From positions 1 to 64,000 of the forward strand of contig JADGJC010000135.1 of assembly GCA_027596075.1 (NCBI GenBank): a stretch of 64,000 nucleotides of DNA. The letters are read 5' to 3'. Made by a program: the position numbers and the translations under genes. Shown here piece by piece: positions 1 through 64,000 of this stretch (its first letter is position 1; every line of letters begins with the position of its first letter). The DNA is from Rhizophlyctis rosea. Taxonomy: Eukaryota > Chytridiomycota > Chytridiomycetes > Rhizophlyctidales > Rhizophlyctidaceae. The notes beneath the pieces were generated by a model. It saw only the letters and a list, made by a program, of their open reading frames with translations, did not search any database and was not told the DNA's origin.

Positions 1-1792
1 CACGTTATCTCTGGTATCCCACCAAGCCTCAATGCAGGGTATATAAGGAACTATGCACTTCCTATCCCCTCGAACACATGGTGTGATCACTTGACAACGG
101 TGCTGTACCGGTTAATTACCTATTATCGCTGAGCCCCAGCGTCCGGTCCTTGTGCCGTTACTTCGGGGGCGGTGTGAAGCACCTGAGTCCAGTCTCAGCG
201 TCATCTGCTATTTGTGGATGGTAGTCGATCAGGCGATTTCTTTATGGATTATGCGGTTCCTGACTCTTGCAATGATGCAATACGTTGGAGAAAATCTTAC
301 ATGCAAAAGAGCAATGATGGCGACATGACAAGTGCTTTAGATGCCAGTTTTTTTTTGCAAAAGTCGGCTTGCATAGACGTCACCCTCTCCACTGTATGCT
401 GCCGCGCAATCAATGGGATCATGACTCAGAGCTCAGATTTCGCACCAAGTTCATCATTCCCACCTTGCAAAAGGGTAAAGAGCATGAATTGAAATTGTAA
501 CACAAACTGCCAGTTTTACACTTGCGACGCAGCAGCTCGGTTAGATAGCAGCACCATGAGCCAATCGGGCGCCAGGGTTGCTGTTCGTTGGTCCACTTTC
601 CCGACACCGCCTTCTGCACTCTCATCGGCGAAATATTTACGCAGGTGCATTGGCCGCATTGGGTGTCGCATTGGGCGGCGTCTATCATGCATGGCGATTG
701 ATAGCAAGGAAGGTCATAGACGTCCTCTGCCAAACCGTATTCAAAGCAGTTCTAAGCACCATCCAAGAAGATATCGCGAACAACTGACAAGAAGTCTAGC
801 AACATGAGAATCAGTAAATTGTGTAATCCCGCCATGGCGATGAGATGTTCACTAGATTAGCAAGTAGCAAGGTGCCTGGTACAATCGAGAACCAGCAAGG
901 GTGCTCCCCCCACTTCAGAGTTTATTGCGCATAATGGGACGATGTAAACAAATTACACACCCACTTCCCTCTTTTGTATGATTCTCGCCTGCCCGGGCCG
1001 GTTTTCCTGGCGTCAATGAGTTCAATGCGAAAATCCTCACAGCTTGGACCCAAACTTGGGTATCAGAGAGTTGGATCAATCACGACGATCGCACACCAAC
1101 CACCTGAAGAGACCTTATCACCTTTTCACCTTCTACCGCCTCCGGCTAGCCAATCCCCTCCCCTTTAGAATCAGCTATCTTGAGGGAGTTGAAAGTTTTC
1201 CGCATCATGTCTGCCCCACCTATCTATCGTCCATCGTTCGTAATTTCCCAACATGAAGCGCCTTCTCGGGGATGCGTGTGTCCTTGCCGGAATGCGCCTG
1301 TCAGAGCGCTACCTTAGGTAATAAGCAACGCTTTGAGTGGTTACAATGAAACGGACTGCGGAGGTGACATCAATCCGTCGTGTACATGCATCCACACTAC
1401 CATTCTTCAGAGCTTGAGTAACTTCCACCCTCACCCAAGGCTCTACATCCTCATCGGCATGGTCAACCTTGACACACTTCAAAGCGCATGTATTGCACAA
1501 AGATAAAGAAAAAAGCATATACAAAGCGGACGACAACGTCCCATGCAACTGCACTCGTATAACAACCCATCGCATACCAAATAATCCCCATCGCCTCCCC
1601 TCCTCCACCCTACACCGATATTCAAAACAAGCATTAGGTCTACAACCGCAATTGTATAGCTAAATCGGAATGTTCAACTCCCTCCCCCCATACACGTACA
1701 AAACAACTCAGCACAACACAACGACCCCCAACCATCCCTCGAAACCCCAAACTCACACACACACCATATAACATTACTCCTCCCCACCCCCC
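1..1792. other. Intergenic, no gene recognised
   Basis: No open frame here has a recognisable family motif or a consistent intron structure. The frames present are short and overlap on both strands. The region holds A/C-rich stretches near 1650-1790 just past the 3' end of the next gene. Confidence 0.5.
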
Positions 1793-3317
1793 TCAAACCT
1801 CAATCCTTACAACCGGCACTTCAACCTCACCAAATACCACCAACCCCACAAGATCCTCCCTCATTGCAGCAGTAGCGGGAGTTGCGCGAATCGTAATGCT
1901 GGTATTGGGACGCGCGGCGCGGATGGTACCGATAGGAGTGCGGAGGTCGCGCATGCGTGCGCCGTCGCGGGGAGGGGAGTATGTTAGGAGGATGGAGGTT
2001 AGGATTGGGAGTTTGGGCAGCGCGTTGACAATGATGTGGTCGATGGAGATACCGTTGTAGAGGTGGAGGGTTGTGAGGCGTGGTGAGGTTTCTTGGGCCT
2101 TGGCGACCCCAATCAAGAAGTTGTGGAGCTAGATAAGTGCGCCAGGAATGTAATGAGATTTCTTGTACTCGGAGTGGGAAACGGGTTGAGAATCAACAGT
2201 AACAGTTTCGCAATGACTCACATTGTTTACAGTTAGCTGATCATCATTCCACACTAGCGACTCCAACACCTTAGCCTTCATTCCGGTTGCTCTGAAATCA
2301 ATACCAGATACCGACGTGCGGGCAAGAACCAGCTCTCGCAAGTTGTGTTGCATCTGAGAGGATAGAAAGCGTGCTGGGACGGTGACGGCTTGCAATTTCA
2401 TACGTTGTATGATCAAATTCATGAACGGCGGCGCAATGCATGTCGCCAATGCCCCAGTGAGAAAATCATGAAACCGTTACGATTAAGAACTCAACGACAT
2501 GCATAGGAAAGATATGTCAACACTGCAATGCTTACCGATCACCATCCATCTCCCCAACTCCAACATAATCGCAAGCCCCCACCCCCCCCCCCCCAATATC
2601 CCATCGTTCAACATCCCCTTCGCTTCGCGCCACAAGCTGTCTGATGGTGTTGCTCGCCGCGAACTTTACATTGATTCGAACTCGCACGAGTGGAGCGTCA
2701 TCGTTCTGTGCGCTTTCCGCGGGTGTTGGAGAGGAAGAGGGAGAGGGTTGTGGGGACCATTGCGTTGCAATGTGGTGGGTAAGTGGCGATGGTGTGGTTT
2801 GCTCTGGCTCGGCTTCCGGCTCGACTTCGTCGGCGTCTTCGGTTGCTGCTGCGGCGGCGACGTCGGGGACGTTTTGAGGGGCTGGTGGTTGTGCAGGTGC
2901 GGGTGGGACTGGAGCGGGTAGCGTGTTGTTAGGGAGAGGGGTGTTATTGTGGGGTGTGACGATGGGATTGGGGTTGGTCGGTGGGAGAGGGTTTGGAGGG
3001 TTTTGCGTGGGGTTCGGGTGAGGGGGCTGTGGGTTTGTGGGGTGGGGCGGGAGGGGGTTCGGAGGGTTAGGGTTTTGAGTAGGGACGGGGTGCTGTGGTT
3101 GTTGCTGATGATGATGTTGCTGATGATGATGTTGGTGTTGCTGATGCTGTTGCTGCTGTTGGTGTGCTGTGTGAGCGACGTCTTGAATGAAGAGGACTCC
3201 GTGTGGGTCTGGAAGGTTGCTTATATCGTGTAGGTGACTTTGTTGGACTTGAAGCCTAGTCCGGGGAACAGCCGGTATGTGATTAGCTGGAGGTGTATTT
3301 TCCTGGTCGGCCATCAT
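1793..3317 (-). CDS. LRR/F-box-like protein with Q/H/P-rich N-terminus
   Basis: Three exons on the minus strand: 3317-2536, 2388-2222 and 2128-1793. The first begins MMADQENTPP and carries long Gln, His, Pro and Asn runs (about residues 60-140), so its N-terminal half is probably disordered. Exons 2 and 3 join in phase and give leucine-rich segments such as HNLRELVLARTSV and SPRLTTLHLYN, the pattern of fungal F-box/LRR proteins; no F-box could be placed with certainty. Exon 1 joins exon 2 in frame only if the 13-C run at 2583-2595 is one base shorter; then LAIMLELGRWMVIG runs straight into the LRR part. Function is not known; a substrate-recognition role is inference only. Confidence 0.55.
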
Positions 3318-3809
3318 AAGGGCTGAGGGGCGTGCGGAGAGTAGGTAACAGCGTGGGAAAAAGTAAAAGCAGAGGCTGGCGGGGGGAGTGTTTTCCTTTG
3401 GGCCTTTTATAAGAAATGTCCACACTCAGCCTCACTCAGCATGCGCATGACACCCCGTCATCCCCGTCACATCATGCCATGACTATGGCTCTGTTTGAGA
3501 GTTCATTGTTGATTGCGCCCTCTCTCTCTCATCGTGTTGGTGGCACAGCACTACCAATCAATCCCAATTGAGTTTAATCTACTAAACTTTGATTATGTGA
3601 TTACTAGATTATGCACGTGGCTTACCGGTTGCAATGGTGATTGGATCCAAAAAGCGAAGTCGGGCGCAGCCGGCTTGAACATTAATGCTCCAAATATGGC
3701 AAGTGCACCATCAAGCCCGCCAATCTCTGGCAAGCGAGCATAACAACTCGCCGATCCTGTCACTCTCCCACTTTCTTCTTCACCGCAAACATTCTTTCAG
3801 GCCAGCTCC
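3318..3809. other. Spacer upstream of the LRR-like gene
   Basis: No gene seen. It holds the presumed promoter of the minus-strand LRR-like gene and leads into the hairpin array. Confidence 0.4.
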
Positions 3810-4222
3810 GTAACCATTAACCTTCGGGCATGGTTACTGAGGACAACTACTATTCCTTCGGGAATCAGTAGGGACCACGCATCTTTCCCCTTACCGGATA
3901 CCTTCGGGCCTGGTAAGCCGGAACTTGTCATTGACAACCTTCGGGCTCGATGACTGGGCTTCTCGTTCCTGCATTTCTTCGGGGTGCTGGGAACTGGATT
4001 CGGCTCTGCGTGGTTATCATATTGCACCTTGTCACGATTTCTTCGGAGCGAGACAAGCTGCAAGCTGCCGCCGTCCCGTGTTACCTTCGGGCCATGGGAC
4101 CTGCGACAGGTGGTGGGGTAAGTCTGTTGTCATCCTAGTCGGTAACCTTCGGGCCTGGCTAGCGTGGACAGATGCACCTCATCACCAGCGCCGCGACTGT
4201 ATTTCTTCGGGGTATGGACGCT
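3810..4222 (+). ncRNA. Array of nine UUCG-capped hairpins
   Basis: Nine inverted repeats, each with a TTCG loop closed by C-G, follow one another in the same orientation: 3810-3837, 3847-3871, 3890-3917, 3927-3954, 3965-3994, 4028-4057, 4073-4100, 4135-4162 and 4187-4222. Loop-proximal sequence comes in two types, ACC-TTCG-GG and TTTC-TTCG-G. The outer stems differ completely from unit to unit (for example CTACT/AGTAG, GTCAT/ATGAC, GTTCC/GGAAC, CTTGTC/GACAAG, GTCCC/GGGAC) yet each remains paired. That is the mark of selection on RNA fold, or of a mobile hairpin family. UUCG is an unusually stable RNA tetraloop. I do not recognise the family. It could be a structured non-coding RNA or a transferred mitochondrial hairpin cluster. 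Confidence 0.6.
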
Positions 4223-4416
4223 GCAAACCAGTTTGGGCCTCGCTCGAACTACTGGTACCTGAACTGCGTAATGGCCGGTCTTTTTGGCAAGTAGTGCAAT
4301 TCAAGCCCGTGGGTTGCCTATTTGTAACGGTCCCCATGTCAAATTGCTAATTGGGGATCAAAGAGGGAGGAAAGGTGCAAGCCCGTGTGCTGATTACTCT
4401 CCACTTTTTTTTTTCA
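4223..4416 (+). other. Structured tail of the hairpin array
   Basis: Further pairing follows the array without TTCG loops. The clearest is GGTCCCCA at about 4328 with TGGGGATC at about 4352. Two short similar units, each containing CAAGCCCGTG, lie at about 4303 and 4379. A run of about ten T precedes the tRNA-like element. Confidence 0.35.
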
Positions 4417-4469
4417 GCTTGAGTTGGTACCACCGCTTCAGGTGCGACGGTTCGATCCCGTCGACAAGC
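4417..4469 (+). other. tRNA-like element lacking a full D arm
   Basis: GCTTG at the 5' end pairs with CAAGC at the 3' end. A perfect T arm (GACGG, loop TTCGATC, CCGTC) matches the Pol III B box. The middle holds only CACC-GCTTCA-GGTG. At 53 nt it is too short for a normal tRNA and the acceptor stem is mismatched at positions 6-7. It may be a decayed tRNA, a mitochondrial-type tRNA relic, or a Pol III promoter for a longer RNA. Confidence 0.35.
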
Positions 4470-5164
4470 TTTACTGCTTGTGTTGTGTGTTCTGTTTGCT
4501 ATGGTGTGAAAGTTTCCTATATTTCGTTTGCTGTGGTCTGAAAGTTGTTCAAGTGCATTGCGGCAAGTCATTGTGTGAACTCGCTCATTACATTCTCTTG
4601 TGTGAAGGAGAGGACACACGTCAGGAATGCAGGTGGGAGACGCGCTCATTCCGTTCAGAGTTGTCAAGAAGTCACCGAAATGGCGGTGGTCTGTTGCTTT
4701 GACAGGTTGGTGCACTAGGTTGACTCCCGCAACCGCCGGCCGGGAGCCCTCCAACTGCATTTCGTGTCTGAGGTGTCAAAAGTATCCACGTTTCCCACGT
4801 TCTATCGCCAAACACTCTACCAAACCCCTCGCAATGTCGTTGTCTTCAAGAACTCTCTCACTGCTCTGCTCAAGCTGTCCCATACCCATGGAAGTCCCCG
4901 CCTTCCATGACCCGACACCCATCCGAGCTCATCACGCAACACCAACAGCTGACAACATACTATCAAATACATCACCGAAAATTAATCATTCGCAACCTTA
5001 GTCCTACGCAAACCTAACTACAGCCTACTCCAACCACTACGCCAAACCCCCCTCCACTGCACACCCACCACCACGTCCCGACTCCCCCACACCACCTCCC
5101 CAAACTCATCACCCATCCACCACCCCTTCACTGCCCAACGTCTGCTATAGCAATTTCTGCATAT
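4470..5164. other. Intergenic, no gene recognised
   Basis: Only short overlapping frames are present, with a C/A-rich stretch at 4880-5110. No convincing coding signal. Confidence 0.4.
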
Positions 5165-5767
5165 CATGCTCCTCCTGTTTTCTCTTCGGCTTCGGTGCCG
5201 ATCCGGCAGACAGCGTGAGGTCGATGACATTCCGGCTGCGTAACAACCCGCAGTCGTGTGTGGGTGCTGATGTTGGGTAGTAGGATGTGGGTGCGTTGGT
5301 CACAAAGTCCGTTTGTGGGGGGAGGTACTGCTGTGTGTGGTGGGTAGAGTGAGGCTGTATGAGGGAGTTGGAAGTGACGGAGAGACTGGGGTATGTGGAC
5401 GGGCCAGCTAATGGTGAGGCTGTTCAAGTGTAAGATCAATCATCTTTGCTAATTATGATCAAGTGACGAGATTGATACGCACTTCGATATCTATTAGACA
5501 TGAAGTCCGTGGCAGCGCTCCCACGGGTTGATACAGCAGTCCAGTAATTGCCATCGTGGCCTGCGGTGTGAGAACATAGGCGGTGCCTCGTAGTATCCTC
5601 GTCCCATATCTCTATACACAGTCCCGTTCGCCATCGGCAGTCCGTAGAAACCGCCCTTCGCATCGGCACGACGATACCGCCATTTCGGTGCTTTCGAGAA
5701 CTACCGCGTATGCGTCGTCGGCAAGGACGCGTCTACGTGGGTCGGACGTTACGGAGAATTCGACCAT
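5165..5767 (-). pseudogene. Unidentified coding remnant
   Basis: A minus-strand frame starts at 5767 with MVEFSVTSDPRRRVLADD. After a single-base shift near 5690 it continues as a protein-like segment containing KGGFYGLPMANGTVYRDMG and ending near 5510. Further downstream pieces to 5165 are less convincing. I do not recognise a family. The need for a shift, and the neighbouring casein kinase relic, suggest decayed sequence, but a short unrecognised intron is possible. Confidence 0.25.
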
Positions 5768-5888
5768 GATGGGGATTTATAGGGGCGTCTGATATGCGGG
5801 GAGGTGGGGGATGCTGTGAAGGCGGCACACAAGCATCAGCCCTGAACCTGCGTCATGATACTGGAAGAACCCATACCTGGTAATTTAC

Positions 5889-6227
5889 GACAGTCCACAC
5901 GGATACACAGTCGTACTAACATCCTTCGCAGACGAACAGATCGCGGTACAGCTTGCGAGCGTAGCTATATTCGGACTTGTCGGCGAAGCGCAGCGACCGG
6001 GTATAGTTGAGGAACACGGAGAAATCATTGGAAAAGCCTCTGTACGCATTGGATTAGTCCGATGCAGTGGCCTAATGTAATAACCATCACCCCACAAACC
6101 TGCAGAGAACTTCCGTCGAACTCGAAAATTTTCTTCTCCACGATCCGGTCGTATTTCTGTTTCTTGGTTGCCGCCTTGAGACCTTGCCAGGGGAGAGAGC
6201 CTATGCAGAAGTATCATGAGAACATAT
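5889..6227 (-). pseudogene. Casein kinase 1 pseudogene (C-lobe fragment)
   Basis: The minus strand encodes the CK1-specific segment [20 protein letters not shown], then [37 protein letters not shown] and RDLFVCEGC, which is the end of the CK1 kinase domain (delta/epsilon or Hhp type). Three lesions are visible. One base is missing next to 6200, between a degenerate [10 protein letters not shown] and GSLPW. One extra A in the AAAATTTT run at about 6125-6132 shifts the frame. A TAG at 5916-5918 stands where functional CK1s have Gln in GYQYDYVFDW. A relic intron (6099-6040, GTTTGT to ACAG) still joins in phase after the second shift. No ATP-binding lobe or catalytic loop was found upstream, so this is a decayed 3' fragment. 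Confidence 0.7.
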
Positions 6228-6239
6228 TTCAGTGTGGCT

Positions 6240-7180
6240 AATGGCTTTTCGTTCGTGACAGTTTACAGGCATCCACCTGAAAAGATACGCACCATGGACA
6301 CCATGTTTCGCCTATGGCGCAACGTGCTGAATTAATACTAGGAGGCGATGACAGCTCATGATGCTTCCTCCTGTGCACCACCAGCATAAGTTTACGGAGG
6401 AGACTCCATCGCAGAGGTGCGTGACGAGGAACAGGCAGTTTTCGGTGTCGATGGTGTCGCAGAGGGTCAATAATCTTGCGATGACCACGGATGAGTTCTA
6501 GGATTCCAGCTTCTTTGCGTTGGAGTCTGAGTTGTGTTTTTTGGAAATGCCGTAGTTGAAGACACGGTTGACGGCGTAGTGGGGAGTGCGTTTGACTGCT
6601 TCCCTCCATTAGACCACGGCGAACGAATCCGACCCCAGAGCAGAACGAGGTCGCCCTCGTTCTTCCTGGTGATGGTCCGGGCGATCAGAGATTGAGCAAT
6701 TTCGTTGTTCTCCATTGATGGTATGCTTTTTTGATGGTGATATGATTGGTAATGAGGGTATTGTATGGGCGATATCAATGAATGTCGTTCGACCGGCGAA
6801 TGCGGGACTGGGTTTGTGGTGAATGGTGATGATGGCGATGATGATGTTGTTGTCGGAGGCGACGACTAAACCCCGAGGCAAGAACCGGAGGCTGTATAGC
6901 TTATCCGCTCAAGATAGCATGCTGGATTTGAAAGCTGGCATTATTGACGGTTGACCATGCTTGCGTCCGAGCCCGCCATCGAGAAGTTGCCCCGCACCAT
7001 GCGGAATTGGGTTGATTTGATCTAGTGAATGTTCTTGTCGTCGCGGTGGCATTTGAAGGAGAAGTTTGCTCTACAAATTGTGATTGTCCGGATGTTAGGA
7101 ATGTGTTCAATGATGTTTGATGTGGTGAGGCTAACATCAAGTCGTGATGTTGTGTGATTTGGTTCTCAAAAGCAAGCAAT
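6240..7180 (-). other. Coding-looking stretches, unresolved
   Basis: Minus-strand frames here look partly protein-like, for example MENNEIAQSLIARTITRKNE near 6715-6650 and DTENCLFLVTHLCDG near 6450-6390. They lie in different frames and no consistent intron set joins them. They may be further gene remains beside the CK1 pseudogene. No family recognised. Confidence 0.25.
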
Positions 7181-8377
7181 GAAGTACGGAGAAACTTTTC
7201 ACAAAACTTACTTAGCGCCTTTCGGGTTCACGTCCTAAATCCCCATCCGTTCTTCCACCGAAGCAACAGCGAAGCCCAGCGAAGCAGGCGATTGTGAGTG
7301 TTTGGAATTTCAATGGTGAAGCAACGCTCTATTCATAGAGACAATATTAATTTCGAACATTATGACTTTCACAGCCTTAAAACTTAGCCGTTGCAGTTGG
7401 GCAGGATTGTGGAGATCATAGAGTAGTAGTAGCCTATTTCCCGCTGCGACGAACAGAAGCTTTGAGAGGTGTCCATTGCGAAGACGCTGTCTTTGAGCGG
7501 TGCTGTAAATATTGGGGTTCATTGCCTCAAGTCCTAGCACTGAGGTCGCAAACAATACTGATGAATTTTGTATTCAAAAGCGAAAGCTGGGAATGCGTGG
7601 GGAGGAATGACTTTTTGGAAGTGGCGTGACCTGGGAACATCCGCCAATTAAACAACGCACTGGCTTCCAGCAGCTTCCCAGTCATAGTAACGTTGCTCGT
7701 ATGAAACAGTTGCAAACTAGGCCGCGCGATGACAGGCATGTTTTCCTTTTCCCGGCTCAACCCCTCTCTGTGCCTCATTTGGTCAGGGCGGTCGGCGATC
7801 CAATCACAGATAGATAGCATCAACCTAACCATGGACACGGAACTGGGCAGGTCCGAACTTCCGATACCACCGTTCATTTCACCCGCAATGGCAAGTGACT
7901 AGACACCTTGTCCCACCATGGGTCACAGTGGTCATATCAGTGTACCAGATCGCAAGTGGGTGCCACAAATTCACCATCTTCTATTATGGAACATCCCACG
8001 ATCCGAACATGACGACAGTGTGTTACAGACCAATCTACTTGCCGCCAAACACCCTTGCGATGACCAGGCCAACTTCTTGCTTTCAGCGTGGACCGTCACT
8101 TCCCCAAAACTGGACCCGAATCCCCACGATTCATTTTAGCTTTCTGAGTTCACGGAAACTGACTGGGCGGAAGGATCGAATATCATCCAACTCCATGCTT
8201 CAACTCTCAATATGCAAATATCTGCATCCTATGTTCGGTGGAATTTCGGAACACTTACCCATGGATCCAAAGCGGGGATCCGCTTCGGAGGGGAAATTTA
8301 TTTTGATAAAAGTGCTGCTTGCCGTCTCTCCCCTCCTTGCTCCGTGAGACCTTCATAAAGTTCCCTCGCATATTCGT
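7181..8377. other. Intergenic region upstream of the ABC transporter
   Basis: No gene recognised. The last few hundred bases presumably hold the ABC transporter promoter. A short clustered repeat of CGAAGC units lies at about 7258-7290. Confidence 0.4.
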
Positions 8378-11300
8378 ATGGCCGCTACAACAGAACCCCA
8401 AACCCAAAATACTCCTAACGCGGTAGCACCCCCACCCGCAGCTCCTAACGAATCTATACCATTGACACAAATCGACCCTTCCAAGAATGAAGAAAATACT
8501 CCGCCTACATCCGAACCCCATGGAAATGGCATTGAGAATGGGACCGACAAATCCGATAGAAAAGGTTCCCCACCACCCGAACCCGCAGACACCGCTCCAA
8601 CCGCAAAAGCAGACGCAGAGCTAAAAGGCCGCATATCATATTACCAACTCTACCGTCATGCGGACCGCACGGCGTGGCTGCTCATCCTGGCGGGTTCCAT
8701 TGCTGCTGCAGCCGCGGGTGTCACTCGTCCTATCATGACCATCATTTTCGCGAATCTTGTGGATGCGTTCACGGAGAAGACGAAGAATACGATCTCTTCT
8801 GATGATTTCAAGGCGGTGCTCGTGCAGCATGTGTTGTATTTTGTGTATTTGGGTATTGGGACTTTTGTTACGAATTATTTCCAGATGGTGAGTTGGACGT
8901 TGGCATGCATTCACGACTCATTCACGCTAATCATCTCGCCTTCCACCCTTTAGCTGTGCTGGGACTTAGCTTCAACCCGCCAAACCACCAAAATCCGCAC
9001 ACTCTACCTGCACAGCATCCTCCGCCAATCCCGCTCATTCTTCGACACTCACAATGCGGGCGAACTCTCCTCCCGCCTCACCTCCGACATCGAACTCATC
9101 GGAAACGGCACCGGCGAGAAAGTCGGTTTGTTCTTCCAGGCGATATGTACCTTTGTTTCGGCACTATGTATCGCGTACTGGCAGAGTTGGAGGGTGTCTT
9201 TGGCGTTGAGTTGTGTGTTTCCCGTTATGGCGGCTTTCAATGTGTATTTCAATAAGAAGGCTAGGGAGGCGGGTATCGAGTCTTTGAAGGCTTATGGGTT
9301 GGTGAGTAACCTGAGATCGTGATGATATTTTGGGATGTGACCTTCTTTCAACGATTACTCACGCCATACACGCTCCGCCATTATATGTGCAGGCAAGTAA
9401 CGTAGTAGAAGAATCCCTCTCCTCAATCCGCACCGTCTACTCCCTCCGCGGCCAAACCCGCACCTCAACCCAATTCGCCCAACGCACCCTCCGTGCCGAA
9501 AAAGCCGGCATCGCAAAAGCAAAATCCCAAGGCGCCGGCTTGGCAGGCGTCCAATCTTGCATGTACCTAGCCTACTCCGTCGCATTCTTCTACGGCGCTT
9601 TGCTAATTACCCGCGGGCAATTGACATCCGGTCGACTTGTGGGAGTTTTCTTCGCGCTTGTGATTGGAACGTTCAGGATGAGTAGTGTTGCACCGGAGTT
9701 GGCGGCGTTTAGTAATGCTTGTAGTGCGGCGTTTGCGGTGTTTACGTTGATTGATAAGGTGCCGGAGATTGATGGGCCGAGGGATGGGAAGGTGGTCAGG
9801 ACTTTGGAGAAGGTGGAGGGAAGGTTGAGGTTTGAGGGTGTTGGGTTTCGGTATCCTTCTCGTCCTAGTGTCCAAGTCTTGGATGGTGTCACTTTTGAAG
9901 TATCACCCGGTCAGACCGTGGCGCTTGTGGGTTCATCGGGGTCCGGGAAGTCCACTATTGTAGCGCTCCTGGAAAGATGGTACGAACCTCTCTCTGGCAC
10001 CGTCACAGTCGATGGGGTTGAATTGCGGGATCTAGATCTTCGGTTCTGGCGCGGTCAAATTGGGTTCGTTTCACAAGAACCCGTGCTTTTCGATCTCACT
10101 ATCGAAGAGAACGTCGCCCTTGGTTCTCCAGAAAACAAACCTCGCCCGACAAAAGAACAAATCATCGAAGCCTGCAAACTGGCCAACGCCCACAGCTTCA
10201 TCGAAAAGCTTCCAGACGGGTACAACACTCTCGTTGGTGAACGTGGTGCCCTCCTCTCCGGCGGCCAAAAACAACGTGTCGCCATTGCTCGAGCTCTGAT
10301 CTCCAACCCAAAGATCCTCCTCCTAGACGAAGCAACCTCCGCACTCGATTCCACATCCGAACGTCTAGTCCAAGAAGCCCTCGAACGCGCCTCCATAGGT
10401 CGTACGACCGTCATCGTTGCCCACCGTCTCTCCACCATTCGTAACGCGGATCAAATCATCGTCATGCATCATGGGAAGATTGCGGAGGTTGGGGATCATA
10501 GGAGTTTGGTGGAGAAGGACGGAATATACAGGAAGTTGGTGGATATGCAGCAGCTCGTTAAGAAGGCCGAAGAGACCGCGTCAGAAGAAGTCAGCGAAAC
10601 AGAGAAATCAGAAACTGGACCCACCTTTCCCTCCTCCCCGTCCGACAACCCCCCACCCTCCGCAAAACCCTCCCTCTCCCGTAAATCCTCCATTCGCCCT
10701 CCTCCGGATTTGGAGAACGGAGCAAACGTAGAAGATGTTGAACCAAACCCTAGCAAGAACTTTTGGCGACGGATAGCGAGGATCCATCGACCGGAGGTTT
10801 TGGTTGTGTTTGCCGGGTGTATCACGGCACTGTTGGCTGGTGGGATTTTCCCAGCTTACGCGGTGATATATGGACATATCTTGCAGACGTTTGCGTTGAC
10901 GGATTTGGAGGAGATGAGGAGGGAGGCTAATGGGTGGGCTGGGGGGTTTTTGGTTATTGCGGTTTTTGCTGCGTGAGTTGTTGTCTTTTTTTCTTTGCAT
11001 TTTTTGCTGCTTTTCCTCATCTCGTCCACTCCTTTTCATGCACTGAAGCATATCAAACTTCGGCACATTCTACCTCTTCGGCCGATCCGGGGAGCATGTC
11101 ACGACTCATCTTCGTACCGCCACTTTCAATGCGATGCTTAAACAGGAAGTCGGGTGGTTCGATAGGGAGGAGAATCGTACCGGTGTCCTCGTTTCCCGAA
11201 TCGCGACGGACAGTGCACGTGTCAATCTGCTAGTCTCGACGATATTCGGAACCATGCTGCAGCTTTTGACGAATATTGGTGGAGGGGTTATTGTGGCGTT

Positions 11301-12866
11301 GATTGTTAGTTGGAAAATTACGGTGGTGACGATGTGTTGTATTCCGCTTTTGATTTTTGCTGGTGAGTTTGTTGGGGTGTTTTTCTTTGGATGTTGCAGC
11401 GCTGCCTTGGGCCTCCCATTGATGAAGTATGATTCAAAATGATTTTTTGACGATTTTTGTATTACAGGAGCAATGCAAGTAGCTTCCCTCCGCGGCTTTG
11501 GTGTCAAAACCAAGAAAGCATACCAAACCGCGGCCCATATCGCAATTCAAGCCATGCAGAATCAAGGCACCGTCCAAACTCTTTGCCGAGAAGATACGTT
11601 CTTGCAGAAATATAATGAAGCGTTGGAGGAGCCATTGAAAGAGGCACATCGGCAGGCGTTTGTGGTTGGGTTAGGATATGCCGCCAGCAACGGGTTGGGC
11701 TTTTTGGCGAATGCGTTGGCGTTTTGGTGGGGTGGGACGCTGTTTGCAAGGGGGGAAGTGAATGTTCAGCAGATGTTCACGGTTATGATTGCGACGGTGT
11801 TTGGGAGTATGGCTGGTGGGAGGTGAGAAGTCTGTCTCATATGCGGGGTTTAGAAATCTTTGCTTTGGCTTCGGGAAATCACGCTAACATATCAACCTTC
11901 TGTTCACTCATACAGAGCAACGGCTTTTGCTGGCGACATAGCAAAAGCCAAACACTCCGCATTTGAAATCTTCTCCATCCTCGACCGCAAACCCAAAATC
12001 GACGCTTTCGCCGGCGGGAAAGACCCGAAGCAACTACCGAATCTTGCTCTTACTTTCAAGAATATTTGGTTCGCTTACCCGACCCGAACCTCCCAACTAG
12101 TCCTCAAAGGCCTCGACCTCGTCATCGAACCCGGAAAAACCATCGCCCTAGTCGGCTCCTCCGGCTCTGGCAAATCAACCATCGTCTCCCTCCTCGAACG
12201 CTTCTACGACCCCCTCTACGGCGAAATCCTCGTCGACGGCACTCCCCTCAAAGACATTGATCTCCAAAAATGGCGAACTCAAGTTGGGTACGTTGGACAA
12301 GAACCCGTCCTTTTCGACTTGAGCATCCGAGAAAACATTGCCTATGGAGCCGCTGAGCCGGATAAAGTCACTGAGGAGATGATCATCGCAGCGGCGAGAG
12401 AGGCGAATGTAGAGGAGTTTGTTAAAAGGTTGCCACAGGGGTATGATACTATGGTGGGGAGTAGGAGTAGCGCGCAGTTGAGTGGAGGGCAGAGACAGAG
12501 GATCGCAATTGCTAGGGCTTTGTTACAAGATCCGAGGATTTTGTTGTTGGATGAGGCGACGAGTGCGCTGGATTCGCAGAGTGAGCATTTGGTGCAGGAG
12601 GCGCTGGATAGGATTATGGAGAATCGGACTGCTATTGTGGTATGTGTTGGTTGGGATATTGTTGCTGTCTAGTCTTTGCCTCAGATGCCATAATCCTGAT
12701 TATTCTATCTGTGCAGGTTGCCCACCGTCTATCGACAATCCAGAACGCGGATAAGATTGTTGTGATGGAGCAAGGTGTCATGGTTGAATCTGGGACGCAT
12801 GCAGAGTTGTTGGCGAAAAGCGGGGTGTACGCGGAGCTGGTTGGGATGCAGAATTTAGATCCTTAG
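8378..12866 (+). CDS. Full-length ABCB (MDR/P-glycoprotein type) ABC transporter
   Basis: Seven exons (8378-8887, 8954-9301, 9393-10972, 11049-11362, 11468-11822, 11916-12639, 12717-12866) close in phase to 1326 residues, near the ~1280 of human MDR1. Order is TMD1-NBD1-linker-TMD2-NBD2. NBD1 has Walker [10 protein letters not shown] (about residue 465), signature [14 protein letters not shown] and Walker [16 protein letters not shown]2 repeats these as GSSGSGKST (about 1115), [14 protein letters not shown] and [12 protein letters not shown]. Both A-loops (YPSRPSV, YPTRTSQ) and both H-loops (AHRLST) are present, so both ATP sites look competent. The first 80 residues are polar and low in complexity. 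Known for the family: ATP-driven export of hydrophobic compounds or lipids at plasma or organelle membranes. The substrate cannot be told. Confidence 0.96.
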
Positions 12867-13481
12867 CTATGCGGACGTTCTTTACTTTGTATATTTGGTT
12901 TCGCTTGTATGTATGTTGATGGGCTTCCAATATGGTGTATATTCTTCTTTCTCATTTGCAACAAGCTGATGAAGTGATTCTGTGATTCATTTTAAAATGG
13001 ACATCAGGAATCAACCATGGTAATTAAGGTGTCGAAGCCAATGCGGCGGGGACCATATTGTGAAATGATTTCGGAAAGATGTCGCCATCATATCTTCTTG
13101 ATCATCGCTGTCATCTTGATCATGGTCATCCCATTGCCTCAATCCTGTATATGTTTCCTATGCCAACAAGATATATTCTGACTCTGGCTTCATGATGCAA
13201 CCGCTTAACGAGCTCACCGTCCCACACGCCAGCCATCATATTGACCGCTTCTCCACGGCAACAAGGCGGAATATAGAGTGCATTATGACACCACGCGCTC
13301 CCTGAACTTTCGTGGTCCTTTCATTAAATGAACCGCGGCTCATGGGCTGAAACCGCTTTTCCTATCACGAAGTTCTTCCGTCCAACCACATTAAGTCTGA
13401 GTAAACTCTTGGGAAGTATCAGCAAGTCTTGAGAGTGAAGTTGTGGAAGAACCCATGCCTATGATGTATTTGGATCTACGT
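12867..13481. other. Convergent 3' spacer
   Basis: This lies between the 3' ends of the ABC transporter (+) and the dehydrogenase (-). No further gene seen. Confidence 0.5.
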
Positions 13482-14446
13482 TTATGATCTTCTGTGCAAA
13501 ACTGTTGCGGCAGCCTATAAAAGCAATAGTGTCATCAGCCAATCTGTTACAATGCAACCTTTGCATGTGAAGAGTGCGTAACACACCTGGTGGTTGGGGA
13601 AGACCAACGTGTCAGCAATGACGACGTTGTCCCGTCTCCCAGCGGCAAACACGACGACTTCCGCAATGTCTTCTGGTGTCAAAGGGTCAACTCCTTTGTA
13701 CACAGCATCCGCCTTAGCTTTGTCACCATCGAATCGGACGACAGAGAATTCCTAATTGTGAAATGATGTTAGAACGGCTCTTGGGTGCCCAAAAGTGTGT
13801 TTTTGAATCCCTTGTATGGCTAAGGACTCACCGTCTCAACCTGCCCAGGGTCAATCTCCATCACCCTAATCCGTGTGGCAATCAGCTCCTTCCTCAATGC
13901 CTCTGTAAATGCCCGCACAGCAGCCTTTGATGCACAGTAAATGCTACCACCAGCATAGCCCTCCCTACCAGCAATGGACCCAATCATGATGATATCTCCT
14001 TGCCCCGACTCACCCCTCTTTACCATCCCCTTCATAACCTCTTGGGTCATAGTGATCAGTCCAATCACGTTTGTGGAGAACATGATATCGATATGCGCAG
14101 GGTCAATGTTAGGGCTTTTGTCCATGCCCTTCACAAGGCCGGCATTGTTGACAAGGATATCGATGTCTTTAAATTCGGCTGGGAGGTTGGATAAGGCAGA
14201 GACAATTTCAGATGGCTTTTGTAGATCGATCTGTATGGGGAGAGTTTGGACGCCGTCCCCGACTTCGGATTTGATATCTTCTGCTAGGGCTTTGAGGGCA
14301 TCGATGCGGCGGGCGGCTAGGATAAGTTTGAGGTTCTTGGGGGAGGTGCGTGCGAATTCTAGAGCGGTGCTGCGACCTATGCCGGCTGAGGCGCCCGTGA
14401 TGAGGATGGTTTTGCCTTCTAGGCGCTTTGCGACGGCTGAGGACAT
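13482..14446 (-). CDS. NADP-dependent short-chain dehydrogenase (YMR226C/YdfG type)
   Basis: Three exons (14446-13832, 13751-13587, 13514-13482) give 270 residues. The fold is classical SDR: cofactor loop TGASAGIG, NNAG, GSIAG with the catalytic Ser, and YCASK with catalytic Tyr and Lys. The C-terminal part (ADTLVFPNHQ, then AAATVLHRRS) closely follows yeast YMR226C, known to oxidise serine and other 3-hydroxy acids with NADP. The last exon is only 33 nt and was found by phase. MSSAVAKRLEGKTI is the preferred start because it matches the family. An in-frame extension up to 14854 contains Arg/Ser/Leu-rich sequence that could act as a mitochondrial presequence, so a second longer form is possible. 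Confidence 0.93.
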
Positions 14447-15485
14447 TGTTCTATACTGCAGAGGGAATTGAGGGTGCTGGGGATGTTGGGGGATGGCTCG
14501 GCTTAGCGTGCGCCGGGCTTGAAGGTGAAGAGGGTTCGGGGTTGACGTGAGTAAAGTGCGAATCAAGACGGAATGGTGTCGGGCAAGTGCTGCTGGACAA
14601 CACTTACGTACTATAGTACTGGAAGGTAGGTGAGTGTTTCTCATCGAGATGTGGAGAAGTCCGAGCGTTAAACGTAGTGGAGCCCCCTGGAAGTTACAAA
14701 TCCCCATCGTGGAACGCGGCATAATGCCGATGCTGCTGCGAGTCGCGACTAGCCAGTTACACAACGGGTGTACAAGAAGACACGTCAGCACCGTCAGCTC
14801 CAGCCGGTGATTGCTCATCCGCTGGCAGCATCCAGGGTCCGAATGAGACTGCACTAATGAGACATAACCAGTTACGTATCAGACAGCGTAGTCTCAGAGG
14901 ACTAGACGGAAGACGTGGTTATGCCCAGGGATGGATGAACAGCAAAAGCCTCTGAAGTCGGGTGACTGGGTTGACTAGATTGACTGGACTTTCAGAGGAT
15001 GCATATGGGCCAGCTACGAGAGCTAACTGATCCATTTCTCGCTAAATCGTGCCAATTTACAAATTTCACCCCAACTCGTGCCCCAGAAAGTGCAAACCGG
15101 ACACGCCACAACCGCTAAGAAAAGAGTGTCTTTCAACAGGCATATATTGTGCAGCGAATCCGTGCTCAAGCTTTCAGAGGATGCACATACGACAAGCGAC
15201 ACTGTGCGTTGGAATGACTTTCAACGTCGGCCCCCGAGTCCATCTCGAATTGCACTTGTTGGTCTTCAGTGCACATCCGCACTTTTGGCTGAGACACAGC
15301 TACCAGCAAACCTGGATTCAATGGCTCACAGACGCTACGAATTGCTTGTCTGATGCAAGTGAAAGCAAAAGACCTGTCCATGCGTTGTTTGTGCCCGATG
15401 TCCCCTTGCCATACTGCAATGAACTACCACCTCTCTCTTTATGTTTTGTTATATATAATGCTTCTTTTGAAGCCTGACATCAACA
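14447..15485. other. Upstream region of the dehydrogenase
   Basis: No independent gene recognised. It holds the dehydrogenase promoter and ends at the tRNA. Confidence 0.4.
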
Positions 15486-15574
15486 GCTCGCTTAGCTCAG
15501 TTGGTTAGAGCGTGGTGCTAATATGTTTCCACAAAGAAACGCCAAGGTCACAGGTTCGATCCCTGTAGTGAGCA
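15486..15574 (+). tRNA. tRNA-Ile (AAT) with 15-nt intron
   Basis: The acceptor stem GCTCGCT/AGTGAGC has seven pairs including one G-T. D arm GCTC/GAGC, anticodon stem TGGTG/CGCCA, anticodon loop CTAATAA after splicing, T arm ACAGG-TTCGATC-CCTGT, discriminator A. The intron (TGTTTCCACAAAGAA) sits one base after the anticodon, the canonical site cut by tRNA splicing endonuclease. A and B boxes are intact, so this looks functional. Confidence 0.93.
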
Positions 15575-15688
15575 CTATTTGTGTCGAGTCCTCATTCTTT
15601 TTGAGCGGGCAGTTTTCCCTATGTACTGAGCACTATTCGTGTCGAGTCTTCTTCATTCTTTTTGATCGGGCAGTTTTCCCTATGTACT
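15570..15688 (+). repeat. Tandem duplication starting inside the tRNA 3' end
   Basis: Copy 1 (15570-15627) begins with GAGCACTATT, the last bases of the tRNA plus flank. Copy 2 (15628-15688) repeats the whole unit with a few substitutions and a 3-bp insertion. Copy 2 therefore carries a second tRNA 3' tail without a tRNA body. Confidence 0.85.
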
Positions 15689-16156
15689 TGCATTTCAGTG
15701 ATGAAATCGTCGTCACCCATTATTATAAGTCATCGTCTGTTTTTGAAGTTGAGTAGGCCTTCCGCCATCAGGAGCGCAGAACAATCAATCCCAAAATTTG
15801 ACAACAGAGACATTACAAGTGCCCCGGGATATATTCACAGAAAGTTCAACCCAAAACGTACAATTTACATGTACACCTCCTAATATGTACATACTGCGGC
15901 TATTTTTTCTCGTCTCAACCAGCACCATCATCGTCCTCCATCTACGTACATCTTGTTGATTTACCACTTTGTTTAATTTACGTGATGACTTTTCGTGTGG
16001 AAGCCGAAACCCGTTAACCTTCAACTACGCCAACAACATACACCCTTCTCGACTCAGACGGGCTCAGAAGCCCAATAAGGAAACTATTTACAGAAAATGA
16101 ATGCTCCAACACCGATTTCACCTCGCAACTGCCAGTTCCCTTCTCATTCGAATCCC
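15689..16156. other. Spacer before the histidine kinase 3' end
   Basis: AT-rich spacer holding the 3' flank of the kinase gene. Nothing else seen. Confidence 0.5.
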
Positions 16157-19100
16157 TTACGGAATCAACCTCAGCGCACCCACCAACTTCCCCTTCGCCA
16201 ACGGCTTCGTAATAACCAAATTTGCACCCGCCCTCATAAAACTCTCCTGATCCTCCTTCAACGCATTTCCCGTAATCCCCACCACAGGCGTCACAACTCC
16301 TCTTCGTCTCAGCTCTGCCACACACTCCTCGCCCGTCATACGCGGCATTTGATTGTCCATTAAAATGACGTCAAAGTGCTGCGGTGTTGTGCCGGATGCG
16401 GGTGTGGGTGCGGGAATGGTGCTGCTAAGGAGGGGGAGAGGCGTTGTGGGGGATGTGGGAGCGGAGGAGGAGGAGGAGGATGTTGAGGATGAGGTGGAGG
16501 GTGTTAGGGCCATTTTAGGAACTGTCAACGATATTGGTATTGTTGTTGATGGTGCCAACCGCCCACCACCACCCACATCCCCACCACCCCTATCAACCGA
16601 CACCACGCCCCCATCCCCAGTCCCACTCCCCTCCACAAACCCCTCCACCCCCCTCCCCGTAACAATCTCAACAGCCTCAACCCCATCCTCCGCCCACAAA
16701 CAACTATGCCCCATCTGCTCCAACATCCTCCCCATCATCTTCCTCGTAATCCCGTCATCATCCACCACCAACACATTCAAACTCCTATGGTGGTGCTTCA
16801 CTTCTCTCTTCGCTCCACCACTTCCATCACTCGAAGATGATATGGGTGGTGAAGTGGCACTAGCAGCCCCGCCACCGAAGGATTCCTTTCGTACCCCAAT
16901 GCCCGTGCAGATGTTTGTGGAGGAGGTTAGTTGGGAGGTTGGATGTGGTGGAGAGGGGGCGGAGGAGACGGGGAAGGTAATTTCGAACCAAAAGGTTGAG
17001 CCTTGGCCTTCGGAGCTTTCGACGCCGCAGGTGCCGCCGGCGAGTTGGACAATGTGTTTGCAGATTGCTAGGCCTGTAAGCGGGCGCCGGTGATGAGTTG
17101 TAAGTTTAGTCATTTCGATCCAATGCTGCATTCCGTGTCCAGTCATCACTAACTCCCCGACCCACATCCCTCAAAACAAAAAACAACAAAACTCACCCAA
17201 CCCAGTCCCCTTCCCCCCCTGATTAGCCCAACTATTAATCTGCGTATACGGCTGAAACATCCTCTTGATATCCTCCTTACTAATCCCCACCCCCGAATCC
17301 TTCACGCTCGTCCGCACCGTGATACTACTCGGCATCGCGTGTGTTAGTTCCGACACTGTCGATCCGGGCTCGCCACTCAATGTAACGGCGTCCAGGTCGA
17401 CAATGTGGGATTGGGATTGGGATTGGCGAGAAGATGGTGGATCGGGAACTTTGGTGTTGCCGACTTCGGTTAGTTGGGTGAGGATTTGGATCGTGCCGTT
17501 GCGGGGTGTGAACTGGTGTTGGTGGAAGGGATGTCAATGACTCCTTTTTGGGTTTCTGATTCCAACCCCGACCCTTGGCCAACCGCCATGCTCTCAACGC
17601 CATATTCCCATTGTTCCATTCCTCCCATCCTTCCCAAATCATGCACTGAACCTCCCCACCCGCCCACCAAAACAACTACCAAAAACTCACCTTCAAAGCA
17701 TTACTCAAGAAATTATTCAAAACCTGTCTATACCGGATATCATCCCCGACAAGTCTCCGTCCACCCCACATATCCACCCTCCCATCCTCCACCGTCTCAA
17801 TCGCGATATTCTTCTCCCGTGCCGTCGAAGCAAGGCTTTTTGCCACGCTTCGTAGTGTAGAGTTGATATCGAAGGGACGGGCTTGCAGTTCGAATTTACC
17901 TGAGGATGAGGGGCATGTGAGAGGTGGGATCAAAGGTATGAAACCAAATGGGTTGAACCACAAACAACAAAGAATGGAATTCGTCGAATTGCATTCTGGC
18001 TTTCGGCTCAGCCGGGGGGGGGGGGGGGGCGGGCCGCGCCGCCGCCCGCCGGCGAAAGGCGCGACCCCCCCCCCCAAAAAAAAAAAGGCCGCAAAACACG
18101 CACCTTCCTCCATCTTCTGAAAATCCAACACATCATTCAAAACACTCTCCATCATCCCAAACGAGCTCTTGATCGCCTCCAAAACCTGCTGCTGCCCGCC
18201 ATTCAAATTCGCAAACACCCCATCCCCATCCATATTGTGAAACCCAAGCACCGCTGTATTGAACGGGACCCGAATTTCATGGAAGATATAGGAGACAAAC
18301 CGCCTTTTACTGGCCGCTTCACGAATTTCCCCACCCTGGGCAACGCGCGTGGCTTCAACCTGCGCTTTTAACGCGGTGCGGAGCTTGAAGTTGTCGCGTT
18401 CAACGCGTTCTTGCCAATAGGAGAGGAGGGTGCAGCTGGGGTGTAGATGAGGTGAGGGTTTAGGGTGGGTAAACAGAGCAGGGGGTGAAGACGAACTTAC
18501 AGGAGGAAGAATCCAATCATGAAGAGGCCGAAGGTGTAGGGTTGCCCTATGCTGGGAACGCCGGAGATAAGGTAGAGGTACATGGAGAGGAGGAGGAGGG
18601 AGAAGATGAGATAGCAGAAGCGGTTTAGGCGGTATATCTGGAGGGTTTTGTTCACCACCAATGAGACGGGGGACGGCAAAACGGGAATTGAGAATTTTTA
18701 GTCAGGTTTAGTTTTTCCCACAAAACCAACATCCCTTCCTCATACCCCAAACAAAAAAAAAACACTAAGGAAAAGGCAAGACCCAAAACCAACAATCCCT
18801 CTCTCTCTCTCTCTCAACAACCTGAACAAATATAAAACACTCACAAAAAGCATAACCAAAGGCCCCAAAAGCCCATAAAACAAAAAACTCGTCAACGTCG
18901 CACTCCCATTCATCGTCTCATAACACTCGTTCCGTCCCATCCCTCCAACATGCCTAACCGCACAATCGAATATCGCATATACGTTCGCATACGCGAATAA
19001 AAACGCGTTCACGACGAGTATGAAGAGTTTCCACAGGCCGTCGGGGGGTGTGCCGTCGAAAGAGATCCAGAGCATGCCGATTGTTATGGGGAGGTAGATT

Positions 19101-19994
19101 CCGAAGAGGATTATGAGGATTAGGGGGGTGAAGAAGCTGGTGGGGAGGGTGTTAGTGCGTGGAGGAGGGGGGAGGAAGCGGACACTTACGCCACTTCTTG
19201 TGTTAGGCGGACGACTATGCAGGCGTAGAGGAAGTGGACGAGTAGGAGGGAGCCTGCTGTCTGGTTTTGGGGAGTGTGTGGAAGGAGGGTGAGATTTGCG
19301 TCAGGTGGAGTGCAGACATTGTTTTCGGCGAGATCCGTCCGCTTTCTCCTCCAAGCCCCCCCACCCCACCTCTTTCTTCCCACGGCCACTACCCCTCCCA
19401 CAGCTCCATCTCGACCCCAAAAGCAAAACCCCGCAGAAAACAGCCCCCCCCCCCCCCACTACTCACCCTAACAACAACCTTGTACTCCTTCCAAACACTA
19501 CTCCTATACTTCTTCTCCATATCCTCATCGAAATCCTTCCACTTCTTCAAGAACAACTCCTCACAAAACCTCCTGAGATTGCCCCCATGCGCCGCATCAC
19601 TTCTCGGGAAGACGATGCCGGAATAGGGCGAGGAGCGGCGGGAGGAGGTGGTGTAATGTGAAGCGGATTGGGATGTGTCGGGGTTTGGTGAGGAGGGTGG
19701 GTTGAGGGTAGATGCTTGGTGGTTGAGGGTGGATGCTTGGTGGTTGAGGAAAAATTGGGATGTGGCGGTTTGGGTGGTGTCGAGGGAGGTGAGGGGGATG
19801 AGTTTTACGTCTGAGGAGGGGGCTTGGGGGGAGGATGGGGTGGTGTGGGGTTTGGGAAGGAAGGGGATGTGGGAGAGGAGAAGGGTGCGCAGTTTTTGGA
19901 AAGGTGTTCGGGGAGGTGGTTCGGCTGGGGTTATTTGGATTTGTGGTGGTGGGTTTTGCGTCAGTAATGGATCGATGTCTATTGTTACTGGCAT
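16157..19994 (-). CDS. Membrane-bound hybrid histidine kinase
   Basis: Eight exons (19994-19467, 19341-19190, 19136-18845, 18637-18501, 18435-18104, 17899-17691, 17512-17197, 17073-16157) give about 960 residues in phase; the exon 2 acceptor is the weakest junction. The order is a polar N-terminus with the repeat LNHQAST, then five or six hydrophobic segments (about 190-370), then the H-box YIFHEIRVPFNTAVLGF with phosphorylated His near 423. The ATPase domain follows with NNFLSNALKF (N box), DSGVGISKEDI (G1) and GKGTGLGLAICK (G2). A C-terminal receiver has VLVVDDDG, phospho-acceptor Asp in VILMDNQMP (near 895) and the conserved Lys in ITKPLAKGK. Known role: His-to-Asp phosphorelay to an HPt protein, then response regulators. 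No PAS, GAF or HAMP domain seen, so the membrane part is the likely sensor. The stimulus is unknown. Confidence 0.93.
18012..18090. repeat. Extreme G/C homopolymer block inside a kinase intron
   Basis: A run of about 16 G, a GC-only stretch, about 12 C and about 11 A lie consecutively within the intron between kinase exons 5 and 6. This composition is unlike anything nearby and resembles the sequence after the N gap at 24390, so an assembly or base-calling artefact is suspected. It does not interrupt coding sequence. Confidence 0.7.
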
Positions 19995-21711
19995 TATGGT
20001 GTGATATTCTGGGTTGGCAAATGTATTAATGAGAGGTTGTCTCCCTGCCCTTTCCCCTCTTTTTCCCTTCAACACTGAAGTCAACACTCAGCTGCCCCCG
20101 AGCCTACTTTCTCCACCTTCTCCCATCGTCCCCGCTTCCAAAGAAAGCTGCACCATCTCAAATTGATTCATCTGATGATCTGGCAAAACCTTTCCCGAAT
20201 CCGCACCACAAATATCAAGCAACCGATGTCTTATTGGCCCCACTCACCTCTGATTTGAAGGGAGTGAACAATGGTTGATGTTCAAGAACATCAACGAACA
20301 TCAACAGCCCGGTAGATAGGTATCTGTTCACAAGCACCAGCGGTATCTAGGTATTTCCGTTTGAAAAAGTAGGATAATCCTACTGGATACTAGCAATGGA
20401 CCTTCATAATGTGCAAGAGGCTAGGTAATAATCGGAGGCAGGCTTGTATCAGTGGGGAATGCAATAACACCGCGGTGAAGCTTTCGGAAGTTGATGGAGT
20501 GTAGAAAAGACGTGAAAACGGGGATGGAGCACCACTTGTGACCTACCTGTCTGTCTTTTTGGGTTGTTTGGTATATTAGATGTTAGTGGGGTACCCCTCT
20601 CGGAGGGCGTTAGGTAATAAGCAGTGAAATGAGGTGATTCGCCGAGAGGCAGTGAAAATGGGGTCTGAATGTGTGGATGGGTTCGCCTCTTTTTGCTGCG
20701 CTGTTGCGGCAGATCAAACAAACTGGAATGTGTTTGGAGTGAGCCCCGTGCCACGAAGAGGCTTGGGGCTGTGGCCGAAAGAAACTTGATCATCCATGGT
20801 CAGCGTGTAAGGCGTGTTGTATCCCGTATGTGACCAGACAGTGGCAGACACCCTAAACCAGACAGTCCAAAATGCTTCGTCTCTCCTTCAACCGAACACA
20901 AGAAATGGCGCAGCATCCATTCCATCGACAACCTCTTGCATCATTGTTACACACTACTATGCATTCTCGGTGCTTCCTCAATCCAAATGCTCCGAGTACC
21001 AGATGGCTGCATGGGCACGACTCCACGGAAAATGATCGAGGGGTGTGCAATCCACGTGTCATCGATCTGGTCCATAGGGACATTCATCAGTCTAAGCCAC
21101 ACTGTTACACCTGCCCCATTTAGCTCCATTTGCTGGATACACCGGCCGGCATGTCGGGATTTGGTATTCGATAGTTGCTTCACCCTCATCAAGAACTTTC
21201 CGCACAGATTTTCACATTCTGAAGTATTCAGTTAGCACTATGCCAGCCCATGATTGTCATGATTTGAGTACAAAGCATCAAATGCGAGTCTCACATCATT
21301 CATGTAGAGCTTCCTCAACCACCATCCCCGCTGACGCAAGATGGACTGGTCGCTCCAGGAATTGGACAAGAGCGGCTTAGAGGGAACTGTTCACATCTCT
21401 TTCAATGCGTGTGCCCCAACTTCCAATGGGAATGTTGCAGTGAGCATGTTGATGACGACGGATGCAACATGCAAAAATGCGAGCCCATCGCAGCATGAAT
21501 TTGATCAGCCCGTTAATAGTGTTTGCACGGGCGCCTCAGGACACTCATTGAACAAGCACAAAGTCGCACGTGTATTTACAACTGACACCATGTTAATCTA
21601 TGTCCACGTTTTCCCATCTGGAATGCATGCCCTTCTCCCACCTCAAAAAAACACAATACGGCCGTCACCCTGTCTTCTCTCCCTCCTTGTTGCCTGTTGC
21701 ACGGGTCCATC
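19995..21711. other. Intergenic region
   Basis: No gene recognised. A frame over 21341-21961 on the plus strand is antisense to the acetyltransferase and is not supported. The kinase promoter presumably lies in 19995-20500. Confidence 0.45.
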
Positions 21712-22626
21712 TCAGCTAGCTGCAACCTTAGCCACAGGTTCCCGCAACATACAAAACAGTGGCACCTTCCCTGCCAAAAAGACAGTCTCCACAACCTTGA
21801 AACCAAATCGCTCGTATATTGGGACGTTCGCTTCTTTGGAAGATTCCAGCCAGCATGGGAGGTTGGATTCGTCCGCCAGGGAACAAAGATGGTTCATGAG
21901 AGGTTTGGAGAGCTTTTGGCCGCGGTGGTTTGCGTGGGTCCTGGTTTGCAATTTTCATTGAGAAGGTTTTGGGGCGCAGTTATGGAAAGCAGGTTCAGCG
22001 GGATTTGTGTGCGGAAAATGGAAAGTGGTGCAAAAGGAGGTTTTCAAGACGGTCAGAACTGCTCACCCGATCATAAGCAAATACCAATACTCCCTCTCCC
22101 CCAAATGGCGCTTTTTGACCGGTCCCATAACAGCAGCATAAGAATTAACCCGCTTAACCACACCCCAACCCACAGTGAACATAAACCAAAAGTTAAACCC
22201 GGCTTTATACCAATGCTTATCGGTTATCTCTCCCTGAGATTTCGGGGGAAATATGATTGCTACGGCCGGGTATTGGTCAATGGTTGGAGTGGCTGTTGGG
22301 GGGTGGGAGGGGACGTGGGTGTAGTATGTCGTTGCTGGGGAGATGGAACTTACGCCGAGGGAGATTGTGATGCGGTGGAAGAGGGTGTGGGCTTTTTTCC
22401 AGCGGTGTGGGGAGGATTTTAGGGGTGTTAGGAAGCTGGGGTTTTGGGGTTTGATTTGTTAATTGGCAATTCCAGTGAGAGCAAAGTGTAGGACATGCGA
22501 AGTAGTACGCAACTATTCGTCTACCGGGTCGTCTGAGAAGGCTGAGCATAGGGTTTCGTTTGCGATATCTATTGCGGGGGCTGGGAGGGGTTCAGCTGTG
22601 GGTGGGGTGTCTGGAGTGGTTGACAT
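21712..22626 (-). CDS. GNAT-family N-acetyltransferase
   Basis: Exons: 22626-22525, 22435-22067 and 21940-21712, about 233 residues. The C-terminal half is a clear GNAT fold: GEREYWYLLMIGTHANHRGQ is the beta4/acetyl-CoA loop (a variant of the Q/RxxGxG/A motif), followed by LSKPLMNHLCSLAD and the terminal ANVPIYERFGFKVV. Exons 2 and 3 join in phase. Exon 1 (from MSTTPDTPP to AFSDDP) meets exon 2 (FLTPLKSS) one base out of phase with the GTAGAC donor, so that junction is unresolved or carries a one-base error. The acceptor substrate is not predictable; members acetylate small molecules, peptides or protein amines. Confidence 0.82.
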
Positions 22627-23703
22627 TGTTGAAAAAGCAGAAGTAAGAATGGAAAGGGAACTTTGGACCGAAACAATTGAATGGATACGAGCGCGGGAAA
22701 TGTTTGAGCAGGATGGGAATTAAGAGCGTGAGGGAAGTCAAAAGCCCCAGAAGATTTCGTGGAGTCTGGCGGCTCTGTAGACTGTAGTCTGCCCACTCTC
22801 AAACACGTGCTGCGCTTTTGGAGGAGATGCAAGGGTCAATGTGCGGCAAAAAGAGGCACAGCCACATTTGATGACTGTGCCCTTTGTGAAAACGCTTTCT
22901 GGCACAGAACGCCAGGGTCCCATACAATAGTTATGATTTAAAACCACCGGCACTGGCGAGTTAGCATTGACGGAACTTCTCGGGTTCCTTTGAGCATCTT
23001 GAGATTGATGATGAGTCTCACCATGTCCATGTAAATCATGTGACAACATTTACTGGCATCTTCCTGAAGGGCACTGACATTTCCTATTCCCCGCTCATTC
23101 AGAAAATGTCCCGAAACGAGATGGGTTAGCCGTTTGTCCATTCGAAGTTTCCAACCCACGGACCGTAAAACCCGGGTCCATGCGCCCTCTCCAACGACCA
23201 TGCGGGGTTCTCCCAAATGCGCCTCCCGCCAAAACAAATGACGAAAGACGAATCAAGGGTCTTTCCAGAAACTGTCACTCAATAACGGCTGACCTCCGAA
23301 TAGAAAGTTAGAAACCTCCGAATGGCCTGATCGGCATGACCATTGAGTGTGATGCAGGCTAGAACTACTAGTACTTCTGAATAAGTGGTCGAGATCAGGA
23401 GTCGATCATTGGAGATTTTGACGAGAAATAAGCAAGGATGAGGATTCAAAAGAAAGACGGAAACCAACCGTGACTTCCACCACGTAAGACATCTCGGCTG
23501 AGCCCGTGCCAAGCAACCTACTTACAAATCATAAACTTTGTTCTACAGTATATTAACTTACACACCGCAAGAGCTCCCCACCTCTGACCCTTCCGCACTT
23601 ATAACACACAAACACCAGAGGAGGACTTTCGTCTTCGCGCAATCATCACCTCAAATCGGAGGAACCCCAACTCTCTCAAGCCAAAACCACCCCGCAAAAA
23701 ACC
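22627..23703. other. Intergenic region between divergent genes
   Basis: No gene recognised. It separates the minus-strand acetyltransferase from the plus-strand gene at 23704 and presumably holds both promoters. Confidence 0.45.
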
Positions 23704-24389
23704 ATGTCCTTCGACTACATCTCCACGGTCCGCCACTTCACCACCCGCGGCTACGACCCCAAAATCGCAAAATACCTCGCCCTCGAAGTTTCAGAACTGC
23801 ACGCAGCCCAACAACAACCCTCAAACGACCAAATGATGATCGATATCGAGATGAAGATCCAGTCGGACATCCCGACGTTGACGAGACATTCTTTACCCCA
23901 TCTGCCGAATTTACCGCTCGAGTGTTATGTAAGAGGGTCGAATGAAGCGTTGGCGCAGTCTTCACCACACGTACTATCCAAGTCTTCCCCATCATCAACA
24001 CCACCGAGGTCGCCAAATATGCCAAACACGTTTTCGAAAGCGACACTTTTTGGTTCTTTACGGCGGAAAACAAACCCCATGGCGATTCCACCCGCCACAT
24101 CCTCCTCACCAACCTTAGCCTCCCTCTTCACTCCTCCCACCGCGCAACCACAATCCACATCCCCACACACCTCTCTCTCCTCCGTTGACACTCTTATAGC
24201 CCAGCGGTCGGGGTCGGCAGGGTCGTCATCGAGCCAGTCGCCGGCGTCGACAAGGAGGAGGATGTCGTCGACGCTGGGAAGGCTGGCGGGGAAGAGGTGG
24301 AGTTTAGCGGCAGCTGGGGCGGGGAAGGAGGGTGCGGGGAGTAAGGGGGATGTTATCGGGGTTCCGACGCAGGTTTTGGCGTTGTTGTG
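23704..24389 (+). CDS. Unidentified protein, broken by frameshift and gap
   Basis: It starts MSFDYISTVRHFTTRGYD. After a one-base shift near 23870 it continues as DVDETFFTPSAEFTARVL; a very short intron (about 23924-23959, GTAAGA to GCGCAG) then leads in phase to TIQVFPIINTTEVAKYAKHV and ESDTFWFFTAENKPHGDS. The following 24180-24389 is Ser/Arg/Gly-rich in another frame and runs into ten Ns. Beyond the gap the sequence is nearly pure G/C and not credible as coding. The family is not recognised. The middle segment looks like a folded domain, so a real gene is likely even though this copy cannot be read through. Confidence 0.45.
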
Positions 24390-24399
24390 NNNNNNNNNN
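24390..24399. other. Assembly gap (10 N)
   Basis: Ten undetermined bases, flanked on the right by G-rich low-complexity sequence to about 24475. Confidence 0.99.
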
Positions 24400-27123
24400 G
24401 GGGTGGGGGGTGTCCGGGGGTGGGTCTCGGGGGCCGGCCGCCGGCGCGGGCGTGGTCGCGCGGGGGGGGGGGGGGTCTGTGGGTGAATTGGCGGGACATG
24501 TACAGAGTATCAAAACATAAAAGTAGGTTAAGAAAAATGTAGTAATGGTAGGGTTCCTTCAGGGGCTTCTTTCTTGTAAATATGTTGAATGTCTTGGAAG
24601 GTGAACAATCTGAGGGTTTTTTTTGGAATAACAATAGGAATTGTGGAACGGAAATGGTTTTATCATCGCACGTCTAAATTGGTACATTGTTGTGTGATGC
24701 GAATTTTTGCCATTGACTTACGATTGATTTCTTACATAAACGACATTCTCTTTCCCATTCAGTTCTTCAATGGGGGCGGTGGGGGGGGGATGGGGGGGCG
24801 ATACGGATGATATGTGCAGTGTGCACTGGCCTGCGAGACCCCCGACCAGAATATCCTTCTTACTGACACCCGCAGGCCGTATGGTGGTTGTTCAAGCTCG
24901 GGTCACCACATTATAAATTATACTTGCTTAGGGACTTATCGGATGAAGAATGCTTTGAGTCAGGTTGTGCATGGAAGAAGTCGCCACAGCGTGCTGTATT
25001 GACTGGAAGAGTGGTTCCACCCCCTTTAAGCGGAGCTTTTCACCAAGAGCACTTCAATGATCTCCCTCCAGATAGATCCAACGCGTCATATATTGAAAGT
25101 GAATTCTATCTCCCATCCGTCAAAGCTCACATATATGCTGCGCGTCGCACCAGACATTGCGCTCCCCGTACCCACCTACTAGGCAGCACCGTGCCAGACT
25201 CTGCAACACGTTAGCGCAGTCAAATATGAGTTGAATCCTCATTTGTAATGATAGAGCTTGTGACTTGATATGCTTGATCCCTCTCTTCGGTCATCATGGT
25301 TTCCACATCGAAGAGGACTGGGAGATTATGAAATTGTAGCGTGCAAACTCCTTCTGTTACATGGCGGGATAGGTCGCGGCCGATGATAAGTGACGACGTG
25401 ATGGATGCATTGAGAGATGTGTGTGTAGGTATGGGACTGAAATTTCTGGTATTCGCCAAATGGTGAAGATTGACTGGATAGGGCAGTGGGCCGTTGCGTT
25501 ATTGTGGAAGAGGGCTGATTGAGTAGCGATTGGTGTGCACGAGTATGCTGTGCGAACTTGAGTTGGATGCTTGTGAGTAAAACTCGGGAAATGCTGCGGA
25601 TGACTTGTAGCGTGCTGCATGCAGCCAATGATAACAAAAAAATAAACCTAAAAAGCTAGTGTCACGAAAAGCAAATTGGTCTTTGGTACTGCCTGGACCC
25701 ACAAGGACCCTGCACCTTCCACACGAATGTCGCTTCATCCAATCAGTCGGACACGTTTTGCATCGCGAAGCCACGCATCGGAGGCTTGCGGGAGTGGTCA
25801 TTCCAGTGGCGACATGGGGAAATGATCTAGAATGATCCAATCGACCCCATTGTATGAGATCGGTGCATGCTCGGAGGGTCAGGTGTCACGGCATGTCACA
25901 CGAGGGTGTTACCATAAAATCCTAACGTTCCGAATGCTCGGATTGGCAGTGGGTTGCGATCTGTTGGTGGGTTTTGTTACTCTGTGTGGGGACCTCGGAT
26001 CGCCACTGCGGGACAGTTGCGTCCATTGCAGACACTGGTAATTGTATTCATTATTCCCGCCATTGACCCATCGAATGATGGAATTTTATAGGAGGTCTGG
26101 GAGGTCCCGACTGTCACAATTGCCACCCAGACCCCTGTTGACTGCCAATTTCCAAAGGAAGCAGAGGGTGGAATGAACAGTGCATTCCTGCATGATTTGG
26201 CACCGTAACAACACGGAGTGTACACGGGGGACAAATCGAAGAAGCCCCTTGCAAAAAGGGGGTTGCTGCGTGCACACCGCGCAATTGACAGGTTGGTTTG
26301 GCCCATTGTGTGTGAGCAAAAGGGGGGTTTGGACCATTGACTGGTCACTGATGACAGTCTCTGTTCGTTGTTCTGCAACAGGGTAATATCAAGATTACAT
26401 TCTAGGGTGCACATACACTGAGTACGCAAGGAAGGGGGGCTTTGATTGCATGTGAGTGTGAGTGTGTTATTTTTAGGGTCTCGCCCGTCCGTCCGTCCCC
26501 TCCCACCCGTTCTTGTGGTTTGCTTTTGTGTTTTTGACAAATATACGCGAGGGTGGTCAGTGGTCAGTGGTCACAAGCGTCGAGTTGGTTGGAGGAACTA
26601 TCTATTATGCTGGGAGACTTCATAAACGGGACTCCCACCGGATCCTCCGACTGATAACCCATCCATTCTGCCCCATTGATGGGAGAGTGAAGAATCCTCA
26701 TACATAGGGTATACTCATACTTTGTTACTTATTCGGATAGTCGGAGGAAAGCGGGTGGGAAACTGAACACACATAAACACTACACTCTCACTCATATCAC
26801 TCTTACACTTTCCCACACTCCCATTTACTCATACTCCACTTCGCTTGCCCACTCATACCGACTCCGTCATCACCCTTGTCGTTACATCAGTAAACTCAAA
26901 GGGGATTTACGCCCCTCTCTCACATATCCGCACTTCGGCACAGTCAAATAGTACGTTGTCCACCCTTTGCATTTCCGGTTCTGTTGAGGGATGTCACCAC
27001 CCGACCTTCACTTCTAACGCCATTCACTCCACCCAGGTTCACAACCCCCTCTAAACTCAGACCTCCACCTCACACACAAATCTTCCACCGCATACACACA
27101 CACACACAACACGCGGGCCAACC
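24400..27123. other. Long intergenic region
   Basis: No gene recognised on either strand over 2.7 kb. The frames present are short and lack family motifs. Stretches such as 26720-27110 are C/A-rich, which fits a promoter and 5' leader for the P4-ATPase. Confidence 0.45.
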
Positions 27124-30100
27124 ATGGCCCTCTTAAAAACCGTCGCCTCCTTCTTCGGCTACTCCTCCCACTCCCTCACAGACCTCGAATCCTCAGTAGA
27201 CCGTCTAGCAGACGCGTCACCCGGCAATGACCCTAACGCGCAGCGGAAGAGGGCCGCCAAAAAAGCCGAACATGCATCCAGGAGGTGCATTCATGTCAAT
27301 TTACCTGTACATAGTCATAACGAGCATCACCATCATCATCATCACCATCATCATAGTCATCATTCATCAGCAGCAGGGACGACGTGTGGAGCGGAGGAGA
27401 AAGCGGGAGAGCATTTGCATAGGCGGTATCCGCCTAATAGGGTTCATACGTCAAAGTATACGCCTGTGACGTTTTTGCCGAAGAATTTGTTGGAGCAGTT
27501 TCGACGGGTGAGTTTTGTGTGTGTGTGTGTGTGGTTAATGGAGTGGGCTATGTGAGCGAAGCGAATGGGCTGCGAGCAAAGCTGGCCAGCTATGTTGGAG
27601 CGGAGTGAATGGGTGGGAAAGGTGGACTGGACGTCCAGCGTGGCTAGCGGAGATGCTTGGACGTATATGGTGAATGGGTGGGGAAGGTGGGGCAACTGGC
27701 AGGAGTATGGGATTGGCGCATATGTGAGCGTCAGCGCACCAAATTTGGGAGTGATGATATGGTGGGAATGTGGGATCTTTGAATCATAATTCAATGCAGT
27801 CAATGTTGCATAGTACAAACTAATGCATAAAACTCATCATCACAGCTGGCAAACGTTTACTTCCTCATGACCGTCATTCTCCAAATCTTCCCCATGTTCG
27901 GCGCCGCATCTCCAATCCTCGCCGCCATGCCCCTCATCATCATCCTTTCCGTAACAGCCATCAGGGACGGGTTCGAAGACTGGAAGCGGCATCTGCAGGA
28001 CAATAGGCTCAATAATTCAGTCACATGGACATTGGACGACATGCATGGGAAGTGGAAGAACGTCAATGTTGGTAGTGGGAGCGGGTGGTGGTGGACATCG
28101 TTCAGTGAGAAGGCGAGGGAGTCGAGGAGGGCGAGGGATATGAGGAGGTTGGCGGGTAGTAGTGAGATCAGGGTGGGAGATGGTGGTGAAGGAGTTACGA
28201 CGTTGAATGATGAAGAACAAGCCGTTGATGTCGTGCAGATTAGCGAGTTGAAGTACCCTGAAAAAGCCATAACACAAGACACAGCTACCGCAACATCCTC
28301 CACAGCAGCCTCATCACCCTGCCCATCCTTCCGACCCCGTACCCTAACATCCTCCACCACTGCAACTGTCACCCGACCATCTCCATCCACAACCACAACC
28401 CGCAACCCCTGGACACCTACTTACTGGACCCACCTTCGCGTCGGCGACTTTGTTCTCCTCCGCGCCAATGACCCCATTCCCGCAGACGTTCTTGTCGTTG
28501 CAACATCCGACCCGGACAGTGTGTGCTTCGTTGAGACCAAATCCCTTGATGGGGAGACGAATCTGAAGAGTCGGGAGTGTGTGCGGGGATTTTGGGAAGG
28601 GGGTGTGGAAAGTCCAGAGGTTGTTGGGGCGAGGATGAGGGGTGTAAGGTGTTGTGTTGAGATGGAGGGCGCGTCGACGAACTTGTATAGTTGGGATGGA
28701 GTGTTGAAGGTTTATGGGGATGAGAATGAGGAGGAGGTTGGGGAGGTGAGGGTTTCGAGGGGTGGGAAGGGGTACGAGAAGGGTGGGGAGGGAAAATGTG
28801 AGTCTAGTGGCGGTGGTGGGGGATCGTCGAGAAGACATAAATCGAAACCAAAACCCCCGGCATTCGTACCAACCATCGACGGCATGGTCATCCGCGAAAA
28901 GGAACCCCGGCGCAACCGTCACCACCACTCCCACCTCATCGGCCAATCCTCCAGCACGACGGGCGAAACCACGCTAACATCACCCGAAGACGCCATCCCT
29001 GAATCTGCTCCAAACCCGGAAAAAGAACCGACAACCCCCACAACTCCCCCACCATCCTACCCCCCACCCCCACTCCGCCCCCCCTCCAAATCCCGCCGCC
29101 GCCATACCTTACCACAACCCAAAACCCACCCAATTTCCATCCAAAACATCCTCCTCCGCGGCTCCATCCTCCGCGGCACCGCCTACACAATCGCCCTAGT
29201 CCTCTCCACCGGCCCGGAAACAAAAGTCATGCTCAACGCCGGCGAAACGCCCTCTAAACGTTCGCGGATCGAGAAACTCATGAACGTCCAAGTGGCGTTG
29301 AATTTCGTTATACTGTTCACGATGTGTGGCATTACGGCGGCGATGGAGAACACATATATGAAACTGTGGTTGAAGGAGGGAGTACCGTTTGTGCCGAAGG
29401 GGGAGAGTGCGAAGAGTGCGGCGTTTTATACTTTTTGGGCTAGTATGATTATGTTGCAGAATATTGTGCCGATTAGTTTGTATATTTCTATTGAGGGGGT
29501 TAAGACTATTCAGGTGGGTGGGAGAGTGTAGTGTTTTGTTTTGTTTCGCTTTTGGGGTGTAAACCGGAGAGGGGATGGTTTGGGGGTTTTTTGTAAAAGG
29601 AATGCGCAGAGATACTGATTCCATTCATTTGATTTTGGGCATTAGGCGTATTTCATTTATCAGGATGTGGAGTTGTATGATGAGGAGACGGATCAGACGT
29701 GTACGCCCAAGACGTGGAATATTGCGGATGATTTGGGGCAGATTGAGTATATTTTTAGTGATAAGGTGGGGGTTCAATTTCTGTTTTGCGATTTGGGGGT
29801 TGGGATGGTCGGGTGGGGGTGTGTTCAGTAGTGATGGATTTGCTTTTGTTTGCTCCTTCGTTTTGGTTTTTGCGTTTTCGTCTCCATCAGTCTCTTCTGT
29901 ATTTTATTTCAAAACTGACCTTCCAAACTCCAAACCTCCCACGCAGACCGGCACACTAACCCAAAACAAAATGACCCTCCTCCGCTGCTCCATCAACGGC
30001 GTCTGTTACGGCCAAGCCTTCACAGACGTCACAGCCGACGCAGCCGGCATCGATCCCGCCACCCAACAAGAACGAAACACCCGCATGGCCGAAGCCCACG

Positions 30101-33100
30101 TCGAGGGACTCTGCAACGTCGTAGACTGCCCCTACGTTCGAAAAGAATCTGTCAGTCTAATCGACGAAGGCCTCTTCGACGTTTTCCTCCCCGGCCGCGA
30201 AGACGAACGTCACCGCGTCGAAGAATTTTTCTTGTGTTTATCGATTTGCCATACGGTTCTTTCGTCGAGGGGTGAAGCGGAACAGATAGTTTGTGAAAAC
30301 GGGACGAGCAGGACGTATGTCCCGTTAGAGTATACTAGTCAGAGTCCGGATGAGCATGCGCTTGTTATGGGTGCGCGGGATGCAGGGTTTGTGTTTTTGG
30401 GGAGGCAGGTGGATTGGGTTAGTGTTTGGGCGCTTGGGAGGGAGGTGAAGGTTCAGGTGTTGAATATATTGGAGTTTTCGAGTGCGAGGAAGAGGATGAG
30501 TGTTGTTGTTAGGATGGTTGGGGAGGGGGGTGATGATGGGGATGGGGAGATTGTGTTGTTTTGTAAGGGGGCTGATAGGTATGTCATTTTTCTCTTCGTT
30601 GAATATTGAGTGGTGGTATATTGATTTGATTCATGAAACCAATAGTGTGATATATCCCCGCCTTGCACCCAACCAAGACCACACGCAATCTATCACCTTT
30701 ACGCACCTCTCCCACTTCGCAACCGAAGGTCTCCGCACCCTCTGCATAGCCTCCCGCCGCATCCCACACGCCGAGTACGCATCCTGGGCCGAACGATACC
30801 ACGTCGCCGCCACATCCCTCACCGGCCGCGAAGAAGCCTGCGCGCAGCTAGCAGAAGAAATGGAACGAGACCTCACCCTCCTTGGCGCGACGGCGATCGA
30901 AGACAAGCTGCAAGAACGGGTTGGGGAGTGTATTGAGAAACTTCGGAGCGCGGGGATGAAAGTGTGGGTTTTGACGGGGGATAAGATGGAGACTGCGATT
31001 AACATCGGGTTTGCGAGTCGGTTGCTTGGAGAGGATATGGAGGTTCTTGTTGTGCAGGGGGAGGAGGATGTTGGGAAGCAGGTTGGGGAGGCGTTGGGGG
31101 CTGTTATGGGGTGTGGGGTTGCGGCGTGTGGTTAGGTGGGTAAGGGGAAGTGGATGGGTATGGGGAGGGCTAAGGGGGTGAAGGAGGATGGGAAGGAGGG
31201 TGGGGAGGGGGAGAGGAGGAAGGATCAGGGGTGGTTTGGTTGGTTGAAACGCCGGACGGGGAAGAAGGAGGATGGTGGGGAGGCGCCGTATCCGCTTTCG
31301 ATGATTACGTCGCATACGTCTCCGGAGTGTGTGCCTGCACCCAATGGTGAACAATCGACTCCCCAACCAACCATATCATCCAACACCTTTGCCCTAGTAA
31401 TTGACGGCGACGCCCTCCACCACGCCCTCTCCCACACCCCCGTCGCCGAACAATTCCTTAAACTCGGCACACGCTGCGCATCCGTCATATGCTGTCGCGT
31501 CTCGCCTAAACAGAAAGCCCAAGTAGTCCGTATGGTCAAACGAGGTCTCGGCGCAATGTGTCTTTCCATCGGCGATGGCGCCAATGACGTTAGCATGATC
31601 CAGGAAGCGCATATTGGGGTGGGGATTTATGGGAGGGAAGGGTTGCAAGCTGCCATGGCGAGTGATTATGTGATTAGTCAGTTTCGGTTTTTGGCAAAGT
31701 TGGTGCTTGTGCATGGACAGTGGAGTTATTATAGGACTAGTGAGGCGGTGTTGACGTTTTTTTATAAGAATATGGTGTGGGTTTTTGCGTTGTTTTGGTA
31801 TCAGATTTATTGTGGGTGGGTATTTGATGTTTTTTTTTGGGCGGGAGGGGTGGTTGTTGTTTTGTCGGTTTTCTGGGTTTTTTGATGATGTGGTAGCTGA
31901 TCATGTTATCTTGGCTTCCAGATTCACGGCGGATATATTGTATGATTATACGTATTTGATGTTATATAATCTGTTGTTCACGAGTTTGCCATCGTTTGTC
32001 ATGGGTAAGGCCGCGGTGAAGGCTTTGTTTTCGTTACCATGAAGATAATTTACCCTTGTCATATCAGGCATATTCGACCAATGCGTTGATGCCAAAACTG
32101 CCATGGCCGTCCCGCAACTCCACCTTGCCGGCATCAATCAAACCCGCTTCACCACGCTCCGCTTCATCGGCTACGTCGTCGAAGCCCTCTACCAATCCGC
32201 CATCTGCTTCTTCTCCGGCTACTTCATTTACCAAACCATCTCCCCGAACGGCTTCAGCAACGACGCCAACATCCTCGGCACGGCCGTCGCGGCGTTCGTC
32301 ATCGTGACCGTCAACGCTTCCGTCGGCGCAGCGATAAAGAACTGGACGTTCATCGTTGGTGTCGTGGTGGTTGGCTCCTGCGTTGTTTTCTTCATATACG
32401 TGTCGATCTGGTCTCATATTGGGGCGAGCACGGTGTGGAAGGTGGAAGCGAAGTTGTTTAGGACGTGGAAGGTTTGGTTGGGGTTGTTGCATGTTGTTGT
32501 TTTGTGCATGGCGCCGCGGTTGATATGTAAGGCTTGGCAGGGGTGTTTTAATCCGGGGTTTTTGGAGATTGTGAGGGAGTGGAGTAAGGAGAGGAAGAGG
32601 GAGGAGAGGGAGATTTGGAGTAGTGGGGGGAGGGATGTTGAGGATGGGGGGAGGCATAGTGGGGAGGAGGGGGGTGGTGGTGGTGGGGGTGGGTTTGGGG
32701 TCGGAGTCCCGGGACATGTGGAGAAGAGGAGTGATCCTGGGTTGACTATTTCGAGTTATCTGGTTACGGATCCTATTATTGAGGAGGATGAGGAGGGTGG
32801 TGGGGGTGGTGGGGTGGGGAATGGGGATATGGGAGAGGGAGGTGCGGCGGTTGTGTCACCCGTTGGAGCGGATTTGAGACGACGGGATGGAGTTAGACAT
32901 CATCGGAGTCAGGATCTGTTTGTTCATACGCGGGATGGGAGTGGGAGGCATAGTAGGAATGTCAGTGATGAGGATGGTGGGAAGAGTCCTGCTAGGAAGC
33001 TTTCTGTTGGAGCGTCGCCTAGTCGGCAGATGGGGAGTGTTAGGGGACGACCAGTGTCGTCACCGGCACCACCGCCTGCTTTGTTGTTAGAGGAATGGGC

Positions 33101-33650
33101 GCACCAGGCAACAATTCATCCCACTTCTCATCCCTTACAACCACCACCCACACCACGCTACAACCCAACCGCAACAACACCCACAACCCGTCGCCACTCC
33201 TCCACCGCATCCGCACTCCGCTACCCCGGCATATCCCTCCACTCCCACCGCGTCTCCTTCTCCGAACACGACATAACAAGTCCCGGGTTCTTCACATCAC
33301 CCGACTACGCACGTCCCTCTTCACCAACACCATCAGACGCACACTCGATACGCAGCCACACGAGTCATGTGATTAATTTGCAGACGCATACGGTTGAGCC
33401 CGTGACGGGGTTTGCGTTTTCGGCGGATGAGGGGAGGACGGCGCATGGTGTTGTCAGTGGGTTTAGTGTTGGGGGGTTGTTGGAGGCGGAGGTTAGTGGG
33501 GTTGAGAGTGAGGGGTTGGGTGGTGGGGGGAGTGGGAGTGATGGGAGGGGGAGGAAGAGTCGGAAGGGGAGGAGTGTGAGTGATGTTGGGATGGGGAAGA
33601 AGGGGAAGTATATGAGTGACCCGGGGGGTATGAGTGGTGGGGGGTATTAG
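27124..33650 (+). CDS. P4-type ATPase (phospholipid flippase)
   Basis: Seven exons (27124-27507, 27846-29513, 29646-29765, 29947-30578, 30646-31815, 31922-32004, 32068-33650) total 5640 nt, all in phase. Family marks: [18 protein letters not shown] at TM1, DGETNLK in the actuator domain, PISLYISIE (P4-specific, where other P-type pumps have PEGL), [11 protein letters not shown] with the phosphorylated Asp split DK/TGTLT by intron 3, [18 protein letters not shown] and [19 protein letters not shown]. Known role: moves aminophospholipids to the cytosolic leaflet, usually with a Cdc50 partner. About 1879 residues is long for the family (1100-1600): there is a His-run near residue 70, a Ser/Pro-rich insert in the actuator domain and a ~330-residue low-complexity tail. 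An in-frame TAG at 31133-31135 interrupts exon 5 in a Gly/Lys-rich linker of the P domain. A small intron there, a nonsense mutation or a sequence error are all possible. Confidence 0.93.
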
Positions 33651-35945
33651 GGTTGGAGGGTAGTCTGTGTGGCGGACTTAAGGTAGCGTTTTGTTGTTGT
33701 AGGTTCTAGGCCTTGGTTGATTATTCTAGTTTGTTATTTTCGTTCTCTGATACTCTAGTCTTGGTGTTTTCTGTAAGATTTGGTTTTCTTCTTAGGAGTT
33801 GTTGGGACGGTTAGTTTGTAGATGTTTCTGTCGTGTGTGGGGCGATAGGTGGGGAAAGCTAGCATAGCAGCACTCCAATGTATACCCTCTTAGTTTCTTC
33901 TTTCAATTTGATGGCAGTTGTGACGTTATCAAGACTTCGATTGTGCATTGTGTCGATCTCTGGTCAAATTGTGGTTGGTACCTATCAAGAAGTTTTACAA
34001 GTTTGATTATTATGAAGGGATGAGGAGATACTATGGACGTATCATGTATTCAATCTATGAGATCCTCCCGCATTACGAAAAGCCCGTGTTCAAAACGAAA
34101 CAACCGTTTACAAGTGACGATTTCCCAACTCCTATACATCAGAGCAAAACACCTCATCGGCCAATGGCCATCCAGCATCACCCGCCTCCCCCCGCCTCAA
34201 TGACGTGATCCGTCGCGCGTCCCCGCTACAGCCAGCTGAAGTTTCAAAGCCAACAACCAATTACAAGTGGCGATTGCTTAATCTATAAATACTAAGAGTC
34301 AACTCTACGCTACTCTTGAGGGAGCCTCCGGAGTGGCCAAACCTTTTTTTTGAAGCCATTGGGCAAAAAGCCCGTCCACCCAATCAGGCGAGTCGGGAGG
34401 CTCCAGGCATCTTGTATAATCTTGACCTTGAAGCAATACGTGAGTCCAATCGCAACATACCTATTAAAGTCGAGGCCTCGTCAAGGCCCCGACGGCTTGG
34501 CCTAATAAAGAAAAGCAGAATCAGTTCTTCAGATATTGATTGGGTAACGAATCGAGGGAGTAGGCAACTTGATGGTGACACTGCAGGTCCTCCTCAACGG
34601 GCAGCGACCATGTTTTTGCGAAGAGAGTTCAGTCGCGTCACCCTTCCAGGGGGGCATCATGCACAACCGCTTTTTAGTCGCGTCAGCCCCCCATCGAGAT
34701 CATGCACAACGCCGTAGCAATCACCCTTCTTTCGGTTGCGTGTCACCCTCAGCGGTCACCTATCCCTGAATCGTTACCCGGAGGGACAAAGGCGCGAGAA
34801 ACTTGGCTGATGAAACTATCTATCTACAAGTCTACAGTGGCGCTGATGCCAATGATCGCGGCCTTGAGAGTACGGTACCCATTTGCGGTGTAGGAACCCG
34901 ATGGCGCTTGATGGTGACTTGTGCGGGGGTGGTCTTGCTTTCTTATGAATAACTCATCGAGTTATTGAGAAGAGGGAGGTGGGATGCGACGTGGAGGATG
35001 GAGGTAGGCGGTAGGAGGTGACGAGACTAGGAGGTAGGGCGAAAAGAGGAGAGGAGTATAATGTCGTCGGAGTTGGTGTTGATCTTGTGGAAGGATGGCA
35101 ATGTGGATGGGTGTTGGTGTTGATAATGTGTGTGTGCCAGAATGGAATTGTGCGAGGAGAATGGGAAAATGTAGATCGGAAATGGTTTGGAGGAGAACGA
35201 GAATGGAAAGAGAAGCCAGCAGACCGCGTTGATTTGGTGTGCATGTTGAATGTGGCTGAGCAGGTCAATTGCTGGCACAGCTCCGAGGGCTGCGCCACAT
35301 TTTGCCAGGGTCCTTGTGCTTGATCTTCGATGCATCTTCCATTCATGAGAGACTTGGTAAATGATAGCGGGCGCAACGCAGCTTCGGCAAGAGCGTGTTA
35401 CTTTGCTGTGGAGAAAATTCACTCTTTGTCATTCCGCAGCGCGGAGGGATCAATTCATCCGTTTTGACTTGCTCAGCACAATCGAATCTGATCTGGGACG
35501 GTGGAAAGCAGGGTGCCTTTTTTTGTACGGACGGAAATATGGAGCTAATCTCCTGAAGAAGGATGACACTGGGATCTCAAATAGAAGTGAGCTACCAGGC
35601 GCCGCTGGGTAAAACTTCATTGCATGATACTGGCCAACCCAGATGCAAAGAGAAGGAATGATAAAAAGCCATTTTGAAAGACTGGGCAAGTATAGCACAT
35701 GCTCTATTACAAGCTGGTACATTTGCGGATCTTTAAGTCCTAGTACAAATGAAGACATTCTGACTGCTACAATCACTGCTTTAAGCACCGCTAGATATGA
35801 TGAGGAGAGCCGACTATGGAAAGACGAACAGAAAATGTTTGTCAGTTGACAAAACCTCCATTCCTGTTGAAACACTACACGTTTGCACACTAGCAACACC
35901 ACATCCAATCTCCATACCTACCATGCATAACCCCGTCAAAAAGCC
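33651..35945. other. Intergenic region with inverted repeats
   Basis: No gene recognised. The stretch 34316-34720 is rich in inverted and direct repeats. GGAGCCTCC near 34319 matches GGAGGCTCC near 34394. A hairpin AGGCC...GGCCT spans 34473-34503. A diverged direct repeat (GTCGCGTCA ... ATCATGCACAAC) lies at about 34632-34710. A frame over 34316-34717 has no recognisable motif. Confidence 0.4.
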
Positions 35946-36233
35946 TCAAATGTTCCCCTGCCTCCTGGTTCCGGACGAATGGCTACTCTCATACGAATCA
36001 TAATACGACTGCCCCTTATCAATCACGTTCCCCTGCTGCGTGCCCGACCTCGGAAGGGCGCCAGAGCTCTGGGCAGTATCAATCGCCTGGTCACGGAAGC
36101 CTTGGTTCGGGTTGTTGGAGGAATGAGTACTAGCAGTCGCAGAGGTGCCAGAGGCACCAGCCGAAGCGTTGGCGTTGCTGTTGCCGGCGACTTTGTTGGC
36201 GGCGTTGTGAGCGGCGTTCTAGAGGGAGTTCAT
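35946..36233 (-). CDS. Small stress-type protein with TAG at codon 5
   Basis: The frame reads MNSL, TAG, then 90 residues without a stop: NAAHNAANKVAGNSNANAS, then Ser/Thr/Asn-rich sequence ending SSGTRRQGNI and TGA. The start resembles small fungal starvation or stress proteins (Grg-1 type, which begin with an amphipathic KNAANYV helix), where Gln or Lys would be expected at codon 5. A TATA box lies 133 bp upstream of the ATG. The bases CCCTCTAG just before AAC also form a good 3' splice site, so the true first exon may lie upstream and the ATG may be intronic. Function is not established. Confidence 0.45.
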
Positions 36234-36365
36234 TGTTTGAGAGAAGGGTTGAGATGTGTTGTGAGTGATAGTATTGATGTTGGCTTTTTAATTGATAAAC
36301 TCAATGATTCAAATGAGAATTCGAATATTTATGAAATCAAACGGGACTGAGCGTTCATGCAGGAG

Positions 36366-36373
36366 TTTATATA
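36366..36373 (-). promoter_or_regulatory. TATA box of the small stress-type gene
   Basis: TATATAAA on the minus strand, 133 bp before the candidate start at 36233. The distance fits a leader of about 100 nt. Confidence 0.45.
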
Positions 36374-37403
36374 GCGGATGGCATCACATGCAAATTGGAT
36401 TTGACATTTTTCGAAAAACATTAACAGGTGATGGCGCTGCAAATGCATTTTGTTTACGGATCCGCACTATGGCGGGCCCATGACGCGGAATATTGTTTAC
36501 TTGGGCAATCCGATCCGTATACATTACGGCCGATGCGTTAAGGACGCGTTTTGCAATCCAAGCATGGCATCGGAAGTTGATTGTTTTGTTACACTGCCTT
36601 TCAGGTGGAGGACGTTCCCGCTGCTGATTGTAGGAGCCCGGTTCTTATTATGACGAGACAAGTGACGTAGGGAGTTATGACTATGGTTCGTCAGGGCTTC
36701 CGCACTGATCTTCGCCTTGGCATCCAATCCCGAAGGTTGGGGGAGAGCAATGATCCCGTTTAATCTTTTGTTTCGGTCTAGTTCCCACCACCAACCTCCA
36801 TACCGGTCATGAAATGAACCCCTCCTGCGACCACTTTATGATCTGAGTGGCCGGTCCTTCCGGCGTTCTTCGTTCTGCCTTTGGTCTCGAGTCAATCACC
36901 CCTCCATCTCATCGGAGGCGAAGTGAGCTACCTCCAAAATTGGAGTTTGCCGGAGATTCCAGGATGCTGCTCCACATTCGAAAACTGGCGAAGATGCCTT
37001 CTCGGCAATGCTGATTAGCATCGGAAGTCCTCACTGGACTTGTGTAAGTCATTTGTTGTTTGCTCACTTGAAAGGCAACCGCTGGCAACGCCCGATAGGG
37101 AATCATTTTGCCGTCTGCATACTGGCTTCCATGCCATTGCACATCATACAAGCCCCGCAAAACACTGCCACTCGCCGCAGGCAATGAGTCCGCAATTGCA
37201 AAGCATAAAAGAAAAAATGTAATTTTTCAAATGAACTTTCAATATGCAACATGCAACATGCAAACACACAACTTTCTCAGACATAAACAAACAAAATGAA
37301 CGAACAAGCCTACATCTGCATGCAAAATGAAACACAAAGGTTCATTTGCCTATCCGCACCAACCTACTCCCTCCCGCCCACCCAAACCACCAACACCATC
37401 ACC
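36374..37403. other. Intergenic region
   Basis: No gene recognised between the small stress-type gene and the 3' end of the CPSF6-like gene. It should contain upstream regulatory sequence of the former. Confidence 0.45.
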
Positions 37404-40325
37404 CTACGCCCTTTCCCTCTCCCTTTCCCTCTCGCGTTCCCTCTCCCTCTCCCTCCTCTCCTCCCTCTCTCTATCCTTCCTAACCCTCCTTTCCTCCTCC
37501 GTCTCTCCCTCCCTCTTTGAACTCCGATGATGCGAATGAGAATGCTTCGAACTCTTCTTCTTCTCACTCCTGTGACTCTTCTTCTTCTTGTGGGCCCCAC
37601 CCTCACCACTCCCCTCACCCCCCTCCGCACCCTCCCCACCGCCACCTTCCTCCCGGCTCTTCCTCTTGCGGTCGCGGTGACGGCTGCGGGACCGCGAATG
37701 TGACCGAGACTTGGATCGCGATTTCGACCGTTCGCGCGGGGTGTGGACGCCCGAGCCGGTGGATTGCACCACGCCCTCCATGCCTGAGGGCGCCGGGCTG
37801 GGACTGTGCACCCGTCCGCCAGCGTCACTCCTCGGGCTGGGGCTCCGATCCGACCTTGGCGTCCGCGTCCGGCTCCGTCCCCTCCCGCCATCATCAGGAG
37901 TCATCGGAAGACTCCGTCCGGCTTCCCTGTCCCTTTCTCTTTCCCGTTCCCTCTCCCGTTCCCTTTCCCTCTCGTACTCGCTGATGCTGTCCCGCCTCCC
38001 AACACTACTCGTCCCTGGGCTTGCACTCCTCCTTCCGTACCGGTCCCTCTCCGGTTCACGGTACGGCCCCGCCGCACCAACCCGCGAGGAGAACCCACTC
38101 CCACGAGACCCCCTCCGATCAGCGTCCCCGTCCCGCGCCCGCTCCTTGACCGAGACTTCCACATTGTCATACCGGCCGTATCGGTCCCTTTCCCTGTCCC
38201 TGTCCCGCTGACTCTGCGGGGAGTAGTCCCGGCCGCCCCTCTCGCGCTCGTGTCGGTCACCGCTGGCTGAGCTGTCGATGCGGTCCCGGCCGAATTCGTC
38301 TTTGTCAGCGTCCTTCATTCGCTCGTCGTCTTCCTTGGAACGAGGTGGACCTGGCAAGCGCGATCGATCGCCGTGGGGTGGGTAAGCGCCATGTGGGCCA
38401 CCTCCTGGGTATGGCCTGGCAACGTGGAATACAATTGATAATGGAGAGGAAGATGTGATGGAAGATTGGAAACATGGATGGGTAGGAAGAAGAGAAATAC
38501 AGTTATCAGCACAAATTGTCGAAATTTACGAGTCCACAGTCAGATGGGAACGCAAGCAGCACAGGTTTGTACAACTTCATTTACACCACGAAGAACTAGA
38601 AGCAATACCAGAGATCGCGAACGATGCCTACCTAGGTGGGTACCCTCTCCCAACACCCCTCCCAGCACCTCCAAAGCCAGGACCAGGCCCATACCCATCA
38701 TAGTCATACCCATCGGGGCCATCAAAGAATGGCGGTCCACCAGGTCCAGGTGGGTAAGGCCCGCGTTCGTAGAAGCCGCCCGGACCGCCGTACGCCGGTC
38801 CACCGGGGAACCCTCGGCCGCGACCAAAGGGAGGACCCATCATCGGAGGGCCGGGGAAGAATTCCGGGTGGTCGTAGTAACCGCCGCCAGCGGCTCCGCC
38901 GAGATAAGGTGGAGCGGGTAAACCTGCCGCAACAGGAGTCGGTGTTGGTGCAGCCGCCGCCTGACTGCCTGGTGCGCCGGCTCCACGGCCGTATCCCGCG
39001 AATGCGGCGTCTTTGTTGCTGCCACCCCGTGCGTTGCCCGCAGCTGCTCCTCCGCGGCCAGCAGAAGCGGCGCCCCGTCCTGTACCGACGACTGTGGATG
39101 TAACTGAGGTTGAGCCCGCTTGCGTTGTTGCAGCGCCTCCTGGGGCAGACATTGGTTGTGCAATGGCAGTTTTGCGTACGATGCCTTGGGCAGCTTCCAT
39201 TCGGGCTTCTTTTGGGTCTTTTGGGACGGTGCGGAAGGGGTTGGCTGTTGCTCCTGGCTGCGAGAACTTGACGGTTGGTTTTCGACCATGAAGCTCACTG
39301 TGTATGACATTTCAGGGTGAGAAGGTAAGGAAGGAGTAAAGGAGGAGGTTGAGGGATGCGGATTGATGTGAGATGGCACGATATATTGTCATGATCGATA
39401 GGATATAAAGAAAAAATACAAAAGAAATGCAGTCAATATCACATACAATGTCATAATACAACACTCCGACCCGTGCGGCGCCCTCTATACAGAACATACA
39501 GACACACAAAATAGATACATACATTGCATCAAAGAACTCCTTGGAAACGGAACATGCGTCCGGATGCGTGAACAGCATGTAGCAAATGCCTTTCGACTTC
39601 CCATTCACTCGGTGCTCACTGAAGGCCAGTTCCGCTTGAACAAGATAGTCCTCCGTGCCAGCCTCTTTGAGTACGAGGTGGATATCTTCGTCTGTCGTCC
39701 ACTGAATTGAAGATACCCGCACCATTAGTTTCCATCCATTCATGAGTGGGAAACTGAACCCTTAACTCACCCAAGTGAGATCTTCCACAAACAAACCCCT
39801 CGGCATATTTGCCTGCGCAAGAGTCAGTTCCAATGACAATCTCGGCGTTGGTGCGGTCTGTGCCTGCACTTGTTGCCCGGATTGTCCTTGTCCTTGTCCC
39901 GCCGGACTTCCATTGTCCACATCCATCGGAGCAGCTTGTCCAGCAGAGGTTCCTTGGCCTGGTGTTGTTTTCACATCCAACGTAGTCCCTCCAGTTCCAT
40001 TCACAGTCGAACTTGAAGCGCCCTCGGGAAGTCCCATCAAGTCGTCTTCACCGCCGTAATCCAGCACATCCTCCATCCCGCTGGCGGAGTGCTGGGAGGC
40101 GCGACGTGCAGGGACTGCAGGGGTCGCATTGGGTTTCTTTGTTGAATCGGTTTGTTGCGAGTCTAGATCACCGTAGAGAAGAGCGTCCTCCTAAGCAGCC
40201 ACCAAACGAGAGTGTTAGAATCGGCGGTTCAAGTATGGGAATGAGTGCGCTCAAAGTAGCATGCGTAAAGGACTTCTCACCTCTCCTCCCAAATCCCCAT
40301 AGATATCGCCGACGTCGTCCGCCAT
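37404..40325 (-). CDS. CPSF6-like RRM/RS protein (3' end processing)
   Basis: Five exons (40325-40281, 40190-39771, 39701-39523, 39297-38632, 38415-37404) give 773 residues. Residues ~150-245 form the CPSF6/CFIm68-type RRM: FVEDLTWWTTDEDIHLVL, then EHRVNGKSKGICYMLF and LHGRKPTVKF. The acidic N-terminus (MADDVGDIYGDLGGE) also fits the family. A Gly/Pro-rich middle is followed by an Arg-Ser/Asp-Arg/Glu-Arg C-terminus with long RE and RD runs and a Lys-rich block. Known role: the large subunit of cleavage factor I binds CFIm25 and guides poly(A) site choice in the nucleus; the RS-like tail contacts other processing factors. The tail is longer than in human CPSF6 (551 residues in total). Confidence is high for the RRM type, lower for strict orthology. 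Confidence 0.88.
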
Positions 40326-41009
40326 ATGTTCACTTCAAAGGCAGTCAGAACTTCAAGGGAGAATTAACAGACCAAGAATTTCAAGCTGCACGCTTTTTAT
40401 TGCTCCTGTGGATGGCGTGGCGTCCCGTATGATTAACCTTTTCTGGATCACCCAAATTAATCGTTGCAGCGTACCTTTGCAGTTTGTAGGTTACTTCAAT
40501 ATCCTAAGCTCGGTTCTTTTCAGAGTGGATAGATTTTAACCTCTTTCGTCTGTTCTTGCGCTTTTTCCCTCAAGGGATTTCCACAGTAATCAAGCGATGG
40601 AGTGTGGGGTGTGGGAAGATCTGAGATTTGGTAGCCAGGGGTTTGTTGGTATGCCTGCAGTGCAATTCGTATGGTTGGTGATGAACACACCCACCCAAGC
40701 AATCGGCTGATACATCACATGGCTCAGCCATCACCGTAGCCATCATCCCAATCACAATGAGTCAAGATTGTTGATTAGGTAATAGACACTGCACACCATC
40801 CTCCCACAAGAAGTTCAGCGTCAGAAAGAGAGCCAGTCGTTAACGAAATTTTCCGGTGAATTGGAAATGCCAGCAGCAAGGATGCCCTGGATGGGAAGAG
40901 CACATATAAAGATCATACAACCACCAACAACGAGTGTGACGGCCATAGCACACCGGTCAAACATCAAAATGTACCATTTTATTTACAAACACGATCCGCC
41001 AAAACTATT
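40326..41009. other. Spacer upstream of the CPSF6-like gene
   Basis: It holds the CPSF6-like promoter and the 3' flank of the next minus-strand gene. No gene seen. Confidence 0.5.
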
Positions 41010-42285
41010 CTACTCCTCCCTTCGGCGTTTCCCCTTTGAGTTTTTCAGAGATGGACCACCATCATCTTTATCTGAGTCTTCCCTATATGATTTTGTGCAC
41101 CCTTCGACAAACAGCCGCTTGGATCGTCGAGTGGTGATGACCACCTCCACCTTGAGACCCCTTGGGCTCGTTGCCACAGCTGGGATGGGAGATTGTGATG
41201 ACGTCGCTGGCTTCTTTCGTTTGACATCGGGTTTTGCTGCGGGCGGGGTGGATTTGATTGCTGTGATGTATCCCAGTGATGCGTCAGCATCCATAATCAT
41301 CATTGGAATTCAATGAACGAACGAGCTTTGCCAAACTTACTTGGCTTTTTACTAGCCACATCACCATCTCCGACCCCACAAATCCGCCAAAAGTCCTCCT
41401 TATCCTCCCTCGTCCCCCCACAAACAAACTTTCCTAACCGATAAAACTTGCACAAAATATATTCTACCAATGTTGGATTACACCACCTCTCGTCAGCGCC
41501 AAGCTCCTTCAACGTAGGCGCCATCTCTTCAAACAAATCCAAGTACAATTCATTCACATGTCTGGTATCTTTTGTGCCGTAGATCAATTGTAGTCCCTGT
41601 TTGCCGCCTTCGCCCAGGAGGGAAAGTTTGCTTTTGCTGGTGGTTGGCGAGGTGAGGGCCGTGATGATGGCTGAGGTGGTGATTATGCCACGTAAGGCGA
41701 GATCATGCAGAGTGCGGCGGAGAGGTCCCCTAGGTTGGGGATTTTGCGGAGGGTGGTGTAGAGGGAATGGATGGGGAATGTAGTCGAGAAGGCGTGGGAT
41801 TTGTTTACTTTCCACCAGTTCACCATTTCTCTATATATTATTGGAATCATGGCAATCATGTCGGCGTCTTTAATGCTTCGTTGGTAGGCGTTTGTGCGGA
41901 TTGGGAGACCCTTCTTCAGTCGTCGCCGGACTATGTCTGCTGCTTTGGCGGGGTCGGTATTATACTTCAATTCGGAGGTCATGTCAGCGAGGAAGAACAA
42001 CCTATGAAGCACGATGTTGTGTAGATAATGGATGTCTAAAACCATATCGGGACCAATCAGAGAATCGAACGTCTTTTGCTCCGTGTTGGCGCCAGGGAAG
42101 GCACATATGCGGGCTGGGGTGCGGTTGCCAAGGTAGCGAGTGAAGATGGGGTGTTGGGCGCTGACGGTGACGAACTCGGCATAGCTGGATTTCGTAAATG
42201 CTTTGAGCAGGCGAAGTCTCTCGGCAGGGCTTGGGTAGGATGCGAGCAGGTTGGAAAGGGGGTTTGCGGTGCGAGAGGCGGGCAT
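41010..42285 (-). CDS. Unidentified helical protein with basic C-terminal tail
   Basis: It reads MPASRTANPLSNLLASYPS from 42285, and is alpha-helical and Leu/Ala-rich. A one-base shift near 41730 is needed to pass from KIPNLGDLSAAL to HDLALRGIITTSAI; both sides look equally protein-like. An intron (41340-41261, GTAAGT to CACAG) then joins in phase to a last exon rich in Lys, Arg, Ser and Pro ending KGKRRREE, which looks like a nuclear-targeting tail. About 395 residues once the shift is allowed. No catalytic motif or known domain recognised. The gene is divergent from the ubiquitin hydrolase, 493 bp away. Confidence 0.6.
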
Positions 42286-42778
42286 TGTTGGGAGGGTCGA
42301 TAACAAGTACGAAAAACAGTAAAAAACAGTGGCTTCAAGGAGCTCTCCTTAGCATTGATTGGTGGCGTACTCGGCGATTCCGTGGAGCTGAAGTTGACTT
42401 CTAGTGCGAATGGATCAAGACTCCGAATGGATATCGGTTCCAAGATTGCAAGCACCTAGTCAACGGAGGGTACCGAAGGCAAAGTGGAATGGAAGTCAAG
42501 ATAGAAGTGCACGGGGTGAAACTTGTCAAGTCCGAATCGATTGGACAGGTCGGGACTCCCAGCCCAACTCTCCGAGACTCCGACTTGTGACCAAAAATAG
42601 GGACATCAACGGCACAGTCACGAACGATGCACCACACCCTGGCAAGAATGAAACAGCCTTTCGGATTTTTTGCTTTCTCAAGATCTATCTGCTCTACTAC
42701 TGACTGTTTGGCGTAGATCGCTTTCAGACGAAACAGCATACCCTCGCTATACTACACTCTTCACAACACACAGCAGCA
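42286..42778. promoter_or_regulatory. Divergent promoter region
   Basis: A 493-bp interval between the start codons of the minus-strand unidentified gene and the plus-strand ubiquitin hydrolase. Both promoters must lie here. No clear TATA box was picked out. Confidence 0.5.
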
Positions 42779-44280
42779 ATGGCAGAACAGCCAAAGAAAG
42801 GTTCTTCCTGGATTCCCTTGGAGTCGAATCCTCAGGTAAAGAAACCGTCCCTACAGAACCAGGCGTGGGAAAATATTGACATCGCACGACTCCTGTCCTG
42901 TAGGTTATGAACAAAGTAGGTCTTCAAGCACAAAACCAGTAGCTTGCTCACGAGTATTCACAAATTTCGTTTGCCGGTTGATAGTACACTGAGAGACTGG
43001 GAGTAGCTACTCACTGGGCCTTCACTGACGTTTGGGGTACGAGTTTGCAAACAATATGGAGGTCGACCACCCATTAAGTTCCACACCACAGGTCTCGAAC
43101 CGGACCTCCTCCAATTCATCCCTCGTCCCGTCGCCGCTGTTGTTTTCCTCTTCCCGGTTACAGAAAAGGTATGCATCGTGTCAAATTTCCCCTGGCACAG
43201 CAGTTGAGACCTGCATCTTTGCGTCATATTAAACACTCTTCCTGCAGTACGAAGAATACCGCAAAAACGAAGAACAAAGAATCAAAAAGGACGGCCAAAA
43301 AGTCTCTCCCGAACTCTACTTCGTGCGACAAACGATTGGGAATGCGTGTGGGACTATCGGCCTCCTTCACGGTAATTTGAACGAGCGTGCGTGTCTCACG
43401 AAAAGTCAACGACTAACGGCCATTGAATAGCCCTAGCAAACAACACCGACGTGTTGGAGTTGGGTCAGTTCTCTAGCTTTCACTCAGACGTCATATAGGC
43501 ACGCAATTGTACCTGACACCCACATCCCAAATGCAGGAGACGGACCCCTCAAACGCATCCTCCAAAAAACGCGCGCGAAATCCCCAGACGAGCGTGCAGG
43601 CGTCTTGGAGGATGATCAGGACTTGGCCTGTGTGCATGAAGCTAGGTAACTTCAGACTCCGCATGGATTCATCATCATATCTTCTGTCATATATGCTGAT
43701 GCTCCTTCTGCTGCCGTATTACAGCTCACAAGAAGGACAAACATCGGTAAGAACTTGGAGTTAATTTTAAAGCGAGAGGTGCCAAGACGAACGAACAGCC
43801 ACCGATGAACAAACATATTCCAGGCTCCACCAGCAGAACAAGACGTCGACACCCACTTTGTGTGTTTCGTACAGCGGGATGGGGATATTTACGAGCTGGA
43901 TGGTGGGGTTATGCTTTTCATACCAATGAAACCTGGATCAGCGCGTACTCAATGAGTACATCTCTTTCATATTCTCTCAACACAAATAGGTCGAAAACCC
44001 TTCCCAATCAACCACGGCCCTTCGTCGGATCTGTTGCTGGTATGATACTTGATGTCCGGGCCAACTGAGCTGCTCTGGCGGTCCCTGGAAAGAAGCCTTA
44101 TTGCTAATTTCGATCACCTTTGTTAGGACGCTGCAGAGGTCATCAAGACCTTCATTGCCCGGGATCCAGGTAAGAAAGGAATCCTTTCTGCTTTGAGATA
44201 CTGATCTCTAACAAACTTATATCGTTACAGATCAGCTCAGCTTCACGGTCATTGCGCTCGCTCCGAGACAGGATGAATGA
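42779..44280 (+). CDS. Ubiquitin C-terminal hydrolase (UCH-L1/L3/Yuh1 family)
   Basis: Twelve exons close in phase to 235 residues, matching UCH-L3 (230) and Yuh1 (236): 42779-42835, 42904-42915, 42985-43036, 43092-43168, 43248-43371, 43431-43463, 43537-43645, 43725-43746, 43824-43902, 43990-44039, 44127-44169, 44231-44280. Start MAEQPKKGSSWIPLESNPQ fits the family. Active site: Gln and Cys in QTIGNACGTIG (Cys near 100), His in DTHFVCFV (near 173), Asp in IYELDG (near 188). The crossover loop is KTRAKSPDERAGVL. Known role: a cysteine protease that releases small adducts from the ubiquitin or Nedd8 C-terminus. Exon 2 is a 12-nt microexon coding VMNK, which is conserved at this point in UCH proteins. 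All catalytic residues are intact. Confidence 0.95.
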
Positions 44281-44737
44281 AAGGAGGGCTTGATGTAATT
44301 TGTGTGCGTTGATGTCTTTTTTCGTCGTTGTTTCCATGTTCCCACGCGCGTTGGCACATCATGTACATATTTAGAAGAAGATTCTTGCAGTTCCATCCGG
44401 GTACAGACAGAACAAAGTGATACAGCGAGGATGTTGGAGGCCACTGACTGTTGAGGAGTCTTGATGGAATGTTTCAGCGAGATAGTGAAGTTATTGTAAA
44501 CGAAGCACAAAGAGACAGACATAACATGACAATGACCAACGCAAAAAGGGAAGAACATGTAACATGAAACCGCAAAAAACTCTGTTTGCCAAAAGAAAAG
44601 CAAAAACACGAAGCGATGAATTTGCAAAGAAGATTTGCGAAGTGCCCTGAACTGCGCTCAAATATATACACCGAACCACACACCGCAAAAAAGCACTCCA
44701 TTCCCCCAACACCCCCCACACAACCCGGCCCACACGA
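44281..44737. other. Convergent 3' spacer
   Basis: This lies between the stop codons of the ubiquitin hydrolase (+) and the following minus-strand gene. No gene seen. Confidence 0.5.
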
Positions 44738-47213
44738 TCAAACCCCGACGACATCCTTCAACTCCTGCAAAAGCACCTCCTCCTCATCACCCACCCACGT
44801 CTCCCACGTACTCAAAAACCACTGATCCCCCTTCCTCGCCATCCTCTTCACCTTCCTCCACCCCATCTCATCAAACACCCCACCCCACACACCATCCCTC
44901 ATCTCCCTAACCCTCCTCAAAACCTCCACCAACGCATCCTCCTTTGCCATATCCACCTCCTGTCCCGCTCCACCACTGCTACTGCTACCACCACCACCAC
45001 CACCCACCGCCACATCCTCCAACTCCCCAACCAAAACCCCGTCCTCGAGATCCTCAAAAGCGCGATACGTAACCCAGAACTCGCCGTCGTTCGTCGCGCA
45101 GAGTTCTTTGAGTTTCGATGCGGTTGGGGAGCCGTCTTCGAGGGTTGCTGTGAAGGGGAGGTTGCGGAGACGGCGGAGAGCGACGGTTTTGCGGGCGCGG
45201 GGGTCCAGGCCGTTGACGGATTGCCAGGTGCCGTTGGCGTGGGGCGTGGCGTACGGTGGTGGTGCGGCGGCGACGGTGGAGGCGGGTGTGGGTGTGGGTA
45301 TATGGTTGTGGAAGATGTCTTCTTTGAGAACTTCGAAGAGGTGGGGGTTGTTGAGGTTGGTGTCGTGGTTGTGGTGGTGGGAGGGGGTTGGTGGGAGGGG
45401 AGAAGGGGCGAATGCGGTAGGGGTGGCGGTTGCCATTGGGATGTTGAGGGGAGAGGCCATGAAGGATGTAGAGGCGGAGGCGGAGGCGTATTTGGCTGAT
45501 GGAGACCTGGTCTTCGATTTCTTCGTACTGTGGAATGCATGTGAGCCCTGCGAATGTTCAAGACAAGAATCAGATGTGATCACATACGGCGCCGCATCGG
45601 CCTCCGCCGGTTCAGCAAGCAGTTCCCCAATTGTTTGGTCCTTACTGACGCCCTTGCGCTTCCTTGGGGTCGGCCCTGTATTGTGATGATTCAGTCCATC
45701 AGTCTCACAAACCAAAGTACATCGCCCATCGTTTACCGCTGAATTCCTCCTCCTCGATGTGTTTCAGCATCTTATCCAACCACTCAACCTCTTCCTCAAA
45801 GCCAGCGATCGCCGCAAGGACCTCCCTCAATCCCTCATATCTCCTCTTCACATTCCAGTTGAGACGGTAGTGCAACTTTTGGTAGCATCCCCTGCAGAAG
45901 CGAACAGGCCCCAGGAACTCGCGCCCCGGGACGACGGCCATGATGCAACTTGGGTCCAGCGTGCATACCCTCAGACTCAGCAGCTCCTTCGCAATGTAGT
46001 GAGCGAGGATCTATTTACCATTAATGTCAACTTGCGTTACAAATTTTGTTCAATTAATGAGAAGGACGACAAACCTTGATGATCCGTTTTGCTTGAGCAG
46101 GATCGTCCTCCGGATCCGCAGGGGCCTTCCTGGCCCTTTTTGCTTGCTTTTTCTTCGCATCCACCATGCTCACAACGCAGTAAACTTTTCTCTTGTCGGG
46201 ATCATCCTTGGCTGCCTCATCGTCGGGTGGGTAACCGAAGACGCTGGAGCCGCTGATGGCCCAGCGATCGCTCGGTTGGTCGGTGTCGTCTCCCTCGTTG
46301 TAGATCCAGCCCGAGACGCTAGCTTTCACCAAACCGACGATGCTGAAATTTTGTTCTAAATCAGCACTTTCTGAATGCATGTACATGCCCGCTTCGATAA
46401 GCTCTCACCGCCCCAGCACGCTCCCCTCCGCGACATCATCCACCACATAAGTAGCCTATGGCCCACATACCAGCATGCTTCCTTGGGATCTCTTGTAGAG
46501 TACTGGGCGTCCAGAGCGTCAAACAGATCGTCGACGTCCACGTCTCCCTTCCACTTTCCGGTCAATTTGTCTGTTTCGGTTGTATCGAATGGTAACGGAT
46601 CCTTGATGTATCCAAAGCGCAGGCCGGCGAACAAGGCGGATAGAATCCGGAGACAGGAGGCCTTGAACGGTCCTCCCAAGTTGCTCGGATCCAACACGTC
46701 GTGCTGGTGATTACCGTATTAGATGTGCTTTTGGTGATATCATGGTGCCAGCAGTATACTGTGTGCCAGCGATGCTATTTGTTATGATGCTGCCAGTATA
46801 ATGTGCGCTGCGCGCACTTGTGCGAGCTTCGCTCGCGATCCGTTCGCAACAAAGTCGCTCACGTAGGGCTGGCGCCCTCCAATTCGTGCCTTCGGGGCCA
46901 TCCTGTGGATGGCCTCCCAACCCACCCACCCACCTAGCCCATCCGTTCGCTACGCTCACAGCCACCCACCCACAAATCACACACAGATAATCACCTGCAA
47001 CTTTGTGATGTAAACGTTCCTTTCTTCAAAATTTACCCAGACCTTGTGAGTTTCTCCACCAGAGACATATTCATCGAAAGACTGATAATCAGTATTTTTG
47101 AATAGTTTCTTTGCTTCCGTTGCGTTGAGAGGCTTGTCGAACAAGTCACTTTTGAGGGCGATACCGAGGACCTTGTCCTGGATCCTGCCGAGGTTGCCAC
47201 GGCCTTTAGTCAT
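44738..47213 (-). CDS. Unidentified nuclear-looking protein with Cys pairs
   Basis: Five exons (47213-46995, 46703-46471, 46342-46075, 46010-45737, 45675-44738) give 643 residues, every junction in phase. The N-terminus is MTKGRGNLGRIQDKVLGIAL. A basic patch (AKKKQAKRARKAPAD, about 210-225) suggests nuclear location. Residues ~250-280 have CTLDPSC and CRGC, a possible zinc site, in a segment EFLGPVRFCRGCYQKLHYRL, followed by a helical region. The C-terminal half is Ser/Pro/His-rich, then helical with WRKVKRMARKGDQWFLSTW near the end. I do not recognise the family and propose no function. Intron 1 (46994-46704) is unusually hairpin-rich. The gene is divergent from the WW/RS gene. Confidence 0.72.
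46720..46970 (-). repeat. Hairpin-rich element inside an intron
   Basis: Intron 1 of the surrounding gene holds back-to-back short palindromes, read on the minus strand: GCGCGCAGCGC, GCGAGCGAAGCTCGC, GGGCGCCAGCCC, GGCCATCCACAGGATGGCC and GAGCGTAGCGAACGG. Part of it resembles 27546-27572 in intron 1 of the P4-ATPase. Confidence 0.55.
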
Positions 47214-48018
47214 TGTTTTCAGGTTGTTGCTGTTTGATTGTGTGTAGTTGTTGCTCGCGGTTGTGGTAGTTGCGGTGTTGTTTGTGCTTAGTGGGAGTTG
47301 GGCGTAAACAACGCGGTTAGTTAGTCACTGTAAAGAACCGACAGAGTTGAGATCAGTGCGGAAGTTGGGTGAAAATGACGCGCGCAGCCGCCATGAAGGG
47401 ATCAGTAAGACGTTTCACACCTGTTGCACACCACTATTCCTCCTTGTACGTGCCAGCACTTATGAGTTGTTGTCGGCGGAAGTGGGTGCACCACGCAGCC
47501 CGGGATGAAAGCGTGGGAAAGGTCAAGGTGGGTTGAGACTCTTGTTGTTCGAAGCAGGACTTTGATGGAGGGGGAGACCCGGAGACTGACGGTCATGATC
47601 AGAGGCACGATCCATATGGGAATGAGGCTTACAGTGGCACAGTCATCACAATTGATTGTCTCATGATCCACCCGCTGATGGGACAGTGTGCACTGAGTGA
47701 CTCACTCCGTGTCAATCCCAATCCAATTGATGATGCCAATCATTCCATGCAAATCACAAACACAAAAGCCTGACACTCTCTCACTCGGTGATTGAGGGTC
47801 GAGAGTCGAGACCCCACGGCTGAAGTCTCACTTTGTTGTGCGCTGGTGTTTTGCCTTTTCCCACGCTAATCTAAAATCTATACACGGAACACTGCAGTCA
47901 CATCAACGACAACAAATATAGTCGTAGCCATACCTGATTGTTGTTCTATATATATTCCTGGCACAGGAGACTTGATTAGATAGTTCGTTGTCACACGCAC
48001 TGTAGCGGCAAAGCTTCG
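47214..48018. promoter_or_regulatory. Divergent promoter region with TATA box
   Basis: An 805-bp interval between two divergent start codons. TATATATA at 47947-47954 lies 65 bp before the WW/RS gene start on the plus strand, a suitable place for its core promoter. No gene seen inside. Confidence 0.45.
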
Positions 48019-51000
48019 ATGGCGGACAGGAGAAGGGTATCATATCACTCGGGTGGACCACCCCCACATCAGCCAGGCATGGTCCAGCAGCCACACCGTC
48101 GTGCCGAACCTTCCACCGTCAGACACATCATCAACGAGTTTGCAGAACGCCAAGCCGCTCCTCCAAACCCTGCAGGCGGTGGTTTCAACATAGCGGGCAC
48201 TGGCAGTCGTCGTTCAATCGATGAACACCGTCCAGAAGTGCACCGACAGTCTTCACAACAACACGCAGCTCCCAGACAGTTACAGGGCGAGCTGGCAGCT
48301 CCTCGTGGCAGGGCCTTGCTAACAAGCACACCAGATTGGGAACAAGAGCGAGAGGAGGCGCTTCGTCGGAACGCAGAGTGGGAAAAGCAGAGGAATGATA
48401 GGAGGCAGCAGCAGCAGCAGAGAGAGGCCGAATTGAGTAGAGAACAGAGTCGGGGCGTTACTTCGGGAACTTCAGCGAACGGTAGAGGTAGTGTAATTGC
48501 AGGTCGTGCTTCGCAACAGCAGACACCTGCCGAACCCAGAAAAACTGCGGAAAGTAAAGGGCCTACTGCAACTACTACCGAGGCGAAGAGAGTCAGCGAG
48601 AGTGCTCCGGCGGAAGGGAGAAGAGCGGTGAAGCAAGTCCCAGCGGCGGTTCATCCGGAGCGTTTGGAAAGAATGAAGCCTAAAGAGGCGCCGCCGGCTC
48701 CGCAACAGCAGCAGCAAAAGCCTGTGTCGATTATGGATCGTTTGGGAGGGAAAGTCGAGGAATCGCAGAAGAAGCAAAATCGGGCTGCTGCGAAGAGAGG
48801 AGGAGCAAAGGCTGATGAGACTGGCGACACTGCTGTTGAGAAACATGACAATACGGTCGCAGAAGGAAGCGGTCGTGTGGGCAATGCTGGTGCTTCGGAG
48901 AAGAACGGAAGTCAAAAGGTATGCGTCTATCACAGGGATTATTCCTTTGCTCGGCTTTGTGGGGCTGGTTGGGAAAATTGGGACGTGGACGTGAGGGTGA
49001 ATGCACTCGTGCATATGGACGGCAGACAATGGGGAAAGATGATACACGGTCGTGTGTTAGTCCAATCTTGATTGTTGGATGCATGATCATGGGATTCGGA
49101 TGAGAGCTTTAGAAGATTAGTCGCACGCTGATGTTTGATAGTGGAAGATTCTCCATGAGACGAACGGTCTCGCATGACCAGTTGCGCGGAATATTCGAAC
49201 CGGGTCGCATGTCGCTTTGGAGTTGCACGTCATGATGATGATGAAGATCAATCGATTTTTGAGTTGTGGGAAGATGGACACTGGGAAACAGCGTCGATCT
49301 ATTGGGGTTTCGGGCTGGGGGTTGGCCGGATGTGATTCGGCCACCTTTTGTTGGTGCAACGGGATTGGGGGGTTGGAGGCAAGAGTGGTTTGTTGGTCGG
49401 TCGCAAGAGTAGAAGCTGAATACAGGGTCCGGTTGTCTCCTTTTTCATTGCATATATAGTCGCAGCGCCTCAAAGAAGGGACCACACGGGTCACGGATGA
49501 GGCGGGGCGGCAATCGGCGGCGGCGGTGGCGGTGGCAGGAGGGAAGGGAAAGAGCAGGGTCCTCGAGGAGGGTACTAGATTTCGCGGTCGAAAAGATAAC
49601 GATGCTGAGGTTGCAATGGATCGCGATGAACGTTCGGAGGACCTGCGTGAGAGGTTTGTTTTTCGTTTCATGGGTATTGCATTGGACTGGTTAGTTACAA
49701 TTGCTAATGACGACATTATATCACAGAATAACAGCACAACGACAACAACATGCCGCCCCGCCTTCGGAACGACAAACACGATCGGACGAACCAACTAGGG
49801 GCTACGAAAGGGAAGAGGATCGGCGATCGGTGGCATCATCTAGGAGTAGACAATCAAGCAGTCGACCATCCAGTCGGCGCAGTTCCAGCGCTTCTTCAAG
49901 GTCGTCGCACGCTCGTGGAAGTTCTCACTCGCCCGGGTCCAGATCACCTTCCATTGCCCGTTCCCGCTCGCGTTCTCAATCTCGTTCGCCGGCTCGGTCG
50001 TACCGGTCGCGGTCTCGGTCTGCTTCGGTTGCATCCAGGCGGGCGAAGGAGGAGTATGGTGATGATATGAACGACACCAAAATGGAGGATGCAATTTCTT
50101 TGGAGGATGAGGATGAGCATTGGCGGCGGTCCACTGGGGGGCAGGATGCGAGGTCGGAGGCGGATGGGTATCGTGATGATGAGGATTATGATAGGTGGGC
50201 GGATGGGAATGAGTATAGGGATGGCGGGTCGAAGGATAGAGTTGAAAATACGGAAAGCGCAACGCAGATCGACCATCCTCCTTTGCCGAAGCCTTGGGTC
50301 ACAGCAGTCTCGAAAACGAGCGGGAAGACTTACTACTACAACGAAGTGACTCAGGAGAGCTCATGGGACTTCCCACAGGCACCAGCAGAACCGGCAGAAC
50401 GGAAGGATGATGGGCGGTCGGAGACGTCGAGGGATGCGGCGAAGAGGGGGAGGGATGGGGAAGATAATCAAAGGTCGGCAACGGCACGTTCGCGTTCTGG
50501 AGAGCGTAGTCCGGAGAAACGGTCTCGTGGAACGGTGGAGCAGGGAATGTCGGATACTAGGAGGGGTGAAGAACGGAATCCGGCGGACAGAACGTCGCGA
50601 AGGTCAAGGTCACCAGCCACCAGACCGCCACCAGCAACCCGCAGCGACAGCACTCCCCGGAGGGACGCTCCACCACCACCATCCGTCGGATCATCACGCC
50701 GCCCACCACCTCGCGACGCCTACGACTACGACCGCGGCCGTCCACCCATGCCTCCTCCCGGCATGCACGGCTTCCATAGCGGACCGCCGTTTGGAAGGCC
50801 GTACCCGCCACCTGGAGCGGGCTTTGGTCGTCCGCCGCCGCATTTTGCAGGTCGACCTGGTGTGTATGGGATGGGCCCACCTCCGAGGGGTGGGATGGAC
50901 CCGAGGTTTGCGCCGCCGTATTCGGGACCGAGGCCAAGGCCAATGAGTCCGCCGGGGAGGAGGGGCCCCGATATGTGGCCTCCTGCCGGTGGGGATGTGA

Positions 51001-51917
51001 GGGAGTCTGCGTCGGGAAGGAGGGGGCCGGATATGTGGCCTCCTGCGGGTGGTGGTGTAGAAGAAAAGAGTTTGGTATGTGTTTTTGTTTTGATTTCAAC
51101 GTTGTTGGACATTGTGAATAGTTATGCTTTACTGACCGAGCCATGCTTCTATTGATTTAGGCATCTTTGCCACCGCCGGAACCGTCTAGGAGCTCGGTTG
51201 GGGATCTTCGCGGCAGGAACGCACCGGATCTGTATCCTCCTCCCGGTGGGGTAAGGAATGAGGTAGTTATCTTGTTTCTCATTATTAAGAACCCGTCGAA
51301 TCAGGTCTCTTCTCCAGTTTTGCGAGCGCAAACCTAACCACTTCTTAAACCCCTTCCAGACACCCCGCGCACCCGACCGCGACCGTGACCGTGACGTCGT
51401 CCGGAGGAGGACTCCACCACCAGCAACACCGACGTATCGCAGGGAATCCCATCTTGACAATGTGAGGACGAGTCCGCCGCGTCGACCTTCGGGCGTGGCA
51501 CCACCGCATCGTGGGTCATCGTACCGCGATGATGACGGGTATGATCCGCGGCTTGCGAGTGTAGATCCGAGGGATGTTGTTGGGGCGAGAGGTGGGGGCA
51601 GTGGTGGTAGTGCGGGGAGGGGAAGAGAGGGGGAGAGAAGGACTCCGGTAGGGTTTTGCTTCTGTAATATGTTTTTCTGGCTTTTGTATAGTTCTGTTCA
51701 ATGTTCAGGTTGCTGATTCTTTCTTTTCTCATGTTCATTAAAGCAGTCGCATTACTTCACGCCGCATCCGGCGGCTGTTACGCCTTTCCGTGGCGGTGCG
51801 GGGGAGGTGGATAGGGGGGTGAAGAGGGGCAGGGAGGGAGAGGATAGGGGTGCGGGGAGGGCGGCGGCTGTCGAGTATTTTGGGAGGGATGAGAAGAGGA
51901 GGAGGGATCTCCGTTGA
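48019..51917 (+). CDS. WW-domain, RS-rich protein (RNA processing-like)
   Basis: Six exons (48019-48918, 49466-49653, 49727-51074, 51161-51250, 51360-51647, 51747-51917) give 994 residues in phase. Low-complexity Gln/Arg/Glu sequence with a coiled-coil-like stretch (EREEALRRNAEWEKQRNDRR) comes first, then an RS domain (about 380-460), an acidic region, and one WW domain: PLPKPWVTAVSKTSGKTYYY ending SSWDFP, with both signature Trp residues (W19 and W35 equivalents) and the terminal Pro. Gly/Pro/Met-rich repeats with PDMWPPAGG copies and RD-rich exons complete it. WW plus RS architecture is typical of proteins that bridge RNA polymerase II or SF1 to the spliceosome (FBP/Prp40-like, SR-related), but no FF domain or RRM is present. 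Function beyond this is inference. Confidence 0.85.
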
Positions 51918-52129
51918 TTTGCGTTTTTTTTGTGCTGGTTGGAGAAGGCCTTTTTGCAAAGAGTGGCACAAGTAGATGTATAATTTTTCGCAATTTCTTT
52001 TTTGTAAACATGGTTGTTTGCTATATTGTTGCACCAGCGAATGAGAGTGTTCTCTTTGATCAATGCGGTGGTTCATGGAAAACTCGTATATCTGAATTGT
52101 ACAATCGCGCAGTGACAAATCACTTGAAT

Positions 52130-52206
52130 GACTCCGGAAGGGATTCGAACCCTCCTCGCATCAGTGCATCTCCAACACCGACGCTATCCCCCAAGGGACC
52201 GGAGCC
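52130..52206 (-). tRNA. tRNA-like gene or tRNA pseudogene
   Basis: On the minus strand GGCTCCG pairs with CGGAGTC (one G-T) as an acceptor stem, and GAGGG-TTCGAAT-CCCTT is a good T arm. At 77 nt the size fits a tRNA. The rest does not fold as standard: TCCC-TTGG-GGGA replaces the D arm, and the best anticodon stem (GGTGT/GCACT) gives a loop with G instead of U at position 33. No isotype can be assigned. Probably a decayed or rearranged tRNA. Confidence 0.4.
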
Positions 52207-52417
52207 AGATGGTTCTTTATGCAACCAGCAAGAGCTACAGTAGCCGAAGTGCATTGCTACACTTTCGACATCATCCACTCCCCGCGTTCAACTCCCCACA
52301 ATCCGCATTCCACATTCCGCAATCCACCATCTGCCTCCACCTTCCAACTCCCACCTCCCTCCTCCCCCTTCCCCAGCTATCAAGTAAAGATCATCCGAAG
52401 ACAATCCAAACTCTAAC

Positions 52418-52544
52418 GTCCAAAAAGGACAATACACAGAAGGCAATCATGAGTCGGAACCGAGCCTATCTGTCAGCCCGGCCCCGAATCAAGCTGCATC
52501 TTGCGCCCCGTGGGCAGCAAACGACTGCGGCTCTTCTGGTCTTG
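52418..52544. ncRNA. Structured RNA-like repeat, copy 1
   Basis: It begins with a hairpin GTCC-AAAAA-GGAC, followed by sequence shared with copy 2 (CACAGAAGGCA, CATGAG, GAGCCT, CTGTC). A variable hairpin TTGC-GCCC/GGGC-GCAA lies at 52501-52520. The shared ending is ACGACTGCGGCTCTT and TCTTG. GAGCC can pair with GGCTC across the variable arm. Strand of transcription unknown. Confidence 0.5.
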
Positions 52545-52660
52545 TAAATTACATAAACGTGAATATCCCCCCCGAGAGCAAAATATCACCGCCGATTCGC
52601 GCCCCTCACACATTCCCAACTCCACATCTATGTAGGCTCGAGCACGTCCGATGCTCTAAA

Positions 52661-52808
52661 GTCCAAAAAGGACAAAACACAGAAGGCAGCCATGAGCCGG
52701 AAGTGAGCCTGTCTGTCGGCCCAGATCCGGATCATGGTGCAACTCACACCCCCAAGGCAACTGACGCGACCTTGGTGGGTGTGGAACGACTGCGGCTCTT
52801 GGGTCTTG
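52661..52808. ncRNA. Structured RNA-like repeat, copy 2
   Basis: Same order of blocks as copy 1: GTCC-AAAAA-GGAC, CACAGAAGGCA, CATGAG, GAGCCT, CTGTC and the ending ACGACTGCGGCTCTT. At the same internal place it has a longer, unrelated but perfectly paired arm (CACACCC-CCAAGG with CCTTGG-GGGTGTG, 52745-52783). Conserved flanks around a variable but always paired arm point to an RNA rather than a protein or plain duplication. Confidence 0.5.
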
Positions 52809-52824
52809 GTTGTTGATGGCGTGT

Positions 52825-52854
52825 GGATGGATGGATGGATGGATGGATGGATGG
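52825..52854 (+). repeat. GGAT microsatellite
   Basis: Seven tandem GGAT units, starting 17 bp after the second structured repeat. Confidence 0.95.
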
Positions 52855-53583
52855 GTAGTTGAATGGATATGATGATGGTGCTTGCAAGGTGAAAGTGGGC
52901 AGATTGCCGGTGGTCGGAATGTGAAGGTTGCGAATTGTGGATGAAAGTTGCTGGGTGAAGAATGGCGAATTGCGAGGCTCGCTCTTACAGGCCAAGATAT
53001 GACGGGCAATAGCTCGATATACAGGTTATTGAATATTTATGGCTATTTGTTTGATTAGATCAGCAGATCTTGGCACAACCCACAGCCATGGGACGCGCAG
53101 CCTGTTACACAAAATGTGGCCCTTCGCCGCTCACTCCCCTTCGTGGCGATTTTATTATCCTTTCTCGCCATTGCAACCGGCTTAACCCTGTCATACAATC
53201 CTTTCCGTTTGGGCCACAAAAATACATCGTGCAACAGGACGCTTTGCAAGATGTTGAGCAAGCCGGCGTTGGAGCCAAGAGCTATCACCCTGTTTGTGGG
53301 TGGAGGTTTGGAAACGTTTCCTGAGCGGCGGTGGCACGCAGGGATGGTCTTCAACTCCTTTTGGGGGTTCTCCTGAATCTTGTCCCTCAACCTTGGAATC
53401 TGTCCCTCATTTTCCGAACTCTGTCTATGAGGGAGGCATCTTGACCCTTCCCCACAATCTTCCTTCTCGTTGCGTTTTCCATTGTGCAAGACTTACAAGT
53501 GACGAAAAGCCTGAAAGCCCATACCGTCTTCATCGACTGCAGCACCCCATCTCAAACAAAAACACTTTGACAACGCAGCAGCA
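52855..53583. other. Upstream region of the GPI-type gene
   Basis: No gene recognised. Short frames on both strands lack motifs. Confidence 0.45.
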
Positions 53584-54307
53584 ATGCGCTTCACGCTTCC
53601 CTTCACCGCCATCCTCCTTGCCCTTTCCCAGACTGTGTCTGCACAAACTGGTGCCTCTACGTGCAGCACATCCAAAATCCAACAATTGACAGGCGCATGG
53701 AATCAGGATGCTGCTGAGTGTCGCGCATTGAATTTGAGGAGCCAGGTAGGGCGGAGAAAACATCCACAAGTCCGATCAAATCATCACTAATCGATCGCGG
53801 CTGCAGGTCCAATACAACTGCATTTGCAGCACATCATACAAACAGGCGACAACAGCTTTATGGAACTGCATCTCCGGAACAAAATATGAAGGAAACTTGT
53901 AAGTTCTTCCTGCTACACATTGTGATTCGATGGCATGTAACTCATGAACTTTCGCAAATTCCCTTTGGTACAGTGGAAGTATCCGTGCCCAACAAATGTG
54001 CATCTGTGACAAAGGCTTCGCCGCATTCCAATCCAACACTAACAACTGCCCATCCCCTGAGGCCGTAACCACAACGAAGAAGGCTGCCTCTGCTGCTACG
54101 CGGACCCCGGCTGCAGAGTCTACCACAAAGGCTGCTGGGATAGTCGCTACCCCAACAGCGAACGCCACGAATGCATCCGCCAGTCCAACTGCCTCATCGA
54201 ATGCGACAGTCAACTTGAGCGGGACATCTGGTGCAGTGGGATCCAAGGGAATGGCTGGGTGGGTTGGTGTTGCAGCTGTGGTGATTGGTGCGGTGGTAGT
54301 TGCTTGA
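53584..54307 (+). CDS. Small secreted, GPI-anchored-type Cys-rich protein
   Basis: Three exons (53584-53745, 53807-53898, 53974-54307) give 195 residues. An N-terminal signal peptide (MRFTLPFTAILLALSQTVSA, cleavage after SA) precedes a Cys-rich domain of about 85 residues with six to eight Cys (STCSTSK, ECRAL, YNCICSTSY, LWNCISG, MCICDKG, NNCPSP). A Thr/Ser/Ala-rich stalk with several N-glycosylation sites (NATN, NATVN) follows. It ends with a small-residue omega region (SGTSGAVGS) and a hydrophobic tail GVAAVVIGAVVVA, the usual GPI-addition signal. Likely a cell-surface protein; the Cys spacing is not one I can assign to CFEM or hydrophobin. Function unknown. Confidence 0.85.
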
Positions 54308-54826
54308 AGCGGGCTGGAATGATGGGAGGTGGTGTGCGGAATGGTGGACGCTTGGCTCAAGTTGGGAACCAAGCTATTTTTGGGTGATTCTTCTGTGTAT
54401 AGATTGGTTGGCCTTGAGCTGGACTCGAGGTCAAAGTGTGAGGGAAAGACGTCCTGTTTTGGTGTACACAAGTTTTTTTTGTAGGTTTTATAAACGTAGA
54501 TCCCAGGAATAGAAAAGACTATTTGTTCGTTGCTAAAAGGGCATCTGATTTGTTCAATTGCTCGTGGAAGGACGGGCGCAAGAGATTTGTTTATGCGAGG
54601 AAAGGACTGGGAATGCTGGTGATACTATGACTGGTTGTAGGAGCCAATCCACTATGTAACATTTGCAGCAGGTGTGCTTGCCGGTTGAGACTCAAGTTGG
54701 ACGACTATGCGTATCGACGGGAGATGCCGTGTGACCTTCAACCTATGTTTACCAATTTGCACAATTGATTACTTGCTGCCTTTGCCTCTCCGAAAGGTGT
54801 AATGATAAAAGGGAGGAGCGACAAAC
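54308..54826. other. Convergent 3' spacer
   Basis: This lies between the GPI-type gene (+) and the Alba-like gene (-). A further 3' exon of the latter could lie here, as its stop codon overlaps a GTGAGT donor. Confidence 0.45.
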
Positions 54827-55271
54827 TCACTTATCCAAATCCCCCTCCACAGGCTCCCACGTATCCGTCGCCTGCACACTAGCGATATCCATCTCCTGCC
54901 GCAAGGGCCCCAACTTCAACTCGTTTGTGCATCGGCGCTTCGTGATCTCCGCTACGGTGACGGCTTTGTTGATTGTGGGGCCGATTCCGGTTATGATGAC
55001 TGCGGGGTGTCCTTCGCTCTGCAAAAGTGAAAAGTGGCGCGTTGAGAGACAAGTCTTTGATTTGAGGCCTTGGGAGTAGCGTGTGAGGCGGATATTTGGA
55101 CAAGTTACCTGTTTGCGAGGGGAGGTTTCACGGTGGGGTGCTCACCTGTAGGATATCAACAGCATGTGCGGCCAAAATTTTGACCTTTCCGTTGGGTGTC
55201 ATGCGGATTTCATTTGGTTGGAGGGGTGGGGAGACATCGGGTCCGACTTCTTTTCGGCGGTACTTTTCCAT
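54827..55271 (-). CDS. Alba-domain protein (Rpp25/Pop6-like)
   Basis: Two exons (55271-55146, 55018-54827) give 105 residues. Alba features: NEIRMTPNGKVKILAAHA at the first strand and helix, then GHPAVIITGIGPTINKAVTV and AEITKRR. This is close to the Rpp25/Alba subfamily rather than Rpp20. Known members bind RNA or DNA; Rpp25 with Rpp20 is part of RNase P/MRP. The last codons GATAAGTGA overlap a consensus donor (GTGAGT), so a further exon may extend the C-terminus. It is divergent from the tubulin acetyltransferase, 347 bp away. Confidence 0.85.
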
Positions 55272-55618
55272 ATTTTTTGAACAATGGGTAATGAGGGAAG
55301 ACCGTTATCTTGTTCGGTTGTAAGATTGGACAGAAGTTGAGACCTGCAGAGCCTAGAGAGACCGGAATGCATCGAGTGATGATGCACGATGCGTCATGGA
55401 GCTTGCTTACGTGCACCTCCGCTGTGCCTCCGTGAAACGGACAGCTCCTTTCTGGTACCCTCATCCGTTCGGGAAGCAACACTCTGCTGCCAAATCAACT
55501 TTCTCCATGCCATAAGTGCCAATAAGCCTATGACCCCATCTCCATAGGCCTATCCAAGTTATAACTCCAAAGACAACTTTACGCCAAAATACCCAAGCTT
55601 CACATCAATGACTCGACA
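55272..55618. promoter_or_regulatory. Divergent promoter region
   Basis: 347 bp between the Alba-like gene and the alpha-tubulin acetyltransferase start codons. Both promoters must lie here; no clear TATA box seen. Confidence 0.45.
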
Positions 55619-57490
55619 ATGGAGTTCGAAATCGACCCTGCCCATGTATTGCCAAACACCATCACTATCCTATCTGCGCACGACAGACCACGAAGTCCAA
55701 GAGTGTTAGTACGAGTGATTTCAGTGCCCAGCAGCATACATTTTGACATCACAGCTGATCACTCAAACAACAACAGGTTGGACAGATTAGCCCAAATCAT
55801 AGATGCCTTAGGTGTCGCTAGCGCCAAGGTTGGTTGATGGAGATATTTTTCGTTGTAAGAGAGCTGGAAGTTGCCATTTTGCCTTACCGCAATCTTGTAC
55901 TCACAGGCTCAAAGTCTCCGAGCACCAGTAACATCCTACAACCGCCTGCAACATAATCCTGAACATAGATTGTATATATTACGCTCACCAAAAGAAGGTG
56001 ATGATGAGACACAGCGCGCACAGGCAAGAGTGCTGGGGCTGTTGAAGGTTGGAGTGAAGAATTTGTTCATAGTGGTCTGCCATGCGTGAAGAGATTCCGA
56101 TCATCAAGGCCTGCTAATTGATGCACACATCGTCAGGATGAACACGGACGGCATCACCAGATGGCTCCCTTATGTGTGTTGGATTTTTACGTACATGAGT
56201 CTTGTCAGAGGACCGGTCGGTACTGGCGCATGTCTTGTGGGGTGTAAAATGTAAAATGACTTTGATTGACGTTTGATTGGGCAGGGTTGGGGAAGCGTCT
56301 GTTTGAATTCATGCTGGAGGTACGTTCAAAAAGACGATTCAGATGGCAGCATCAATGACTGATTCCTGATGGCAGAAAGAAGGCGAGATCCCAGCCAAAA
56401 TAGCATATGACCGACCGTCACCCAAGTTGTTTGCGTTCTTGCGCCGGCATTATGGGTTGGAGAAATGTATGTTCTTCCACTATCGCAATGTGTAGTTCAT
56501 CCCGAGTGAACTTTAGCTTTTGGTCGACGGTTAGATGTTCCCCAACCCAATAATTTCGTTGTGTATAGGCAATACGGACTAGGTCAGCTCATCATTGGTG
56601 CGTATGTCAAAACGTCCTCACCCGTCACCCTTTCATTGCCTCACAAAGCGCACGTACCCAGATCCATATCGCAGACCTCATAATACATCCTCCGCCATGT
56701 TGGCAGCCTCTCGACGGCGAAGAGACATTCATGGCTCGACAAACCTTTTGCGCGGATCAGCACAACATCATCCACATCAACGTTCACCACTAGAACCAAT
56801 CTCAACTCTCAATCCGCAACCGTTCAACAAACTTCCTGCTCTCCAACCACATAATGCATCATATCTACCACTACAACCACAGCAAGTCGGCGGTATACCA
56901 AACCCCTCTCATTCGGTTGCTCCGCATCCATCAAATAAGCTTCCTCCCCTCCATGACAATCACCACTCTTCACATTCCATCCTGCCACCTCATCACCACC
57001 ATCTACCTCCACATGCAGAGGCGCTGCAGGAAGAATACATCGCCGTCCACGAACGTGCACAAAAAGCTGTTACGGAGGATCTGATATGTGGTGGGTTGAC
57101 ATCCATAGCTCAACCCAGCTTACCGAATCAAACAACTGGTGTTGGTTCATCGAAGCTGCCTTCCATACATCTGCCGGTTATCAAGACGGACCGAAAGGGT
57201 GGGCGAACGGGGTTGGGTGGTGGCATGTTTGATGGGGTTGGGTGGGGTTGGAGGGGTGTGGGTGCGGGGGGTGGAGGAAAGGGGAGGGAAGATGAATTTG
57301 AACGGAGATATGGGAAGTTGGTGGAGGATGGGTGTGATGGTAGGTGATGTTCTTGTTTGTTACCGTTTTGCAAATGGATGTGATGTGATTGAAAGCTGGA
57401 TTGACACTGACAATTCTCTGTGCTGTAGAGGTGGGAACGAGAAGAGATCGGCTGCACATGTATGACATCCGTCGATATCAGAAAACATGA
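55619..57490 (+). CDS. Alpha-tubulin N-acetyltransferase (MEC-17/ATAT1 family)
   Basis: Nine exons (55619-55704, 55777-55828, 55907-56074, 56137-56215, 56285-56319, 56376-56466, 56517-56597, 56662-57339, 57429-57490) give 443 residues, all in phase; the 56597/56662 junction rests on phase alone. Family marks in order: IIDALGVASAKAQSLRAPVT, LGLLKVGVKNLFIVDEHG, APLCVLDFYVHESCQRTG (with the catalytic-site Asp), GLGKRLFEFML and YDRPSPKLFAFLRRHYGL, then NNFVVY. Known role: acetylates Lys40 of alpha-tubulin in the microtubule lumen, with strong effect in axonemes. After the catalytic domain comes a 225-residue His/Pro/Gln-rich tail. The family follows cilia and flagella in evolution, so it points to a zoospore-forming fungus. 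Confidence 0.93.
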
Positions 57491-57703
57491 TTTCTTGATA
57501 CTTTGATTGGCGGACAAACGAGAAACCTTGTTATGATAATTTACAATGCATTGTGCGGTGAATTTGGTGATCTTCATGTGGTCAATACTCAGGATTCCAT
57601 CAGAGGAAAAAGTTGGAAGGGATTTTGATTATTAACAGCTACAAAACATATTTACAAAGTAGCACTTATCCTACACTTATAAGCAAATAGGATACTGTGC
57701 AAT

Positions 57704-58330
57704 CTATGTTTTGCGAATAGTCAACCGGCTGTAGATAGGTGGTGGGGGCAACTCTTCCTGTGGTCCGACAATGCAGGCCGTTCCATAGACACTAACAATC
57801 TGATATGACCCGCTATCTCCTGCCGTGCCGTGTGTAAATCTGTTTTGTACAAGATTGTTAGTAAACAAAAAGCCACAGAAGGACTTGACAAACTGGATTC
57901 CAATATTCCTGAATGTACATACTGAACACCAAAAACAGCGTTTGCACCCCTTGCCACCGCCTGAGCCTGCAAGGACTCGACGGCCCTTGCGCGAGTCTGC
58001 TCAGCGGCTTCGGCGAGGTGTTCTGCCCGTTTGCCTGTGGAGAAGCTGGAGGAGGTGTGAAGGCCGGTTGCGGTTGCCATTACTAGACCCAGTTCCTGTC
58101 GACATGTAAAAGGAAAAAGTGTAAGTTTGTTGACGAGAGCGGAATAGTGTGAATTCCGACGCAGGTTTGAATGACCGTACTTGTTTGATTGTGAAGCCGG
58201 CGAGTGCTGGACCGGGGAGGGTGCTCAGGAGGACTTGGTATGTTGCAGAGGGTTCGGCTGTGGAGGAGGAGGCGCCGGATGCGGAGAGGGATGAGGAGGT
58301 GGACGGTGTTGTGGTGGTATATAGTGTCAT
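57704..58330 (-). CDS. YbjQ/UPF0145-like protein
   Basis: Three exons (58330-58181, 58095-57923, 57839-57704) give 152 residues. After a Ser/Thr-rich start, the core matches the YbjQ family: GFTIKQELGLVMATATGLHT, then AEAAEQTRARAVESLQAQAV, ARGANAVFGVQF and YQIVSVYGTACIV. These small pentamer-forming proteins are common in bacteria and often annotated as heavy-metal-binding; no function is firmly established. Having introns, it is a genuine nuclear gene. It ends 213 bp from the tubulin acetyltransferase, in convergent orientation. Confidence 0.85.
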
Positions 58331-58800
58331 TTTTAATAGCGGTGGCAGGTGATGTGACGGAAATGAGTTTTGAACATGTGATGAACAGCTTGAAAGGTGT
58401 CGACGGGAAAGACGGGAGAAGCCTTTACGATGACCATTCAAAGGTGGCTGTGGCTGAGGCGGTCACAACTTTGGAAGATTGCGCGCGGGTCCTTTGTGCT
58501 TTCCGTCACTGCCACCGGAAATGTATATTACATATCCCGGCACATCCGGGTTGCGACGTGACAGATTTCTGTTGGACGTAGAAGAACTCATAAGACCTTG
58601 GCAGAAAAGAAGGATTCGCGGAAATCCCGGAGGATGATGTGTTGCTACGATACTTATCGAGCGTGATCGAGCTCTTCGAGGATTTTGTCTTTACGTTAGG
58701 TACCACTGCAACTCCCGTTCATTCAGAGGCAGGGATAGGATTCTTCCAAACAAGTTGTGTGTATTTTATTGATTGGTACAACCACAAGCCCAACATAGCT
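58331..58800. other. Spacer between YbjQ-like gene and annexin
   Basis: It holds the YbjQ-like promoter and the annexin 3' flank. No gene seen. Confidence 0.5.
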
Positions 58801-60114
58801 TTAGGGCTTGATGATAGCCTGCAATGCCTTTCTGTAATCGCCACTAGTCTCACCCTGCACCCTATGATATAAATCCTTCCCAAACTGCTGCTGGTAAGCC
58901 TGCTTGATTTCTTTCATAACATCCGCGTCCCTATGACGGACCGTCAATCGGATGAGTTGATGGTCCCTTGTTCCCAATCCGGCCATTGACTTTTCAAAAA
59001 GAGATGCAATCCACCAGGATCGTGAGCGGATTGAGGCAACTGTTGAACAGGGATGGTTTGAGTCAAGGACGGTGAGCAATGGGCCGGACTGTTGATCAGC
59101 ATACCTAGAGAAAGCAACGCCTTCTCCACATCCCCTGAAAACTCCTTCTTGATGCTCTCCTCGATTTCTTCATTATGCTTATCATAGTAAGCTTCAAACA
59201 CCTGCCGCAGATGCGGGACAGGCCTAGTGACCAAAATCGAAATGAAGACACTCTCATCCGTTCCGACCTTGCCGATGCCGGCCTTATAGAGAGCATCCAC
59301 ATCGTCTTGGACATTCCAGTTGGCTTGTTGGTTGTCTCGTGCGCCTTGGAGGGTTGCAGTTAGGAGTTTGGCGAAATGGCCTGAGGTTTCTGATTTGACT
59401 TCCTATTCAAAGTTTGCATCGTTGATGATCTTCACTTTGCAGAACTACACATTTTTGAACGATTGTCAGTACCTTCTCAAGGTCCTTGTTGTACAGAAAT
59501 TGGTACGCGGCTTTGATGTCGTTGATTTCAGTGTTGGTTCGGCCGGTGAGAATTTCAATGAGAGCATCTTCATCGGTGCCTAGACCTTTCTGCGGCGCAA
59601 TGAAGTAATGAACAATCAGTCCACTACAGAAGTGTGTATTGGAGAAACTGATTGGATTCAAATCAAAACTAACCATTGCCTTTTCCAGAAACACTGCATC
59701 CAATTTTGGTTGCGCGTACAACAGCAGCGTCATGACATGCTTGAACTTGCCACTACATTCCTTCTCAAGATCCTTTTCTAGGTCCCGACCAAGGTGTGCT
59801 TTGTACGCCGTAACAAGCTGCTCGCACTGTTCGGCGGTGCGGTTGCAGAGAACATGGATAATGGCATCTTCATCTGAAGGGCAGATGCCGTGTTGAGATT
59901 GAGTACCGGGTCTATCCACTGCGAACAGTGAAGGCTGGGAGGCGCAAGACTTACCGGTACCAAGACCTTTCATGGCAGCCCTCAAGGTCTTGCAATCGCG
60001 TTCTGCTTCAGCAGGCTGGAGCAGCGATGGACTTGTTCCCGTGGGCTTTGTATAGCTGAAGGGCTGCTTAGCAGCGAATTCTGCGAGCATCGGGTTGGTG
60101 CTATAAATCCGCAT
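58801..60114 (-). CDS. Annexin (four repeats)
   Basis: Five exons (60114-59955, 59873-59674, 59589-59473, 59402-59105, 59039-58801) give 337 residues. All four annexin repeats are present. Repeat 1 has MKGLGTDEDAIIHVL, repeat 2 KGLGTDEDALIEIL, repeat 3 GKVGTDESVFISIL and repeat 4 MAGLGTRDHQLIRL. Repeats 1 and 2 keep the type II Ca2+ loop GxGT with a downstream acidic residue; repeats 3 and 4 are variant. The start MRIYSTNPML is preferred; MLAEF at 60090 or an upstream in-frame Met at 60297 are alternatives. Known role: Ca2+-dependent binding to acidic phospholipids, membrane traffic and repair. Confidence 0.95.
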
Positions 60115-60979
60115 GTTGTGTGTTACGAAGGCTGTCGATGATTTGGAAGTGTCTATAATCGCTATCTGCAAACTGGAAACCAATTGAAAAGAGGAATCGG
60201 AGAAAGAGTAAAACTCAATTTCAAGCATATAAAGCTTCTGTTTGGATGTAGATCCTGATTGGGGAGGATCCTTCTGCGCCGTAAACAATCCTGGCAAAGA
60301 ACGAAGTCAATCAAATGATCGCCGTCATGTTTATCCTTATGTTCAGTAGCTCATTCTCAACACTACACTTACTATACTCGGACCAGCAGATTCATTTGCA
60401 GATTCACAATGAGTTTTTTTTTCTTTTAACAATGCCAATGGCACAAAACTTGAATCAGTATTCCTGTGCAAATCCATCAACGATTCAGCAAATGGGATAC
60501 TTTGGATGGCAACGGTTATGGAAATTCAAATATGGCGGCTACGTATCGACTCCTTCACGGTTTTACATACCAATGCAATGGCTTCCAGCGGATACCATGT
60601 AGATGAAAGTGGCAACGGCCATGGCCCGTGGTATGCTCTTGTGAAAGGTGACTTAGGTGAGGTCCCCTATGGGTCCTGTCCATGCAAAATTGGCATGGTA
60701 GTGCTGTGCCACCAGCATTGCCACCGCTTCCCACCAACGCGTCCAACCCGTCTGACTTATGTACAACTTTGATCGCGACATGTAAAAGCCACACAAGGCC
60801 CCACGGGGTTGGAACTTGGGACTTCAGAGGCAACTTCACAGTTTTGCCTTGGCGGATGGATGTTCCCAACTTCCACTTGCCTGGGTACCAATTGCCTTTG
60901 AATTGCGTCCCAACTTTCTCCCACCCATCCCTTCCAGCAGCAGTCCACATATAAACGACCACCGCGAAACGCTTGCCCC
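60115..60979. promoter_or_regulatory. Divergent promoter region with TATA box
   Basis: 865 bp between the annexin and PY-protein start codons. TATAAA at 60950-60955 on the plus strand lies only 30 bp before the first ATG of the PY protein, which suggests that translation may begin at the next in-frame ATG (61037). Confidence 0.45.
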
Positions 60980-62351
60980 ATGCCCCCTCTCACCACTGGA
61001 ATTTATGCCCAAGCGGCAAATACTTATCCACCCAACATGTCGTCAAACTCCGTTATTTTGAACCTGTATCCCCGTTGGCTACGGCATGGTCAGTTCGAGA
61101 AGACGTATCCGCCAGAGCTGGCTGTTATGGTGAGCTTCACCGGTGTTCTTTCCACTTTTGCGACCGCTGCCGCCCGGCACCGCTATTGTTTATTTGACTG
61201 GTGTAAGAACTATTAGGCTAACCTGTAATACCCTACACAGATGTCCAATGAGATTTTCACGAACCGTCTCGAAATACTTGATACACACGTGGGGAGCTGT
61301 GTCCCGCCATATCTCTATTGGGGTGGGATGTCTCTAATCATCGTGCTTGTTGCTATTGTTCTTCTATTTTCGCAGAGAGTGTAAGTCTTTGGGGCCATGC
61401 TCCACTCATTCGAGGACAGTTAAGGTGGGGGCGTAAAAGATGGTCAAAAGGAATTGAAACAGAAGGGCACGCAGAATGCTTTCCCGACCATTGCCGTGAG
61501 TTACATGTGCCAGCTGTGTAGGCGCGAGAGGAAAGCCTTGGGATCATCCTGGTGAAGAGTGTAGGCGGCAGGAATGTGGGATGGAAGCAGTGGGTCCCAA
61601 AACATTGACTAAGCTTCATAAGCGTTCTATGCACCAGACGCTTGATACTCACCCATTTTGCTCAACAGACCGCTGTACATCTGCAACGCAATAATATGGC
61701 CCGTCCTCCTCCTCTCTATCCTCATGCAAGTCTACATCAGAACTAAGACAAAAAATGCCCTTTCTTTCGTGCTGCTGGACCTCAACACTCTGGACAACCC
61801 TGCCGGTATCCGGTGGGGCAGTGCAGGGCACAAGAGAGATGTTTGGTGGGCCTTTCATGTAAGTCTCTCTTTCAATCATTCTGTGAGATGGGGAAAGGCA
61901 TTTGCGAAGGGGAGGAATGATATACTTATCACACCCCTGGGCATGTCAGGCCGTGGAACTCTTCTATCCAACCCAAGTCTCCATGGGGGTAGAACCCCCA
62001 TCCTACGACCGAGTACAGCAACAATTCCTTCCACCCTACCAAGCCGCCCAACTCCCAACCTACGAACCTTCTCCAGCAGCAGCAACCCCACCGCAAATGG
62101 CATCCGCACCACAGCCACAGCTACAACAACAACAGGAACAACCAATAGAACAAATGCTTGCCCGTCCCACTCAAGCAGATCCAATAAACGTGTCTGCAAC
62201 ACCACCAATAAGTGTACCCCCACCAGCATCAACTCCAGCACCGTCAATATCACAGGGAAATCAACAGCAGCAGATCCCTCCTCCAGATTTGCCAGCATAT
62301 TCTTCGGCTCGGAATTCACCAGCACCAGCACGCCCACCACAGTCGTCATAA
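60980..62351 (+). CDS. Two-TM membrane protein with PY motifs
   Basis: Four exons (60980-61129, 61241-61380, 61669-61858, 61950-62351) give 293 residues in phase. Two hydrophobic segments, MSLIIVLVAIVLLFS (about 80-95) and NAIIWPVLLLSILMQVYI (about 102-120), flank a short RVPLY loop. A soluble tail contains PPSY, PPY and PTY (PY-type ligands of WW domains) and then a Gln/Pro-rich end. Membrane proteins of this kind recruit Nedd4/Rsp5 ubiquitin ligases in fungi, so an adaptor role is a reasonable inference; the family itself is not recognised. A TATA box 30 bp upstream of the first ATG leaves the start uncertain (60980 or 61037). Confidence 0.7.
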
Positions 62352-62829
62352 GGATTGTGGTATTGAGGCCTATCATCTGTATCATATTTCCACACCTCAT
62401 CCTTCCACCTTCACCTCCATCGCTTGGCCTTACCAATGGCGCAAAAAGACGAACCTTCTTGTCAGTTTCGCCATAAACAGGACATATATGTACTTAGTTC
62501 ACCCTCACTTTCTGCTGCCTATGTACTTATAGACACACCGAAGAAGTTGAACCTGCAAACAACATAGTAGTACTGGATCCCCACTTTTGATGTGCATGGC
62601 CCGCTACCTTTGCAAAGAAATGGGAAATATATTACACAAAAAAGAGAAGTAAGCAAACAAAAAGAACACAAGAATGCAAAGAAACAAAAAGGAAGTACGA
62701 CTGTTTCCAACTGCGATGTATCTGCGTGACCTTATGCTCAAATTCCAAGAAAGAACATGACCGGACAAAAATGAAACCGCAAAAAGGACAATGGGGAAGG
62801 GAAATCTTGATGTTGGCCTGTCGTGGTGC
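62352..62829. other. Convergent 3' spacer
   Basis: This lies between the PY membrane protein (+) and the cohesin gene (-). No gene seen. Confidence 0.5.
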
Positions 62830-64000
62830 TCAGGCTGCGAGTACCGCAGTGTAGAGCGCATCCTGTTGGAATCATGTGTCATTACACTTTATCCATTTCG
62901 CAAGATAGCGGCGACCAAAATAGCTCCCAAACAACTAACCTTCGGTGTGATCTTGATGTCTCCATACGCTTCCTCCTGCTCCACATGCACCATATCCCTC
63001 GTCTTCAACACCAACAACTCAAAGAACAACTTCACCGCGTCCGTCCGTTTGGCCTAACAAAGACATACCCACGACCAATCAGCTCCAGTCCTTTCGCACG
63101 CACATATGAATCGAAAAGCGCCTTTCCAACAAACCTTCGTAGTCATCTCCTCGAAACTCAACTCCTTCTCCTCCCCATCTTGCGCATCGAACCTGGTTTG
63201 CAAGGTCTTGACCGTCCGCACGGTCGATCGGCTGAACCCGCTGTCGTCCGGTTGGTCCTGCGACTCCTCCTCCGGTTCGAACAGAAGACTGGGGGATCCC
63301 GTCCCTTCTTCGCGTTCCTCTTCCGGGACGTCCTCCTGCAAAGTCATGTCAAAATCAGTGTTCTGGATGTGACAAGGAATGTGCAACGTGAACATCAACC
63401 CACCCCGTCCGTTCTGCGCTTCTTCTGCAAAGGAACTTCCTGCATCTCCCCCTCCCCTTCCTCACCCTCCCTTTGTGCCTCAAGCGGCTCCCCAGTTGTG
63501 TCGAATGATTCGGGGAGAGCAAAGTCTCCTGCGGCTTGGAATTCTTCTTCAAAGTTCAGGCCGGAGGGACCCGCTTGGTCAATGAAGTCCTCTGTATTCA
63601 ATCTGTCAGCTATGATCGGTCCAAGGACAAATATGTAAAGAACTCACCAGACTCTCTCCTCTCCTGAACCTCAGCCGCCTTCCTCTTCCTAGGAGATGGT
63701 TCTTCCTGCTCTGGGACTTCCTGAGCCCTTTGGCGATGACGACGGCGCGGCCTGAACTCCAACAAGTGTCGGAATTGCTTGGGGACGTCGAGGCGGTCGA
63801 CACTGAAGAAGTAGGCGGCGCCTTGTTTGCGAATATCCATCAGCTTTTGCAGCTTGCGCGATGCAGGGACGAAACGTTGCTATACCCAGTACACGGTCAG
63901 TGTTCAGCGTCTTGAATGAGGGCAGTGCCAGATTGTCGGATCAATCATTACCTCTTCTGTGATGTCAGATGTGTCCTCAATTTGCTTCTTCATGAACTCG
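62830..64000 (-). CDS. Rad21/Scc1-type cohesin subunit, C-terminal part
   Basis: The gene enters from beyond the right edge. Exons seen: 64000-63952, 63879-63648, 63591-63404, 63335-63135, 63053-62940 and 62862-62830, all in phase. The end is a kleisin C-terminal winged helix: AVKLFFELLVLKTRDMVHV, then EQEEAYGDIKITPK and the final DALYTAVLAA, equivalent to the Rad21 FLVLK...QEEPYSDI...TP segment that binds the Smc1 head. Upstream exons hold RKLQKLMDIRKQGAAYFFS, acidic tracts and basic patches typical of the cohesin linker that carries separase sites. Rad21 is favoured over meiotic Rec8, but the N-terminus is outside the window. Confidence 0.82.

What the first reader, a model, noticed from the sequence alone, without database searches (positions are those of the whole stretch)
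3810..4222. Directional array of nine UUCG tetraloop hairpins with different stems
Nine consecutive inverted repeats share only the C-TTCG-G cap and one orientation, while their outer stems differ in sequence but stay paired (for example GTCAT/ATGAC versus GTCCC/GGGAC). Spacing is about 40-60 bp. Paired change without sequence conservation argues for an RNA whose fold matters, or for repeated insertion of a mobile hairpin. Mobile double-hairpin elements are known in chytrid (Allomyces) mitochondrial DNA, so a mitochondrial insertion into the nucleus is one explanation; a new structured nuclear RNA is the other. No protein frame explains it.
Basis: partly seen in the sequence, partly recalled or inferred. 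Interest (0 to 1): 0.8.

Follow-up and report, generated by a model that had tools for sequence, protein, structure and literature searches.

The report
Fungal RNA with locus-specific hairpin arrays
A soil fungus appears to carry a family of unusual non-coding RNAs, each studded with about four to nine hairpins whose tips are much alike within one gene but differ between genes, and each lies near a member of one unknown protein family, which suggests matched RNA-protein pairs.

Summary
The nine hairpins are real, confined to the + strand and far beyond chance. The genome is the chytrid Rhizophlyctis rosea. The array is part of a predicted ~650-nt RNA gene with promoter-like motifs upstream, two AGCCCG-loop hairpins, a T10 run and a downstream B-box. 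I found eight such loci (A = window, B-D, F-I). All use UNCG tetraloops, but the commonest cap differs by locus: CC[UUCG]GG, GC[UUCG]GU, CU[UUCG]GG, GG[UUCG]CU, CC[UACG]GG, UG[UGCG]CG, CA[UUCG]UG, CU[UGCG]AG. Within loci the caps are nearly constant, while in most loci the stems below differ in sequence yet stay paired (F is weak, B's stems are near-identical). F's promoter matches this genome's U6 promoters. A paralogue of one orphan protein family lies nearby on the opposite strand in 8 of 8 loci. Rfam gave no match; Pfam only weak LRR matches; the paper searches listed no description. Best reading: nuclear, probably Pol III-made RNAs that present several copies of a locus-specific hairpin to a cognate partner, most likely the linked protein. 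RNA family: strongly supported. Partner and function: inferred. Mitochondrial or mobile-hairpin origin: not supported.

The parts
3651..3661 (+). promoter-like motif AAAGCGAAGTC, present also at loci C, G, H (D has AACGCGAAGTC)
   Evidence: D read
3710..3718 (+). PSE-like ATCAAGCCC (core shared with R. rosea U6 promoters; at A no TATA box at the U6 spacing)
3739..3746 (+). TATA-like CATAACAA (weak; inference)
   Evidence: C has CATAAAAG
3810..3837 (+). hairpin 1: 8 bp, UAA/C internal loop, CC[UUCG]GG
3847..3871 (+). hairpin 2: fully paired with bulged C; lies in a GGACAA...GGGA context that looks shared with C, D and G
   Evidence: context read by eye, not tested
3890..3917 (+). hairpin 3: AUA/C loop, CC[UUCG]GG
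3927..3954 (+). hairpin 4: CAA/C loop, CC[UUCG]GG
3965..3994 (+). hairpin 5: UUUC/GGG form
4028..4057 (+). hairpin 6: UC[UUCG]GA (paired change of the cap); 3x1 loop only in an alternative pairing
4073..4100 (+). hairpin 7: UUA/C loop, CC[UUCG]GG
4135..4162 (+). hairpin 8: UAA/C loop, CC[UUCG]GG
4193..4221 (+). hairpin 9: UUUC/GGG form
4296..4317 (+). AGCCCG-hexaloop hairpin 1
4374..4391 (+). AGCCCG-hexaloop hairpin 2
4405..4414 (+). T10, likely Pol III terminator and RNA 3' end
4417..4469 (+). tRNA-like block with B-box GGTTCGATCCC at 4449-4459, 44 nt after the T-run begins; conserved in B and C
1796..3316 (-). divergent gene of the orphan protein family (exons about 3316-2536, 2476-2213, 2131-1796; model inferred)
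   Evidence: the splicing of paralogue H agrees with P0001

Best explanation
The array belongs to a nuclear non-coding RNA gene (about 3765-4414, +; the start is inferred), one of at least eight related loci in R. rosea, probably made by RNA polymerase III (upstream PSE/TATA-like signals, T-run, downstream B-box, few internal T-runs). Each RNA displays about 4-9 hairpins with a UNCG tetraloop. The loop and its closing pairs are a locus-specific identity element; the stem below only has to pair. The RNA therefore works as a multivalent docking array for one specific partner, most likely the protein encoded by the linked, opposite-strand gene (N-terminal motif, Q/H/P-rich linker, alpha-beta region, LRR-like end), either to scaffold it in an RNP or condensate or to hold it inactive. 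Shown: fold, family, control motifs, linkage, cap constancy within loci and diversity between loci. Inferred: Pol III, expression, protein binding, function.
For: Fold and chance controls. Eight loci in one genome. In the arrays 48 of 76 UNCG tetramers have both flanking pairs, against 222 of 1737 elsewhere in the window. Over 44 units the closing base has entropy 0.09 bit within loci and 1.82 pooled, loop position 2 0.09 and 1.32, stem positions -4 to -10 about 0.9-1.4 within loci. AGCCCG hairpins (10 sequences of A, B, C, D, I): 95% of cells paired and covariation score 0.815, neither reached in 500 shuffles. A T-run of 6-10 follows 8 of 8 arrays (5.4% of random 200-nt stretches hold one); between first cap and T-run only 3 runs of T>=4 occur in 3005 nt, expected 12.8 (32 of 5000 random sets as low). 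A B-box-like motif lies within 200 nt after the T-run in 7 of 8 (not F), background 1.6%. F's AGCCC-N12-TATATA promoter matches U6. The linked protein lies on the opposite strand in 8 of 8, head-to-head in A, B, C, D, F and tail-to-tail in G, H, I; D, F, G, H and I were found from the protein first, and the array was then found near it.
Against: No expression data. F's array is weak (detector run of 3; own arms pair worse than swapped ones, -10.0 against -12.8), has no B-box match, and a gene lies between its RNA and protein. B looks 5'-truncated and its units are near-identical. D has a further cap of its own type (39373) 20 nt beyond its T-run, and A has a T5 at about 4281 before its T10; both sit badly with the T-run as the only 3' end. 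A and C lack a TATA box at U6 spacing; D's promoter match lacks TGCAGG and is of a kind also seen in the control; G, H, I promoters differ from U6. Two of five covariation measures are not beyond shuffles (121 and 37 of 500). Linkage could be inherited from duplication of a pair rather than selected. No recognised RNA-binding domain; structure prediction failed. Constant caps could in principle reflect local homogenisation.
Confidence: 0.55

Rival explanations
1. Multivalent sponge or scaffold for an unlinked RNA-binding protein; linkage to the orphan protein is only inherited from duplication of a gene pair.
For: The linked proteins have no recognised RNA-binding domain. Hairpin arrays are a known design of protein-sequestering RNAs (CsrB for CsrA: array recalled, sequestration in the start of an abstract).
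Against: Caps differ between loci, which one common partner would not need; linkage survives a switch of relative orientation (5 head-to-head, 3 tail-to-tail).
Confidence: 0.22
2. UNCG caps only stabilise a rigid RNA (nuclease-resistant spacer or structural RNP core); nothing reads the cap.
For: UNCG loops stabilise hairpins (passage in PMC5640933). Pooled over loci the closing pair takes all six standard forms, five of them as a locus type, so no one sequence is required.
Against: Pure stability does not explain why the closing pair and loop position 2 hardly vary within a locus yet change between loci.
Confidence: 0.13
3. Array of mobile or expanding hairpins (selfish DNA, DHE-like, or tandem slippage) without RNA function.
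For: Many copies of a similar hairpin; hairpin elements are reported as mobile in some mitochondrial DNAs (titles and starts of abstracts). B's units are near-identical, as in recent tandem duplication.
Against: At A stems differ yet pair; one orientation; promoter-like and terminator signals; the UNCG strand folds and the other does not; linkage to one protein family.
Confidence: 0.05
4. Precursor of many small RNAs cut from the hairpins.
For: Spaced hairpins in one predicted transcript.
Against: Stems of about 8-14 bp are too short for Dicer (recalled), and stem sequences vary between units, so the products would be arbitrary.
Confidence: 0.04

Closest known systems
Xist/XIST A-repeat (mammalian lncRNA silencing element)
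   Same: A non-coding RNA with 7.5-8.5 copies of a unit carrying an AUCG tetraloop, proposed as a platform for protein binding (passages of PMC5742192).
   Different: A-repeats are conserved 26-mers with U-rich linkers in one long RNA; here stems diverge within most loci, the loop is UNCG, there are at least eight loci with different caps, and Pol III-like signals.
Type III toxin-antitoxin systems (ToxIN, CptIN)
   Same: Repeated RNA units paired with a protein (abstract of PMC8860590); co-evolution of the two is in the title of PMC4627078 (listing).
   Different: Bacterial; the toxin is an endoribonuclease and the repeats form pseudoknots. Here a fungal nucleus, hairpins, no nuclease domain recognised, opposite strands.
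CsrB/RsmZ-type sequestering RNAs
   Same: Many hairpins in one RNA that titrate a protein (recalled; sequestration of CsrA in the start of an abstract).
   Different: GGA motifs, bacterial, one partner; no locus-specific cap code.
U6 snRNA and other type 3 Pol III genes; yeast SNR6
   Same: F shares the U6 AGCCC-N12-TATATA promoter; B-box beyond the terminator as in SNR6 (passages of PMC9136082). Of the three U6 genes here one has a B-box-like motif, 187 nt after its T-run.
   Different: The product is a predicted 300-650-nt hairpin array, not a snRNA; no Rfam match.
Allomyces-type double-hairpin elements
   Same: Hairpins in a zoosporic fungus (Allomyces: recalled).
   Different: Mitochondrial mobile elements (recalled; titles); here in a nuclear contig, gene-like and with non-identical stems.

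Membership tests
Allomyces-type double-hairpin elements | near-identical hairpin units inserted at many sites | tested here: not met
   stems differ between the nine units while pairing is kept; the 701-nt query gives three matches in 44 Mb, itself included
Allomyces-type double-hairpin elements | mitochondrial location | tested here: not met
   64-kb window at about 50% GC with nuclear-type genes; the mitochondrial genome itself was not searched
Xist A-repeat | 7.5-8.5 conserved 26-nt units with AUCG loops and U-rich linkers | tested here: not met
   loops UUCG, UACG, UGCG and divergent stems
Type III toxin-antitoxin | endoribonuclease toxin encoded beside the RNA | tested here: inconclusive
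   linked protein: only weak matches in Pfam and none convincing in PDB
Type III toxin-antitoxin | RNA repeats that form pseudoknots | tested here: inconclusive
   nested folding predicts hairpins with divergent stems; pseudoknots were not modelled
Type III toxin-antitoxin | RNA and toxin on the same strand (recalled) | tested here: not met
   opposite strands in 8 of 8 loci
Type III toxin-antitoxin | RNA neutralises a toxic protein | not testable with these tools
   needs expression in a laboratory strain
Pol III-transcribed gene | U6-type promoter | tested here: inconclusive
   F meets it; D only in part (13-nt spacing, no TGCAGG); A, C, G, H, I have partial or other motifs; B lacks a recognisable 5' end
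Pol III-transcribed gene | T-run terminator and few internal T-runs | tested here: met
   T6-T10 after 8 of 8 arrays; 3 internal runs of T>=4 against 12.8 expected, one of them a T5 at A
Pol III-transcribed gene | transcription by Pol III | not testable with these tools
   no transcriptome or ChIP data
Any Rfam family | covariance-model match | tested here: not met
   window at gathering threshold: only a tRNA at 15486; loci B, C, D, F, G, H, I at E<=1: none

The most novel reading that the evidence does not exclude
R. rosea carries a set of at least eight RNA-protein pairs that do not cross-react: each Pol III RNA displays a private UNCG cap code, read by its own linked paralogue of an orphan protein family. 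That would be a eukaryotic counterpart of type III toxin-antitoxin pairs, or a set of private condensate scaffolds, diversifying in step.
Probability: 0.4. Interest if true: 0.93.

Novelty: categorically new. Interest (0 to 1): 0.85.

Why it matters
It would be a natural set of parallel RNA-protein recognition pairs in one nucleus, where the readable part of the RNA (tetraloop plus closing pairs) changes from locus to locus while the rest keeps only its fold. That makes co-evolution of an RNA motif and its reader directly testable by swapping caps and paralogues. It also adds a class of snRNA-like genes in an early-diverging fungal lineage, and possibly orthogonal RNA tags. Rfam gave no match, and the rows listed by ten paper searches describe nothing like it.

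Tried and rejected
Protein-coding repeat: rejected; at A caps fall in all three phases and the longest ATG ORF has 62 codons, though one frame is stop-free for 169 codons. Spliced-exon idea (CTTTCAG and GTAAGT near the array): noted at first, dropped once T-run, B-box and relatives appeared; not formally excluded. tRNA or tmRNA: ARAGORN and Rfam see only the tRNA at 15486. Homologues elsewhere: the window protein alone gave no hit at E<=0.01; the profile of five paralogues gave one protein, R. rosea HDV00_012463, which is paralogue H itself, only the 7985 candidates sharing most words being scored. AlphaFold of P0001 alone gave pLDDT 40 and was not used. A covariance model of the 3' domain could not be run on the genome and went unused; pattern TATTGCACNNNNNC was uninformative (279 sites against 168 in the reversed control). 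Two further LRR-like places, C268 and C323 (E 4.4e-4 and 0.045), show no UNCG run of 4 or more in 9.9 kb and were not recovered with the five paralogues at E<=0.01, so I do not count them as family. The detector (run of at least 4, before the last piece of C625 was fetched) found arrays at A, C, D, G, H; B, F and I were recognised by reading. Of 25 other 3-kb loci only the one that holds D reached 4; a U6 locus (two overlapping loci) and F reached 3. Detector control: for ten other loop classes 3 of 140 strand scans gave runs of 4 or more (GNRA at C625; GNCG on both strands of the window), UNCG 5 of 14. Matched against swapped arms fails at F (-10.0 against -12.8) and the margin is small at C (-11.7 against -9.7) and B (-12.1 against -9.0). 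AAAGCGRAGTC has 83 sites against 54 in the reversed control, so more loci may exist; they could not be followed. AGCCCN{12,13}TATATA gave 22 sites against 17 in the control; seven carry TGCAGG before TATATA: three U6 genes, F, and three unknown genes.

Full report
OBSERVATION. The nine hairpins are present as described, on the + strand at 3810-4221. Folding, shuffles and arm swaps all put them far outside chance. Five of nine fold to one design: an 8-bp stem, a 3x1 internal loop (5' UAA, AUA, CAA, UUA, UAA; 3' C), two cap pairs and UUCG. Hairpin 6 has a paired change of the cap (UC/GA) and takes the 3x1 form only in an alternative pairing. Two others share a UUUC/GGG form. Hairpin 2 is different; the second hairpin of locus C is also unlike its neighbours, and both sit in a similar GGACAA...context that I also see in D and G (read by eye, not tested).

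FAMILY. The 3' part (4343-4562) matches two other places in the 44.1-Mb genome, both on contig C363, at about 75% identity. Both have their own TTCG arrays upstream, with other caps. The gene divergent from the window's array and genes next to both C363 arrays encode homologous proteins (33-39% identity over the matched stretches). Searching the genome with that protein led to C125 (E 8e-9) and, weakly, C134 (E 2.6; the kinship is firm with paralogue H as query, E 4e-13), and with the C134 copy to three genes on C625. Near each of these five proteins an array was then found. So there are eight RNA-protein loci: A (window), B and C (C363), D (C134), F (C125), G, H, I (C625).

CAP CODE. Commonest cap per locus among the 49 hairpins listed: A CC[UUCG]GG 6 of 9 (the rest UC[UUCG]GG or GA); B GC[UUCG]GU 5 of 6; C CU[UUCG]GG 5 of 7; D GG[UUCG]CU 5 of 7; F CC[UACG]GG 3 of 5; G UG[UGCG]CG 6 of 6; H CA[UUCG]UG 4 of 4; I CU[UGCG]AG 4 of 5. 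For the position-by-position table I dropped five of the 49 that were not of the locus type (one each in B, F and I, two in D), leaving 44, which favours constancy: the closing base has entropy 0.09 bit within loci and 1.82 pooled, loop position 2 0.09 and 1.32, position +1 0.00 and 1.59, whereas stem positions -4 to -10 have about 0.9-1.4 within loci. U, C and G of the loop are fixed by the selection itself. Counting all UNCG tetramers in the array stretches, 48 of 76 have both flanking pairs, against 222 of 1737 (12.8%) elsewhere in the window. Matched arms pair better than swapped arms in seven of eight loci; F fails, and B's stems are too alike for the test to say much. Many units also show an asymmetric internal loop at the base of the inner stem and a 5' bulge below the cap.

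OTHER PARTS. A, B, C, D and I carry hairpins with an AGCCCG hexaloop between array and T-run (one copy in C has AGCCCA). Over ten of eleven (D's middle copy, with another loop, was left out) 95% of cells pair and the covariation score exceeds 500 of 500 shuffles; five of six pairs change on both sides, but that count alone is reached by 121 of 500 shuffles, and the number of pair types by 37 of 500. The closing pair is A-U in A, B and one copy of C, U-A in D, one of each in I. T-runs of 6-10 begin 22-199 nt after the last cap before them in all eight loci; T>=6 occurs in 5.4% of random 200-nt stretches. Between first cap and T-run only three runs of T>=4 occur in 3005 nt, against 12.8 expected (32 of 5000 random sets as low), as expected for a Pol III transcript; but one of the three is a T5 in A at about 4281, and D has a fifth cap of its type at 39373, beyond its T-run. 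A B-box-like motif follows the T-run at 26-82 nt in seven of eight; background 1.6% per 200 nt. Yeast SNR6 also has box B beyond its terminator (passages of PMC9136082); of the three U6 genes here one has such a motif, at 187 nt. The three U6 genes carry AGCCC, 12 nt, TATATA with TGCAGG before the TATA box; F has the same promoter; D has 13 nt and no TGCAGG, a kind also met in the control. A, C, G and H share AAAGCGRAGTC and D has AACGCGAAGTC. Pol III is therefore likely for the family, but the promoters are not uniform.

PROTEIN. Five paralogues aligned (H, D, A, G, C) have a related N terminus, roughly M..ENxxP...TR..(RR)..L.DISNxP with variation (H reads LLSQMP), then a Q/H/P-rich linker, an alpha-beta region and an LRR-like end. 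I has the N-terminal motif too but was not aligned; F and B were not included, their N termini were not found. Paralogue H is 99% identical to the deposited hypothetical protein HDV00_012463 of Rhizophlyctis rosea (364 aa), which names the organism and supports the splicing; it was the only hit of that search. Pfam gives only weak LRR and other matches, the PDB nothing convincing. The N-terminal motif reminds me of cell-cycle degrons (KEN/D-box, recalled); I draw no conclusion. In all eight loci protein and RNA lie on opposite strands: head-to-head in A, B, C, D, F (F with a gene between); tail-to-tail in G, H, I.

MECHANISM. The linked, diverging paralogue is the most economical reader. Several copies per RNA give avidity: a scaffold, or a sink that holds the protein. 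These last steps are inference. I put about 0.9 on a real structured RNA family, 0.8 on Pol III for most members, 0.55 on the full docking model and 0.4 on private cognate pairs.

KNOWN SYSTEMS. It works like the Xist A-repeat, CsrB or type III toxin-antitoxin RNAs. The A-repeat and the toxin-antitoxin RNAs were tested and each misses a defining feature (membership table); CsrB was compared from memory only. Rfam: no match for any of the eight arrays. A paper on fifteen structured RNA motifs in fungi (PMC5640933, 12 of 17 passages seen) mentions one with a UNCG loop (SART-1); the passages describe no array, and the word chytrid does not occur in its text. The rows listed by ten paper searches give no description of this family; several lists were cut short, and most papers of subscription journals are outside that library.

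Noticed in passing
G000:C23:76780 (L037), C221:46626 (L044), C321:21531 (L049): Three more genes with a U6-like promoter (AGCCC, 12 nt, TATATA with TGCAGGG) whose RNAs have no Rfam match at E<=1; L044 seems to hold two copies of a ~55-nt unit and ends in a T-run like F (read by eye).
   Followed up: partly
L005 / C363:20500-19971 and 20537-21139: Locus B looks 5'-truncated: its RNA starts at what looks like the homologue of window 4010-4028, and I found no N-terminal exon of its protein, as if one deletion removed both starts.
   Followed up: partly
L032, about 180 bp beyond the U6 gene: A second copy of the U6 3' tail (CCTGAGTTGGAGACCCAGCCTAGCTGGGAAG plus T-run) lies downstream of the full U6 gene.
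   Followed up: no
window 15486-15688: tRNA-Tyr called with anticodon ATA over 90 nt (probably an intron), followed by a 2.1-copy tandem repeat with 61-nt period.
   Followed up: no
window 45131-45272 (+), 39074-38789 (-), 50839-50726 (-): Runs of 7, 7 and 4 GNCG-loop hairpins turned up in the detector control; possibly G+C-rich coding repeats.
   Followed up: no
proteins of loci A, C, D, G, I (H varies), N terminus: ENxxP...R..L.DISN-like motif resembling KEN-box/D-box degrons of cell-cycle proteins (recalled).
   Followed up: no
L029 / C125:26900-28400 (+): A gene that looks like V-ATPase subunit H (recalled, not searched) lies between RNA F and its protein.
   Followed up: no
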